Shown one piece after another: positions 1 to 55,984 of a stretch of DNA of 55,984 nt. The stretch spans positions 1 through 55,984 of the forward strand of contig CAIXBB010000011.1 in assembly GCA_903917565.1 (NCBI GenBank). The letters are read 5' to 3'. The notes under the pieces were generated by a model. It saw nothing but the letters and a program-made list of their open reading frames with translations. It did no database searches and had not been told where the DNA came from. Numbering within the stretch: the first letter of the stretch is position 1; each line of letters opens with the position of its first letter. The DNA comes from an uncultured cyanobacterium. GTDB lineage: Bacteria; Cyanobacteriota; Cyanobacteriia; PCC-6307; Cyanobiaceae. Both the position numbers and the translations under genes were made by a program.

Positions 1-1
1 G

Positions 2-79
2 GCCAACCACGGTGTCTCCGGCGACGCCGGCGTCATCGCCAACAACTACATCGATTACGCCATCAGCGCCCTCGTCTGA
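2..79 (+). CDS. cpcA: Phycocyanin alpha subunit, C-terminal end (partial)
   Basis: The window opens inside a gene. The last 25 codons, ending in TGA, encode a tail with the pattern GDAG-IANNYIDYAISAL that matches the C-terminus of phycobiliprotein alpha chains. The phycocyanin alpha subunit carries a bilin and builds the rods of the phycobilisome on the thylakoid surface. Allophycocyanin alpha has a similar tail, but the lyase genes cpcE and cpcF directly downstream favour cpcA. The start and the chromophore cysteine lie outside the window. Confidence 0.85.
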   Translation, partial: ANHGVSGDAGVIANNYIDYAISALV

Positions 80-102
80 GCCGCCTCGGCCATCGATTGC
101 TC

Positions 103-130
103 AGGGTCCCCTCCGGGGACCCTTTTTTTT
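103..130 (+). terminator. Rho-independent terminator after cpcA
   Basis: A perfect 9-bp GC-rich stem (AGGGTCCCC / GGGGACCCT) with a 3-nt loop is followed by eight T residues, 24 nt after the cpcA stop. It sits between cpcA and cpcE. This would let the abundant phycobiliprotein subunits be expressed far above the lyase genes, with cpcE-cpcF reached by read-through or by their own promoter. Confidence 0.9.
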
Positions 131-197
131 GCCGGATCCCCTCTGGCCCAGGGGGTGGCAGCATTCCTTTGATTCCCTCCATCGAACGTTCAAGCCC

Positions 198-1007
198 ATG
201 GCCGGCGACGGTGAACCGATCAGTGAAGCCGAAGCCCTGGAGCAGCTTCGCCAGAAGGATGACCAATCCCGCCAGTACTACGCGGCCTGGTGGCTGGGTC
301 GCATGCGCAGCCGGCATCCGGAGGCCGTGCCCCTGCTGCTGGAGGCCCTCAGCCAGCGCCAGCCACGGGATGCCGGCGCCGGAGTGGAACACAATGCCGT
401 GGCCCGCAATGCCGCCAGGGCCCTGGGAAAGATCGCCGATGAGCGGGCGGTGCCCGAGTTACTGGCGGTTCTCGACGATGCCGACGACGGCCTGCGGGAA
501 GCCGCAGCCCGAGCCCTCGGCGAGCTTGGGGCGACGGCAGCAGTGCCGATCCTGACCCGGCGTCTGGCCAGCGGGCCCGACGTCGCCGGCGCCAACCGCA
601 GCGATAGCCCCCGGCTGCAGGAACCCTGTGAGGCGATGCTGGAAGCCCTGGGGACGATCGGGGTGGCCGAACCGGATGTCCTGACGGTGATCAAGCTTTT
701 CACCAGCCATGGGCGGCCCCTGGTCCGCAGTGCCGCCTGCCGGGCCCTGCTGCAGCTCACCGGGGAGACGGCCTGGGCCGACGAGCTGCTTCTGCTGCTC
801 CAGCACCCGCAGCTGCAGGTGCGCCGTGCGGCCCTGATGGATCTGGGGGCCTTGGGATGGCGACCCGCCCTCGATCCCATCCGGCGCACGTTTGCCGAGA
901 ACAGTCTCAAGCTGATCGCCCTGCGGGGCCTGGTGGAGCATGGCGCCGGCAGCGAGGCGGACAGCGATGATGAGGCCGTCCTGATGGCGATGGACGCCCT
1001 GCTGTGA
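198..1007 (+). CDS. cpcE: Phycocyanobilin lyase subunit CpcE
   Basis: This 269-residue protein is the alpha part of the CpcE/CpcF heterodimer, which attaches phycocyanobilin to the conserved cysteine of phycocyanin alpha. The N-terminus has the family pattern QYYAAWWLGRMRSRHPEA, followed by alpha-helical HEAT-like repeats (for example AVARNAARALGKIADERAVP) to the end. The length is normal for CpcE. The frame stays open upstream of the ATG at 198, but that ATG gives the usual CpcE N-terminus and the upstream part overlaps the terminator. The stop overlaps the cpcF start (GTGA), so the two subunits are probably translationally coupled. Confidence 0.9.
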   Translation: MAGDGEPISEAEALEQLRQKDDQSRQYYAAWWLGRMRSRHPEAVPLLLEALSQRQPRDAGAGVEHNAVARNAARALGKIADERAVPELLAVLDDADDGLREAAARALGELGATAAVPILTRRLASGPDVAGANRSDSPRLQEPCEAMLEALGTIGVAEPDVLTVIKLFTSHGRPLVRSAACRALLQLTGETAWADELLLLLQHPQLQVRRAALMDLGALGWRPALDPIRRTFAENSLKLIALRGLVEHGAGSEADSDDEAVLMAMDALL

Positions 1008-1669
1008 TGACGGCCGGAAGCGGAGATTCCCAGCGCGCGGCCGATCGGATCCGGGCCTTTGAGCAGGCCGGCAGTGCCGAGGAGCTCGTGGTGGCCACCC
1101 GCCGGCTCATCGCCTGCGACGACCCCCTGGCCACCGTGCCCCACCTGGTGCGTGTGCTGGGGTTCAACAATCCGGGTGCCGCCGTGGCCGCCGTGGATGG
1201 GCTGATCGCCCTGGGCCCGGCAGCCGTCGGGCCCTTGCTGGCCAATCTGGATGCCCACAACTATGGCGCCAGGGCCTGGGCCGTGCGGGCGCTGGCAGGC
1301 ATCGGCGACACCCGCGGGCTGGACGTGCTTGAAGATGCCCTGGCCACCGACGTCGGACCCAGCGTGCGTCGGGCCGCCGCCAGGGGGCTGGGGGCCCTGC
1401 GGCTGGAGACCCTTCCAGAGGAGGAGCGGGAACTGCTGCGTGAACGCTGCCTGGGAGCCCTTGAGAGCGGCCGCACAGACGGTGAGTGGGTGGTGCGCTA
1501 TGCCGTGGCCGTGGGCTTCGAGGGCCTGGCCCTGCCCCTGCTTCCGGCCCATCCCCACAGCGATAGGGCCGAGGCGAACCTGGCTCACCTGCTGGATCCC
1601 GAGCGGGAGGCCACGCTGGTGGTGCGGCTGCGCGCCGGTGTGGCCCTGAAGCGCCTGAACGCCCGATGA
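1004..1669 (+). CDS. cpcF: Phycocyanobilin lyase subunit CpcF
   Basis: This is the partner of CpcE in the heterodimeric lyase for phycocyanin alpha. The 221 residues are again built of HEAT-like helical repeats (LGFNNPGAAVAAVDGLIALG, YGARAWAVRALAGIGD). The ORF can start at GTG 1004, inside the cpcE stop, or at the next codon, ATG 1007. The next gene starts inside the cpcF stop (ATGA), so cpcE, cpcF and the phosphatase gene form an unbroken coupled unit. The assignment rests on repeat type, size and position after cpcE. Confidence 0.88.
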   Translation: MMTAGSGDSQRAADRIRAFEQAGSAEELVVATRRLIACDDPLATVPHLVRVLGFNNPGAAVAAVDGLIALGPAAVGPLLANLDAHNYGARAWAVRALAGIGDTRGLDVLEDALATDVGPSVRRAAARGLGALRLETLPEEERELLRERCLGALESGRTDGEWVVRYAVAVGFEGLALPLLPAHPHSDRAEANLAHLLDPEREATLVVRLRAGVALKRLNAR

Positions 1670-2196
1670 CCACCACCCCCCCTGAGCCACCCGCCCCCTC
1701 CAGCCTCGCCATGGCACGCCCCACCGGCATCCTGTTCGTCTGCCTCGGCAACATCTGCCGCTCCCCGGCCGCCGAGGGGGTCTTCCTGCATCTGATCGGG
1801 CTCCAGGGCCTGGAGGATGCCTTCACGGTGGATTCCGCCGGCACCGGCGACTGGCACGTGGGACGGTCCGCCGACGCCCGCATGCGCAGCGCCGCCTCCC
1901 GGCGGGGCATCGACCTGCCCAGCCGGGCCCGCCAGATCAGCACCGCCGACCTGAGCCGCTTCGATCACGTGCTGACGATGGACCGACAGAACCTGAAGGC
2001 GGTCAGAGGCCTGGCCGTGCAGGGGGAGGCCACGGCGCAGATCGGCCCCCTCACCCGGTACTGCCGTCGATACAGCATTGAAGAGGTGCCGGATCCCTAC
2101 TACGGCGGTGAGGAGGGCTTCGATCGGGTGCTCGATCTGCTGGAGGACGCCTGCGGCGGCCTGCTCGAGACCCTGCGGGCCGACCGGGCCTCCTAG
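1666..2196 (+). CDS. Low-molecular-weight protein tyrosine phosphatase
   Basis: The protein has 176 residues. After a Pro-rich leader of about 20 residues it shows the phosphatase loop C-x5-R as CLGNICRSP, the signature of the LMW-PTP family (Wzb/Etp/arsenate reductase fold). The general acid is in DPYYGG near the C-terminus. It would hydrolyse phosphotyrosine in the cytoplasm; the substrate is unknown. Its ATG overlaps the cpcF stop. Its TAG stop overlaps the convergent panC-cmk stop through a shared CTA(G), so there is no spacer at all between the two convergent genes. Confidence 0.9.
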   Translation: MTTTPPEPPAPSSLAMARPTGILFVCLGNICRSPAAEGVFLHLIGLQGLEDAFTVDSAGTGDWHVGRSADARMRSAASRRGIDLPSRARQISTADLSRFDHVLTMDRQNLKAVRGLAVQGEATAQIGPLTRYCRRYSIEEVPDPYYGGEEGFDRVLDLLEDACGGLLETLRADRAS

Positions 2197-3782
2197 GGGG
2201 CCCCGGAGGCTCCCGGACCCGGCCAGGCATCCTCGGGCACCCGCTCGCGGAACAGATCCACCAGGCGCTGGATCACAGCGTCGATGCCCAGGCCGTCGGT
2301 GACCAGCTCCACCGCATCATCCGCTTGCCGCAGGGGGGCCTCGGCACGACTGGAATCACGGTGATCCCGCTCGGCGATCTGGGCTTCCAGTTCCACCAGG
2401 GGCGGCACGACGAAGCCGCGCTGGGCCAGATCCGCCGCCCGGCGGCGGGCCCGCTCCGCGACCGTGGCCGTGAGGAACACCTTGCACTCCGCCTCCGGGA
2501 AGACGGCGGTGCCGATGTCGCGTCCTTCCGCCACCAGGGCGCCCCGCTGGCCCATGGCCTGCTGCTGGCGGGTGAGGGCCGCACGCACGCAGGCATGGGC
2601 CGCCACGGTGGACACCAGGGCGGTGACCTCAGGGCCGCGGATGGCCTCGCTCACCTCGTGGCCATTCACCCGCACCCGCTGCTCCCCAGCGGCATCGCTC
2701 TCGAGCTGCAGATCGAGGTCGTCGAGCAGGGGGGCGATGGCGGCGGGATCGGCCGGGTCCACCCCCTGGTGCAGCACCCACCAGGTGAGGGCCCGGTACA
2801 TGGCGCCGGTGTCGAGATAGAGGAGGCCCAGGCGGCGGGCGAAGGCCCGGGTGACGGTGCTCTTGCCCGCCCCGGCGGGGCCATCGATGGCGACGATCGG
2901 CGGACGGTTCATCAGAAAGACGTGGTCGATGAGCCGGGTGCTGCCGCAACGGGCGGTCGCGGCCAACAGGGAGATCCCATCGGCGCCGGTCACGGGGCTC
3001 AGGGTAGAGGGCTGCACGAGCTGCACGTACTCCACGGCCAGGCCCGCCTTCTCCAGGTCCCGGCGAACCGAGGCGGTCAGCCTCGACGGGCTGGCTGCGC
3101 CCCCGCCCCAGAGCGTGAGAGCCGCCCTGAGGGCGATCGGAAGGGCCGCCGCCCGATCGCGCTCGGTGGCGCTCAGGTAGCGATGGCGGGAACTGCAGGC
3201 CAGCCCATCGGCCTCCCGCACGGTGGCGCAGCCCTGCACCGTCACCGGCAGGGCCAGGTCGGCCACCACGCGGCGCAGGATCATGAGCTGCTGCCAGTCC
3301 TTCTCCCCGAGCAGAAGGCGATCGGGCCGCACCAGAGCCAGCAGCCGGCAGACCACGGTGGCCACACCCTCGAAATGGCCGGGCCGACCGGGACCGCAGA
3401 GCGACTGGAGCAGGGCGGCCGGGGGAACCACGCCGGTGAGCTGGGCGTCGCCGCCGGGGAACAACTCCGCCACCGAGGGGGCAAAGAGGGCCTCGGCACC
3501 GGCCGCCTCTGCCAGGGCGGCATCCGCGGCCAGATCCCTGGGGTAGCGGGCGAAATCCTCGGACGGTCCGAACTGGAGCGGATTGACGAACACGCTGAGC
3601 AGCACCACGGGCCGGCCGGCCGGCACGGCTTCGGAAGCCCGCCGCAGCAACTGCCGGTGGCCTGCGTGCAGGCTGCCCATGGTGGGGACGAAGTGGAGCG
3701 GCCGGCCGGCCTGCTCGCGGCGCCAGTCGCTCAGGTCGGCCCTGGTCTGAAGCAGTTGCACCGGCACAAAACAAAAGCCCAT
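2193..3782 (-). CDS. panC/cmk: Bifunctional pantothenate synthetase / cytidylate kinase
   Basis: This is a cyanobacterial two-enzyme fusion of up to 529 residues. The N-terminal half is PanC, which joins pantoate and beta-alanine with ATP; it has FVPTMGSLHAGH at about residues 31-42. The C-terminal part from about residue 295 is CMP kinase, with the P-loop IAIDGPAGAGKST, then YLDTGAMYRALT and EGRDIGTAVFP. The ATG at 3782 lies inside the terminator hairpin of the upstream gene rlpA. In-frame GTG codons at 3767 or 3761, just after the T-tract, are alternative starts. Fusion of these two enzymes is well known in cyanobacteria. Confidence 0.93.
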   Translation of the reverse strand: MGFCFVPVQLLQTRADLSDWRREQAGRPLHFVPTMGSLHAGHRQLLRRASEAVPAGRPVVLLSVFVNPLQFGPSEDFARYPRDLAADAALAEAAGAEALFAPSVAELFPGGDAQLTGVVPPAALLQSLCGPGRPGHFEGVATVVCRLLALVRPDRLLLGEKDWQQLMILRRVVADLALPVTVQGCATVREADGLACSSRHRYLSATERDRAAALPIALRAALTLWGGGAASPSRLTASVRRDLEKAGLAVEYVQLVQPSTLSPVTGADGISLLAATARCGSTRLIDHVFLMNRPPIVAIDGPAGAGKSTVTRAFARRLGLLYLDTGAMYRALTWWVLHQGVDPADPAAIAPLLDDLDLQLESDAAGEQRVRVNGHEVSEAIRGPEVTALVSTVAAHACVRAALTRQQQAMGQRGALVAEGRDIGTAVFPEAECKVFLTATVAERARRRAADLAQRGFVVPPLVELEAQIAERDHRDSSRAEAPLRQADDAVELVTDGLGIDAVIQRLVDLFRERVPEDAWPGPGASGAP

Positions 3783-3803
3783 CCGCCAGATTGGCTGATG
3801 GGC
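3768..3803 (-). terminator. Terminator of rlpA, overlapping the panC start
   Basis: Read on the minus strand, GCCCATC pairs with GATGGGC, with a further inner stem GCCA/TGGC around ATC. A T-rich tract (TTTTGTTTT) follows. The structure lies 38 nt after the rlpA stop. The hairpin contains the ATG annotated for panC-cmk, so panC expression may depend on read-through or on a start just downstream. Confidence 0.75.
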
Positions 3804-3840
3804 CGAAAGGAAGGAAGCCGGACGCCACCGGGGGTGGAGC

Positions 3841-4335
3841 TCAGGGCAGCACTTCGAGCTTCACCTGAGCGACGCCACTGGCGGTGAGGCCCAGTTCATG
3901 GGCGGCTCCATGGGCCAGATCGATCAAGCGGCTGGTATGGAAAGGACCACGGTCATTGATGCGCACCACGACGGAACGACCGTTCCAGAGGTTGGTGACG
4001 AGCACCTTGGTGCCGAAAGGCAGGGTGCGGTGGGCGGCGGTGAGGGTGCCGGGGCGAAGGACCTCTCCACTGGCGGTGCGGTTGCCGAAGAAACCGGGTC
4101 CGTACCAGCTGGCCTTGCCTGTGGTGACCTCACCGGCGGAGGCGATCAGATTGCTCGCCGTGGGCACGGTGCGGATCTCGTCGACGAAGCGGTCCCAGCT
4201 GGAGGGGAAGTCGGCGGGGCGGATGGCAACGGAACTCCCAGGGGCCTGCTGGGCAGTAAGGGAGCCGGCCTGGGCCGGGGCGATGCTGCTGGTGAAGAGG
4301 AGGGCGGCGGCGCCCAGGAGTTGAGTGACTCGCAT
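3841..4335 (-). CDS. rlpA: RlpA-like exported double-psi beta-barrel protein
   Basis: The 164-residue protein has a clear signal peptide (MRVTQLLGAAALLF, cleavage near AQA). Its C-terminal half is the RlpA double-psi beta-barrel: GKASWYGPGFFGNRTASGE, then FGTKVLVTNLWNGRSVVVRI and the conserved NDRGPF. RlpA proteins act on peptidoglycan, in some bacteria as lytic transglycosylases. No SPOR domain is present, as is usual for short cyanobacterial versions. The ATG at 4335 was chosen because it begins directly at the signal peptide; the frame is open to 4413. Confidence 0.85.
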   Translation of the reverse strand: MRVTQLLGAAALLFTSSIAPAQAGSLTAQQAPGSSVAIRPADFPSSWDRFVDEIRTVPTASNLIASAGEVTTGKASWYGPGFFGNRTASGEVLRPGTLTAAHRTLPFGTKVLVTNLWNGRSVVVRINDRGPFHTSRLIDLAHGAAHELGLTASGVAQVKLEVLP

Positions 4336-4761
4336 GACAATCGGAAGACTCCGGCTGAGCACGACATCAAGAAATGAAGACTTCCGATGACTGCATTCGG
4401 GCGTTGACGACAACCAAACCTGAAGCGGTGGTGACTGAGTCGAACGTGGCCGAATTGGCCTGGCGAATTCCTTACAGAAATTGACGACCCCGGAAAACTA
4501 TCCGAAGCACGCGGGGCTCTAAGACGCTGCAAACCGGGCTCTGGACCGATCAGTTTTCTTCATCTTTGCCACCCTTCCAGGCGTCCACTGGCCTGACTGG
4601 CCCACCGGCGCTAGCGAAACATCAGTGGATTTGATCAATGGCATAAGTCCAGGCGATGGGAGCATGGGCCAATGCCAGAATCGTCCATGCCTGGGGGCGC
4701 TCCAGGCGGTCCCGGCGGCCCCGTGCCGATGCAGGATCGATGCAGCGCTGACCCTTGCCCC
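4336..4761. other. Intergenic region between divergent rlpA and purM
   Basis: About 430 nt lie between the two divergent starts. Frames crossing it look like shadows with no family resemblance. It is more AT-rich than its surroundings around 4340-4500, as expected for promoters of both genes. I cannot assign a specific -35/-10 pair or operator. The purM frame is open upstream to 4672, but that extension lacks PurM-like residues. Confidence 0.5.
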
Positions 4762-5796
4762 ATGGACTACCGCTCTGCCGGCGTGGACGTCGCCGCCGGC
4801 CGCGCCTTCGTGGAACGCATCAGAACCAGTGTCGAGACGACCCGACGGCCGGAGGTGGTCGGCGGACTGGGGGGCTTCGGCGGGCTCTGCCGACTGCCGG
4901 CGGGGATGAAACGTCCCCTGCTGGTGGCCGGCACCGACGGGGTGGGCACCAAGCTTGAGCTCGCCCAGGCCCATGGCGGCCACCACGGGGTGGGCATCGA
5001 CCTGGTGGCCATGTGCGTCAACGACGTGATCACCAGCGGCGCGGACCCGCTGTTCTTCCTGGATTACATCGCCACCGGCAAGCTTGGCCCCGAGGCCATG
5101 ACCGAGGTGGTGGAAGGCATCGCCGACGGTTGCCGCCAGAGCGGCTGCGCCCTGCTGGGGGGCGAAACCGCCGAGATGCCGGGCTTCTACGGCACCGGCC
5201 GCTACGACCTGGCCGGGTTCTGCGTGGCTGTGGTGGAAGAAGAGGAAAGGATCGACGGTGCGCGGGTGAGCGCGGATGACCGGATCGTGGCCGTGGCCAG
5301 CAGCGGGGTCCACAGCAACGGCTTCAGCCTGGTGCGGCGCATCCTGGAGGCCGAAGCCGTCGACGCCGGCACGCCGTTGCCGGAAACCGGCCAGGGGCTG
5401 ATCGAGGCCCTGCTCACCCCCACATTTCTCTATGCAGCCCTGGTGAAGGACCTGCGCCGATCGGGGCTGCCGCTCCATGCCATGGCCCACATCACCGGTG
5501 GCGGGCTGCCGGAGAACCTGCCCCGCTGCCTGCCTCTGGGGGTCCATGCGGTGATCGACCCCGACAGCTGGGAGCGCCCGCCCCTGTTCCGCTGGCTGCA
5601 GGAGCGGGGGCAGGTGCCGGAGGCCGATCTGTGGAACACCTTCAATCTGGGGGTCGGTTTCTGCCTGGTGGTGCCGCGGGCGGCCTCACCTGGCATCATC
5701 GATCTCTGCCGCTCCTCGGGCCATCAGGCCTGGGAACTCGGCAGGGTCGCGGCAGGCGACCCGGGGGAGCACCCCCTGGCCGGATTGCCGCACTGA
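4762..5796 (+). CDS. purM: Phosphoribosylformylglycinamidine cyclo-ligase (AIR synthetase)
   Basis: This is the fifth step of purine synthesis: ATP-dependent closure of FGAM to AIR in the cytoplasm. The 344 residues have the normal PurM length. The N-terminus [20 protein letters not shown] is typical. The ATP-binding core [12 protein letters not shown], the segment [11 protein letters not shown] and a C-terminal [13 protein letters not shown] are all present. The ATG at 4762 gives the canonical start; an earlier ATG at 4672 would add 30 residues without family resemblance. Confidence 0.95.
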
Positions 5797-5914
5797 GCCG
5801 CACTGAAGCGACTCCGGCCCTGATCCACCCGCTTTCCCTAGGGTCGTCAGCGTCATTTCCGCCACGACCAGGCCCCCTTTCGCTCCCAAGACGCTCCGAA
5901 GATTTCGTTGCCCG

Positions 5915-6580
5915 ATGTTCGATACCTCCAGACGCATCACCCGCCGCCGCAGTTCGGCGGGCCCGATCCCGCCCCAGCGCCCCCAGCAGCCGCGTCCCCG
6001 CCTGCGGGATGGCGCCGCCTTGGTTCAGCCACGTGAGGGCACCGGTGGCCAGCGGCCGACCTTCCTGACCCTGCGAGACCACGGCAAGGTCTACGTGGCC
6101 GACCTGCCCCGCCTCTCGGACGGCCAGCTCACCCATATCAATAAGGAAGCCCAGGACGTCCTCGACAGCCTCAACCGCCGCCTGCAGGAACTCGAGACCC
6201 AGACCTTCCTGAGTGAAGCCGACCAGGACACCCGAATCAGGGCCACCACCAAGCGGGACATCACCCAGCGGTTTCTCAACTCGATCGCCCAGGAGCAGGA
6301 ACTGCGGCGCTCCAACCCGGTGCTGCGGGCGGCCGCGGGCGAATCCCTTGCCCGCGCCTTCCTGGAACTGGCCCGCCACCGGCTGCCAGGCTCCACCTTC
6401 GACTCCCTGCTTCAGGAAGCACTCAGCGCCTGCGGCCCCGGCGAAGACGGTGCCCTGGGCGGGGAACCGGCCGACCCCCAGGTCGTCCGGCTGCTGCAGC
6501 GGGCCGAGGCCCCCCAGCCACGGCCGGCGGCCCTGCCGGTGGTGCTGAGTCCCGATCCGGCCGACGCCCTCAGCGCCTGA
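5915..6580 (+). CDS. Conserved hypothetical protein, helical
   Basis: I do not recognise a named family in this 221-residue protein. The first 50 residues are basic, Pro-rich and probably disordered. Residues 50-85 (PTFLTLRDHGKVYVADLPRL) could form a small beta unit. The rest is strongly helical and charged, with possible coiled coil around NRRLQELETQTFLSEADQD. No signal peptide or membrane segment is visible. The length, codon usage and a clean ATG support a real gene. It lies between purM and a convergent reductase gene. Confidence 0.7.
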   Translation: MFDTSRRITRRRSSAGPIPPQRPQQPRPRLRDGAALVQPREGTGGQRPTFLTLRDHGKVYVADLPRLSDGQLTHINKEAQDVLDSLNRRLQELETQTFLSEADQDTRIRATTKRDITQRFLNSIAQEQELRRSNPVLRAAAGESLARAFLELARHRLPGSTFDSLLQEALSACGPGEDGALGGEPADPQVVRLLQRAEAPQPRPAALPVVLSPDPADALSA

Positions 6581-6585
6581 GGCCT

Positions 6586-7587
6586 TCAGCCGCTCTGAAA
6601 CGGGTTGGCCGGCATGCGCCCTTCACACCGCTGCGCCATTCGGTCCAGATCCCGTCGTTCCTCGTCATCAAGGCACCAGGTGGCGGCCGCGGCCGCCGCT
6701 TCGGCCTGTTCGACGCGGCGCAACCCCACCAGGGGCAGGGCGCCATGGGCCCGGCACCAGTTGATTGCCACGGCCGCCATCGGGGCGTCGTGGGCGCGGG
6801 CGATCCGCTCCATGGTCTGCAGCAGGGGCTGGATGCGGGGCCGCAACCGACGGAACAGCAGGCCCCGCGGCCCGGGGGGCAGGCCCTGGCCCTCCCCCGG
6901 TGGCCGGCTCAGCAGACCAAGGGCCAGGGGGCTGTAGGCCAGCAGCTCGATGCCCAGCTCCCTGCAGACCGTCGCCACCCCATCGGCCGCGAGCGCATCG
7001 GGCGCCAGCAGCGACAACTGCACCTGCAGGCTGGACAGCCGCAGCCCCCGTCGGGCCAACCGTTCGTGCACCAGGCGCAACCGGCGAGGGCCCAGGTTGG
7101 AGACCCCCAGGCTGCCCACCCGGCCCTGCTCGACCAGATCCGCGAGTCCCTCCAGCAGGGCCCCCTCCTGCCAGGGGGCGTAGCGGGCCGTGCTCCAGTG
7201 CAGCTGGACCCGATCAAGATGGCCCCTCAACCGCCGCCGGGACTCCTCGAAGGCCCTCTCGAACCCCCGGCGGCCCAGGCGCCAGGGGAAGGGGGCCAGC
7301 TTGGTGGCCACGGTGAGCCCCTGACGCCGGGCCGGCGGCAAGGCCTCGACGAAGCCGCCCAGGAGCGACTCGCTGCGTCCCCCGAAGCGACCCGTGCCGT
7401 AGGAATCGGCCGTATCGAAGACGGTCAGTCCCAGATCCACCGCCCGGAGGAAGCAGGCGGCCAGGGCCTCGTCCTGGGCAGGGTCGTAGCCCCAGAGGAA
7501 CTGATTTCCCCAGGCCCAGGTGCCGACCCCGACCCCGGTGACGCCCGACGGCGCAGGCACGGACAAGGGGTTGGCAGGATCGGCCAA
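6586..7587 (-). CDS. Aldo/keto reductase
   Basis: This is an NADPH-dependent oxidoreductase of the AKR (TIM-barrel) superfamily. It shows the strand GVGTWAWGNQFLWGYD, the catalytic Asp/Tyr region VFDTADSYGTGRFGGRSE, the Lys strand LTVATKLAPFPWR, the His-containing strand VQLHWS and a C-terminal cofactor helix. The substrate is unknown. The start is uncertain. The frame is open to an ATG at 7662, but that would overlap the divergent gene at 7651. I chose TTG 7587; GTG 7560 is also possible. Confidence 0.82.
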   Translation of the reverse strand: MADPANPLSVPAPSGVTGVGVGTWAWGNQFLWGYDPAQDEALAACFLRAVDLGLTVFDTADSYGTGRFGGRSESLLGGFVEALPPARRQGLTVATKLAPFPWRLGRRGFERAFEESRRRLRGHLDRVQLHWSTARYAPWQEGALLEGLADLVEQGRVGSLGVSNLGPRRLRLVHERLARRGLRLSSLQVQLSLLAPDALAADGVATVCRELGIELLAYSPLALGLLSRPPGEGQGLPPGPRGLLFRRLRPRIQPLLQTMERIARAHDAPMAAVAINWCRAHGALPLVGLRRVEQAEAAAAAATWCLDDEERRDLDRMAQRCEGRMPANPFQSG

Positions 7588-7650
7588 GACGTTCGCGACG
7601 CTCTCGCTGTGTTGCCATGATCGATCCGAACCGTCCCGAAGGGACACGCG

Positions 7651-7836
7651 ATGACCAGCCATCCGGGCGTCCGGCCGCCGCTTTCTCCCGCCGGAGCCGA
7701 CGCCAACGTGACGCCTGCTGGCGCGAGCGCCCCCCCCGGGCCTGGCCCCGAGCCGCTGCTCTGCTCCCACTGCGGCCGAACCGCCAGCAACGGGATCAGC
7801 TGCCAAGGCCACTGCGTTGCCGATTCGGGCTATTGA
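7651..7836 (+). CDS. Small cysteine-motif protein (zinc-knuckle-like)
   Basis: The protein has 61 residues. A Pro/Ala-rich N-terminus is followed by the compact C-terminal motif CSHCGRTASNGISCQGHC, which ends VADSGY. The four cysteines (C-x2-C ... C-x3-C) could bind a metal. I recall similar short proteins annotated as hypothetical in marine picocyanobacteria, but I cannot verify this here. Its TGA overlaps a TTG that could start the next gene (TTGA), which suggests coupling. Its function is unknown. Confidence 0.65.
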   Translation: MTSHPGVRPPLSPAGADANVTPAGASAPPGPGPEPLLCSHCGRTASNGISCQGHCVADSGY

Positions 7837-8363
7837 AGCTTCAGCCCTGCCGAGGACGTCGGGCGGGCCTGGCGCTGCTGCTGGCCCTGGCTGGTCCGTT
7901 GGCGGCCCTGGAGGCCCAGGACCTGCCCGGCGAGGATTTCGGCCGGTGGGAAGGGAGCCTGCGCCGCTGCCGCATCGTCAGCACCTCCAGCCTGGTCCCG
8001 CCACAGCCGCCGACCACCTGCCAGCTGCTGCGGCTGGATCAGCAGATGGAGGGTCTGCTCACCGTCCGGTTTCTGCAGCCTGGCGGCAGCGGCGCATTTC
8101 TGGATCGCCAGCTGGTCTTCGCTGGGGTGCTGGCGGAAGGATCCAGGGGCATGCGGTGTCAAGGAAGCCGCTGCGAGCCGCGCTGGCCCCTGCGGCTGCG
8201 GGTGAGTGCCGTGGGCCAGGCGGGCTTCGGCGAGGCCACGGCGGCCATGGGGCTGACCAGGGCCCAGCTCGCCAGCGGGCATTGCCAGCTGGACGCACGC
8301 TCCTTCCGCTGTGAGGCCGTCGGTCCGGAAGGACGGCAGTGGCAAGCGGAAGCCTCCCCCTGA
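7833..8363 (+). CDS. Putative exported protein of unknown function
   Basis: This protein of about 176 residues probably starts at TTG 7833, overlapping the previous stop by 4 nt. That gives a basic N-terminus (KLQPCRGRRAG), a hydrophobic stretch (LALLLALAGPLAAL) and an Ala-rich cleavage region, so a signal peptide is likely. The mature part is beta-rich, with cysteine pairs (RCRIV, TCQLL, MRCQGSRCEPRW, GHCQL, FRCEA) that may form disulfides in the periplasm. The frame is open further upstream, but that part overlaps the cysteine-motif gene. No known family is recognised. Confidence 0.6.
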   Translation: MKLQPCRGRRAGLALLLALAGPLAALEAQDLPGEDFGRWEGSLRRCRIVSTSSLVPPQPPTTCQLLRLDQQMEGLLTVRFLQPGGSGAFLDRQLVFAGVLAEGSRGMRCQGSRCEPRWPLRLRVSAVGQAGFGEATAAMGLTRAQLASGHCQLDARSFRCEAVGPEGRQWQAEASP

Positions 8364-8385
8364 GAGAGGCCGCGGCCTGGGCGGG

Positions 8386-8556
8386 ATGGAAATGACGATC
8401 GGCAACGAACGCCACAGACACACTGGCACCTCTTCAGGTTCTCTTTATGATTGGTTCGTTCGGGTGATGGTCATGCCCCAGTCCACATCGCTGCTGGCCC
8501 TGGTGGGCATCGTGGGCTTCGCCCTGATCTCCCTGCTCCTGGGCGTGCTTCCCTGA
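8386..8556 (+). CDS. Small single-span membrane protein
   Basis: The protein has 56 residues. A polar N-terminus (MEMTIGNERHRHTGTSSGS) precedes LYDWFVRVMVMPQ and one strong membrane helix, LLALVGIVGFALISLLLGVL, which reaches the C-terminus. ATG 8386 was chosen because the upstream in-frame part overlaps the previous coding region. The conserved look of the LYDWF...MPQ segment suggests a real gene. It could be an accessory subunit of a membrane complex, but nothing shows which. Confidence 0.6.
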   Translation: MEMTIGNERHRHTGTSSGSLYDWFVRVMVMPQSTSLLALVGIVGFALISLLLGVLP

Positions 8557-8655
8557 GCCGACACGCCGGTGCTGAGGGACCTCGCCGCTAGGGTGCCGGG
8601 ACCCAGCGGGGCTGCGGGTGCACAAGCACCGGGCCGTCCTCACCCACCATCCGGC

Positions 8656-9294
8656 ATGTCGACCAAGGACGCCTTCACACGCATCTACCAAACCGACACA
8701 TGGGGGGGAGGCTCGGGCCAGGGATCCAGACCTGAGTTCAACGGCGAATACATCGCCACCCTGCAACGCTTCCTGCAACTCAATGACATCCGAAGCGTCG
8801 TCGATTTCGGCTGTGGTGACTGGCAGTTTTCCCGGTTGATCCACTGGGGCGACATCACCTACACCGGGATCGACATCGTCGATTCCGTAGTGGCCGCCAA
8901 CAGCGACCTCCATGCCAGTGACACGGTTCGCTTCCAGCTCTTCGACGATCTGGCCAGCCTGCCGGCCGCCGATCTGATCCTGGTGAAGGATGTGCTGCAG
9001 CACCTTCCCAACCAGCTGGTGCGCGAGTATCTCGATCATTTCAAGGCCCATTACCACTGGCTGATCATCACCAACGATGATCTGCCCCACTCGGAGCTCA
9101 ACCAGGAGATTGTGGCGGGGGGCTGGCGGCCACTGCGGCTGGACCTGCCTCCCTTCGAGGAGCATTGCTCCACCCTGGCCCAATGGGTGGTGCTGACGGA
9201 ATCCTCGATGAACCTGCACAGGAAACGGGCTGAACTGATCCTCGGAGCCGGACCACGCAGTCCCCACCGAAAGTCTGTTGCTCAGGAGCAGTGA
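8656..9294 (+). CDS. Class I SAM-dependent methyltransferase
   Basis: This protein of 212 residues has a Rossmann-like methyltransferase core. Motif I is VVDFGCGDWQFS, the acidic end of strand 2 is YTGIDIVDS, and post-motif strands include DLILVKDVLQHLP and WLIITNDD. The C-terminal part lacks a diagnostic substrate domain, so the acceptor is unknown. ATG 8656 leads directly into the charged N-terminus STKDAFTRIYQTD. The stop codon lies inside a short tandem repeat. Confidence 0.8.
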   Translation: MSTKDAFTRIYQTDTWGGGSGQGSRPEFNGEYIATLQRFLQLNDIRSVVDFGCGDWQFSRLIHWGDITYTGIDIVDSVVAANSDLHASDTVRFQLFDDLASLPAADLILVKDVLQHLPNQLVREYLDHFKAHYHWLIITNDDLPHSELNQEIVAGGWRPLRLDLPPFEEHCSTLAQWVVLTESSMNLHRKRAELILGAGPRSPHRKSVAQEQ

Positions 9295-9324
9295 GTCAGG
9301 AGCAATGAGTCAGGAGCAGTGAGA
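9283..9324 (+). repeat. Three tandem 14-bp repeats
   Basis: The unit CAGGAGCAGTGAGT occurs three times head to tail; the second copy has A for G at position 9 and the third ends in A instead of T. The first copy contains the methyltransferase TGA stop. A change in unit number would not alter the protein before the stop. It looks like a slippage-type minisatellite. Confidence 0.9.
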
Positions 9325-9356
9325 CCGAAGAAGGGCTTCAGCAGGTGGCCAGATCA

Positions 9357-9593
9357 TCACCAGTTGCCAACCCTTTTGAGGGCGGTGTAATACTCAATGA
9401 TCGCATCTTCCAGAATCGCCGTGGGGGTGGAAGGAAGCTGGATCCTCTCGCGATAGGCCTGGATCTTTTCAATCATCTCCAGGCAGTCTTCGCTGAGCAG
9501 CGCCACGAACGGATCCGGCTCTTCCGTGGAATTGGCTCCCACCTCAGTCCTCATCGGCATGTCCATGGCAGTCTGCCACCGATGGGTAGTCAT
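9357..9593 (-). CDS. Small helical protein of unknown function
   Basis: This protein of 78 residues starts at ATG 9593, 9 nt after a perfect AGGAGG. A polar N-terminus is followed by PFVALLSEDCLEMIEKIQAY and LPSTPTAILEDAIIEYYTAL, two amphipathic helices separated by a short strand-like segment. The pattern resembles ribbon-helix-helix regulators that lack a clear DNA-contact strand, but this is only a suggestion. It lies downstream of tRNA-Cys on the same strand. Confidence 0.65.
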   Translation of the reverse strand: MTTHRWQTAMDMPMRTEVGANSTEEPDPFVALLSEDCLEMIEKIQAYRERIQLPSTPTAILEDAIIEYYTALKRVGNW

Positions 9594-9602
9594 TTTGCCG
9601 CA

Positions 9603-9608
9603 CCTCCT
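9603..9608 (-). promoter_or_regulatory. Perfect Shine-Dalgarno for the small protein
   Basis: AGGAGG on the minus strand lies 9 nt before the ATG at 9593. It fixes this start over the in-frame ATG codons a little further downstream. Confidence 0.75.
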
Positions 9609-9646
9609 GCGAAGGGGGGCGGGCAGGAGAATGTCGGTTGTTGCAG

Positions 9647-9717
9647 AGGCGGCACCCAGATTCGAACTGGGGATAAAGGATTTGCAATCCTCTGCCTTAC
9701 CACTTGGCCATGCCGCC
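9647..9717 (-). tRNA. trnC: tRNA-Cys (anticodon GCA)
   Basis: The minus strand folds into a complete cloverleaf. The acceptor GGCGGCA pairs with TGCCGCC, the anticodon loop TTGCAAA carries GCA, the T-arm is CCCAG/CTGGG around TTCGAAT, and the discriminator is U73, as expected for tRNA-Cys. No CCA is encoded. Confidence 0.96.
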
Positions 9718-9761
9718 TGCCGGGGAGCAAACTCCCCGCAGCGGATCGTATCAGCCATGGC

Positions 9762-11012
9762 ATGTCCACCCCCCGTCTGCTGGTTCTGAGCAACGGCCAT
9801 GGGGAGGATCTGATCGCCCTGCGGCTGATCGAGGCCCTTCGGCAACAGGTCCCCGGCCTGCAGGTGCAGGTGCTGCCCCTGGTGGGGGTCGGCCGGGCCT
9901 ACGCCGGCGCCGAGGCGGCCGGGGAGCTCAGGCGGGTCGGCCCGCGACTGCCGCTGCCCAGTGGCGGCTTCAGCAACCAGAGCCTGAGGGGACTGCTTAA
10001 CGATCTGGCGGCAGGGCTGCCGCTGCTCAGCTGGCGCCAGTGGCGGATCGTGCGGCGCTGGGGCCGGCAGGGCCTGCCGATCCTGGCGGTGGGCGACCTT
10101 CTGCCCCTGCTGCTGGCCTGGTCGGGCGGTGGTCCCTACGGCTTCCTGGGCACCCCGAAGAGCGACCACACCTGGGCCTCGCCGCCTCCCGCCGGCTGGG
10201 GGCGCTCCCCCCTGGCCGATGGCTACCACCGGGCCAAAGGAAGCGAATGGGATCCCTGGGAGTGGGCCCTGATGGGTCATCGCCGCTGCCAACTCGTGGC
10301 GGTGCGCGATCGCCTCACCGCCAGGGGGCTGCGTCGCCATGGGGTGCAGGCCTTCGCCCCAGGCAATCCGATGATGGACGGCTTCGCCGCCCCTGCCACG
10401 CTCCCCCGGTGGCTGCAGGGACGGCGGCGTCTGCTGCTGCTGCCCGGCAGCCGCCTGCCCGAGGCCCTGGGCAACCTGCGCGGCCTGCTCGCCGCCCTGC
10501 CATCCGCCAGCGACACCCGGCCGATCTCCGTGCTGCTGGCCACCGGCGCCCGTCCCAGCGATCTCGACCTGGCCGCCCCCCTCAGCGCGGCCGGATTCGC
10601 ACCCGCGGCGCCACCAGATGGCTCCGGGGCGACGGCCCTCTGGCGGCGCGGCCCGCTCGAGCTGCTGGTGGGGCCGGGCCGGTTCTCGGCCTGGGCGCCA
10701 CTGGGCGAGCTGGGGCTCGCCACCGCCGGCACCGCGACCGAGCAGCTGGTGGGGCTGGGGGTGCCGGCCCTGTCGCTGCCTGGACCAGGCCCCCAGTTCA
10801 AGGCCTGCTTCGCCCGCCGCCAGAGCCGGCTCCTGGGGGGAGCGGTGCAGCCGTGCCATGGCAGCGGGGAGCTGCAGCGGCGGCTGCTCGCCCTGCTCGA
10901 CGACGACGGCGAGCGCTCCCGGCTTGGCCGCATCGGCCGGCGCCGCATGGGACCGGCCGGGGGCAGCGTGCGGCTGGCGGCCCTGATCCGGGAACGCCTG
11001 TTGCCGGGGTAG
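9762..11012 (+). CDS. Lipid-A-disaccharide synthase-related glycosyltransferase-like protein
   Basis: The protein has 416 residues. The N-terminus LLVLSNGHGEDLIALRLIEAL, the segment GFLGTPKSDHTW and the C-terminal PGPGPQFKACFARRQSRLL match the cyanobacterial family annotated as lipid-A-disaccharide synthase-related. This is a GT-B fold like LpxB and MurG. True LpxB makes lipid A disaccharide; this family is separate and its substrate is not known. ATG 9762 starts exactly at the conserved N-terminus, just downstream of the divergent tRNA-Cys. Confidence 0.8.
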   Translation: MSTPRLLVLSNGHGEDLIALRLIEALRQQVPGLQVQVLPLVGVGRAYAGAEAAGELRRVGPRLPLPSGGFSNQSLRGLLNDLAAGLPLLSWRQWRIVRRWGRQGLPILAVGDLLPLLLAWSGGGPYGFLGTPKSDHTWASPPPAGWGRSPLADGYHRAKGSEWDPWEWALMGHRRCQLVAVRDRLTARGLRRHGVQAFAPGNPMMDGFAAPATLPRWLQGRRRLLLLPGSRLPEALGNLRGLLAALPSASDTRPISVLLATGARPSDLDLAAPLSAAGFAPAAPPDGSGATALWRRGPLELLVGPGRFSAWAPLGELGLATAGTATEQLVGLGVPALSLPGPGPQFKACFARRQSRLLGGAVQPCHGSGELQRRLLALLDDDGERSRLGRIGRRRMGPAGGSVRLAALIRERLLPG

Positions 11013-11016
11013 GGGG

Positions 11017-11310
11017 ATGATGGGCTCGACCGTCCCCTTGTCCCCCGCACCGATGCCCGGCATCCCCGACCGCAGCTTCAACGCCGCCTGCGGTCATCTG
11101 GCCACCCAGCTGGGCATCAGCCTGGCGGCGGCCCGCCGGCGGGTGGAGATCCTGGCCGCCAAGGAGGGCCTCCGGGACACCCCCGCCAAGGTGGCCCTGG
11201 CGGAACGCCTGCTGGAGGAAACCAGGGCCAGCGGCCTCGACCGGGGCCAGCTGTTCGATGGCCAGCTGCGCTCGGTGGGCGAGGAAGACTTGTTTATGAT
11301 CGAGGACTGA
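11017..11310 (+). CDS. Small conserved hypothetical protein
   Basis: The protein has up to 97 residues. Its core SFNAACGHLATQLGISLAAARRRVEILAAKEG is helical, followed by a second helix (PAKVALAERLLEETRASG) and an acidic tail. The arrangement could be a small helix-turn-helix-like domain, but no family is certain. ATG codons at 11017, 11020 and 11053 are possible starts. It follows the LpxB-related gene after 4 nt and is convergent with the exonuclease gene. Confidence 0.65.
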   Translation: MMGSTVPLSPAPMPGIPDRSFNAACGHLATQLGISLAAARRRVEILAAKEGLRDTPAKVALAERLLEETRASGLDRGQLFDGQLRSVGEEDLFMIED

Positions 11311-11350
11311 GCGCCACCGCAGCGCCCCGGCCGCCTAGCTGCTCCCCGAC

Positions 11351-12016
11351 TCAGTGCTCGAAGACCTGGTTGAACCGCTGCCGGTCGAGGGCGGAGAACA
11401 CCGGCACACAGTCGAAGCAGCGGCGGGCCAGCTCCCAGCGCTCCTCCCGGCGCAGCATCACCTCCAGCCGGTCCCGGGCGGCCAGCAACCAGCGCACGTC
11501 CCCGGCGGCGTAGGCCAGCTGAGTGTCGCTGAGTTCCTCCACCCGGCCCCAGTCGGAACTCTGGGCCTGCTTGTCGAGCTCCACCCCCACCAGCTCATTG
11601 ACCACGTCCTTGAGGCCGTGGCGCGGGGCGTAGGTGCGGGCCAGACGGCTGGCGACTTTGGTGCAGAAGATGGGTTCCACGGCGATGTGGAGATTCTCCG
11701 CCAGCGCCGCCACATCAAAACGGGCGAAGTGGAACACCTTCTCGATGGCCGGGTTCTCGCAGAGGGCCTTCAGCCGCGGCGCCTCCGTCTGCCCCCGGGC
11801 CAGCCGAATGCAGCAGACGTTGTCGTCGTCATCGCAGATCTGCACCAGGCAGAGGCGATCGCGACCATGGATCAGTCCCATGGCCTCGGTGTCGATGGCC
11901 AGGGCCCGGGCCTGTCCGTAGAGGTCCTGCCAGGCGGCGTCGAGGTCATGGTCGAAGACGGCGAATCGGGCCGGCGGACCGGGGCTGGCACTGACGCTGG
12001 AAGGGGTCTGGGCCAT
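11351..12016 (-). CDS. RNase D-type 3'-5' exonuclease
   Basis: This protein of 221 residues has the DEDDy exonuclease core. Exo I is LAIDTEAMGL, exo II lies around VFHFARFDVAAL, and exo III is the Y-x3-D motif in LAYAAGDVRWLL. The HRDC domain of full-length RNase D is absent, as in the short cyanobacterial ribonuclease D proteins. It probably trims the 3' ends of stable RNAs. ATG 12016 gives a short polar leader before the catalytic domain; the frame runs further upstream without resemblance. Confidence 0.85.
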   Translation of the reverse strand: MAQTPSSVSASPGPPARFAVFDHDLDAAWQDLYGQARALAIDTEAMGLIHGRDRLCLVQICDDDDNVCCIRLARGQTEAPRLKALCENPAIEKVFHFARFDVAALAENLHIAVEPIFCTKVASRLARTYAPRHGLKDVVNELVGVELDKQAQSSDWGRVEELSDTQLAYAAGDVRWLLAARDRLEVMLRREERWELARRCFDCVPVFSALDRQRFNQVFEH

Positions 12017-12109
12017 CGTGGGGCAGGGAATCTGCCGCCATCGTGGCCCAGCACGGACGCCGGCCTGGCCGGTCGGGCCAGAATGCGGGCCGCCAAGGCT
12101 CCCTCTGCC

Positions 12110-12661
12110 ATGCCCACCCTGGGTTCCACCCTCCTGCTCACCCTGCTGATGGCCATCGGCCTGGTCTTCTTCCTGAGGGCCGCCAGCAAGGACCGCACCA
12201 CGGTGGTGGAGGTGCATTCCCCCCAGCCGCCGGTGCAGGTGCTCGAGGGCCTCTCCAGCTGGCTCACGGCCAGGGGTTGGCAGACCGAAACCGGCGACCC
12301 CGAGCGCCAGCTGCTGCGTTTCCGCGGCCAGGTGCGCTCCAGTCTGCCCCTTGCCCTGCTGCTCTCGTTGCTGGGCAGCGTGGGGGCCGCCTGCCTGGGC
12401 CTGGTGCTGCGCCAGGTGCTGCCCTCCCTCGGCTGGTGGCCCCTGCTGCTGGCCCTGGTGGGTCCGATGGCGGGCGTTCTCTACCGCCGGCGGGCGGCCC
12501 GGACCGAGAGCCTGGAGCTGCGCCTGATGAACGAGGGCGCCGGCAGCGGCAGCACCCTGCGCCTGCGGGCCCACCGCGACGAACTGATCGCCATTGAACG
12601 GGAGCTGGGGCCCGGACTTCAGCTGGCCAGCGACGGCTCCCTGCTCTCCTCCCCGATCTGA
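12110..12661 (+). CDS. Probable cytochrome b6 cofactor-assembly protein (CCB1-like)
   Basis: This protein of 183 residues has an N-terminal membrane helix (LLLTLLMAIGLVFFL), a soluble stretch starting ASKDRTTVVEVHSP, two further helices (LPLALLLSLLGSVGAACLGL and WWPLLLALVGPMAGVLY) and a C-terminal soluble part with LRLRAHRDELIAIERELG. This matches my recollection of the cyanobacterial family related to CCB1, which helps attach heme c_n to cytochrome b6. I could not confirm this by search. ATG 12083 is an alternative start. It lies 5 nt before the next gene. Confidence 0.6.
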   Translation: MPTLGSTLLLTLLMAIGLVFFLRAASKDRTTVVEVHSPQPPVQVLEGLSSWLTARGWQTETGDPERQLLRFRGQVRSSLPLALLLSLLGSVGAACLGLVLRQVLPSLGWWPLLLALVGPMAGVLYRRRAARTESLELRLMNEGAGSGSTLRLRAHRDELIAIERELGPGLQLASDGSLLSSPI

Positions 12662-12666
12662 GGCCC

Positions 12667-13548
12667 ATGCATCCCCGTCCTGTGGCCTGGCTTGTGGGAC
12701 CAGCCCTCCTGATCGGCAGCCTCGGCCCCCTGGCGGCACCCGGCCGCAGCGCCGAAGCCACCCTGATGGGCGGCCAGGGCCAGGCGCCGGCTCCGGCCCT
12801 GGCCGCCATCGACCCGATCACCGGACCCCGCAGCCGCCTGGGCCGGGACTGGATCGGCGCCCGCCCCATCGAGCCGGACACCGCCATCCTGGTGATGGCT
12901 GGCCATGCCGATTCCCAGGGCATGGCCGGTTCCGGCACCAGTGGCGCCGCAGTGGCCGCCGGGGCGGCACCGATGTTCGAAGGCATCAGCGACGAGCTCT
13001 ACTGGAACATGGTCGTCGCTGAAACGGTGGTGGCCCTGGGCCAGCAGCGGGGGTTGCGCATCAGCTACTACCGCCCTCCTTTCCGCTCGATCAGCGACGG
13101 CGACGACCCCAGCACCAACTGGAGCGTGGGCCGGCAGCACGCCGCCAGCGGCGGCTACGCCCTGGAGATCCACTTCGACGCCTGGGGCCCCAGCGGCATC
13201 GGGTCGGGGTTGATCCCACCGCTGCACCGGCCCTTCGGTCGCCTCGACGAGAGCCTGGCCGAGGCCTTCGGCGGCTATCCGATGGCCTTCCGGGGCGGCC
13301 TGGGGGGACCCAGACGCGGCATCGCCCTGCTGGAGGTGGGCAAGCTGGAGGGTCCTCTGGAGCGCTCCTTGCGCAACCCCGCCACCCGCGGGGACACGGT
13401 GATTGCCATCGCCAACCGGATCGTGGCGGCCCTCGAGGCCGGCCTGGGCCGCGGCCCCACCACCGCCCTGCCGCTCAGCCCACCGCGTGATGGGGTCGGC
13501 AACGCTCCTCCAGGGAAGGGTCTTCAAGCCAGTTCTGGGGGCGAGTGA
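12667..13548 (+). CDS. Exported N-acetylmuramoyl-L-alanine amidase-like protein
   Basis: The protein has 293 residues, with a signal peptide-like N-terminus ([21 protein letters not shown]). The residues needed by zinc amidases of the Amidase_3 type appear in order: His80 in [10 protein letters not shown], Glu110 in ISDELYWN, His169 in LEIHFDAWG and Glu223 in [10 protein letters not shown] infer a periplasmic peptidoglycan amidase or a close relative. It may form an operon with the CCB1-like gene. The last 74 nt overlap the convergent hemF gene. Confidence 0.65.
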
Positions 13549-14533
13549 ACAGGTCGGTGAGCAGGGCCTCCCGGCTGCCGGCCTCCGCCGTGTAGCCGTA
13601 CTCCCAGCGCACCAGGGGCGGCAGCGACATCAGGATCGACTCGGTGCGGCCGTTGGTCTGCAGGCCGAAGATCGTGCCCCGGTCGAACACCAGGTTGAAC
13701 TCCACGTAGCGTCCCCGGCGGTAGAGCTGGAACTGGCGTTCCACGTCTCCCCAGGGCAGTCCGTGGCGGTGCTCCACGATCGGCACGTAGCTCGGCAGGA
13801 AGGCATGGCCGCAGGCCGAAGCCAGGGCGAACAGCTGCTCCCAGTCCTGGTGCAGAGGCCCGACGGCCCTGCTGGCCGCCGCCGCCGGGCCCTCGGGATC
13901 GCCGCCCTTGTAGAGCACCCCGCCGGGGTCCTGGTAGTCGTAGAAGATGCCGCCCACGCCCCGGGTCTCGCCCCGGTGCTTCAGGAAGAAGTACTCATCA
14001 CACCAGGGCTTGAACACCTTGTAGTACGCCGGATCCACCCCATCGCAGGCCCCCTTGAGGGTGCGATGGAAGTGGCGTGCATCCTCCAGGAAGGGGTAGT
14101 AGGGGGTGAGATCGGCGCCACCGCCGAACCACCACACCGGCCCGGCCTCGAAATAGCGGTAGTTGAGATGCACCGTTGGCAGGTAGGGACTGCGGGGGTG
14201 CAGGACCATCGAGGTGCCGGTGGCGAACCAGCGGTGGCCCTCCTCTTCGGGGCGCTGGGAAAGGATGGACGGAGGCAGGCGCTCGCCCTCCACTTCGGAG
14301 AAATTGACTCCGCCCTGCTCGAACACCCGGCCCTCCTTCATCACCCGGGAGCGGCCACCGCCGCCCTCCGGCCGCTCCCAGCTCTGCTCCTCGAAGCCAC
14401 CTGCACCGTCGAGGCTTGCCAGGCCGTCGCAGATCGAGTCCTGCAGGCCCATCAGCAGGGCCTTGGCGCGGCTGCGGGAATCGGCAGGTGGCATCTCCAT
14501 GGAACGGCAGCGCGGCGGGCGCGGAACAGTCAT
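13475..14533 (-). CDS. hemF: Oxygen-dependent coproporphyrinogen III oxidase
   Basis: This enzyme decarboxylates coproporphyrinogen III to protoporphyrinogen IX using O2, on the way to heme, chlorophyll and bilins. The 352 residues contain the HemF landmarks [40 protein letters not shown] and [10 protein letters not shown] with [13 protein letters not shown] 14533 was chosen because it precedes the family-like helix [23 protein letters not shown] 14500 is also possible. The gene overlaps the amidase-like gene at its 3' end. Confidence 0.95.
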
Positions 14534-14693
14534 CCATCTTTTCAGCCAGCCGGGGGGTCTCACAAGGGTTCGAGAGCCTATGTCACGGGCTGCGGAAGTT
14601 CCTCAGGCGCACCTGGGGGGCGCCTCGCCCGGCCCGACCGCCCCGGGGCACGGCCCCTAGGATCCCGTTTCAGAACCCCCGTGACGTCGACGA

Positions 14694-15800
14694 ATGGCCA
14701 GCGCCGACACCCTCCTTCAGGCCCTGCAGCCACTCCGCGATGCCGGCAGTGGCCGCAGTCTGGTGGAGCTGGGCTGGATCACCGACCTGCGTCACCAGGG
14801 CAGCAGGGCGGTCTTCCGGCTGGCCCTGCCCGGGTTCGCCTCCAGTCAGCGGGAGCGCATCGCCGCCGAGGCCCGTGGGGCCCTGCTGGCCGTGGAGGGG
14901 ATCAACGACGTGCAGATCGAGCTGGCCCAGCCCGCCGCTTCCCCGTCGTCGGGGCCGATCGGCGCCGCCGGCCACGGCCCCGGCGGAGGCCAGCTGCCGG
15001 AAAGGCAGGGCATTCCAGGCGTGCGCCAGGTGATCGCCGTCAGCAGCGGCAAAGGCGGCGTGGGCAAGAGCACGGTGGCGGTGAACCTGGCCTGTGCCCT
15101 GGCTGCCTCTGGCCTGCGGGTGGGCCTGCTCGATGCCGACATCTACGGGCCCAATGCCCCCACCATGCTCGGCGTGGCCGACCGCAGCCCCCAGGTGACG
15201 GGCAGCGGCAACGCGCAGGTGCTGGAGCCGATCGAGAGCTGCGGCCTCGTCATGGTGTCGATGGGCCTGCTCATCCAGGAGAACCAGCCGGTGGTCTGGC
15301 GGGGACCGATGCTGAACGGAATCATCCGCCAGTTCCTTTATCAGGTGAACTGGGGCGAGCGTGACGTGCTGGTGGTGGACCTGCCCCCCGGCACCGGCGA
15401 CGCCCAACTCACTCTCGCCCAGGCCGTGCCCATGGCCGGTGTGGTGATCGTCACCACCCCCCAGCAGGTGTCACTGCAGGACGCCCGCCGCGGCCTGGCG
15501 ATGTTCCTGCAGATGGGGGTGAGGGTGCTGGGGGTGGTGGAGAACATGACCGCCTTCATCCCCCCCGACCTGCCCGATCGCCGCTACGCCCTCTTTGGCA
15601 GCGGTGGTGGCCGGCTGCTGGCCGACGAGGCGGGAGTTCCCCTTCTGGCCCAGCTGCCGATGGAGATGCCCGTGCTGGAGGGCGGGGAGCGGGGCCGGCC
15701 GGTGGTGCTGTCGGCGCCCACCTCCGCCAGCGGCCGCGCCTTCACCGAGCTTGCCGAGCGGCTGAGCGCCAGCTGCGCCCTCAGCCCGGCCCTCGCCTGA
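14694..15800 (+). CDS. mrp: Mrp/ApbC-type iron-sulfur carrier ATPase
   Basis: The protein has 368 residues. The first 100 residues form a MIP18-like (DUF59) domain. The P-loop ATPase domain has the deviant Walker A SSGKGGVGKSTVAVNLA at about residue 117, DADIYGPNAPTMLG, and VDLPPGTGDAQLTLAQ. This family binds and transfers Fe-S clusters. I could not find the C-terminal CPxC pair of many homologues, so cluster binding may use other residues. It is followed after 4 nt by rodA. Confidence 0.92.
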   Translation: MASADTLLQALQPLRDAGSGRSLVELGWITDLRHQGSRAVFRLALPGFASSQRERIAAEARGALLAVEGINDVQIELAQPAASPSSGPIGAAGHGPGGGQLPERQGIPGVRQVIAVSSGKGGVGKSTVAVNLACALAASGLRVGLLDADIYGPNAPTMLGVADRSPQVTGSGNAQVLEPIESCGLVMVSMGLLIQENQPVVWRGPMLNGIIRQFLYQVNWGERDVLVVDLPPGTGDAQLTLAQAVPMAGVVIVTTPQQVSLQDARRGLAMFLQMGVRVLGVVENMTAFIPPDLPDRRYALFGSGGGRLLADEAGVPLLAQLPMEMPVLEGGERGRPVVLSAPTSASGRAFTELAERLSASCALSPALA

Positions 15801-15804
15801 AGCG

Positions 15805-17073
15805 ATGGCGGTTCTCAGTCCCCGGCGCGGTGGGTTCGCCGCCAAGGGAGCGAAGCGGCGTGGCCTCAGCTTCGATCCGATTCTGTGGGGCATCCCCATC
15901 GCCCTCACCCTGCTGGCGGGGATCCTGATCGCCAGCACCCAGCGCCAGGCCGACTATGCCGACTGGTATCAGCACTGGATCTCGGGCGGCGTGGGCTTCG
16001 GCCTTGGACTGCTGCTGGCACGGCTGCCGATGGATCGGCTGAGGCTGGTGCAGTGGCCCGTTTACGGCCTCACCCTGATCAGCCTGATCGCGGTGCGACT
16101 GGTGGGCACCTCAGCCCTGGGGGCTCAGCGCTGGATCAACATCGCCGGCTTCCATGTTCAGCCGTCGGAATTCGCCAAGCTTGCGGCGGTGGTGATCCTG
16201 GCAGGGATTCTTTCCCGCTATCCGGTGGAGCGGCCGGTGGATCTGTTGCGGCCCTTTCTTCTGATCGCGCCGCCCTGGGGGCTGGTGTTCATCCAACCGG
16301 ATCTGGGCACCTCCCTGGTGTTCGGCGCCGTGCTGCTGGTGATGCTCTTCTGGGCGGGCATGCCCCTGGCCTGGGTGGTGCTGCTCCTGTCACCGGTGAT
16401 CACAGCCATCGTGGCCGGTGTGCTGCCGTGGGGGCTGCTTCTGTGGATCCCCTTGATGGGCTGGCTGGCCTGGTCGTCGCTGCCCTGGAAGCGCATCGCC
16501 CTGGGTGCGGTCGTGGCGATCCAGGGCGCCTTCGCCCTGATCACCCCCCAGCTGTGGCTTCACGGGCTGAAGGACTACCAGCGAGACCGGCTGGTGCTGT
16601 TCCTGGATCCCTCCAAGGACCCCCTGGGCGGTGGTTATCACCTGCTGCAGAGCAAGGTGGGCATCGGCTCCGGCGGACTCTGGGGCACCGGCCTGATGCA
16701 CGGCTCCTTCACCCGTCTGCGATTCATCCCGGAACAGCACACCGATTTCATCTTCAGCGCCCTTGGCGAGGAGACCGGCTACCTGGGCTCGGTGCTTGTG
16801 GTGGTGGGCTTCGCCCTGCTGGTGTGGCGGCTGCTGCAGATTGCCAGCCATGCGGTCACCGATGTGGAATCGTTGCTGGTGGTGGGCATCGGCGCCATGC
16901 TGATGTTCGCCGTGGTGGTCAACATCTTCATGACCATCGGCCTGGGCCCCGTGACGGGCATTCCCCTGCCCTGGATGAGTTACGGCCGTTCAGCCATGCT
17001 CGTGAACTGCATCAGCATCGGCATGTGCGCCTCCGTGGCCAGGCGCAGCCGCAGCCTGCGGCGATGGTGGTGA
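15805..17073 (+). CDS. rodA: Rod-shape-determining SEDS protein RodA
   Basis: The protein has 422 residues and about ten membrane helices. SEDS features include GAQRWINIAGFHVQPSEFAK, FIQPDLGTSLVF, the extracytoplasmic loop GLKDYQRDRLVLFLDP, EQHTDFIFSALGEETGY and a final GLGPVTGIPLPWMSYG. SEDS proteins polymerise peptidoglycan glycan strands with a class B PBP in the plasma membrane. RodA is preferred over FtsW because of the N-terminal organisation and the GFHVQPSEF version of the motif. It overlaps the next gene by 10 nt. Confidence 0.92.
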   Translation: MAVLSPRRGGFAAKGAKRRGLSFDPILWGIPIALTLLAGILIASTQRQADYADWYQHWISGGVGFGLGLLLARLPMDRLRLVQWPVYGLTLISLIAVRLVGTSALGAQRWINIAGFHVQPSEFAKLAAVVILAGILSRYPVERPVDLLRPFLLIAPPWGLVFIQPDLGTSLVFGAVLLVMLFWAGMPLAWVVLLLSPVITAIVAGVLPWGLLLWIPLMGWLAWSSLPWKRIALGAVVAIQGAFALITPQLWLHGLKDYQRDRLVLFLDPSKDPLGGGYHLLQSKVGIGSGGLWGTGLMHGSFTRLRFIPEQHTDFIFSALGEETGYLGSVLVVVGFALLVWRLLQIASHAVTDVESLLVVGIGAMLMFAVVVNIFMTIGLGPVTGIPLPWMSYGRSAMLVNCISIGMCASVARRSRSLRRWW

Positions 17074-18458
17074 GCCTGGGGGAACTGCGTGCGCTTCTGG
17101 CCGATGGCGTGCCGCCGGGGCGGGGGGATGAGGACAGCGTCAGGCGCCAGTGGTGGGCCGCCTTGGCCACCGTGCAGGCGGATCTGCTCGGGGCCGCCCC
17201 TCCCCAACCCGGCGTCTGGCTGGCGGCCCCCTTGCCGGCCCTCTACGAGCCCTCTCTGCTGGAGTGGCTCGACGGCTGGGTCTGGACACCGGTGGAGGTG
17301 GGCAACCTGATGCCATCGGGGCTGCCGCTGCTGCCCGGACTGGCGCCCCCCCAGGGAACCGCCCCCCGGGGAACGGCCGGACGGCCGGGGGGCTTCCGGC
17401 GCCTCAGCCTGCGAGAGGACGACGGCACCGATCCGCTGCTGGTGCTGATCACTCCGGTGCTGCAGGTGGCCCTGGCCCTCGATGGCCCCCCGCAGGCACG
17501 CCGGCTGGTGGTGCGCTTCGAGGCCTCCATCCTGTCGGCCGCCCTGGAACTGCTCGATCGCCGCCTGGCCCAGGACGATCCCGCTGCGGGCCTCGGGCTG
17601 CGCCGCAGGCTGCTGCTGCTTGGCCCGCTCAGCAACGCGCCCGATCCAGGCAGCCGCTTCTGGCCCCTGCTGGCCCAGCGGCTGGCCTCCATGGCCCCCA
17701 GCGTCACCCTGCAACCGCTCGTCCACGGGGAGAAACGAACCGAGGGCACCGACGCGGTGAGCAGTGAACTGGCCCTGCTCGAGGCCCTCACCCATGAGGT
17801 GCGCACCCCGCTGGCCACGATCCGCACCCTGATCCGCTCCCTGCTGCGCCGCACCGACCTGCCGGCAGTGGTGCGCCAGCGGCTGGAACAGATCGACGGG
17901 GAGTGCAGCGAGCAGATCGACCGCTTCGGGCTCATCTTCCTGGCGGCGGAACTGCAGCGTCAGCCCGGCAGTGGCCAGCCCCTGAGCGAGAGCGAACTGG
18001 CCCGGACGGACCTGAGCCGGCTCCTCCATCAGCTGGAGCCGCTCTGGCAACGCCAGCTGGAGCGGCGGGACCTCAAGCTGGTGCTCGAGATCACCCCCGA
18101 CCTGCCGCCGGTGATGAGCGACCCAAGCCGGCTGGAAACCATGCTCGGTGGGCTGATGGACCGGTTCAGCCGCAGCCTGCCCAGCGGCAGCGAGGTGCGG
18201 TTGCGGCTGCTGCCGGCGGGGTCGCGGTTGAAGTTGCAGCTCAGCAGCGATGACCCCGAGAGCCGCGAGGCCGATGGGCTGGCGGCCGCCGTGCCCACCC
18301 CCGTGGGGCCGGTGCTCAGCTGGAACCCGGAGACCGGCAGCCTGCAACTCAGCCGCCAGGCCACCCAGAGGCTCTTCCACCGCCTGGGGGGCCGGCTCAC
18401 CGAGCGGGGCGGGAGCAACCTGACCGTGTTCTTCCCGGCTGCCGAGCGCAGCGGCTGA
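17064..18458 (+). CDS. Sensor histidine kinase with a degenerate ATP-binding domain
   Basis: The protein has 464 residues. Residues 1-225 are a cytoplasmic region of unknown type without membrane helices. A good dimerisation/phosphoacceptor segment follows, with His244 in LTHEVRTPLATIRTLI. The C-terminal domain has the overall length of HATPase_c but lacks recognisable N, G1 and G2 boxes: where an N box is expected the sequence reads MLGGLMDRFSRSLPSG. ATG 17064 lies inside rodA, so translation is probably coupled. It may be a pseudokinase or a phosphotransfer partner. No response regulator is adjacent. Confidence 0.75.
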   Translation: MVVSLGELRALLADGVPPGRGDEDSVRRQWWAALATVQADLLGAAPPQPGVWLAAPLPALYEPSLLEWLDGWVWTPVEVGNLMPSGLPLLPGLAPPQGTAPRGTAGRPGGFRRLSLREDDGTDPLLVLITPVLQVALALDGPPQARRLVVRFEASILSAALELLDRRLAQDDPAAGLGLRRRLLLLGPLSNAPDPGSRFWPLLAQRLASMAPSVTLQPLVHGEKRTEGTDAVSSELALLEALTHEVRTPLATIRTLIRSLLRRTDLPAVVRQRLEQIDGECSEQIDRFGLIFLAAELQRQPGSGQPLSESELARTDLSRLLHQLEPLWQRQLERRDLKLVLEITPDLPPVMSDPSRLETMLGGLMDRFSRSLPSGSEVRLRLLPAGSRLKLQLSSDDPESREADGLAAAVPTPVGPVLSWNPETGSLQLSRQATQRLFHRLGGRLTERGGSNLTVFFPAAERSG

Positions 18459-18559
18459 AGCGGGATGCAGGGTTTGTTGACGGGTGTGAAGAGTCCGCAG
18501 CGGGCCCATGGAAGGCGAAATTCACGGTGCTAGTTTCCGCCTGAAACGGTCTGCAAGTC

Positions 18560-18991
18560 ATGCCTGATACGGCCCTCCACGGTCAACTTCCGAAGTCCAT
18601 CGGCAGCACCGGTGGCTTGCTGAACTCGGCCGAAACCGAGGAGAAATACGCCATCACCTGGAGCAGCACCAAGGCCCAGGCGTTCGAACTCCCCACCGGC
18701 GGTGCCGCGGAGATGAACGAGGGCGACAACCTCATGTACTTCGCCCGCAAGGAGCAGTGCCTGGCCCTGGGCACCCAGCTGCGCACCAAGTTCAAGCCCC
18801 GGATCGAGGACTACAAGATCTACCGGATCTACCCAGGCGGCGACACCGAATTCCTCCACCCCAAGGACGGCGTCTTCCCCGAGAAGGTCAACGAAGGCCG
18901 GGCCATGGTGGGGCACACCCCCCGCAGCATCGGCGCCAACCCCAACCCCGCCAGCCTCAAGTTCAGCGGCAAGGCCACCCACGAAGCCTGA
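18560..18991 (+). CDS. psaD: Photosystem I reaction centre subunit II (PsaD)
   Basis: This is the stromal-side (cytoplasmic) subunit of photosystem I that docks ferredoxin. The 143 residues match PsaD throughout: [19 protein letters not shown], the segment [32 protein letters not shown], and [15 protein letters not shown] near the C-terminus. The gene has about 100 nt of leader with no assignable light-responsive element. A strong terminator separates it from trpE; the psaD-trpE order is also found in Synechocystis. Confidence 0.98.
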
Positions 18992-19018
18992 GCCCCACCC
19001 GGCCAGCACCTATAACGG

Positions 19019-19043
19019 CGGGGCCGAGAGCCCCGTTTTTTTT
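19019..19043 (+). terminator. Rho-independent terminator after psaD
   Basis: CGGGGC pairs with GCCCCG around a CGAGA loop, followed directly by eight T residues, 27 nt after the psaD stop and 17 nt before trpE. It should insulate the highly expressed psaD from the biosynthetic genes downstream. Confidence 0.92.
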
Positions 19044-19060
19044 GCCTGCCTGTCGCCGTG

Positions 19061-20626
19061 ATGCCCGGTTCTGATCGCAGCGCCTTCCTCGACCGGATCG
19101 CCGGTGGGGAAGCAGGTGCTGACTTGGCCGTCAATCTGCTGCCCCTCTGGAAGCGCTGGCCCGCCGACCTGGAGACCCCCCTGACCACCTGGCTGAAGGT
19201 GGGGGCGCTCAGCAGCCATGGCGTGCTGCTGGAATCGGTGGAGGGAGGCGAGCAGCTGGGCCGCTGGAGTTTCGTCGTCAGCGACCCGCTCTGGACCCTC
19301 ACCTGCCGCGGAGACCGGGGCGAGAGGTGCTGGCGGGATGGCCGCAGCGAACACCTCCAGGGCAACCCCTTCGCCCTGCTGCGGGACGCCCTGGCACCGC
19401 TGCGTCCCGGCCCCGTGGAGGGCCTGCCGAAGGTGGCCCAGCTGTTCGGCTTCTGGGGCTATGAGTTGATCCAGTGGATCGAGCCCAGCGTGCCGGTGCA
19501 CGGGGCCGCCGAGGGGGCCCCACCCGACGGCTGCTGGATGCTGGCCGACAGCCTGCTGGTGTTCGACCAGGTGAAGCGCCAGATCACGGCGGTGGCCTAC
19601 GTGGATCTCTCGGGCGGGGCCGATCCCGGCGAGGCCTACGACCGGGCGGCGGCGCGCATCGAGGCCCTCGAAGCCCGCATGCATGCGCCCTTGCCCGGCC
19701 ATGTGAAGCCCCTGGCCTGGCACGAGGCGAGCGGCGCCGAGCTGACCACCCTCAGCAACCGCAGCCAGGCCGACTTCGAAGCCGCCGTGGCGGTGGCCTC
19801 CGAGCACATCGCCGCGGGCGACGTGTTCCAGCTGGTGCTCAGCCAGCGGCTGGAAGCCAGGGTGACCCACGATCCCTTCGATCTCTACCGCAGCCTGCGG
19901 ATGGTGAATCCCTCGCCCTACATGGCGTTCTTCAACTTCGGCGACTGGCATCTGATCGGCTCCAGCCCCGAGGTGATGGTGAAGGCAGAGCCCTGCGCCG
20001 AAGGGGTGAAGGCCTCCCTGCGACCCATCGCCGGCACCCGCCCCCGCGGAGAGGATGCCCGGCGGGATGCGGCCCTGGCCCAGGAGCTGCTGGCCGATCC
20101 GAAGGAGCGGGCGGAGCACGTGATGCTGGTCGACCTGGGCCGCAACGACCTCGGCCGGGTCTGCAGAGCCGGCACGGTGAGGGTCACCGAGCTGATGGTG
20201 ATCGAGAAGTACTCCCACGTGATGCACATCGTCAGCGAGGTGGAGGGGCTGCTGACCGAGGATCACGACATCTGGGACCTGCTGATGGCGTCCTTCCCGG
20301 CCGGCACCGTCAGCGGAGCCCCCAAGATCCGTGCGATGCAGCTGATCCATAGCCTCGAACCGGATGCCCGCGGGGCGTACTCGGGGGTCTACGGGGCCGT
20401 GGATCTCTCCGGCGCGCTCAACACGGCCATCACGATCCGCACCATGGTGGTGCTGCCCCACCCTGACGGCGGCTGGCGGGTGCAGGTCCAGGCCGGGGCC
20501 GGGATCGTGGCCGATTCCCGCCCGGAAGCGGAGTACCAGGAAACCCGCAACAAGGCACGCGGGATGCTCAAGGCCCTCGCCTGCCTGGAGCCGGCCATCG
20601 CCGATGCCGCCGACGCCATCCCATGA
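19061..20626 (+). CDS. trpE: Anthranilate synthase component I
   Basis: This is the chorismate-to-anthranilate subunit of tryptophan synthesis. About 521 residues include an N-terminal regulatory domain with a probable tryptophan-binding LLESVEGGEQLGRWSF segment, and the chorismate-binding domain with QLVLSQRLEARV, SPEVMVK, PIAGTRPRG, DLGRNDLGRVC and FPAGTVSGAPKIRAMQ. A GTG at 19058 directly precedes the chosen ATG 19061. No component II (trpG) is adjacent. The gene overlaps gshA by 4 nt (ATGA). Confidence 0.95.
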   Translation: MPGSDRSAFLDRIAGGEAGADLAVNLLPLWKRWPADLETPLTTWLKVGALSSHGVLLESVEGGEQLGRWSFVVSDPLWTLTCRGDRGERCWRDGRSEHLQGNPFALLRDALAPLRPGPVEGLPKVAQLFGFWGYELIQWIEPSVPVHGAAEGAPPDGCWMLADSLLVFDQVKRQITAVAYVDLSGGADPGEAYDRAAARIEALEARMHAPLPGHVKPLAWHEASGAELTTLSNRSQADFEAAVAVASEHIAAGDVFQLVLSQRLEARVTHDPFDLYRSLRMVNPSPYMAFFNFGDWHLIGSSPEVMVKAEPCAEGVKASLRPIAGTRPRGEDARRDAALAQELLADPKERAEHVMLVDLGRNDLGRVCRAGTVRVTELMVIEKYSHVMHIVSEVEGLLTEDHDIWDLLMASFPAGTVSGAPKIRAMQLIHSLEPDARGAYSGVYGAVDLSGALNTAITIRTMVVLPHPDGGWRVQVQAGAGIVADSRPEAEYQETRNKARGMLKALACLEPAIADAADAIP

Positions 20627-21786
20627 GCCTCCCCCTGCTGCTCAAGGGCTTCGAAGTGGAGATGTACACCGGCCGGGCCGATGGCACGGTGGTGGGCTGC
20701 TCGGCCGAAGCGGCCGCCGCCCTGGCGGGCTTCATGACCGAACCGGACCACCGCAACCTCGAGTACGTCACCCCGCCCGAGGCCTCCTACGCCACCCAGC
20801 TGGAGCTGCTGCTCGAACCGCGCCGTCGGCTGCGCCGCTGGCTCCAGCCCCGCCAACTGACCCTGCTCCCGGGCAGCACCCTGAGCCTGGGGGACAGCAG
20901 CCGTTTCGAGCGCTCCGACCCCAGCAACCCCTACCACGACTACATCGAGACCACCTACGGCACCCGGGTCGTGACCGCCAGCGTCCACATCAACCTGGGC
21001 CTGACGGCCATGGACTCCCTCTTCGCCGGCCTGCGCCTGCTGCGCTGCGAAGCGTCGCTGCTGCTGGCCCTGAGTGCCAGCTCCCCCTTCCTGGACGGGG
21101 TGGCCACCGGAGCCCACTCCCAGCGCTGGCTGCAGTTTCCGATCACGCCGCCCCAGGTGCCCCTGTTTCGCGACCATGCCCATTACATCCACTGGATGGA
21201 GCAGCAACTGGCCACCGGGGCGATGCGCAACGTGCGTCACCTGTGGGCATCGGTGCGACCCAATGGCGACGACCGTCCCCATGGCCTCAACCGCCTGGAG
21301 ATCCGCATCTGCGACCTGATCGACGACCCCCTGCTGCTGCTGGCGGTCACCGCCTTCACGGAACTTCGTCTGCAGCAGTTGCTGCGGGATCCCCACGGCC
21401 AGGATCCCCTTGCGGCGAGCCGACTCGACGCCGGCGAGCTCGAAGCCATTGCCGATGCCAATGACAGGGCGGTGGCCCGCTCCAGCCTCGAGGCCCAGCT
21501 GGTGCACTGGCGCACCGGCCAGACGGTCGAGGCCCGCGCCTGGATCGCCGCCGAACTGGAGACCATGGCACCGCTGGCGGCCGACCTGGGGCTGGAGCGC
21601 TGGCTGGCCCCGCTCCACGACCTGCTCGCCACGGGCAACCAGGCGATGCGTTGGCTCGCCCGTGAACAGCGCGGCGAAAGCATCGGTGCCATCATCGGCA
21701 GCGACGCCGTGGCTCTCGAGACACGGGAGAAGGCGCTGGACGCATGGCTGGCGACAGAAGCCGCCCAGGTTCCTGGAGGATCATGA
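20623..21786 (+). CDS. gshA: Glutamate-cysteine ligase, cyanobacterial type
   Basis: This enzyme makes gamma-glutamylcysteine, the first step to glutathione. The 387 residues match the cyanobacterial GCS2-like family: [51 protein letters not shown], and [10 protein letters not shown] near the active site. Both ends overlap neighbours by 4 nt (trpE before, ppc after), so the three genes are very likely co-translated. gshB is not in this window. Confidence 0.92.
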
Positions 21787-24700
21787 ACAGCACCCCCGCG
21801 CCCACGGCCCCCATGCGGCTCCACCTGACCGAGCCTTCGGTCGTTCCCGCCGAGGCCTCGCCCGGGGTGATCCGGCTGCTCACCGAGCGGCTGGAACTGG
21901 TGGAGGATCTGTGGCAGACGGTCCTGCGCAGCGAATGCCCCCCCGAACAGGTGGAGCGCCTGCTGCGGCTCAAGGAACTGAGCGGTCCGGTGGCGCCGGG
22001 GCTCGATCCGGAGGCCTCCTCCTCCGTCGACACTGACGGCATCGTGGCCCTGATCAAGGCGATGGATCTGGCCGAGGGCATCGCCGCGGCCCGGGCCTTT
22101 TCCCTGTACTTCCAGCTCGTCAACATCCTCGAGCAGCACATCGAGGAAGACAGCTACCTCGAGAGCATCAAACGGGTCCCCACCCCCGCCAGCAACGACC
22201 CCTTCCTGCCTGCCCTGGCCAGCCAGAGCGACCCGGCCACCTTTCGCCAGCTGTTCGAGCGCCTGCGGGCCCTGAACGTGCCGCCGGGCCAGCTGGAGAA
22301 CCTGCTGCGGGAGCTCGACATCCGGCTGGTGTTCACCGCCCACCCCACCGAGATCGTGCGCCACACCGTGCGGCACAAGCAGAGGCGTGTGGCGGCCCTG
22401 ATCCAGAAGCTGCAGGTGAACGGCCAGGGCAATCCGGACGACAACGACCGGCTGCGCCAGCAGCTGGAGGAGGAGATCCGGCTGTGGTGGCGCACCGATG
22501 AGCTGCACCAGTTCAAGCCGTCGGTGATCGACGAGGTGGACTACGCCCTGCACTACTTCCAGCAGGTCCTCTTCGACGCCCTGCCCCAGCTGCGCCAGCG
22601 CATCCGCGCCGCCCTGGCGGCCAGCTATCCCGACGTGCAGCCCCCCCGGGACGCCTTCTGCACCTTCGGCTCGTGGGTGGGCTCCGACCGTGACGGCAAC
22701 CCCTCGGTGACGCCGGATGTGACCTGGCGCACGGCCTGCTTCCAGCGGCAGTTGATGCTCGCCCGCTACATCCAGGCGGTGTCCATCCTGCGCGACCAGC
22801 TCAGCATCTCGATGCAGTGGAGCCAGGTGAGCGCCGCCCTGCTCGAATCCCTGGAGATGGACCGGCTGCGCTTCCCCGAGATCTACGAGGAACGGGCCGC
22901 CCGCTACCGGCTCGAGCCCTACCGGCTCAAGCTGAGCTACACCCTCGAGCGGCTGCGGCTCACCCAGCAGCGCAACCAGCAGCTGGCTGAAGCAGGCTGG
23001 GAATCCCCCTGCGACGGCTCCTCCGGCCACGAAGCCGGCCTCAGCAGCCTGATGGAGCCGGCCCCACCCCAGGAGCTGCATTACGCCTCTGTGGAAGAAT
23101 TCCGCACCGACCTGGAGCTGATCAAGGAGAGCCTCGATGCCACCGGCCTGAGCTGTGAAGCCCTGCAGGACCTGCTCAGCCAGGTGCACATCTTCGCCTT
23201 CTCCCTGGCCAGCCTCGACATCCGCCAGGAGAGCACCCGCCACAGCGACGCCATCGACGAACTCAGCCGTTACCTGCTGTTGCCGGTGCCCTACGGGGAG
23301 CTGAACGAGGAGCAACGGGTGGAGTGGCTGCTGAACGAGCTCAAGACCCGCCGCCCGCTGCTGCCGCCGGCGGCCCGCTGGAGCGCCCCCACGGCCGAGA
23401 CCTTCGCCGTGTTCCGGATGCTGCAACGGCTGCAGCAGGAATTCGGCCAGCGCATCTGCCGCACTTACGTGATCTCCATGAGTCACACGGTGTCCGACCT
23501 GCTGGAGGTGGTGCTGCTGGCCAAGGAGGCGGGGCTGGTGGATCCGATGGCCCAGAAATCGGCCCTGCTGGTGATCCCCCTGTTCGAGACGGTGGAAGAC
23601 CTGCAGGGGGCCCCGGCCGTGATGGGGCGCCTGTTCGCCGACCCCTTCTACCGCCAGCTGCTGATCAGCAACAGCGATGGCGAGCAGCCCCTCCAGGAGG
23701 TGATGCTGGGCTATTCCGACAGCAACAAGGATTCCGGCTTCCTCTCCAGCAACTGGGAGATCCACCGGGCCCAGATCGCGCTCCAGTCTCTCGCCGATGC
23801 CCACGATGTCGCCCTGCGCATCTTCCACGGCCGCGGCGGCTCGGTGGGGCGGGGCGGCGGGCCCGCCTACCAGGCGATCCTGGCCCAGCCCAGCGGCACC
23901 CTCAAAGGACGCATCAAGATCACCGAGCAGGGGGAGGTGCTGGCCTCCAAGTACTCCTTGCCCGAACTGGCCCTCTACAACCTCGAGACGGTCACCACCG
24001 CCGTGCTGCAGAACAGCATGGTGAGCACCCCGGTGGACGACACCCCCACCTGGAATGTGCTGATGGAGCGGCTCGCGGCCCGCTCCCGCGACCACTACCG
24101 GGCCCTGGTGCACGACAATCCCGACCTGGTGGCCTTCTTCCAGCAGGTGACGCCGATCGAGGAGATCAGCAAGCTGCAGATCTCCAGCCGGCCGGCCCGG
24201 CGCAAGAGCGGCGCCAAGGACCTCTCCAGCCTGCGGGCCATCCCGTGGGTGTTCGGCTGGACCCAGAGCCGCTTCCTGCTGCCCAGCTGGTACGGGGTTG
24301 GCACGGCCCTGCAGGCCGAACTCGATGCCGATGGGGAGCAGATGGAACTGCTGCAACTGCTCTACCAGCGCTGGCCGTTCTTCCGCATGCTGATCTCCAA
24401 GGTGGAGATGACCCTCTCCAAGGTCGACCTGGAGCTGGCCGGCCACTACGTCACCTCCCTGGGCCGTCCCGAGAACAAGGAGGTCTTTGAGCAGATCTTC
24501 GCGTCGATCGCCAGCGAGTTCGCCCTCACCCACGCCCTGGTGCTGCGCATCAGCAACCACAGCAGGCTCCTCGACGGTGACCCCGCCCTGCAGCTGTCGG
24601 TCGACCTGCGCAACCGCACGATCATTCCCCTGGGCTACCTGCAGGTGGCGCTGCTGCGGCGGTTGCGGGAGCAGAAACGGCAACCACCGATGAGCGAGGG

Positions 24701-24818
24701 GCCGAGTGAAGGGCCCGGCGGCGGCGGTGACGGCCGCACCTACAGCCGCAGCGAACTGTTGCGCGGCGCCCTGCTTACCATCAATGGCATCGCCGCAGGC
24801 ATGCGCAACACGGGCTGA
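21783..24818 (+). CDS. ppc: Phosphoenolpyruvate carboxylase
   Basis: This enzyme fixes bicarbonate onto PEP to give oxaloacetate, the main anaplerotic reaction of cyanobacteria. The 1011 residues include the catalytic motifs [17 protein letters not shown], the segment [41 protein letters not shown] and the C-terminal MRNTG tail. ATG 21783 overlaps the gshA stop. The family is often feedback-inhibited by aspartate or malate; regulation is not visible here. Confidence 0.97.
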
Positions 24819-24834
24819 TTCCCTGAACTCTCTG

Positions 24835-25314
24835 TTGATCCCCTTCCGCAGCCAGCCCCCGACCACTCGCCTGCGGGAGGGCTACGCCCTGCTGCACCAG
24901 CACGACCCCGAACCGGCCGGCCTCAACCGCCTGCTGGAGGCCTGCGGCGATTCCCCCCGCACCCCGGAACGCTGGGAGCGGGTGCTGGCTCGCAGCGCCT
25001 GGCATCTGGTGGTGCTCAACCCCGGCGGCCAGATGGTGGGCTTCGTGCGCGCCACCAGCGATCTGGCCCTCAACGCCAACCTCTGGGACCTGGTGGCCGA
25101 TCCGGCCGACCCTTGCCGGGACGAGCTGATCGGAGCCCTGGTGCAGGCCGCCCTGGCCCGCCTGCGGCGGGAGCTGAGCGGCTGCAGCATCTCGCTCTCC
25201 GCCCCGCCGGAGGCCCTGAACGCCCTCGCCCGGGCGGGGTTCGTGGTGGATCCCGGCGGCATCCGGGCCATGGGCCTGAACCTTCGGACCGACGGAACTG
25301 AAAGACGGGGCTGA
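24835..25314 (+). CDS. GNAT-like N-acetyltransferase
   Basis: This protein of about 159 residues probably starts at TTG 24835, 16 nt after ppc. No ATG is available after the ppc stop until the middle of the domain. The GNAT-like fold shows WHLVVLNPGGQMVGFVRATSD (strands 2-4), LNANLWDLVADPADPCRDELIGALVQAAL in place of the acetyl-CoA loop and helix, and LNALARAGFVVDPGGIRAMGL at the end. The pantetheine-binding Q/RxxGxG/A is poorly conserved. The substrate is unknown. The stop abuts the convergent tRNA-Arg. Confidence 0.7.
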   Translation: MIPFRSQPPTTRLREGYALLHQHDPEPAGLNRLLEACGDSPRTPERWERVLARSAWHLVVLNPGGQMVGFVRATSDLALNANLWDLVADPADPCRDELIGALVQAALARLRRELSGCSISLSAPPEALNALARAGFVVDPGGIRAMGLNLRTDGTERRG

Positions 25315-25388
25315 CGAGCATGGAGGGACTCGAACCCCCGACATTCAGAACCGGAATCTGACGCTCTATCCAACTGAGCTACATGCCC
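25315..25388 (-). tRNA. trnR: tRNA-Arg (anticodon CCG)
   Basis: The minus strand forms a full cloverleaf. The acceptor GGGCATG pairs with CATGCTC (one G-U), the D-arm is GCTC/GAGC, the anticodon loop TTCCGGT between TCAGA and TCTGA carries CCG, and the T-arm GGGGG/CCCTC surrounds TTCGAGT. It decodes CGG, common in this GC-rich genome. The discriminator is G73, and no CCA is encoded. Confidence 0.95.
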
Positions 25389-25462
25389 TGCCACGGCGGT
25401 AGGGATCCCACAGGACCTTTTCCTCCGATGGCGGTACCTTAGCGGCTGACCGCCCCAGAACC

Positions 25463-26569
25463 ATCCGGCTGCACCGCCTGGACCTCCGGCATTTCCGCAA
25501 CATCGACGGCCTGCAGCTGACGCTCGAGGCGCCCCGCCTGCTCGTGATCGGCAGCAATGGCCAAGGCAAGTCGAACCTGCTGGAAGGGGTGGAACTGCTC
25601 ACCAGCCTGCGCTCGCACCGCTGCAGCATCGACCGGGATCTGATCGGCCACGGCCACGCCTGGTGCCGCCTCGGCGCCCTCACCGACGAGGCCGACAGCC
25701 TGCAGTTGGAGCTGCGGCGCAGCGGCGGTCGCCAGGCGTTCCGCAACGGCAAACGGCTGGAGCGGCAGATCGACCTGATCGGCCCCCTGCGCTGTGTCGG
25801 CTTCAGCGCCCTCGACCTCGACCTGGTGCGGGGGGAGCCCGCCCTGCGGCGCCAGTGGCTGGACCGGGTGGTGCTGCAGCTCGAGCCCGTCTACGGCGCC
25901 CTGCTGAGCCGCTTTGGACGGCTGCTGCGGCAGCGTAGCCAGCTGCTGCGCAGGGGCCTGGCGGCCGGCCAGCGGCAGGAACTGCTGGATGCCTTCGACC
26001 AGCAGATGGCCCTGGTCGGCGCCCGTCTGCACCGCAGGCGCCAGCGGGCCCTGCGGCGCCTGGAGCCGCTGGCTGCGGCCTGGCAGCAGCGCATCGGCGG
26101 GGCCGCCGAACCCCTCCGGCTCGATTACATCAGCGGCACCCTGGTGGCCGACGCCAGCGACGAGGAGGGACCCTGGCGGGAGGCCCTGGAGGAGCAACTG
26201 CGCCAGCAGCGGCCCCAGGAGGAGCGCCTCGGCCAGTGCCAGGTGGGTCCCCACAGGGACGAGGTGGCCCTGTTGATCGGCGGCCAGGCCGCGCGGCGCT
26301 ACGGCTCCGCCGGTCAGCAGCGCACCCTGGTGCTGGCCTTGAAGCTGGGGGAGCTGGACCTGGTGGGGCAGGTGGTGGGTCAGCCGCCGCTGCTGCTGCT
26401 CGACGACGTGCTGGCCGAGCTCGACCCCGGGCGCCAGCAACTGCTGCTGGAGGCGGTGGGTGACGGCCACCAGTGCCTGGTGAGCGCCACCCATCTGGGG
26501 GCCTTCAGCAACGGCTGGCGGACCCACAGCCAGGTGGTGGAACTTCAGAGCGGCGCCGTGGTGTCGTGA
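25463..26569 (+). CDS. recF: DNA replication and repair protein RecF
   Basis: This is an SMC-like ATPase that loads RecA at single-strand gaps through RecFOR. It has the RecF N-terminus [18 protein letters not shown], Walker [10 protein letters not shown], the signature [17 protein letters not shown] and Walker [18 protein letters not shown]. Odd feature: between the upstream stop at 25400 and the Walker A region there is no ATG, GTG or TTG in frame. The first standard start (GTG 25544) would remove the first beta strand. I placed the start at ATC 25463; CTG 25469 is an alternative, or a sequence error. Confidence 0.85.
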
Positions 26570-26658
26570 GGCCCGATCTCGCAGTTGCCGCAGGCCACCT
26601 GGCGAACCACTGCCCAGCGCTCCCTGCGCGTATGGTGAGATCTGTTTGACCGGATTCG

Positions 26659-27153
26659 ATGAACCAAACCCTTTCCAGCCTGCATCCCAACCCGGGATGG
26701 AAGAAAGCAGCCTCTCCCGCCCACGCCACCCCAAGCCCCGTCTCCGCTCCAGGCGACACCACCGACGCTGTTGGGAAACACTGCATCCTCGAGCTCTACG
26801 ACTGCGATTGCGCAAGACTCGACGACGAAGCTTTCCTCAGGGACACCATCACGACAGCAGCCAAACGTGCTGGTGCCACCCTGCTCAACCTGATCACCCA
26901 CCGCTTCGAACCCCAGGGCGTCACCGGCCTGGCTCTTCTGGCGGAATCCCACATCTCCATCCACACCTGGCCCGAATCGGGCTACGCCGCCGTGGACGTG
27001 TTCACCTGCGGTGACCACACCATGCCCGAGCGGGCCTGCCAGGTGCTGTGGGAGGAGCTGGGGTCCGGCCGGCACAAGCTCACCAGCTTCCGCCGCGAGA
27101 CGCCCGAGGCCCTGATCGACAACCAGAGGGAACCCCACCTGGCTGTCGCCTGA
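26659..27153 (+). CDS. speD: S-adenosylmethionine decarboxylase proenzyme
   Basis: This supplies decarboxylated SAM for spermidine synthesis. The 164 residues contain the prokaryotic SpeD core: [18 protein letters not shown], then [20 protein letters not shown], in which the Ser of ESHIS is the self-cleavage site that becomes the pyruvoyl group, and [12 protein letters not shown]. The first 35 residues are an extra Ser/Pro-rich leader not needed for the fold. It follows recF on the same strand after about 90 nt and is convergent with larE. Confidence 0.95.
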
Positions 27154-27189
27154 GGGCGGGCCCAGGGGAGGGGGACTCCAGAGTGTCGG

Positions 27190-28062
27190 TCAGTCCCGGC
27201 CCCCCTGCAGGGAGCGGTTCAGCTTGCCGCTCACCAGCCCCTCCAGATCCAGGGCCACGGCGGTGAAGCCCAGGGCCCTGAAGGCCTCCACCAGCTGGGG
27301 GCGCAGCTCACCATGGGCCAGACACTCCAGCGCCGCCGGCAAGCCGGCGGCGGGAATTTCGATGCGGGCCGTTTCCCCCTGGCTGCGGACGCGCAGTTCG
27401 GGGAAGCCGCGCTGGCGCAGCCAGTCCTCGGCGGCGGCCACCCGGGCCAGCCGGGGTGCGTTGATCGGTTCGCCGTAGGGGAAGCGGGAGGCGAGGCAGG
27501 GTTGGGCCGGTTTGTCCCACCAGGGCAGGCCCAGGGCACGGGAGAGCTGGCGCACCCCCGCCTTGTCGATGCCGGCATCCGCCAGGGGCGAGCGCACACC
27601 GAATTCACGGGCGGCGCGGAGGCCGGGCCGGTGATCGCCCAGGTCGTCGAGGTTGACCCCGTCCAGCACCTGGGCCCCCTGGGCGGCGGCGGCGATCGGG
27701 GCCAGCAGCCGATGCAGCTCCCGCTTGCAGGCGTAGCAGCGATCCTCCGGGTTGCTGGCGTAGGCGGGGTCGGCAAGCTCCGCGGTGGTCACCTCCCGAT
27801 GGCGCAGGCCCAGCCAGCGGGCCTGGTCGCTCGCCTCCCGGCGCAGGTGGGGCGCCAGGGCCGGCGAAACGCCGGTGATCGCCAGGGCCCGCTCCCCCAG
27901 CCGGTCGCCGGCCAGGGTGGCCACCAGGGCGCTGTCGACACCGCCGGAGTAGGCCACCACCACCTGCGAGAAGGCGTCGAGCTGCCGGCAGAGTGCCTCC
28001 AGGCCACGCTCCAGGGGGGCGGGCAGGGCTTCGAGCAGGTGGAGGTGTCCGGGTGAGGGCAT
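27190..28062 (-). CDS. larE: LarE-type ATP-dependent sulfur transferase
   Basis: The protein has 290 residues. The N-type PP-loop pyrophosphatase motif is VVVAYSGGVDSALVATLAG at about residue 37; CYACKRELHRLL and the sacrificial-cysteine region KPAQPCLASRFPYGEPI follow. In lactobacilli, LarE donates its cysteine sulfur to build the nickel-pincer cofactor. No larB or larC is in this window, so the product here may be a different sulfur transfer. It is divergent from the CobO-type gene with only 51 nt between starts. Confidence 0.85.
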   Translation of the reverse strand: MPSPGHLHLLEALPAPLERGLEALCRQLDAFSQVVVAYSGGVDSALVATLAGDRLGERALAITGVSPALAPHLRREASDQARWLGLRHREVTTAELADPAYASNPEDRCYACKRELHRLLAPIAAAAQGAQVLDGVNLDDLGDHRPGLRAAREFGVRSPLADAGIDKAGVRQLSRALGLPWWDKPAQPCLASRFPYGEPINAPRLARVAAAEDWLRQRGFPELRVRSQGETARIEIPAAGLPAALECLAHGELRPQLVEAFRALGFTAVALDLEGLVSGKLNRSLQGGRD

Positions 28063-28113
28063 GGCGTAGATCCTGGCAAGGCTGGGTAGCATCCGGACCG
28101 GAACCACCCGCCA

Positions 28114-29277
28114 ATGACCCCCGCCGCCCGCAGCACCCAGACCCCGCAGCGCGGCACCGGGCGGGGCATCGGCATCCGCACCGCCGCCGGCAGCGACGAG
28201 CGGGCCCACGGCCAGCTGCATGTGTACGACGGGGAGGGCAAGGGCAAGAGCCAGGCGGCCCTGGGGGTGGTGCTGCGCACCATCGGGCTGGGCATCTGCG
28301 AGCAGAAGCGCACCCGGGTGCTGCTGCTGCGGTTCCTCAAGGGCCCAGGCCGCGCCTACGACGAAGACAGCGCCATCGAGGCCCTGCAGCAGGGCTTCCC
28401 CCACCTGATAGACCAGGTGCGTACCGGTCGGGGCGACCACTTCAGCGCCGCGGAAGCCACGCGCTTCGACCACCAGGAGGCCCAGCGGGGCTGGGACATC
28501 GCCAAGGGGGCGATCGCCAGCAACCTCTATTCGGTAGTGGTGCTCGACGAACTCAACCCCGTCCTCGACCTGGGCCTGCTCGACACCGAGGAGGTGGTGC
28601 GGACCCTGGCCACCAAGCCGGCGGGCATGGAGATGATCTGCACCGGCAGGGGTGCCCCGCGGCAGCTGGTGCAGCTGGCCGATCTGCACTCGGAGATGCG
28701 GGCCCACAGCGGGCCCCAGCAGGGACTGGAAGGCCTGGAGATCTACACCGGAGAGGGCAAGGGCAAATCCACCAGCGCCCTGGGCAAGGGCCTGCAGGCG
28801 ATCGGCCGGGGCATCAGCCAGGACAAGAGCCACCGGGTGCTGATCCTGCAGTGGCTCAAAGGCGGGGCGGGCTACACCGAAGACGCCGCGATCGCCGCCC
28901 TGCGGGAGAGCTACCCCCATCTGGTGGATCACCTGCGCTCGGGGCGCGACGCGATCGTCTGGCGCGGCCAGCAGCAACCGATCGATTACGTGGAGGCGGA
29001 ACGGGCCTGGGAGATCGCCCGGGCCGCGATCGCCAGTGGCCTCTACAAGACCGTGATCCTCGATGAGCTCAATCCCACCGTGGATCTGGAACTGCTGCCG
29101 GTGGAGCCGATCGTCCAGACCCTGCTGCGCAAGCCCACCGAAACCGAGGTAATCATCACGGGTCGCTGCAAGAGCCGGCCCGCCTACTTCGATCTGGCCA
29201 GCGTCCACTCCGAGATGGTCTGCCACAAGCACTACGCCGAGCGGGGCGTGGACCTCAAACGCGGCGTCGACTACTGA
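28114..29277 (+). CDS. Two-domain CobO-type corrinoid adenosyltransferase
   Basis: The protein has 387 residues made of two copies of the CobO/BtuR fold. Copy 1 (about residues 34-205) has P-loop DGEGKGKSQAALG and VVVLDELNPVLDLG; copy 2 (about 210-385) has TGEGKGKSTSALG and VILDELNPTVDLE. Both keep TGRGAP/TGRCKS and the HSEM ends. CobO transfers adenosyl from ATP to cob(I)alamin-type corrinoids in B12 synthesis. Two-domain forms occur in cyanobacteria. Copy 2 looks closer to classical CobO in its P-loop Ser-Thr. Confidence 0.8.
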   Translation: MTPAARSTQTPQRGTGRGIGIRTAAGSDERAHGQLHVYDGEGKGKSQAALGVVLRTIGLGICEQKRTRVLLLRFLKGPGRAYDEDSAIEALQQGFPHLIDQVRTGRGDHFSAAEATRFDHQEAQRGWDIAKGAIASNLYSVVVLDELNPVLDLGLLDTEEVVRTLATKPAGMEMICTGRGAPRQLVQLADLHSEMRAHSGPQQGLEGLEIYTGEGKGKSTSALGKGLQAIGRGISQDKSHRVLILQWLKGGAGYTEDAAIAALRESYPHLVDHLRSGRDAIVWRGQQQPIDYVEAERAWEIARAAIASGLYKTVILDELNPTVDLELLPVEPIVQTLLRKPTETEVIITGRCKSRPAYFDLASVHSEMVCHKHYAERGVDLKRGVDY

Positions 29278-29302
29278 ACCGGTGGCTTACCAGCCGCTCG
29301 GC

Positions 29303-30043
29303 TCAGTCGAGGTCCGGTTCGTCAAGCTCAAGCATCTCCACCTCCTCGGAGGCGATGAAGCGCCCCAGCAGCAGCCCCACCAGCAGGGCCACATAAAGGG
29401 TGCTGGAAACGCTCAGGAGGATCACGAAACGCTCCCCCACCGCATTGGCCGGCAGCACATCGCCGAAACCGAGGCCGGCGATGGTGACGAAGCTGAAGTA
29501 GGTGAGCCGATCGAGCAGAAGTTGGCTGTTGGCGGCCACGCCGAGGTTGAAGCTGCCGGGCACCAGCACCTGGGTGGCCGTGGCGAGCACGCCGCCGGTG
29601 AGGCCGAGATGGAGGTACCCTGCCGCCGCGCCGGCCATCACCTGCACATTGACCCGAGGCACCCTGGCCAGGAGACTCACCAGCCGCACCGACGTGATCA
29701 GGAAGAAGAAGCTCAGCAGCACCATCTCCACGGCACGGAACTGGCCGCCGGGCCAGGCCCCAGTGAACACCGGCGCCCAGAGCCCGAGGCCACCCAACAG
29801 CCCGAGCCCCCGGAAGCCCTCCTGGCGCAGCCGGGCGTAGGGCCCCCCACCGATCGCCGGCAGGGTACGGATCGACTGCAGGATCAGCAGATTGAAGACC
29901 AGGGCCAGCAGGAGATGGGCTGGCCAGCCCCGCACGGCCGTGATCGGCATCAGAAGCACCGGCAGCAGGGCCGCGATCAGGAGCGGCAGGAAGCGCTTCT
30001 CAAGGGCGATCAGGCGCTGGGCTTCCAGACGGCGCTTCTCCAG
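29303..30043 (-). CDS. Two-pore-helix potassium channel family protein
   Basis: This integral membrane protein of about 246 residues has several helices, a C-terminal pore unit (RLTYFSFVTIAGLGFGDVLP) and a last helix FVILLSVSSTLYVALLVGLLL. The filter is GLGFGD instead of the usual GYGD. No standard start gives the full first helix: GTG 29959 cuts it. A CTG at 30043, 6 nt after a perfect AGGAGG, adds a basic amphipathic N-terminus (EKRRLEAQRLIALEKRF) and completes the helix. I therefore propose the CTG start. It follows moeB after 28 nt. Confidence 0.72.
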   Translation of the reverse strand: MEKRRLEAQRLIALEKRFLPLLIAALLPVLLMPITAVRGWPAHLLLALVFNLLILQSIRTLPAIGGGPYARLRQEGFRGLGLLGGLGLWAPVFTGAWPGGQFRAVEMVLLSFFFLITSVRLVSLLARVPRVNVQVMAGAAAGYLHLGLTGGVLATATQVLVPGSFNLGVAANSQLLLDRLTYFSFVTIAGLGFGDVLPANAVGERFVILLSVSSTLYVALLVGLLLGRFIASEEVEMLELDEPDLD

Positions 30044-30049
30044 CCACCG

Positions 30050-30055
30050 CCTCCT
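30050..30055 (-). promoter_or_regulatory. Shine-Dalgarno pointing to a CTG start of the channel gene
   Basis: AGGAGG on the minus strand lies between the moeB stop and the channel frame, 6 nt before CTG 30043. There is no ATG, GTG or TTG in the channel frame at a suitable distance. A similar AGGAGG lies about 45 nt upstream but is inside moeB. Confidence 0.45.
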
Positions 30056-30071
30056 GGCCGGGGTGAGGGAC

Positions 30072-31241
30072 TCAGTAGCGCGGAACGTCAGGATCCACCT
30101 CCTGGCTCCAGGCGTCGATGCCGCCCTGCACGTTCACCCCGTCAATGCCGTGACGGCCGAGGGCGATCAGGGCCTTGGCGGAACGGCCGCCGAGCTTGCA
30201 ATGAACGTAAAGCCGCTTGTTGACGGCCAGGCGTCGGATGTCCTCGATCGCCTCGCCACTCTCGATCCGATCGAGGGGCACCAGCACCGCGCCGGGAATC
30301 ACAGCGATGTCGGCTTCCTGGGGATTGCGCACGTCGAGCAGGAGCAGATCGTCCTGCTGGTCGTCGAGAAGTGTCTTGAGTTCAGTCACGCTGATGGTGG
30401 CCACGCTGCCAGCCTCCTCCTGGCCCGGGGCCGAACCACCCACGCCGCAGAACGCCTGGTAATCGATGAGCGTCTCGATCACGGGACGCTGCGGATTGGG
30501 GCGCAGCTTCAGCTCCCGGAAGCTCATCTTGAGGGCATCGAAGAGAAGCAGCCGGCCGCTGAGGCTGGTGCCGATGCCGGTGATCAGCTTGACCGTTTCG
30601 GTGGCCTGGATCAGGCCGATGATCCCGGGGAGCACCCCCACCACACCCCCTTCGGCGCAGGAGGGCACCATCCCCGGCGGCGGCGGTTCGGGGAAGAGAT
30701 CCCGGTAGTTGGGGCCGCCCTCGAAGTTGAAGACCGTGGCCTGGCCCTCGAAGCGGAAGATCGAGCCGTAGACGTTCGGCTTATCCAGCAGCACACAGGC
30801 GTCGTTGACCAGGTAGCGGGTGGGGAAGTTGTCGGTGCCGTCGCAGACGATGTCGTACCCGGCGATGATCTCGAGGGCGTTCTCGCTGGTGAGGGCCGTC
30901 TCGTAGAGGTCCACCTGGCAGTGGGGATTGATCTCGTGGATCCGGGCTTTGGCCGATTCGATCTTGGGCTTGCCCACCCAGCTGGTGCCATGGATCACCT
31001 GGCGTTGCAGGTTGCTGTGGTCGACCACATCGAAATCGACGATGCCGAGCCGGCCCACGCCGGCGGCGGCCAGATAGAGAAGCAGGGGCGAACCGAGGCC
31101 GCCGGTGCCGACGCACAGCACCGACGCCGCCTTGAGCCGTTTCTGCCCCTCCATGCCGATCTCCGGCAGGATCAGGTGGCGGGAGAAGCGCACCACCTCA
31201 TCGGGACTGAGCTGAACGGCGCTGGTGTCGGGAGGAAGCAT
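30072..31241 (-). CDS. moeB: MoeB/ThiF-type adenylyltransferase with rhodanese domain
   Basis: The protein has 389 residues. The E1-like domain binds ATP through VLCVGTGGLGSP (residues 42-52) and has FDVVDHSNLQRQ, CDGTDNFPTRYLVND and the catalytic-type Cys195 in MVPSCAEGGVVG. The rhodanese domain (about 285-389) has the active loop HCKLGGRSAKAL. It activates a ubiquitin-like sulfur carrier by adenylation and supplies sulfur. The zinc CxxC pair between residues 170 and 185 is missing. It sits 22 nt after a JAMM peptidase gene and 28 nt before a channel gene. Confidence 0.92.
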   Translation of the reverse strand: MLPPDTSAVQLSPDEVVRFSRHLILPEIGMEGQKRLKAASVLCVGTGGLGSPLLLYLAAAGVGRLGIVDFDVVDHSNLQRQVIHGTSWVGKPKIESAKARIHEINPHCQVDLYETALTSENALEIIAGYDIVCDGTDNFPTRYLVNDACVLLDKPNVYGSIFRFEGQATVFNFEGGPNYRDLFPEPPPPGMVPSCAEGGVVGVLPGIIGLIQATETVKLITGIGTSLSGRLLLFDALKMSFRELKLRPNPQRPVIETLIDYQAFCGVGGSAPGQEEAGSVATISVTELKTLLDDQQDDLLLLDVRNPQEADIAVIPGAVLVPLDRIESGEAIEDIRRLAVNKRLYVHCKLGGRSAKALIALGRHGIDGVNVQGGIDAWSQEVDPDVPRY

Positions 31242-31263
31242 GGCGGCGAAGGCCCACGACGCA

Positions 31264-31713
31264 CTAATCCACCATTCTCCACGCCAGCCGCCGGGGGCTG
31301 TCGTGCTCCGGCAACCACCAGCAGGCCAGCGAACGGGGCTCCGCCGCCGGGGGGACGGCCTGCCCCAGGATCAGCATCAGCGTGGGAGCAAAGGCCAGGG
31401 ACTGGTCCAGGGCAGAGGGCACGGGCTCCGAATGCGGGTGGCTGTGGGCCGAACCCAGCACCGTCAGGCCCCGGGCACGGGCCCACTTCTGGGCCAGCAA
31501 CTGCTCGCGCGGATCGAGGGCGAAGCGGCAAAGGCGCTCGACCGCAGGCTCCCAGACGTTGAGGCAGGGCCAGACGCGACGGACGCGCCAGGGATCACGG
31601 CTTCCGAGCAGCAGGGCACACCCCTCTTCGGGGGCGGCCGCCTGCAGGACGGCTTCAAGCACCGTCAGCGCCTGCCGACCGAGGCACAGTTCCACTGGCG
31701 TCTCAGGGTTCAC
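31264..31713 (-). CDS. JAMM/MPN+ metallopeptidase (Mov34 family)
   Basis: The protein has 149 residues with a complete JAMM zinc motif: Glu30 in APEEGCALLLG and HSHPHSEPVPSALD (His90, His92, Ser100, Asp103). Bacterial JAMM proteins next to MoeB/ThiF-like enzymes remove peptides or amino acids from ubiquitin-like sulfur carriers, as with Mec+/CysO. No carrier gene is nearby. The start is a GTG at 31713. The gene is first in a minus-strand run with moeB and the channel. Confidence 0.85.
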   Translation of the reverse strand: MNPETPVELCLGRQALTVLEAVLQAAAPEEGCALLLGSRDPWRVRRVWPCLNVWEPAVERLCRFALDPREQLLAQKWARARGLTVLGSAHSHPHSEPVPSALDQSLAFAPTLMLILGQAVPPAAEPRSLACWWLPEHDSPRRLAWRMVD

Positions 31714-31756
31714 ACCGGTACGTTATGCATCAGTCCGTCAGGAGACCTCTCCTTCC

Positions 31757-32128
31757 ATGAGCGACAGCACGACCGAGGTGAAGGAGCCCAGCCAGGACGA
31801 AACCACCAGCAGCGCCGCAGAGGTGGATTTCACCGAGCGCTACAGCGAGGTGATCGGCAAGGTCAACGAAACCCTCGACAAGGTGGACTGGAGCCAGGTG
31901 GGCAGGGTCGGCAAGGCCTCCGGCGTGCTGCTGGCCGTGATCGTGGCCCAGATCCTGATCAAAGGCGTGCTCGACACCATCAACCTGCTGCCGATCGTCC
32001 CGGGTCTGCTGGAGCTGCTGGGGCTGGTGGTGGTGGGCAGCTGGAGCTGGAACAACCTCACCACGGGTGAAAAGCGCTCGGCCGTGATGGCGAAGGTCCA
32101 GACGTTGCGCAAGGAGTACCTGAGCTGA
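31757..32128 (+). CDS. CAAD-domain (CURT1-like) thylakoid membrane protein
   Basis: The protein has 123 residues. An acidic, Ser/Thr-rich N-terminus is followed by an amphipathic helix (FTERYSEVIGKVNETLDKV), two membrane helices (VLLAVIVAQILIKGVLDTI and VPGLLELLGLVVVGSWSW) and a basic amphipathic tail (EKRSAVMAKVQTLRKEYL). This is the CAAD/CURT1 architecture, which in Synechocystis CurT bends thylakoid membranes and in some cyanobacteria is fused to tRNA synthetases. It is divergent from the JAMM gene. Confidence 0.8.
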   Translation: MSDSTTEVKEPSQDETTSSAAEVDFTERYSEVIGKVNETLDKVDWSQVGRVGKASGVLLAVIVAQILIKGVLDTINLLPIVPGLLELLGLVVVGSWSWNNLTTGEKRSAVMAKVQTLRKEYLS

Positions 32129-32141
32129 AGCGCCAGCAGCC

Positions 32142-33083
32142 TCACCCCCTCTCCTGGTCCGTTGCACGGCTCAGGAGGTGATCGATGCGGGCCTGGCACT
32201 GGCCCATGTAAGAGCCGCCGAAGAGGTTGGCGTGGTTGAGCAGGTGATAGAGGTTGTAGAGATCGCTGCGGAAGCGGTGGCCTGACGGCAGGGGCCATTC
32301 CGCTTCGTAGCCGTCGAAGAATGGGGCAGGGAAGCCACCGAACAGCCTTGCCATGGCGAGGTCCACTTCCCGGTCGCCCCGGTAGACCGCCGGATCGAAG
32401 ATCGCCCCCTGGCCACCGGCACAGATGGCGGCGTTGCCGCTCCAGAGATCGCCGTGCACCAGGCAGGCTTCGGGCCGGTGCTCCGCCAGCCACTCGCCTG
32501 CCCGCTCCAACAGCAACTGGGCTTGCCCCAGGGGAGCGCCACTGCCGGCCAGATGCTCCAACTGGGGAACCAGGCGCCGCTCCACGAAGAAGCGGCCCCA
32601 GTTGTCGTCCCAGCCGTTGCGCTGGGGGAAGGCACCGATGACGTTGTCCCGGGGCCAGCCGAAGGCCGACCCGACCCGATCTCCCGCCGCGCCACTGATG
32701 GCGAGGCTGTGCCTGTGCAGGTGGGCCAGGGCAGCCCCCAGGCCACGCCACTGCGGCGGCTTTGCAGTGGAACGGCCGCCCTCCAGCTCCAGCCAGGAGA
32801 GCACCAGGACCGCCGACGGGCCCGCCACGCCGCAGGCCAGGGGGACAGGCACCAGCGGCCCCTCGTTGCCCGCCGCCACCGTCAGGGCCAGCAGACCCTC
32901 GGCTTCGGCTTCCAGGAGCGGTAAAGAGGAGGCCTCGCTGGTCTTGGCGAACAGCCGGCTGCCATCGGCCAGATCCAGCCGCCAGGCGCTGTGGATGCAG
33001 CCGCCTGCCAGGGGATGCCGGTCCACGAGCTCGACCCCCAGGCGCTCGTTCACCCAGGTAGCAAGGTTGTCGGCGGCGACCAT
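32142..33083 (-). CDS. Fructosamine/ketosamine-3-kinase family protein
   Basis: The protein has 313 residues. It has the APH-like kinase fold of the fructosamine kinase family: [54 protein letters not shown], the catalytic [13 protein letters not shown] and the metal-binding [17 protein letters not shown]. Members phosphorylate Amadori sugars on proteins as a repair step. ATG 33083 gives the family start [13 protein letters not shown]. It is convergent with the CAAD gene (13 nt apart) and divergent from the crtD-like gene. Confidence 0.9.
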
Positions 33084-33214
33084 GGCCTCTGTCGGCGGCA
33101 GGCAGGGAGCCTCGCAGAGCGCCCGTGGAGTCCCTCCAGTGCCTGCCGGCCAGGCCCCATCCACGCCTGCAGCGCCGGCCCTGCCACCATCCAGTCTGCA
33201 GCTGTTCGACAGCG

Positions 33215-34774
33215 TTGAATCCCAGCGATCCCGCAAGGGCAGACGTGGTGGTGGTGGGCGCCGGCATCGCCGGGCTCACGGCGGCGGCGCTGCTGGCGAA
33301 GCAGGGACTCCAGGTGGAGCTGCTTGAAGCCCACCGCCAGAGCGGCGGCTGTGCCGGCACCTTCCGGCGTGGGCCCTACGTGTTCGACGTGGGGGCCACC
33401 CAGGTGGCAGGGCTGGAGAAGGGGGACGGCACCGCCGCCGGCATCCACGCGCGGCTGTTCCGCCATCTGGGGGTGGCGCCGCCGTTGGCTGTGCCACTGG
33501 ATCCCGGCTGTGTGGTGGATCTCGGCGATGGCACGGCGCCGGTGTCGATCTGGCGCGACCCGGAGCGCTGGCGGCAGGAACGGTTGCGGCAGTTCCCCGG
33601 CAGTGAACGGTTCTGGGCCCTCTGCGACGCCCTGCACCGGGCCAACTGGACCTTCGCCTCGCGGGATCCGGTGCTGCCGCCCCGCACCTGGTGGGATCTG
33701 GGCCAACTGCTGGGGGCGGTGGGTCCAGGGACGCTGGCCAGCGCTCTGCTCACCACCGCCACGGTGGCCGACCTGCTGCGGCTCAGTGGCTGCGCCGCCG
33801 ACGGGCGGCTGCGGCTCTTTCTGGACCTGCAGCTGAAGCTTTACTCCCAGGAGCCAGCCGATCGCACGGCCGCGCTCTACGGGGCCACGGTGCTGGCGAT
33901 GGTGCAGGAGCCGCTGGGCCTCTGGCACCTGGAGGGCTCGATGCAGACCCTCAGCGACGGCCTCGAGCAGGCCCTGGCGCAGCAGGGCGGTCGTCTGCGG
34001 CTGCGGCATCGCGTCGAACGGCTGCAGCCGCCCGCGCAGCCGAACGACCTCTGGCGGATCACGGGTCGGAGCCATACGGCCCGGCCGGGGGAACCGGGGT
34101 CGCCGGAGGGGGATTTCAACCTGAGGGCCGCCGAGGTGGTGGTCACCCTGCCCCCCCAGACCCTGCCGGCCCTGCTGGGGGACTCCCTGCCAACGGGCTA
34201 CCGCCGCCGGCTCGAGAACCTGCACGAACCCAGCGGGGCCCTGGTGTTCTACGGGGCGGTGGAGCGGAACAGGCTGCCGAGGGGGTGCCCCAGCCATCTG
34301 CAACTGGAGGCCCAGGAACCGGGCTCATTGTTCGTCTCGGTGAGCCAGGACGGGGATGGCCGCGCCCCCGCGGGTAAGGCCACGGTGATCGCCAGCGTGT
34401 TCACACCGGCCCGCCCCTGGTTCGGGGGGGAGGAGGCCGCCTATCAGGCCCGCAAGCAGCAGGCGATGGCCGCGATCCAGGCCGGCCTGGAGCAACTGCT
34501 CGGGGTGGGGCCCGCCGACTGGCTGCATGGGGAGCTGGCCACCCCCCGGGGCTTCGCCGGCTGGACAGGACGGCCCTGGGGCTATGTGGGCGGCCTGGGC
34601 CAGCACCCCAGACGCTTCGGGCCCTTCGGCCTGGCCAGCCGCACCCCCCTGGCGGGCCTGTGGTTGTGCGGGGATGCCATCCACCCCGGCGAGGGCACGG
34701 CGGGGGTGAGCCTCTCGGCCCTGATGGCCTGCCGCCAGCTGCTGGCCCAAAGGGGGGTGGAGCTGCGGCCCTGA
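33215..34774 (+). CDS. crtD: CrtD-type carotenoid C-3',4' desaturase
   Basis: This protein of about 519 residues is an FAD-dependent enzyme of the phytoene desaturase/isomerase family. It has the dinucleotide fold [21 protein letters not shown] with [19 protein letters not shown], and the C-terminal FAD motif [20 protein letters not shown]. The adjacent fructosamine kinase and the sequence style fit the cyanobacterial CrtD group, which acts on the psi end of myxol-type carotenoids; CrtISO is the main alternative. The start is probably TTG 33215, just before the FAD fold; upstream residues look unrelated. Confidence 0.8.
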
Positions 34775-34790
34775 CCCCCCAGGCACTGAC

Positions 34791-35726
34791 TCAGTTGACG
34801 CTGACGCGCACCACGCGGCCACCGAGACGCTGCACCCGCTGCAGGGCTTCATTCATGCGGTTGTAGGGCACTCGCATCACGTAGGCACCGCTGCGCACCA
34901 CCGCGTTGTTCACCAGCCCGGTGGCTGTGATGGTGGCCACCCGGCCACTGGATTCGCTGGTGCTGCGCACGCCGGCCGAGACCACCAGGGCCTCCGCCCG
35001 GTGGCCGCGGGAGGGATCGCTGGGCTGGCCGTTCCGGGGGACAGGGCCATCCACGCTGGCACCCCCCTGGCCCAGGTTGGCCTGGAAGAAGGATTCACCG
35101 CTGAAACGGGGACGCCTGAGCGACACCGTCACCGCCCGATCCTGGTGCAGGGCCCTGCCGAGCTTGAAGCGGGTGCCGGCGCTGTCACCCTTGACCGAGG
35201 CGGCCGCTCCACCGGCCAGCTGCATCAGCCAGGAAAACTGCTGACCCTGGTGGCCGGCGGAATAGTCCCAGCCGTGGAGATAGGGCACCACGTCGGAGCC
35301 GAAGCGCTCCTGATACTCGGGGCTGTCGATGTAGGAGTCGATCTCGGCGTCGTAGCCCTGCTCCTGCAGGATCGTGAAGTGGTGCAGCATCTCAGCCTTG
35401 TTGTGGGGAGCCCGGCCCAGGAGATGCTTGTGGTTGAGCTCAATGAAGCGGTAGGGATTGCAGGATTCGAAGAAGCGAGCGCGATAGAGACCGCTTCTGG
35501 CGAGGGTGCGCACGAATTCCTGCACGGTGAGATAGCCGTTGCGGAAGAGGGATTCGGCACCGGCAAGGCGCTCGTTCTGCATTACATACTGCTGGCCCAA
35601 TACCTGCTGATACACCAGCCGGATGATGCCATCACGATCCTGCGGGGAGGCTTTCGACCAATTCTCCTTGTTGCGATCATCCGCGAAGCGTTCGATGCCA
35701 AGGGAAGGGGCTTGGACCAGGGCCAT
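34791..35726 (-). CDS. Phycobilisome rod linker polypeptide (CpcC/CpeC type)
   Basis: The protein has 311 residues. The N-terminal PBS linker domain (about 15-160) has IIRLVYQQVLGQQYVM, ERLAGAESLFRNGYLTVQEFVR, RFIELNHKHLLGRAPHNKAE and AEIDSYIDSPEYQERFG. A spacer leads to a C-terminal CpcD-like domain ending YVMRVPYNRMNEALQRVQ. Such linkers join phycocyanin or phycoerythrin hexamers in the rod. CpcC and CpeC are hard to tell apart by eye. ATG 35726 starts the conserved N-terminus. It is convergent with the crtD-like gene and about 34 kb from cpcA-cpcE-cpcF. Confidence 0.92.
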   Translation of the reverse strand: MALVQAPSLGIERFADDRNKENWSKASPQDRDGIIRLVYQQVLGQQYVMQNERLAGAESLFRNGYLTVQEFVRTLARSGLYRARFFESCNPYRFIELNHKHLLGRAPHNKAEMLHHFTILQEQGYDAEIDSYIDSPEYQERFGSDVVPYLHGWDYSAGHQGQQFSWLMQLAGGAAASVKGDSAGTRFKLGRALHQDRAVTVSLRRPRFSGESFFQANLGQGGASVDGPVPRNGQPSDPSRGHRAEALVVSAGVRSTSESSGRVATITATGLVNNAVVRSGAYVMRVPYNRMNEALQRVQRLGGRVVRVSVN

Positions 35727-36544
35727 GGTGGAAACAATGCAAAGGGCGGAGAGAGGAGCATCGCCTTGGGCAAGGGAGGTGGCGGCCTCTGGCAGAAACC
35801 GGTGCAGGCGCACGGCAGAACAGAGTTCCCCGGATGAGCTGCCCACCGACGATGTCAAGCCGCGATTCTTACCGGATTCGGAGCGAAGAAACCAGGATCG
35901 TTACAGCGGTATGCGCCTGGAGAAAGATCCATACATTCCTTCACCACGAAGGATTGAGAAAAGACAAGAAAAAGCTCAGGAGGTCAGGCGCCCGGGGCGT
36001 CGCCGAGGCGATTCCGCTGACGCCGGGGAACCTTGGACACCGGCACGGTTCAGGCTGCTGCTCGCAAGGGTGGGCAGCTGGAGGGAGGGAGCGGGGCTCG
36101 CCGCGTCCTGGAAGAGGCTTTCCCAGACGGTCTCAAGGGCGGTCAGCTCGTCGGCCGTTGACCACCCCACTTCGGCGGAACCTTCCACGGCAGGCCCGCC
36201 ACGGCGGACCGGCGCGAAAGGCCGTGGGAACCGGGCTGGGACTGACGCCTGGGCTGATGAAGCTCAACCAAGTCTTCTGGCCTTAATTCTGAGACCCTAC
36301 TTGTACGGCATCTCGCTGCCCAGTCTGGGGGAAGGCAACACAATCTGACAGAAAGAAAGTGTAAAAACAATGCCGCCATGGACGTATCGGATCCTGGGGC
36401 GAAGTTCCAGCGCAAGCGAGAGCCAGGACGTGGATGCTGGGCATCAACAACACCCTGACAAGTTTGGACTCCTGAAGAGGATCGAGCCTGTCGATCTTCG
36501 TTGGTCCTGAGGGACGGAGAGTGCCCACACACCCACTCCAGGGC
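35727..36544. other. Gene-poor region upstream of the rod linker
   Basis: About 800 nt separate the linker start from the end of the next minus-strand gene. Reading frames cross it in several directions but none looks like a known protein. It has AT-richer patches near 35930-35975 and 36330-36375 that may hold the linker promoter. A 70-codon frame on the minus strand (35976-36188, GTG start) is the only one with plausible composition. No terminator with a T-tract and no tRNA is visible. Confidence 0.5.
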
Positions 36545-36826
36545 CTACTCGTCGCTGGGCAGCAGCACCAGGGTATGCAGCCGGTCGGTGCCGAGATCAT
36601 GGGTGAGGATCCACACCTGCAGGCCCTGGCCGAGATCAAAGACGCTGCGCAGGGAACCCTGCTGGCGGTAGGCGGCGATGGTGTTGGCGCGGGCATCACG
36701 GGCATCCACCACACCCCAGTCACCGCGGCGGTGGCGGGCCACCAGACGCTGCAGGGTTTCGCCATCCACCCACTCGCGCACCTCGGGACTCACATCCACC
36801 GGGCCGATGGCGAGGCGGGCTGCCAT
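36545..36826 (-). CDS. Small protein of a family often found on mobile elements
   Basis: The protein has 93 residues. The pattern HRRGDWGVVDARDARANTIA, then LRSVFDLGQGLQVWILT, then TLVLLPSDE, matches a widespread short family seen on plasmids and phages in which GDWG, an N and a final VLLP-[DE]-[DE] are conserved. Its biochemical function is unknown. It stands alone between the gene-poor region and the divergent msrA. Confidence 0.7.
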   Translation of the reverse strand: MAARLAIGPVDVSPEVREWVDGETLQRLVARHRRGDWGVVDARDARANTIAAYRQQGSLRSVFDLGQGLQVWILTHDLGTDRLHTLVLLPSDE

Positions 36827-36958
36827 GGGGGGTCCATCTCTCTGATCGACCTTACGGGGGAAACCGTCTGCCGGTCACCCCTGCCCCGTTGGGGGGGCAC
36901 CCTGCAATCCGGCCAGGGCTCTGGTCGGTAATCCTGGCGTGTTCCGCCACCCTCTCCC

Positions 36959-37621
36959 GTGCGACTGCCGCCACGCCTCACCACAACCGCCGCCCTCGGG
37001 GCCCTGGCCGCCAGCCTGCTGGCGCTGCCACTGGTCGCGAGGGGCCTTCCGCCCAGCCTTGGATCCTCCAGCGCCGTGGCGGCCGGTCCCCGTGCCACGG
37101 CGGTGCTGGCCGGGGGTTGTTTCTGGGGCATGGAAGCGGTGTTCGAACACGTGTTGGGCGTCACCGAGGTGGTGAGCGGATACACCGGCGGCAGCCCGGC
37201 CACCGCCACTTACGACCGGGTGGGCGGCGGTGACACCGGCCACGCCGAAGCGATCCGCATCACCTACGACCCAGCCGTGGTGAGCTACGGCCAGCTGCTG
37301 AAGGTGTTCTTCACCGTCGCCCACAATCCCACCGAGCTGAACCGCCAGGGCCCGGACGTGGGCTCCCAGTACCGCTCGGCGATCTTCCCCACCGACCCGG
37401 AGCAGCGCCGGGTGGCTGCGGCCACCATTTCCCAGCTGAATCGCTCCGGCGCGTTTCCGCGACCGATCGCCACCACGGTGGAGGCCTGGCATGGCTTCAC
37501 CCCCGCCGAGACCTACCACCAGGACTTCGTCGCCCGCCATCCGGCCGATCCCTACGTCGTGTTCCATGACCAGCCGAAGGTGGCCCGGTTGAAGGCCCAG
37601 TTTCCGGGGCTGTCCCGGTAG
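36959..37621 (+). CDS. msrA: Peptide methionine-S-sulfoxide reductase MsrA, probably exported
   Basis: This enzyme reduces methionine-S-sulfoxide in oxidised proteins. The 220 residues include the catalytic AGGCFWGMEAVFEHV (Cys54), YTGGSPATATYDRV, GHAEAIRITYDP, and QYRSAIFPTDPEQ. The first 40 residues form a signal peptide (RLTTTAALGALAASLLALP), so the enzyme probably works in the periplasm. No second cysteine is present, so recycling must use an outside thiol. The start is GTG 36959. Confidence 0.92.
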   Translation: MRLPPRLTTTAALGALAASLLALPLVARGLPPSLGSSSAVAAGPRATAVLAGGCFWGMEAVFEHVLGVTEVVSGYTGGSPATATYDRVGGGDTGHAEAIRITYDPAVVSYGQLLKVFFTVAHNPTELNRQGPDVGSQYRSAIFPTDPEQRRVAAATISQLNRSGAFPRPIATTVEAWHGFTPAETYHQDFVARHPADPYVVFHDQPKVARLKAQFPGLSR

Positions 37622-37632
37622 GGAGCATGGCC

Positions 37633-38265
37633 TCAGCGCAGATGGTCGAGGGCCCCGCGGCCGTGCAGATCGGCCAGGGCGTCGTAGCCGCCGATCGGCT
37701 CGCCATCGATGAACACCTGGGGCATGGAGCCGCGGCCGCTGCGGGCGGCGATCTCCTGACGCACGGCCTCGTCATCAGCCAGTTGCACCACGTGGGGGAT
37801 GCCGAGGGTGCGCAGCATGCGCAGGGCCCGGGCCGAAAAGGGGCAGCCGCTGAGCACGGCGATCTCCACCCGCGGCTGGGCGGGGCTGGCAGGGACCGCG
37901 GGCCTGGCCCCGACGGCCGCAGGCCCCTGATGAGCGCCGGTGGGCAGGAAGCCCACCAGCAGGTCGGCGCCCCTGAGCACCAGGCTGCCGTGCTCGAGGT
38001 GGCCGCCCCACACCTGGCACTCGCCATCGGAGAGGCTCAGGTGCAGGTGCACCCCCTGGGGCGCCACGGTGCCCTGCAGGGTGATGATCTCCAGATGGCC
38101 CTGCAGCACGGTGGGCTCGACCTGGCCCGGGCACTGGAAGGCCGCCTGGGAGAGGTCGCCCACCACCCCCAGCACGAACCCGGAGGCGCCGACTTCGTTC
38201 CCCAGCTGCTCGAGGCGGGCGCGCAGATCACTGCCCGGGCCGAGATGCAGCGGCAGGGGACGCAT
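37633..38265 (-). CDS. PPC (DUF296) domain fused to a glutaredoxin
   Basis: The protein has about 210 residues and two domains. Residues 1-110 are a PPC/DUF296 domain: MRPLPLHLGPGSDLR, GFVLGVVGDLSQAAF, LEIITLQGTVAPQGVHLHLS, and GGHLEHGSLVLRGADL. After a Pro/Ala linker, residues 130-210 are a glutaredoxin with active site GCPFSARALRML, cis-Pro loop GSMPQVFIDGEPIGGYDAL. The active site is CPFS, of the monothiol kind. ATG 38265 was chosen; TTG 38292 is possible. It follows two genes of an mscS operon. Confidence 0.85.
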   Translation of the reverse strand: MRPLPLHLGPGSDLRARLEQLGNEVGASGFVLGVVGDLSQAAFQCPGQVEPTVLQGHLEIITLQGTVAPQGVHLHLSLSDGECQVWGGHLEHGSLVLRGADLLVGFLPTGAHQGPAAVGARPAVPASPAQPRVEIAVLSGCPFSARALRMLRTLGIPHVVQLADDEAVRQEIAARSGRGSMPQVFIDGEPIGGYDALADLHGRGALDHLR

Positions 38266-38288
38266 GGCGGGGTCGGACGTTAAGGAGG

Positions 38289-38855
38289 TCAAGGTAAGTC
38301 CCGGCCCGCCGGCGCCAGCGGCCCGAACCGGCAGCGCAGCAGCGCCAGGGCCTCATCGGGCAGACCCAGGAACCGATCCAGCCACCGATCGCCACTGGGG
38401 GCGATGGTGGCCACCCCCACCAGCAGCGCCAGGCCATCGCCATCGAGGGGCTGGCCAGTGGCCTGGTGGCGGCGACCCTGCACGGGGCCGGTGCTGAGCG
38501 TGGTGTCGACGATCAGATCGGGAGCCCGGTAGAGAGCGCCGATGGCGAAGCGGAAGCGAGCGTTGAACCTCAGGGCCATCGCGCCGGTGGAAGCATCCAT
38601 GCTGCCGTCGAGCTGCTGGGGTTGGATCGTGATCGCCAGCCCGGGGGGCAGCGGCAGGCCGAGGAAACGGGTGGTGCGCCAGTTGAGCGGCGGGATGCGC
38701 AAGGCGACGGGATCGAACCGGAGCGCCTGTGAACCGTTGCCGTCCTCGGTGAGCCGTCCCAGGCCCCCGCCCCCGCGGGCGTCGTAGCGAAAGCGGGGAT
38801 AGGCGCCGATCACCAGGCCGCAGCCCGCCAGGGTGTGGAGAACGCCGTCAGCCAT
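38289..38855 (-). CDS. Conserved hypothetical protein
   Basis: This protein of 188 residues is from no family I can name. It is rich in beta-type segments: HTLAGCGLVIGAYPRFRYDA, LRFDPVALRIPPLNWR, ITIQPQQLDGSMDASTGAMA and FRFAIGALYRAPDLIVDTTL. No signal peptide or membrane helix is evident. Its ATG lies inside the end of mscS (8-nt overlap), and the PPC-glutaredoxin gene follows, so the three are probably one operon. Confidence 0.65.
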   Translation of the reverse strand: MADGVLHTLAGCGLVIGAYPRFRYDARGGGGLGRLTEDGNGSQALRFDPVALRIPPLNWRTTRFLGLPLPPGLAITIQPQQLDGSMDASTGAMALRFNARFRFAIGALYRAPDLIVDTTLSTGPVQGRRHQATGQPLDGDGLALLVGVATIAPSGDRWLDRFLGLPDEALALLRCRFGPLAPAGRDLP

Positions 38856-41016
38856 CGATCTGGACCTCCGCCTGGGTGGGATAGGGGATCTCGATCCCTT
38901 CGGCGGCGAACAGGGCCAGCAAGGCCCGGTTGAGGCGGGCCACCTCATCCTTGAACGCCGCGTAGGTGGGCTGGGAGGAGCGGTAGTCGTAGGTGAAGTC
39001 GTAACTGAAGTCGTTGATGGCCATCAGGCGACAGGCGCGGAAGGCCGCCAGGGGTTCGCGATCGAACAGACCGGCGATCAGTGCCGGGATGCGTTGCAGC
39101 TGCTCCGGACTGGTGTTGTAGGCCACGCCGATCACCATGCGGGAACGGATCACCTGATCGAGGAGCTGCCGCAAACGCAGCAGGACTGATTCCCGGAGGC
39201 TGAGGTAATCGGTCCAGTTGGGGGCCTGAATCTGCCCGCAGCAGCGCAGGAGCAACTCTTCATCGTGCGCCACCTGGTCGATGAACACCTGGGCGTTCGT
39301 CAATCCAGGCAGCTCATCAGCCAGAAAGGTGCGGCTGTAATGCAACAGATCCTGTAACTGATCCGGCGTGAGAGTCCCAGGAAGGGGGAGATGCAACTCA
39401 AAGACGTGCAACACCAGATCCGGCGACCGATCCGATCGCAGGGAGTAGTTGACGATCGTCTCCTCATCGACGATCGAATTGGGAATGGTGATGCGGCTCT
39501 CGTGGGTCTGCAGCTCCAGGGAACGCAGGCCGATCTTGGTGACATAGCCCAGATTCGTGCCGATGCGGCAGAACTCACCCACCCGCAGTGGGCGGTCGGT
39601 CTGGATGGACAAGCCGGCGAACAGATTGCCCAGCAGCTTTGAGGCGCCCAGGCCGATGGCCAGGCCGGGCACGGCGGAAAAGGCCAGCACGGTGGAGGAC
39701 GGCAAGCCCAGCAGGATCAGCAGCCGGTACATCAGGGAAACTGCGAAGATGGCCCCCAGCACCCGGCAGACGGGCATCACCAGATTGCTGACGCGGCTCA
39801 GCTGCAGGGGGTTGCGCCGTCCGCGCAGAATCGTGATCCACTCCGCCAGGCTGCGGCCGAGGGCCTCCATCAGGAAGAAGCTGAACAACCCCGCCCAGCA
39901 GAAGTAGAGCGTGTAGAGCAGAAACATCAGCACCTGCAGGGGCAGGCCGGTGACGTTGACGTAGTGATCGAGCAGCAGTTCCACCAGACGAATCAAGGGA
40001 AGGGCAATCCCCGCCAGCAGCACCCGGTGCCAGGCGATGTTGTCGACTTGCCAGATCTGCATGGGTGTGAGTGGCTTACTGGCAGCCCGTTCTGTCATCC
40101 GATAGGTGCCAAGCAGGGCCAGCACCAACCGAAACTGAATGACGGCGAAGACCGCCAGCGCCAGCAACCCCAACACAATCTGAAACAGGGTCTGGTCCCA
40201 TAGGTGGGACTCCAGCACGTTGCGGCGCAAACCCTGGGGAATGTTGAGGTACCACTTGGGCGGCAGGATGTAGCCGGGCCTGAGGCTGAAGGCGTCATAG
40301 ATCGCTGGCGTCAGCAACGGGGAGGCGCTGGCGGAGGACGCCACCTGATCCTTGATCTCTTCATAGAGGCTGGGGATCTGAGCCACCGTGGCGGCCGAAA
40401 AGATGTAGCCGTGATCACGGCCCTCGTGGGAACCTTCATCGGTCAGGGTCAGGGAAGTGCCTGGGATGGTCCAGCTGGCGCTGGGGTGCACCCGTGCCTC
40501 GTTCAGTACCTTCATCCCAGCCACATCAGGAAGTTCGAAAGGCTTGCGGCTGTGGGTGAAGACATAATCGAGAATCACCTTGAGTTTGAGGGCATATTCT
40601 TCGGCGAAATCCCCCCGGATGCTCTGGGGGATCTCCGACACATCCAGGGCCTTCACCGCTTCCTTGAAATAGCTGTTGATCAACTCCTGCTTCTGCTTCA
40701 CCTCGCTCGACCAGAACAGTCCAGGGGTCTCCGGGGCCATGGCCTCGAGGCGCGCGGTGTCGCGACTCACCTGGGCCATCACCACGTAGAAATTGAGCAG
40801 GGTGGCTCGCGGACTGTCCCCCACCACCTGGTTGAGGGGGGCATCGGTCCATTGCTGCTTCAGGTCCAGCAGCTGGCCATGGAACGGTTGGCTCTCCAGG
40901 GGCACAAAGGCTTCCCTGGCCACGGCGGGGGGGGCGGCCCCCTGGCCGGCGAGGCCCATCAGTGGAAGCAGCCAGGCGATCAGGAACGCCAGCAGCAGAC
41001 GGATCAGACGGGGCAC
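38848..41016 (-). CDS. MscS-family mechanosensitive ion channel
   Basis: The protein has 722 residues. A signal-type N-terminus (RLLLAFLIAWLLPLMGLAG) and a large helical periplasmic part (to about residue 270) precede five or more membrane helices and the MscS core. The pore helix region is VPGLAIGLGASKLLGNLFAG, followed by the beta domain VGEFCRIGTNLGYVTKIGLR and ITIPNSIVDEETIVNY. It would release osmolytes on hypo-osmotic shock or sense tension. It leads an operon with two soluble proteins downstream. Confidence 0.92.
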   Translation of the reverse strand: MPRLIRLLLAFLIAWLLPLMGLAGQGAAPPAVAREAFVPLESQPFHGQLLDLKQQWTDAPLNQVVGDSPRATLLNFYVVMAQVSRDTARLEAMAPETPGLFWSSEVKQKQELINSYFKEAVKALDVSEIPQSIRGDFAEEYALKLKVILDYVFTHSRKPFELPDVAGMKVLNEARVHPSASWTIPGTSLTLTDEGSHEGRDHGYIFSAATVAQIPSLYEEIKDQVASSASASPLLTPAIYDAFSLRPGYILPPKWYLNIPQGLRRNVLESHLWDQTLFQIVLGLLALAVFAVIQFRLVLALLGTYRMTERAASKPLTPMQIWQVDNIAWHRVLLAGIALPLIRLVELLLDHYVNVTGLPLQVLMFLLYTLYFCWAGLFSFFLMEALGRSLAEWITILRGRRNPLQLSRVSNLVMPVCRVLGAIFAVSLMYRLLILLGLPSSTVLAFSAVPGLAIGLGASKLLGNLFAGLSIQTDRPLRVGEFCRIGTNLGYVTKIGLRSLELQTHESRITIPNSIVDEETIVNYSLRSDRSPDLVLHVFELHLPLPGTLTPDQLQDLLHYSRTFLADELPGLTNAQVFIDQVAHDEELLLRCCGQIQAPNWTDYLSLRESVLLRLRQLLDQVIRSRMVIGVAYNTSPEQLQRIPALIAGLFDREPLAAFRACRLMAINDFSYDFTYDYRSSQPTYAAFKDEVARLNRALLALFAAEGIEIPYPTQAEVQIDG

Positions 41017-41052
41017 CCGGACGCCACGGCACGTGTCCCGAATGATGGCGGC

Positions 41053-41880
41053 TCAGAGCGCCGGCAACACCTGGCGGTAACCGTTCGCCTCGCACACCCG
41101 CAGGGGGGTGGCGAACAGTGCACTGAGGGGGGCGTCCTGCAGCAACTGGGCGGCGGGGCCGTCGCCCACCACCTTGCCCCCGCGCAGCAGCACGCAACGG
41201 CTGATCTCGGGCAGGATCGCCTCGATCTGGTGGGTCACCAGCAGCAGCGTGGTGCCGGCGCGGGCCAGCTCACTCAGGATCGCCAGCAGCTGATGTTTCG
41301 CCTTCAGGTCGAGGCCGTTGGTGGGTTCATCCAGCACCAGCACCTCGGGGCCATGCACCAGGGCCCGGGCCAGCAGCAGGCGCCGCCGCTGCCCGTCGGA
41401 GAGCTGGGCGTAGGGGCGCTCGGCCAGATCGGCCAGCCCCAGCTGCTCCATCAGCGCCGCCACGTGCCGGTGCTGGGTGGTGGTGGCCACCTGGCTGCGG
41501 CCGATTCCCACCGAGCCGAAGAAGCCGGAGAGCACCACATCGGCGGCCGGCACCCGGCCCCCGTAGGTGGCCTGCAGATCCTGGGACACCAGCCCGATGC
41601 GACCGCGCAGCTCCCAGAGATTCACCGTTTCGCTGCCGAAGAGCCGCAGGTGGGAGCCGGGCCTCACCACCGGATACAGCTCGCGGCTGAGCAGCTTCAC
41701 CAGCGCGCTCTTGCCGGAGCCGTTGGGGCCCAGCACCACGGTGTGCTCGCCGCGATGCAGCAGCAGGGAGAGATCCTCGAAGACACGGCGGGGGCCCAGC
41801 CAGGCCTCGACGGCCTGGAGCTCGACATAGGGGGTCGCATCGGCCATGGCGGCCATCATGGCGAGGGAGGAGGCCGCCAT
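41053..41880 (-). CDS. ABC transporter ATP-binding protein (ModF/YlmA-like)
   Basis: The protein has 275 residues with a complete ABC ATPase: Walker A VLGPNGSGKSALVKLL, Q-loop GLVSQDLQATYGG, signature LSDGQRRRLLLARAL, Walker B VLVLDEPTNGLD and the His switch VTHQIEAI. The arrangement resembles single-copy relatives of ModF. No permease or binding protein is adjacent, so its partner is elsewhere or it acts in a non-transport role. The ATG at 41880 has an AAGG just upstream. It precedes mscS on the same strand by 36 nt. Confidence 0.88.
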   Translation of the reverse strand: MAASSLAMMAAMADATPYVELQAVEAWLGPRRVFEDLSLLLHRGEHTVVLGPNGSGKSALVKLLSRELYPVVRPGSHLRLFGSETVNLWELRGRIGLVSQDLQATYGGRVPAADVVLSGFFGSVGIGRSQVATTTQHRHVAALMEQLGLADLAERPYAQLSDGQRRRLLLARALVHGPEVLVLDEPTNGLDLKAKHQLLAILSELARAGTTLLLVTHQIEAILPEISRCVLLRGGKVVGDGPAAQLLQDAPLSALFATPLRVCEANGYRQVLPAL

Positions 41881-41948
41881 CCGGAGCCTTCAAGAACGAA
41901 AGGTCCCCCCAGGGCTTTTCACTTGCCATTCCCCACCCAGGACCAGCT

Positions 41949-42404
41949 TCAACCGATCCCAAGCCGCTCCCGCAGCAGGCACAGGGGCTGATGTTCGCAG
42001 GAACGAAAATCAAATCGGTTGATGTTTCGAAGCCTCGCCTTCCTTCCCAGGGCCAGGCCCTCATCAAAGGAAGGCAGATGGCTGCGGTCGAATCGATAGG
42101 GCCGGGGGTAGAGCCGCAGGGAGCAGAACTTGAAGATGGCGAGGTGCAGAGCTTTCGTCCGCAGGTCGTTGCCCATCGTGAAGCCGACAACAAACGCCTC
42201 ATCGTGCAGCGAGAATCCTCTACCCAGCAACAAGTGCAGGCAATCATGCCGGTAGAGATCGATCATCCCCGGCAAGGCCACCGGGCTGGCGGGATTCTCC
42301 AGCAATCGCACCACAAAGGGGATGGCGTTGCTTGAATCGCCCTTCATTGCGGCCAGGGAATCCCCGAGCCGCTGGTATCCTTCAACCTGGATGGCACAAC
42401 TCAT
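41949..42404 (-). CDS. Coq4-like protein
   Basis: The protein has 151 residues. Its centre holds the Coq4 signature HDxxH-x11-E: His53, Asp54, His57 and Glu69 in RHDCLHLLLG...HDEAFVVGFTMG. In eukaryotes Coq4 is needed for coenzyme Q synthesis and binds a metal through these residues. Cyanobacteria make plastoquinone, so the substrate here is open. The helix LALHLAIFKF-type segment and the RFDRSHLPSFDEGLALGRK region are Coq4-like in spacing. ATG 42404 has AAGGAG 8 nt upstream. Confidence 0.7.
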   Translation of the reverse strand: MSCAIQVEGYQRLGDSLAAMKGDSSNAIPFVVRLLENPASPVALPGMIDLYRHDCLHLLLGRGFSLHDEAFVVGFTMGNDLRTKALHLAIFKFCSLRLYPRPYRFDRSHLPSFDEGLALGRKARLRNINRFDFRSCEHQPLCLLRERLGIG

Positions 42405-42700
42405 CCCAGCTACTCCTTGATGAATGTTCTGGTGACGGGCTAGACGACGATCAGACAATCAATCAATGGGTCAGTTGATACGTTCCGTGGAACAAGAGGC
42501 GTCGTGGAAAGGCGCTGATCACGCCAATCTCAGCAAGGGAAATAGTCAGTCATAAAATCTTAAGAGCGATGCCACCCAACCGTCCCTGCCTGTGCCTGAA
42601 TGACGACAGAGCCTTGCGCCTCTGGCCTGGAACGCACAGCGCCTGGGGACGGCATGGGAGTGCCTCGACCTCCTGGTGACGGGGGCGGGAAGCGCTTCGA
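42405..42700. other. Intergenic region, nothing certain
   Basis: About 300 nt lie between the Coq4-like start and the rimK stop. A short AT-rich stretch near 42545-42570 could contribute to a promoter for the minus-strand Coq4-like gene. I see no gene, RNA gene or T-tract terminator. Confidence 0.4.
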
Positions 42701-44140
42701 TCAGTTCCCCAGCTGAGCCGAGCCATCCAGGGCCGCCTCCCTGGTGCCCTCCTGGCCGGCGGGACGACCCCAGCCGAGCTTGCGTTCCAGCTTCTGGATC
42801 ATCTTCCCGGCCAGATCCAGGCCGGTGGCCGCTTCGATCCCTTCGAGCCCCGGGCTGGAGTTCACCTCCAGCAACAGGGGCCCGCGGTGGGAGCGGAGGA
42901 TGTCGACGCCGGCCACATCAAGCCCGAGGGCCTTGCAGGCCTTGATGGCCATCTGTTTTTCCGGGGCATCGAGCTGCACCATCCGGGCCGACCCCCCCTG
43001 GTGGAGGTTCGCCCGGAACTCCCCTTCGGCGGCCCGGCGCTCGATGGCGGCCACCACCTTGCCGCCGACGACGAAACAGCGCAGATCCGTGCCCCCGGCC
43101 TCCTTGATGAATTCCTGCACCAGCAGGTTGGCGTCGAGGCTCTGGAGGGCATTGATGACACTTTCCGCCGCCTTCTGGGTCTCGGCGAGCACGACGCCCT
43201 TGCCCTGGGCACCTTCCAGCAGCTTCACGATCAGGGGGGCGCCGCCCACCATGCGGATCAGGTCCACGGTGTCGAGCGGAGAATCGGCGAATCCCGTGAC
43301 CGGGGTGTTGAGCCCGGCGCGGACGAACTCCTGGGAGGCGAAGAGCTTGTCGCGGGAGACGGTGATCGCGTGGGCACTGTTGAGGGACGGCACCCCCATC
43401 GATTCGAACTGCCGCGTCACGGCGCAGCCGTAGAAGGTGACGCTGGGGCGGATGCGCGGGATGACGGCATCCACCGTGCCGAGCACGTCGCCGCCGCGGT
43501 AGTGGACTTCGGGGTTGCGGGGATCCAGGCGGATGTAGCACTGCCGGATGTTGAGGAACTGCATGTGATGGCCGCGTTCCTCGCCGGCCTCGATCAGGCG
43601 GCGGTTGCTGTAGAGATCGGGGTTGCTGGCCAGCAGCACGATCCGCAGTCCGTCGTCGCGCTTGCGGACATGGGAATAGAGGGCCCGGCTCTCCTCGGCA
43701 CTGAGGCTGCGCAGGTGATGGCTGCCCTCTGGGTCCACCAGGATCCGGCCCACCATGGCCTGCCGGCCGAGCAGCATTCGGTAGCCCATGGCATCCCGGT
43801 TGGCCAGCGTCAGTTCCACCTCCCAGCTCTGCTCACCCAGCACCAGGCGCTCCCGGATCACATAGCGGCTCTCGGGGACGCCGCTGGTGTTCCTCACGTC
43901 CCGCTTGGCCACCACGGGGGCCTCATGGCGCACCACCAGCACCCGATCGCCCTGGAGCGGGTGCACCTCGAAGCTCACCCAGGGCTGACCATCGCGGTCG
44001 AAGGCCACGATGTTGGTGGCATGGAGGGCGGAGGTGGCTGCCCCTGAATCCACCCGGGCCTTGATCGCCGGCAGCCCGGCGTCCGGGAAGCTGCACCACT
44101 CCTCGCTGCCCACGATGATCTTGCCGTCGAAGCTGTCCAT
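42701..44140 (-). CDS. rimK: RimK-type ATP-grasp ligase fused to a retropepsin-like protease domain
   Basis: The protein has 479 residues. Residues 1-150 form a retropepsin-like domain of the 'ATP-dependent zinc protease' family, with AIKARVDSGAATSALHATNI carrying the catalytic Asp and YRMLLGRQAM. From about residue 165 a RimK ATP-grasp enzyme follows: LRIVLLASNPDLYSNRRL, IPRIRPSVTFYGCAVTRQFE, VKLLEGAQGKGVVLAE and the metal site LLEVNSSPGLEGIE. RimK adds glutamates to ribosomal protein S6. ATG 44140 starts the protease domain. Confidence 0.88.
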   Translation of the reverse strand: MDSFDGKIIVGSEEWCSFPDAGLPAIKARVDSGAATSALHATNIVAFDRDGQPWVSFEVHPLQGDRVLVVRHEAPVVAKRDVRNTSGVPESRYVIRERLVLGEQSWEVELTLANRDAMGYRMLLGRQAMVGRILVDPEGSHHLRSLSAEESRALYSHVRKRDDGLRIVLLASNPDLYSNRRLIEAGEERGHHMQFLNIRQCYIRLDPRNPEVHYRGGDVLGTVDAVIPRIRPSVTFYGCAVTRQFESMGVPSLNSAHAITVSRDKLFASQEFVRAGLNTPVTGFADSPLDTVDLIRMVGGAPLIVKLLEGAQGKGVVLAETQKAAESVINALQSLDANLLVQEFIKEAGGTDLRCFVVGGKVVAAIERRAAEGEFRANLHQGGSARMVQLDAPEKQMAIKACKALGLDVAGVDILRSHRGPLLLEVNSSPGLEGIEAATGLDLAGKMIQKLERKLGWGRPAGQEGTREAALDGSAQLGN

Positions 44141-44256
44141 GGATCCGGGGCGGGTGGCGCGGGGCAAGCCCACGAACCAACATGCTCGCCGGCATTTCTG
44201 ACGTTGTCGACGGGGGCCGGTGCCGGCCCCTGCCGATCCTGCAGGCTGGAGTCTCT

Positions 44257-44661
44257 GTGCAGGCGATGGACATGGCGGAGGCTCCCTATCTGGTGGCGCT
44301 GGCCCTGCTGGAGCAGGAGGGGAAGCGGGCGCTGCCGCTGAACGGCAAGTCGTTGGCCGTGGCGGCGGCCGAAGCGCCCGATCCCGGGGACGACGGCCGC
44401 TCCATGGTGCTCGAGCTGCTGCTGCGCCAGTGGCAGCGCAGTGAGGAGGGTGCCCTGCGGCGGGCCGCCGGGGACGCGAGCCTGTTGCTGGTGCAGCTGC
44501 CGCTGGAGGTGCTTCAGGAGCAGCTGCCCCGGATCAAGGCCCGCTGGGTGGGCGGCGGCAGCACCGCCGACTTTCATTCAGAGCTGGGCGCCCTGGCGAT
44601 CCGGGCCTGGAGTGTGTCGATTGCCAGGTACGAGCCGGTGCGCTTCACCGCCTGGCCCTGA
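44257..44661 (+). CDS. Hypothetical protein
   Basis: This protein of about 134 residues, if translation starts at GTG 44257 (GGAG 5 nt upstream), is helical and acidic (PYLVALALLEQEGKRALPL, MVLELLLRQWQRSEEGALR), with a C-terminal part LPRIKARWVGGGSTADFHSE. ATG 44182 and ATG 44266 are other starts. No family is recognised. Its 3' end overlaps the convergent HExxH gene by 84 nt, so at least one of the two C-termini may be unusual. Confidence 0.55.
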   Translation: MQAMDMAEAPYLVALALLEQEGKRALPLNGKSLAVAAAEAPDPGDDGRSMVLELLLRQWQRSEEGALRRAAGDASLLLVQLPLEVLQEQLPRIKARWVGGGSTADFHSELGALAIRAWSVSIARYEPVRFTAWP

Positions 44662-45165
44662 GGGGCTTGTCTCGTTCGGGGCAGCGGCTGGAGGGGCGGC
44701 TGGTGAACCACAGAGCTCGTCCACGAGGCGGAAGTAGGAGCCGGGATCCCGGCGGGCCATGACCCGGGCCTCCGCTTCCCGCTGCCAGCGGCCGTCGCCG
44801 TAGAGCCGGACCAGGTCATGCTGGTCACGTCGGCTCAGGCCCCGTCGCAGGGCGTCGACGTCCAGAAACGGCGTCCCCCGCAGACAGCGGGACTGCACCG
44901 CATGCCAGCCCTCATGCAGCAGCGTGTCGTTGAGGTTGCCGCGGGGGCAGACCACGATCCGGCGGCTCTCGCGCAGGTAGAGGCCGAACAGGCCGCGCTC
45001 CGCGCAGCGGGGGTGGCTGCCAAGCACCGTGAAGCCGCGCTGCTCGAAGGCCTCCACCACCTGCTGGAACGACCAGCTTTCGGCCCGGGCGGCCAGTGGC
45101 AGCATGGCCGCCAGCAGCAGAGCGGCAAGCCCCAGGTTCGGCCGTGCGGGCCTGCGCCGCGTCAT
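44578..45165 (-). CDS. Exported protein with an HExxH motif
   Basis: The protein has 195 residues, with a signal peptide (LGLAALLLAAMLPLAARA, cleavage near residue 28). A zincin-type motif HEGWH occurs at residues 84-88 in NDTLLHEGWHAVQSRC, and four nearby cysteines could form disulfides. This suggests a periplasmic metallopeptidase-like protein, or a relative that keeps only the metal site. The last 40 residues are Pro/Ala-rich and overlap the convergent gene. The family is not recognised. Confidence 0.7.
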   Translation of the reverse strand: MTRRRPARPNLGLAALLLAAMLPLAARAESWSFQQVVEAFEQRGFTVLGSHPRCAERGLFGLYLRESRRIVVCPRGNLNDTLLHEGWHAVQSRCLRGTPFLDVDALRRGLSRRDQHDLVRLYGDGRWQREAEARVMARRDPGSYFRLVDELCGSPAAPPAAAPNETSPSGPGGEAHRLVPGNRHTPGPDRQGAQL

Positions 45166-45251
45166 GGAACAGGCGATGGGCTGCTCATGGGTCCCGAAGG
45201 TACCGGGCCGGACCATCAGGATGGGGTGCGACCCGCCCGAGCGCAACGGCC

Positions 45252-46355
45252 ATGACCTCCCCCATCGCCCCGCCCGATGACGGTCGGCTGGCTGCGCTGC
45301 AGCAGGAGTTCGAGCACGACGCCAGCTTCAACCAGGTGTTCGTGGTGCTGACCGTCGGCGCCACCCTGATCGCCTCGCTGGGCCTGCTGGCCAACAGCCC
45401 CGGGGTGGTGATCGGCGCCATGGTGGTGGCCCCCTGGATCATGCCCCTGCAGGCGATGGCGTTCGAGATCCTGCGGGGGCGGCTGCCGATGTTCCTGCGG
45501 GCCCTGCGCACCCTGATGCTGGGGGTGGTGATCTGCGTCCTGCTGGCGATGGCGGTGGGCCATCTGGTGGCGTTCCCCAGCTTCGGCAGCGAGGTGATGA
45601 ACCGCACCAGTCCCAACCTGCTGGATCTGGGGGTGGCCCTGGTGGCTGGTGCGGTGGCGATGTACGCCAAGCTCCGCAAAGACGCGATCTCGGCCCTGGC
45701 CGGCCTGGCCATCGCCGTGGCCCTGGTGCCGCCGATCTGCGTCGTGGGGATCCTGCTGGCCTCCTCCTTCTGGGGGCAGGCCTATGGGGCGCTGCTGCTG
45801 TTCGCCACCAACCTGCTGGGAATCATGGTGGGGGCCATGGCGTCGCTGGGGACCCTCGAGAAGGTGTATCGGCGCCGGCTGTTCCACAGCCGCCTGGGCC
45901 TCACCAGCGTGGCCCTTACCGCCCTGCTGGTGATCCCCCTGGGCAGCAGTTTCTTCCGCCTGTTGAGCCGCTCCCGCCAGGAGACGAAGGCCCAGCAGCT
46001 GGAGGCCGGCATCAAGAAGTGGCTGCGCAGCAGCACGATCACCCTCGGCGGCGATCCCGCCATCGATCTGGTGGGCCTGAGCATCGACTGGCAGCAGAAC
46101 CCTCCCCTGATCCGCGCACGGGTGAGGGTGACCAATCCGGACCTGCCCACCGCCACTCAGGTGGCCGCCGTGCAGGACTTCATCAACGCCAGACAGGCCC
46201 CCCTGCGTTTCCGCTTGGTGGTGCAACGCACCGCCGTGGACCTGATCGGCCCGGAAACCGCACCGAATCCCGCTGCGCTGGAGGTGCTGCCGCCACCAAC
46301 GCTGCCGTTGCTGCCGCGCGCACCGGAGGCGGAGGAACTGGAGGAAAAGCCATAG
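45252..46355 (+). CDS. DUF389 family membrane protein
   Basis: The protein has 367 residues. The N-terminal half has six or so membrane helices with the family's hallmark NSPGVVIGAMVVAPWIMPLQ, AVAMYAKLRKDAISALAGLA, IAVALVPPICVVGILL and LLFATNLLGIMVGAM. A soluble C-terminal domain follows. DUF389/TIGR00341 proteins are integral membrane proteins of unclear function. ATG 45252 gives a short soluble leader. The tail after residue 340 is Pro/Glu-rich. Confidence 0.85.
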   Translation: MTSPIAPPDDGRLAALQQEFEHDASFNQVFVVLTVGATLIASLGLLANSPGVVIGAMVVAPWIMPLQAMAFEILRGRLPMFLRALRTLMLGVVICVLLAMAVGHLVAFPSFGSEVMNRTSPNLLDLGVALVAGAVAMYAKLRKDAISALAGLAIAVALVPPICVVGILLASSFWGQAYGALLLFATNLLGIMVGAMASLGTLEKVYRRRLFHSRLGLTSVALTALLVIPLGSSFFRLLSRSRQETKAQQLEAGIKKWLRSSTITLGGDPAIDLVGLSIDWQQNPPLIRARVRVTNPDLPTATQVAAVQDFINARQAPLRFRLVVQRTAVDLIGPETAPNPAALEVLPPPTLPLLPRAPEAEELEEKP

Positions 46356-46460
46356 CTCGACAGGAAAGCTTCATTTCCCCTCAGTGGCCCTTGTCACCTG
46401 TGAGTCCTCTCTTAACCAAAGGCCCGCTCAACGTCGCCTAGATGCAAGGCATCCAGTGTC

Positions 46461-47501
46461 GTGAAGCCAGTGACTCTCCCCCTTCAGCGAACCATCACCC
46501 AGCTGCGTCGTTCCTGCCTGCCGATGGGGCTCATGGCGCTGATGTTCAGCATCAGCGCCTGCGGCGGTGGTCGCCGGCTGCCTTCGCTCAACGGTGCCGG
46601 GGCCTCCTTCCCCGCCCCGGCCTACCAGCGCTGGGCTGCCGACTACAAGACCGCCAAGGGTTACCTCGTCAACTACCAGTCGGTGGGATCTGGGCAGGGG
46701 GTGCGCTCGTTTCTGGCCGGTTCGGTGGATTTCGGCGCCACCGATGAACATCTCAGCGATGCGAATTTCAAGGAGGGCATGGCCGGCAAACGGGGCGCCG
46801 TGCAGATCCCGATGCTGGGCGGCACGATCAGCCCGGCTTACAACAATTCCGACTGCCCCGGCCTCAAGCTGACCCAGGCCCAGCTCGCCGACATCTTCCT
46901 TGGCAAGATCACCAACTGGAGCGCCCTGGGCTGTCCGGCCAGGCCCCTCACCGTGGCGCACCGTTCCGATGGTTCCGGCACCACCTTCAACTTCACCAAT
47001 TCGCTCGCCTGCTTCTCGCCGGAATGGAAGAAGAGGGTGGGCGTCGGCAAGGCGGTGCAATGGCCCGTGGGGCTGGGTGCCAGGGGGAACGAGGGGGTGG
47101 CCGGTCTGATCCAGAACACCCCCGGCTCGCTCGGCTATGTGAACCAGGCCTTCCTGCGGGGGGCGGTGAAGCCGGCGGCGCTGCAGAACAAGGACGGGAA
47201 GTTCGTCCTTCCGGATGCGAGCTCAGGTGCGGCAGCCTTGAACAACGTCGTCCTTGATGAGCGTCTGGGAGGGGAAGACTGCAACCCCAAAGGGGCTGAA
47301 AGCTACCCGATCGTGGCCTTCACCTGGATCCTGGCTTACGAGAGCGGACAGGGTGCTGAGAAGGCGGAAGCCATGCGCACCTTCCTGCTCTGGTCGCTGG
47401 AGGAAGCTCCCCAGCAGCAGGCTGCGAAGCTGGGCTTCGTTCCCCTCAGCGGCGACGTGCTGAAGCGGGTCAAGGCGGAGGTGGCCAAGATCAAGGGCTG
47501 A
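46461..47501 (+). CDS. pstS: Phosphate ABC transporter substrate-binding protein
   Basis: The protein has 346 residues. A lipoprotein-type signal peptide ends SISACGGG. The mature part has the PstS features LNGAGASFPAPAYQRWAADY, VNYQSVGSGQGVRSFLAG, VDFGATDEHLSD, LADIFLGKITNWS, AHRSDGSGTTFNFT and SLGYVNQAFL. It binds phosphate for the PstCAB importer, which is not in this window. The start is GTG 46461. A CTTAACCA element upstream resembles one half-site of a Pho box, but a full box is not visible. Confidence 0.93.
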   Translation: MKPVTLPLQRTITQLRRSCLPMGLMALMFSISACGGGRRLPSLNGAGASFPAPAYQRWAADYKTAKGYLVNYQSVGSGQGVRSFLAGSVDFGATDEHLSDANFKEGMAGKRGAVQIPMLGGTISPAYNNSDCPGLKLTQAQLADIFLGKITNWSALGCPARPLTVAHRSDGSGTTFNFTNSLACFSPEWKKRVGVGKAVQWPVGLGARGNEGVAGLIQNTPGSLGYVNQAFLRGAVKPAALQNKDGKFVLPDASSGAAALNNVVLDERLGGEDCNPKGAESYPIVAFTWILAYESGQGAEKAEAMRTFLLWSLEEAPQQQAAKLGFVPLSGDVLKRVKAEVAKIKG

Positions 47502-47551
47502 TCCAGCCGCCGCTGTGACCGCCGAGACTGCCACCGGTTCGCCTCGAGACG

Positions 47552-48373
47552 ATGAACGTCCGTGCCATGGATCCGTCGAGCGAGCCGGAGGGCCGGCCCC
47601 GGTTGCGGCGACTCTGGTTTTTCGGCCGGGTGGGCCTGCTGCTGCTCGGGATTGAAGGCTGCAGGGTTCTGGTGCACCGGCAGCACTGGGAGGTGCTGAC
47701 CCCCAATCCCCTCTTCTCGGCCCTGGTGGCCTCGGAGGTGTTCCTGCTGGGCTTCCTGCTGAATGGGGTGCTGACCGATTACAAGGAAGGCGAGAAGCTT
47801 CCGGGTGAACTGGCCGCCGCCCTGGAGTGCATCGCCCTGGAGGTGCAGGGCCTGCCGCTGCTGCAGCCCGACGCCGAGGTGATGGGGAGCCTGGCGCTGC
47901 TGGCGGTCTTCAGCGAAGCGCTCCTGGCCTGGATGCAGGAGGCCGGGCCGAGCCTGGCGCTGCTGGAGCAGCTCAACGAACTGCAGTTGGCGATCGAGCG
48001 GCTGGGCTGCCTGAATCCAGCACCACTGCAGGCGCGCCTGCTGCTGGAACTGGCCCATATCCGCCGGGGCGTCCAACGCATCGATGTGATTCGCACCACC
48101 ACATTCGTCCCTTCCGTCTACGGGATTGCCTACATCGGAACGGGGGTGCTCACCGTCGGGCTTGTACTCTGCCGGATCGAGCCCTTCGCCGAATCCCTCT
48201 TTTTCATCGGTGTGATCTCTTTCCTGCTGATCAAGTTGCTGCTGCTGATCACCGATCTCGACAACCCTTTCGGGGCCGCCCATGCGCTGTCGGTGGAGAA
48301 CGTCTCGTTGCTGCCCGTCGCCGATGCCGTGCAGCGGCTCCAGCGGGTGGCGGAGCCAAGCTCCACTGGCTGA
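47552..48373 (+). CDS. Membrane protein, DUF4239/bestrophin-like (tentative)
   Basis: The protein has 273 residues and about four membrane helices: VGLLLLGIEGCRVLV, LFSALVASEVFLLGFLLNGV, VYGIAYIGTGVLTVGLVL and LFFIGVISFLLIKLLLLI. The central part is a soluble helical domain, and the last helix is followed by TDLDNPFGA, a pattern seen in DUF4239 and bestrophin-like proteins. The function is unknown. It follows pstS on the same strand by 50 nt, but I see nothing that ties it to phosphate uptake. Confidence 0.65.
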   Translation: MNVRAMDPSSEPEGRPRLRRLWFFGRVGLLLLGIEGCRVLVHRQHWEVLTPNPLFSALVASEVFLLGFLLNGVLTDYKEGEKLPGELAAALECIALEVQGLPLLQPDAEVMGSLALLAVFSEALLAWMQEAGPSLALLEQLNELQLAIERLGCLNPAPLQARLLLELAHIRRGVQRIDVIRTTTFVPSVYGIAYIGTGVLTVGLVLCRIEPFAESLFFIGVISFLLIKLLLLITDLDNPFGAAHALSVENVSLLPVADAVQRLQRVAEPSSTG

Positions 48374-48475
48374 TCAATCCGTGTTGGTGCATTGACCAGG
48401 ATCCATTCCGTGGACGGCGAAAGGGCTGTGCTGGTGGCGATCATGTGGAGCGTGGCTTTTGCGGCGGTTGCGGCG

Positions 48476-49786
48476 TCAGCTTGGAAGGTAGAGACGACCC
48501 TCGCCGGCGTCGTACTCGAACAGCTCCCCATAGCGACCCCAGTCCACCGCCGTGGCGAGCTGGCGCTCCGCCTCCTCGATCGGGAAGTAATCGTCCCAGA
48601 TCCCCAGGAAGAAGTCGGAGCGCATGGCGCCGTTGGCCTTCTCCCTGAGGGTGAGCACGATGGCGTTCAGCACCGGGATGTGCGCCATGGCCTGCTGGCG
48701 GAACAGGTCCTTGCTGCGCAGGATGGTGGTGGTGGCGAAGTCCCGTCCGACCGGGGTGAGACGGACATCGCCATTGGCCACCTGGGCGAAGCCGAGCATC
48801 ACGGCCGCATCCAGCAAGGGCAGGAGATCATCCACGGCCAGCTGGAGGCGCTCCGCCAGCACGGGGATGTCGTCGATGTCCTCCCCCTTCTCCACGATCA
48901 GCTCGAGCAGGCCGCTGATTCCCCCGACCCGCACATGGGGCAGGGGCCGCGCGAAGGGAGAGAGGGTGGCCTGCACCACTGAGGGTTCGGCCCGGCCCGC
49001 ACCGATCTCAGCGCTGACCTCGATGTCGGGATTGGTCATGGCCGCATAGATGTAATCCACCAGCACCTTGAAACGCGGATGGCTGCGGTCATGGGGGCGG
49101 GGAAGGTTGATCGGCAGTTCACCGCGGATGCGGCCGGGCTTGGAGCCGAGGATGACCACCCGATCGGCGAGATAGACCGCCTCCTCGATGTTGTGGGTGA
49201 CGATCAGGATGCTCTTGGAGGGAAACGTGCCCGCGTTCCAGAGGTCGTCGATCTCCCCGCGCAGGTTCTCGGCGGTGAGCACATCGAGGGCGCTGAAGGG
49301 CTCGTCCATGAACAGCACTTCGGGCTCCAGCACGAAGGCGCGGGCAAACCCCACCCGCTGCTTCATCCCACCGGAGAGCTCCTTGGGGTAGGCACTCTCA
49401 AAGCCATCGAGGCCGACGATGTCGATGGCCTTGAGGGCGCGCTCGCGGCGCTCGCTGCGGTCGACATGGCGGGCGGCCAGCCCCAGTTCCACGTTGTCCT
49501 GCACCGTGAGCCAGGGCAGCAGGGCGAAGCTCTGGAACACCATGGCCAGGTTGGGGTTCGCGCCCCGCAGAGGTACACCGTTGCTGCTGACGGCACCCTG
49601 GCTCGGCCGGATCAGGCCCGACATGATCCGCAGCAGGGTGCTCTTGCCGCTGCCGCTGCGCCCCAGCAGGGCCACCACCTCACCAGCGCGCACCGTGAGG
49701 CTCACCCCATCGAGCACCGTGAATTCCCCCTTGCCATCGGGCAGGGGGAAGCGCTTCGAGACGTGGTCGACGCTGATCAGGGACAT
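48476..49786 (-). CDS. NitT/TauT-type ABC ATPase with a C-terminal AAA-associated domain
   Basis: The protein has 436 residues. The ATPase domain (1-265) has Walker A LLGRSGSGKSTLLRIM, Q-loop MVFQSFALLPWLT, signature LSGGMKQRVGFARA, Walker B VLFMDEPFSALD and VTHNIEEA. Residues 290-436 form an extra domain with IDDIPVLAERLQLAVDDLLP and TPVGRDFATTTILRSKDLF, the winged-helix-like part found on a subset of such ATPases. It probably energises the fused permease encoded directly before it. Confidence 0.9.
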   Translation of the reverse strand: MSLISVDHVSKRFPLPDGKGEFTVLDGVSLTVRAGEVVALLGRSGSGKSTLLRIMSGLIRPSQGAVSSNGVPLRGANPNLAMVFQSFALLPWLTVQDNVELGLAARHVDRSERRERALKAIDIVGLDGFESAYPKELSGGMKQRVGFARAFVLEPEVLFMDEPFSALDVLTAENLRGEIDDLWNAGTFPSKSILIVTHNIEEAVYLADRVVILGSKPGRIRGELPINLPRPHDRSHPRFKVLVDYIYAAMTNPDIEVSAEIGAGRAEPSVVQATLSPFARPLPHVRVGGISGLLELIVEKGEDIDDIPVLAERLQLAVDDLLPLLDAAVMLGFAQVANGDVRLTPVGRDFATTTILRSKDLFRQQAMAHIPVLNAIVLTLREKANGAMRSDFFLGIWDDYFPIEEAERQLATAVDWGRYGELFEYDAGEGRLYLPS

Positions 49787-49793
49787 GACGAAC

Positions 49794-51518
<1,725 letters not shown>

Positions 51519-51598
51519 CCTGGTCGCTCCCCGGCGAGGCGCACTGTAGGGGGCGGATCCTCAGGCACGGGTAGGGTTCAAGACCGGGCAGGAAGACC

Positions 51599-54325
51599 AT
51601 GGCGCTTCGACTCCGCTGGCCCGTCGAGAGCAACCGGGTGGCGGAGGCTCCAGGGGCGTCGCCACAGCAGGAAGGCCAGGGCGAATCGGCCAACGAGCAA
51701 CTGCTGCGCGCCGCCAGGGAAAGCACCGATGAATTGCTTGTCCGGCTGAACACCAGCCCCGAAGGGCTGAGCGCCCTGCAGGCGGAACTGCGCCTGGCCA
51801 AAGTCGGGCCCAATCAGATCGCCCATGAGAAACCCGTCTCCTGGGTGGTGCAACTGCTCAAGACGTTCAGGAATCCGCTGGTGATCCTGCTGGCCTCCCT
51901 GGCGGCCCTTTCCCTGCTGACGGGGGACAGCAAGGCCGCAGTGATCATCACCGCCATGATCCTGTTCAGCGTGCTGCTGCGCTTTTCCCTGGAGTACCGA
52001 TCGCTGCGGGCGGCTGAATCCCTGCGCCGGTTGGTGCACACCACAGCAACAGTCAAGCGGCACGATGCCCGCAAGGACATCAGCCCGGGCCTGGCGGCCG
52101 ACCTCGGCCTGCAGCTGAGCGCGGAGGCACCCGGACATCAGGAGGAACCGATCGATCGGCTCGTGCCAGGGGATGTGGTGGTGCTCGCCGCCGGTGACAT
52201 GATCCCGGCTGATGTGAGGGTGCTGAGCGCCAAGGACCTGTTCGTCAGCCAGGGCGCCCTCACCGGGGAATCCCTGCCGGTGGAGAAGCATGGCCTGCTG
52301 CCTCCCCATCAGAGGGAGATCACCGAGCCCCTGGAGCTGGAGAACCTCTGCTTCCTGGGCACCAACGTGATCAGCGGGACCGCCACGGCGGTGGTGGTGG
52401 AGACCGGGGATCGCACCTGCCTGGGAACCCTGGCCAAAACGGTGACGGGTGTGCGCAGCCGCACCAGCTTCGATCGGGGCATCAGCGATGTGAGCCTGCT
52501 GTTGGTGCGCTTCATGGCCGTGATGGCTCCCGCCGTGTTCCTGATCAACGGCATCAGCAAGGGCAACTGGGGCGAAGCCTTCCTGTTCGCCCTGTCTGTG
52601 GCCGTGGGATTGACGCCGGAGATGCTGCCGATGATCATCACAGCCAATCTGTCCCGTGGCGCCATCGCGATGGCCAGGCAGAAGGTGATCGTCAAGAACA
52701 TCGACGCGATCCAGAACCTCGGTGCGATGGACATCCTCTGCACCGACAAGACCGGCACCCTCACCCAGGACCGCATCGTGCTCGAAAAGAACTTTGACTT
52801 TCACGGCAGGGAATCCGAGGAGGTGCTGCAACTGGCCTATCTCAACAGCGTTTACCAGACGGGTCTCAAGAGCCTTCTGGATGTGGCGGTGCTCGAGCAT
52901 GCCGAACTCCACGCGGCGCTCAAGGTGGAGAAGAACTTCGTCAAGATCGATGAAATCCCTTTTGATTTCCAGCGACGCCGCATGTCGGTGGTGGTCGAGG
53001 AGGAGAACCACCACCACGAGCTGATCTGCAAGGGGGCCTTGGAGGAGATCCTGATGGTGTGCACCACCCTGAAGGATGGAGAGGCCATGGCGCCTTTGGA
53101 CGCTGTCCGCCGCCAGCAAGTGCTGAGCCTGGGGGAGGGACTGAACAACGATGGCCTGCGCGTGATCGCCGTGGCCTACAAGGAAGTCCCGCTCCAGGAC
53201 CTCCCCTACGCCGTGGAGGACGAGGCTGATCTCATCTTCGTGGGGCTGATCGCCTTCCTCGATCCTCCCAAGGATTCGGCTGCGCAGGCGATTCGCGATC
53301 TCAAGCTTGGTGGGGTGGCCGTGAAGGTGCTCACCGGGGACAACCCGGTGATTGCCCGAAAAACCTGCAAGGACGTGCACCTGGCCGTGGAGGAGGTGCT
53401 GCTGGGGCAGGAGATCGAGGCCATGGATGAGGCCACGCTGGGGGAGAGGGTGGAGGCGACGACGATCTTCGCCAAGCTGTCGCCGCTGCAGAAATCAAGG
53501 ATCATCAAGTCGCTGCGGAACCGCGGCCATGTGGTGGGCTTCATGGGAGACGGCATTAATGACGCCGCCGCCCTGCGCGAAGCCGACATCGGTTTCTCGG
53601 TGGACACGGCGGTGGACATCGCCAAGGAATCGGCCGACATCGTGCTGCTGGAGAAGAGCCTGTTGGTGCTGAATGCGGGGGTGATGGAGGGACGCCGCAC
53701 ATTCGGAAACATCACCAAGTATATCAAGATGGGCACCAGTTCGGCGTTCGGCAACATGTTCAGCATGCTGGGAGCCAGCATCGTGCTGCCATTCCTGCCG
53801 ATGCTGCCGGTGCAGATCCTGCTGAACAACCTGCTCTACGACTTCTCCCAGACCGGCATTCCCTTTGATCATGTCGATCGGGACTATCTGGAGGTTCCGC
53901 GTCAGTGGAGGTTGAACGACATCAGGAGTTTCATGGTGTTCATCGGCCCGGTGAGCTCCCTGTTCGACTATGCCACGTTCGCCCTGATGTGGTTCGTCTT
54001 TTCCGCCAATTCGGTGGAGCATCAGGCCCTGTTCCAGACCGGCTGGTTTGTTGAAAGTCTGATGACCCAGACGCTGATCGTGCACATCATCCGTACCCGC
54101 CATATCCCCTTCCTGCAGAGCAACCCGGCGCCCCTGATGGCCCTGTGCACCCTGGTGGTGATGGCCACCGGTATCGCGATTCCCTACACACCGATCGGCT
54201 CGGCGCTGGGGATGGTGCACCTGCCGCTCGCTTACTACGCCTGGCTGGCTGCCATCCTAGTCTGCTACTGCCTCCTCACCCAGCTGGTGAAGACGTGGTA
54301 CGTGCGTCGATTTGGTTACAGCTGA
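51599..54325 (+). CDS. mgtA: Magnesium-transporting P-type ATPase
   Basis: The protein has 908 residues. It is a P-type ATPase of the MgtA/type III group: actuator motif [15 protein letters not shown], phosphorylation site [27 protein letters not shown], hinge [19 protein letters not shown] and about ten membrane helices. Members import Mg2+ in the plasma membrane. The N-terminus is a 30-residue polar leader. ATG 51599 is preceded by GGAAG. A DnaJ gene follows after 13 nt. Confidence 0.92.
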
Positions 54326-54338
54326 CGCGAGGAGAACG

Positions 54339-55292
54339 ATGAAGTTCAAGGACTACTACGCCAGCCTTGGCGTTGAGCGCGACGCCACGGCCGAGGAGGT
54401 CAAGAAGGCTTACCGGAAACTGGCGCGCCAGTACCACCCCGATGTGGCCAAGGAGGAGGGGGCCGAGGAGCGCTTCAAGGAGATCAGCGAGGCCTACCAG
54501 ACCCTCTCCGATCCGGAGAAGCGCCAGGCCTACGACGACCTCGGCCGCCACCGCCCCGGGGAGGACTTCAACCCCACTCCCGAATGGGACAGCCGCTTCT
54601 GGCGCGGTGGCGGTCAGCAGGAGGTGGATCTGGCCGACCTGTTCGAGCAGATGGGCTTCGGCGGCGGCACCGGTGGCCCCCGGCGGCCGGGGGCGGACTT
54701 CCCGATCCGCGGCCAGGACGTCGAGGTGGCCACCGAACTCAGCCTGGAGCAGGCCGCCCGCGGCACCGAGGTGTCGTTCTCGCTCAGCGTTCCCGTCCGG
54801 GGGGCCGATGGCCGCGTCGAGAAACAGTCCCGCAGCGGCCGGATCCGGGTGCCCCGCGGTGTGGTGGAGGGGGAGCGGCTGCGGGTGCCCGGCAAGGGGG
54901 GCGACGGCATCGCCGGGGGCGCCCCCGGGGATCTCTATCTGGTGATCCGGCTGGCGCCCCATCCCCGCTTCCGGGCCGTGGGGCACGACCTCTACCTGGA
55001 GCTGCCGATCGCCCCCTGGGAGGCGGCCCTGGGGGCCGAGATCAGGGTGCCCAGCCTCGATGGCCCGGTGACGGTGAACCTGAAGCCGGGGATGCGCAGC
55101 GGCCAGAAGCTGCGCCTGGCCGGCAAGGGCCTGCCCCACCGGCGCGACGGGGCGGGGGATCTCTACGGTGTGGTTCAGATCGTGCTGCCCGAACAGATCG
55201 GTGAACGGGAGCAGGCGCTGTACCGCGAACTCGCCGAAGCCTCGTCGTTCCACCCCCGCCACCACCTCGAAGGACCCACCACCGATGGCTGA
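54339..55292 (+). CDS. CbpA-type DnaJ protein
   Basis: The protein has 317 residues: a J domain with YHPDVAK (residues 1-70), a Gly/Phe-rich linker (RGGGQQ...FGGGTGG) and two C-terminal substrate-binding domains ([36 protein letters not shown]). No zinc-finger cysteines are present, so it is CbpA-like (type II) rather than DnaJ itself. It stimulates DnaK ATPase. GAGGAG lies 4 nt before ATG 54339. It overlaps the cbpM start. Confidence 0.9.
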
Positions 55293-55599
55293 CGACCTGC
55301 TGATCCCCGACGATGACACCGACGCCTGCACCGTGGCGCTCGAAGAGCTGCTGGCCGCCTCGGGGCTGGTCCACGAGGAGGTGAGCGAACTGGTGCAGTT
55401 CGGCGTCTTCCGCTGCGCCGGCCATGCACCGCAGTGGACCTTCCACACCCACACGGTGATCCTGGCCCGCCGCGCCGCCCGCCTGCGGGACGACTTCGGC
55501 CTCAACGTGCCGGGGATGGCCCTGGCCCTCACCTACCTGGAGCGGATCGAGGCGCTGGAGGGCCGGCTGCGGGAGCTGGAATCCCAGCTGCCGCGGTGA
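55285..55599 (+). CDS. cbpM: CbpM-like chaperone modulator
   Basis: The protein has 104 residues. A MerR-type helix-turn-helix-like N-terminus ([20 protein letters not shown]) and a C-terminal coiled segment ([19 protein letters not shown]) match CbpM, which binds the J domain of CbpA and blocks its activity on DnaK. The ATG lies inside the dnaJ stop (8-nt overlap), which fits a regulator made in step with its partner. The family match is by eye. Confidence 0.82.
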
Positions 55600-55622
55600 T
55601 CCGCAGCAGCCTCTGGGGCCGC

Positions 55623-55847
55623 CTACAGCCCCACCTTGCGGCGGCCCCAGGCCATGCCGGCCGCATAGCCGATCGCCGGCAGCAGCAGCACAGGCCGCAG
55701 GGGGATCTGCACCAGCAGAACGATGCCCATCAGCCAGGGCAGCAGCAGCAGGGTCCCGAAGGCCAGCTGGCTGAAGCGGGAGCGGCGCGCCAGGCGACCC
55801 GAGCCCTGCACCAGGCGGGGAACGCCCTTGCCCAGCCCATAGCCCAC
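55623..55847 (-). CDS. Small membrane protein
   Basis: This protein of about 74 residues has a basic N-terminus (GVPRLVQGSGRLARRSRFSQ) and two hydrophobic helices (LAFGTLLLLPWLMGIVLLV and PVLLLPAIGYAAGMAW), ending GRRKVGL. The start is GTG 55847 or ATG 55865. The ATG would use codons from a segment that may already belong to an insertion sequence. The function is unknown. Confidence 0.6.
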   Translation of the reverse strand: MGYGLGKGVPRLVQGSGRLARRSRFSQLAFGTLLLLPWLMGIVLLVQIPLRPVLLLPAIGYAAGMAWGRRKVGL

Positions 55848-55950
55848 TAGGAGCGTGTCGCACATAGATCCGCGCAGGACCTCTCCACAGACGCCTGTCA
55901 ATCCGCCCAGATCCCTGTGACTGCAATGGTTCTGAGCTAGAGAATGGGGC

Positions 55951-55984
55951 ATGGTCAAGCCCAAGTCCTTCCGCCCCTGGAACC
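55951..55984 (+). CDS. Possible transposase, N-terminal end (partial)
   Basis: Eleven codons from ATG 55951 to the window end read MVKPKSFRPWN, which resembles the N-terminus of IS1182-like transposases as I remember them. Only this fragment is visible, so the call is tentative. The upstream 100 nt have low coding character, as expected for an insertion sequence end. Confidence 0.4.
   Translation, partial: MVKPKSFRPWN

Follow-up and report, generated by a model that had tools for sequence, protein, structure and literature searches.

The window analysed here is a 55,984-nucleotide stretch of DNA from an uncultured cyanobacterium of the family Cyanobiaceae. On its minus strand lies a gene (37633..38265, with ATG at 38265 and the stop codon at 37633) encoding a protein of 210 aa, in which a PPC/PCC (DUF296) domain is followed by a glutaredoxin (Grx) domain. 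The PPC domain covers residues 2–98 (37972..38262, minus strand) and matches Pfam PF03479 with an E-value of 1.5e-18 and 67.6 bits against a cut-off of 25; the Grx domain, residues 133–190 (37696..37869, minus strand), matches PF00462 with an E-value of 1.6e-13 and 51 bits (cut-off 22.9). Starting at a TTG at 38292 would lengthen the protein by nine residues, but in the alignment nearly all homologues begin at the ATG position. An AlphaFold2 model of the fusion, built from 49 aligned homologues, reached a mean pLDDT of 89.8 and predicts two folds. By VIA, its PPC half matches the structure 2p6y with Z 20.4 and an rmsd of 1.4 over 110 residues, and its Grx half resembles E. coli Grx3 (3grx) with Z 14.1 and an rmsd of 1.6 over 80 residues. 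The overall pTM of 0.54 is what is expected of two domains joined by a flexible tether. Residues 111–128 (37882..37935, minus strand) have pLDDT values below 50 and form a predicted disordered linker, which varies strongly in length and sequence among the 49 fusions, with both flanking domains conserved.

Upstream of the fusion, at a distance of 23 nt, is a gene for a 188-aa protein (orf188; 38289..38855, minus strand), and this is overlapped by 8 bp by a gene for an MscS-like channel of 722 aa (38848..41016, minus strand; PF00924, E 1.7e-12). The minus-strand order is thus channel, orf188, fusion, so that the channel is co-directional with the fusion and orf188 stands between them. On the other side, a gene for an MsrA-type methionine sulfoxide reductase (36959..37621, plus strand; PF01625, E 2.9e-55) converges on the fusion and ends 11 nt from its stop. 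Of 49 loci, some with short flanks, 15 have MscS next to the fusion, all of them in the window's clade; among the loci compared, MsrA adjoins the fusion in this clade only. A functional link to MscS or MsrA as a general rule was rejected, given that the adjacency is limited to the window's clade among these loci. The clustering of neighbours was blurred by antisense ORFs, which are a feature of GC-rich DNA. Several other genes nearby were recorded. A 93-aa ORF at 36545-36826 has no Pfam match, is 91–99% identical across the loci of the window's clade that contain it and exceeds most neighbouring genes in conservation; also beside the locus are genes for a phycobilisome linker-type protein (34791-35858; PBS_linker_poly and CpcD) and for a protein of the FAD amine-oxidase family (33125-34774). 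In a 1.7 Mb genome of the same family (L096:6546-10021), genes up to 5 kb downstream of the fusion encode an NAD(P)H-binding protein, an HhH-GPD protein for base-excision repair, an ABC ATPase, a ferritin and a Crp-type regulator.

The presence of PPC and glutaredoxin in one protein, proposed in a preliminary description of this DNA, is borne out by Pfam, by the fold matches and by recurrence in relatives. The same description proposed co-transcription with a mechanosensitive channel, which is a weak reading, since only loci of the window's clade showed the channel next to the fusion. That description had named a missed stop or frameshift joining two genes as the alternative. This is ruled out by 86 distinct fusions, 49 homologues including the window's own and 37 more, each of which holds both domains inside a single open frame; recurrence of the fusion across about 197 of 251 genomes of the family likewise argues against a missed stop. 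The first set came from 76 loci, which gave 49 distinct proteins after three contig-edge fragments (L030, L045 and L050) were left out, and its other 48 members share 38–91% identity with the window protein. The second, fetched as a test set, consisted of 40 further loci, mostly from other genera, three of which (L275, L295 and L303) were already in use as L046, L049 and L047, leaving 37. Motif tallies given below on 89 rows include these three duplicates.

The preliminary description had also proposed a search for the same fusion across cyanobacteria. We surveyed 99 genomes including the window's own, 61 belonging to its family and 38 to other families within the class. Of the 61 family genomes, 46 have the fusion, which a contig end interrupts in G011, and 15 lack it; none of the 38 other-family genomes had it, and the PPC and Grx matches listed there are separate. 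In a wider family sample, 206 of 251 genomes match a model of the fusion at E ≤ 1e-20, and about 197 fusions are among the matches listed, the difference being nine matches between 4.9e-22 and 3.0e-30 that look like stand-alone PPC. Most sampled genera of the family are represented: 49 of 59 have a match at E ≤ 1e-20, a count in which one genus or more has only stand-alone PPC. The named contigs bearing the fusion are titled Synechococcus, Cyanobium, Aphanothece and Prochlorococcus, together with one cyanobacterium MAG. A contig search limited to close relatives returned 17 loci from genomes like those that bear the fusion, of which two hold the halves of a single gene cut at contig edges; the other 30 loci, mainly from Sphingomonas, match the Grx part only.

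No Grx match was found in the same ORF as PPC in any of 53 non-fusion PPC ORFs, which were taken from the window genome, from its genus and from the class-wide survey. Near one such PPC, at L135, there is a weak Grx match (E 6e-4), but in another frame. On viral contigs, 78 loci gave matches with a best E-value of 7e-10, none of which spans the whole fusion. Their starts fall within the Grx part or close to it; the exceptions are two weak ones, L259 (E 2e-5, from residue 65) and L266 (E 1e-4, from residue 52). In a FastTree phylogeny of PPC domains, those of the fusions group together on one branch, apart from the non-fusions, with a split support of 1.0, which makes a single fusion event likely.

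The active-site motif of the Grx domain is C141-P-F-S144 (37834..37845, minus strand), and C141 is one of exactly three cysteines in the window protein, the others being C45 and C83. Over the 89 rows, the motif reads CPWS in 45 (42 of 86 without duplicates), CPFS in 23, CPYS in 13, CPWC in 6 and CPYC in 2, so the active cysteine is followed by proline in every row. C-x-x-S is found in 78 of the 86 distinct fusions, and serine at this fourth position fits a monothiol glutathione mechanism; C-x-x-C occurs in the other 8, which a strict monothiol reading leaves unexplained. Among non-CGFS monothiol glutaredoxins, yeast ScGrx7 (CPYS) is described as active with glutathione and in standard assays (PMC5382279). 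The cis-proline Pro182 and the G192-G193 pair are invariant in the 49 fusions. The best profile scores are 54.9 bits for PRK10638 and 54.0 for TIGR02181, the Glutaredoxin 3 equivalog, both under their cut-offs (curated at 90 for TIGR02181), and the CGFS Grx4/Grx5 model TIGR00365 gives 36.4 bits against a cut-off of 117.1, the motif here being CPFS and not CGFS. In fold and sequence the domain thus falls with class I (CPYC-class) glutaredoxins, lacking in the window their dithiol C-x-x-C. The term monothiol-type, used in the preliminary description, holds for the motif but not for the family, as class I Grx3 models outscore the CGFS model.

With a class I-like profile, the Fe–S role borrowed from CGFS glutaredoxins does not follow. 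An iron–sulfur switch, in which Grx domains and glutathione would bridge a [2Fe-2S] cluster, possibly together with PPC cysteines, is improbable in our judgement. The C-x-x-S motif is compatible with it, and yeast Grx6, a non-CGFS monothiol glutaredoxin, is stated to bind a [2Fe-2S] cluster in the available portion of its report (PMC5053157); the Grx domain here, however, is outside the CGFS family and has proline after the active cysteine in all 89 rows. The ferritin and Crp-type genes lie 3–5 kb from the fusion in L096, which would suit an iron-related role, yet these neighbours are several genes away and come from one checked locus, with a Crp-type gene also in L048.

The PPC domain carries the other two cysteines. 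Cys45 (38131..38133, minus strand) is present in 49/49 and 37/37 fusions, and Cys83 (38017..38019, minus strand) is likewise invariant in all 86. By contrast, cysteine occurs at neither position in 51 distinct non-fusion cyanobacterial PPC domains, where Gly occupies position 83 in 51/51 and position 45 holds F, L, Y or W. His73, His75 and His89, which form an HxH...H metal-type site (37999..38049, minus strand), are invariant in the 86 fusions and in the 51 non-fusions alike. The invariant columns of the first 49 fusions include C45, C83, C141, the three histidines, Pro182 and G192-G193, and the 37 fresh fusions, fetched as a test of this invariance, all have the three cysteines and three histidines. 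As the fusions probably stem from one event, the invariance of the cysteines partly reflects common descent. The contrast with the non-fusions gives a Fisher p-value of 7e-39 with related sequences treated as independent; this value is inflated by their relatedness, and the evidence is the contrast itself. The non-fusion set, 51 distinct domains from 53 loci, is uneven and all cyanobacterial, consisting of the best Pfam scorers, which come from 30 of the 48 other-family genomes that gave a match, 20 loci from the same genus and the window genome's paralogue.

The surroundings of the cysteines differ as well. R44 is found in 51/51 non-fusion PPC domains and in 1/86 of the fusion domains, 80 of which have Q; A46 is likewise constant in the non-fusions and replaced by P in 85/86 fusions. 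T98 and T99 are each present in 51/51 non-fusions, whereas none of the 86 fusions has T at either position, with mostly K/R and G instead. Position 91 is E in 86/86 fusions and variable in non-fusion PPC domains. The window protein itself carries Q44, R98 and G99. The R44/T98-T99 feature was found in this comparison and lies outside the definition of PF03479, and its absence from the fusions, as aligned, is a subgroup difference that leaves them within the PPC domain family. Read from the alignment, the fused PPC domain keeps the metal-type site, loses a surface that is invariant in this non-fusion sample and gains two cysteines. A related fold match, 2h6l, is titled 'Metal-containing Protein AF0104', and PPC proteins are trimers.

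PPC is attached to a different partner in some other cyanobacteria. At L113:2397-4337, in another cyanobacterial family, it stands at the C-terminus of a GlmU-like protein of 647 aa (NTP transferase, hexapeptide repeats and PCC by Pfam), and five further loci (L114, L120, L130, L137 and L143) have frames of 617–648 aa with PPC at a similar place, Pfam having been run on L113 only. GlmU and PPC proteins are both trimers, so that their symmetries match.

In the AlphaFold2 model, C45 follows directly after the strand 29–44 and C83 lies two residues ahead of the strand 85–90, so both are outside strands. With a simple antiparallel register, the two would probably sit together at one end of the sheet. 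Either cysteine pairing with a metal or a structural role for C45 and C83 is conceivable. This bears on a possible, if rather doubtful, reading of the protein, in which the Grx acts on outside clients, the PPC core only oligomerises and positions it, and C45 and C83 form a structural disulfide or provide extra metal ligands. The recognisable glutaredoxin features are kept, the 18-residue linker, predicted to be disordered, would give the Grx free reach, and structural roles are common at places outside strands, such as those of the two cysteines. From mere scaffolding, on the other hand, the fusion specificity of C45 and C83 would be unexpected. The glutaredoxin complement of the genomes points both ways. 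In the window genome (search at E ≤ 0.01), the other Grx domains well above the cut-off are a CGFS protein and one reading ...SSDCILAKG without CPxC/S, and no stand-alone CPxC glutaredoxin is among the stronger matches; the fusion might therefore serve as its class I Grx. The missing dithiol Grx may instead be an assembly gap, the 46-contig assembly having a completeness of 99.94%. Of 15 other genomes searched, 14 encode a CPFC or CPYC glutaredoxin that stands alone, so that the fusion is usually accompanied by a general class I Grx.

The most recurrent neighbour is orf188. Its product is predicted to be a beta-barrel (model pLDDT 90.5), for which no Pfam or NCBIfam match was found at E ≤ 1 and no PDB match by Foldseek of the model at E ≤ 0.001; VIA returned generic barrels, with a best Z of 10.7 and no convincing PDB relative. 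It adjoins the fusion in 32 distinct loci and in three arrangements: upstream on the same strand in 16 loci (the window's clade), co-directional and downstream in 10, and divergent in 6, with 115–178 nt between the starts and two of these loci titled Prochlorococcus. Such repeated re-association of the two genes argues for a functional link. The gene was detected in 47 of the 99 genomes, all from the window's family, and it is adjacent to the fusion in 30 of the 40 genomes having both. Across the 61 family genomes, 40 have both genes, 6 the fusion only, 7 orf188 only (thus 7 of the 15 without the fusion) and 8 neither, giving a Fisher p of 0.003 with phylogeny ignored, and this co-occurrence is weak evidence. 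Two orf188 genes (in G027 and G054) contain an in-frame stop. Two orf188 cysteines are highly conserved, C12 in 62/62 aligned rows and C175 in 60/62, many rows being the same gene twice. The idea that they are clients tied to the fusion is not supported, since orf188 retains both C12 and C175 in four genomes without the fusion (L190, L191, L193 and L194).

The preliminary description had suggested a redox or Fe–S dependent switch; the redox idea has become more concrete through the fusion-specific PPC cysteines, and the Fe–S part, borrowed from CGFS glutaredoxins, is weak. We propose, tentatively and with somewhat less than even confidence, that the protein is a thiol/metal switch, in which a metal-binding PPC core carries a cysteine pair served by a tethered, glutathione-dependent monothiol Grx. 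The PPC domain would form the oligomeric core, presumably a trimer like other PPC proteins, with its putative three-histidine metal site kept. The R44/T98-T99 surface of other cyanobacterial PPCs would have been exchanged for a new one bearing C45 and C83. On its flexible linker, the Grx would act as a glutathione-dependent monothiol thiol-transferase whose C141 takes or gives glutathione, and C141 could then set C45 and C83, if these are reactive, to a glutathionylated, disulfide or reduced state on the same subunit or an adjacent one, depending on how GSH and GSSG are balanced. This state would alter what the PPC core binds, and the partner could be the orf188 product.

A fuller form of this thiol/metal switch would be a self-contained redox/metal sensor, in which each PPC arm's own Grx adds and removes glutathione, or makes and breaks a disulfide, at a purpose-made cysteine pair and GSH/GSSG thereby sets binding; we consider this conceivable but not probable. 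If it is true, the biochemical input of this PPC protein would be defined, and picocyanobacteria would possess a widespread sensor of glutathione that may work through orf188. As the cysteines are seen only with Grx attached, a built-in redox switch is directly testable, and such a test could give the PPC domain a function. Should the switch reading be wrong, the annotation remains, namely a fused class I-like monothiol glutaredoxin that is not CGFS.

The DUF296-Grx architecture has been known since 2009. In the excerpted text of Alves et al. 2009 (PMC2679010), DUF296-GRX is listed as bacteria-specific and of the CPYC class, with a suggested role in DNA binding and gene regulation. This publication is what favours a redox-controlled DNA-binding regulator, together with the plant AHL proteins, whose PPC-containing members act on DNA according to the portion of PMC9946822 available. 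The same portion, however, assigns DNA binding in plant AHL to the AT-hook and protein interactions to the PPC domain, and Pfam at E ≤ 1 lists no DNA-binding domain in the window protein; to such a regulator we give very little credence. The excerpts of Alves et al. 2009 hold no taxon or cysteine analysis for DUF296-GRX. In the literature searched, which was mainly open-access, we saw no experimental study of the fusion, and the sources seen there, partly as excerpts, showed neither an input nor an output in biochemical terms for any prokaryotic PPC domain. DUF296, PPC domain and PCC domain are absent from the main text of a 2026 review of cyanobacterial redox signalling (PMC13421787). Nor did the open-access literature searched describe the two cysteines specific to the fusions, the missing R44/TT surface or orf188 as a recurrent neighbour, an absence that is weak evidence. 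From the sequence comparison, C45/C83 specific to the fusions, the loss of the R44/TT surface and the association with orf188 are what is new here.

Compared with the DUF296-GRX proteins as excerpted from Alves et al. 2009 (PMC2679010), the fusion has the same two domains in the same order and is bacterial. It joins their CPYC class by similarity and not by a CxxC motif, most fusions here being CPxS and not CPxC. The PPC half shares its fold with the stand-alone PPC/PCC structures 2p6y, 2hx0/2nmu, 2h6l and 2dt4 (Z 13.7–20.4), but the aligned sequences of 2p6y and 2hx0/2nmu, unlike the fusions, lack cysteine at both position 45 and position 83. These stand-alone structures, with chains of 131–143 residues, presumably lack a Grx domain. 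The Grx half resembles class I glutaredoxins (E. coli Grx3 3grx/1fov and Synechocystis GrxA 3qmx) in fold, with Z about 14, and in its cis-proline and GG motif; it differs from them in being fused, in having CPFS in place of a dithiol motif and in reaching 54 of the 90 bits set as the Grx3 equivalog cut-off. We know of no PPC domain in yeast Grx6 or Grx7. In the excerpted text of PMC2679010, these two carry the motifs CSYS (Grx6) and CPYS (Grx7), which makes them, like the fusion, non-CGFS glutaredoxins with a single active-site cysteine. Unlike the fusion, they are eukaryotic proteins of the early secretory pathway, according to the title of another paper.
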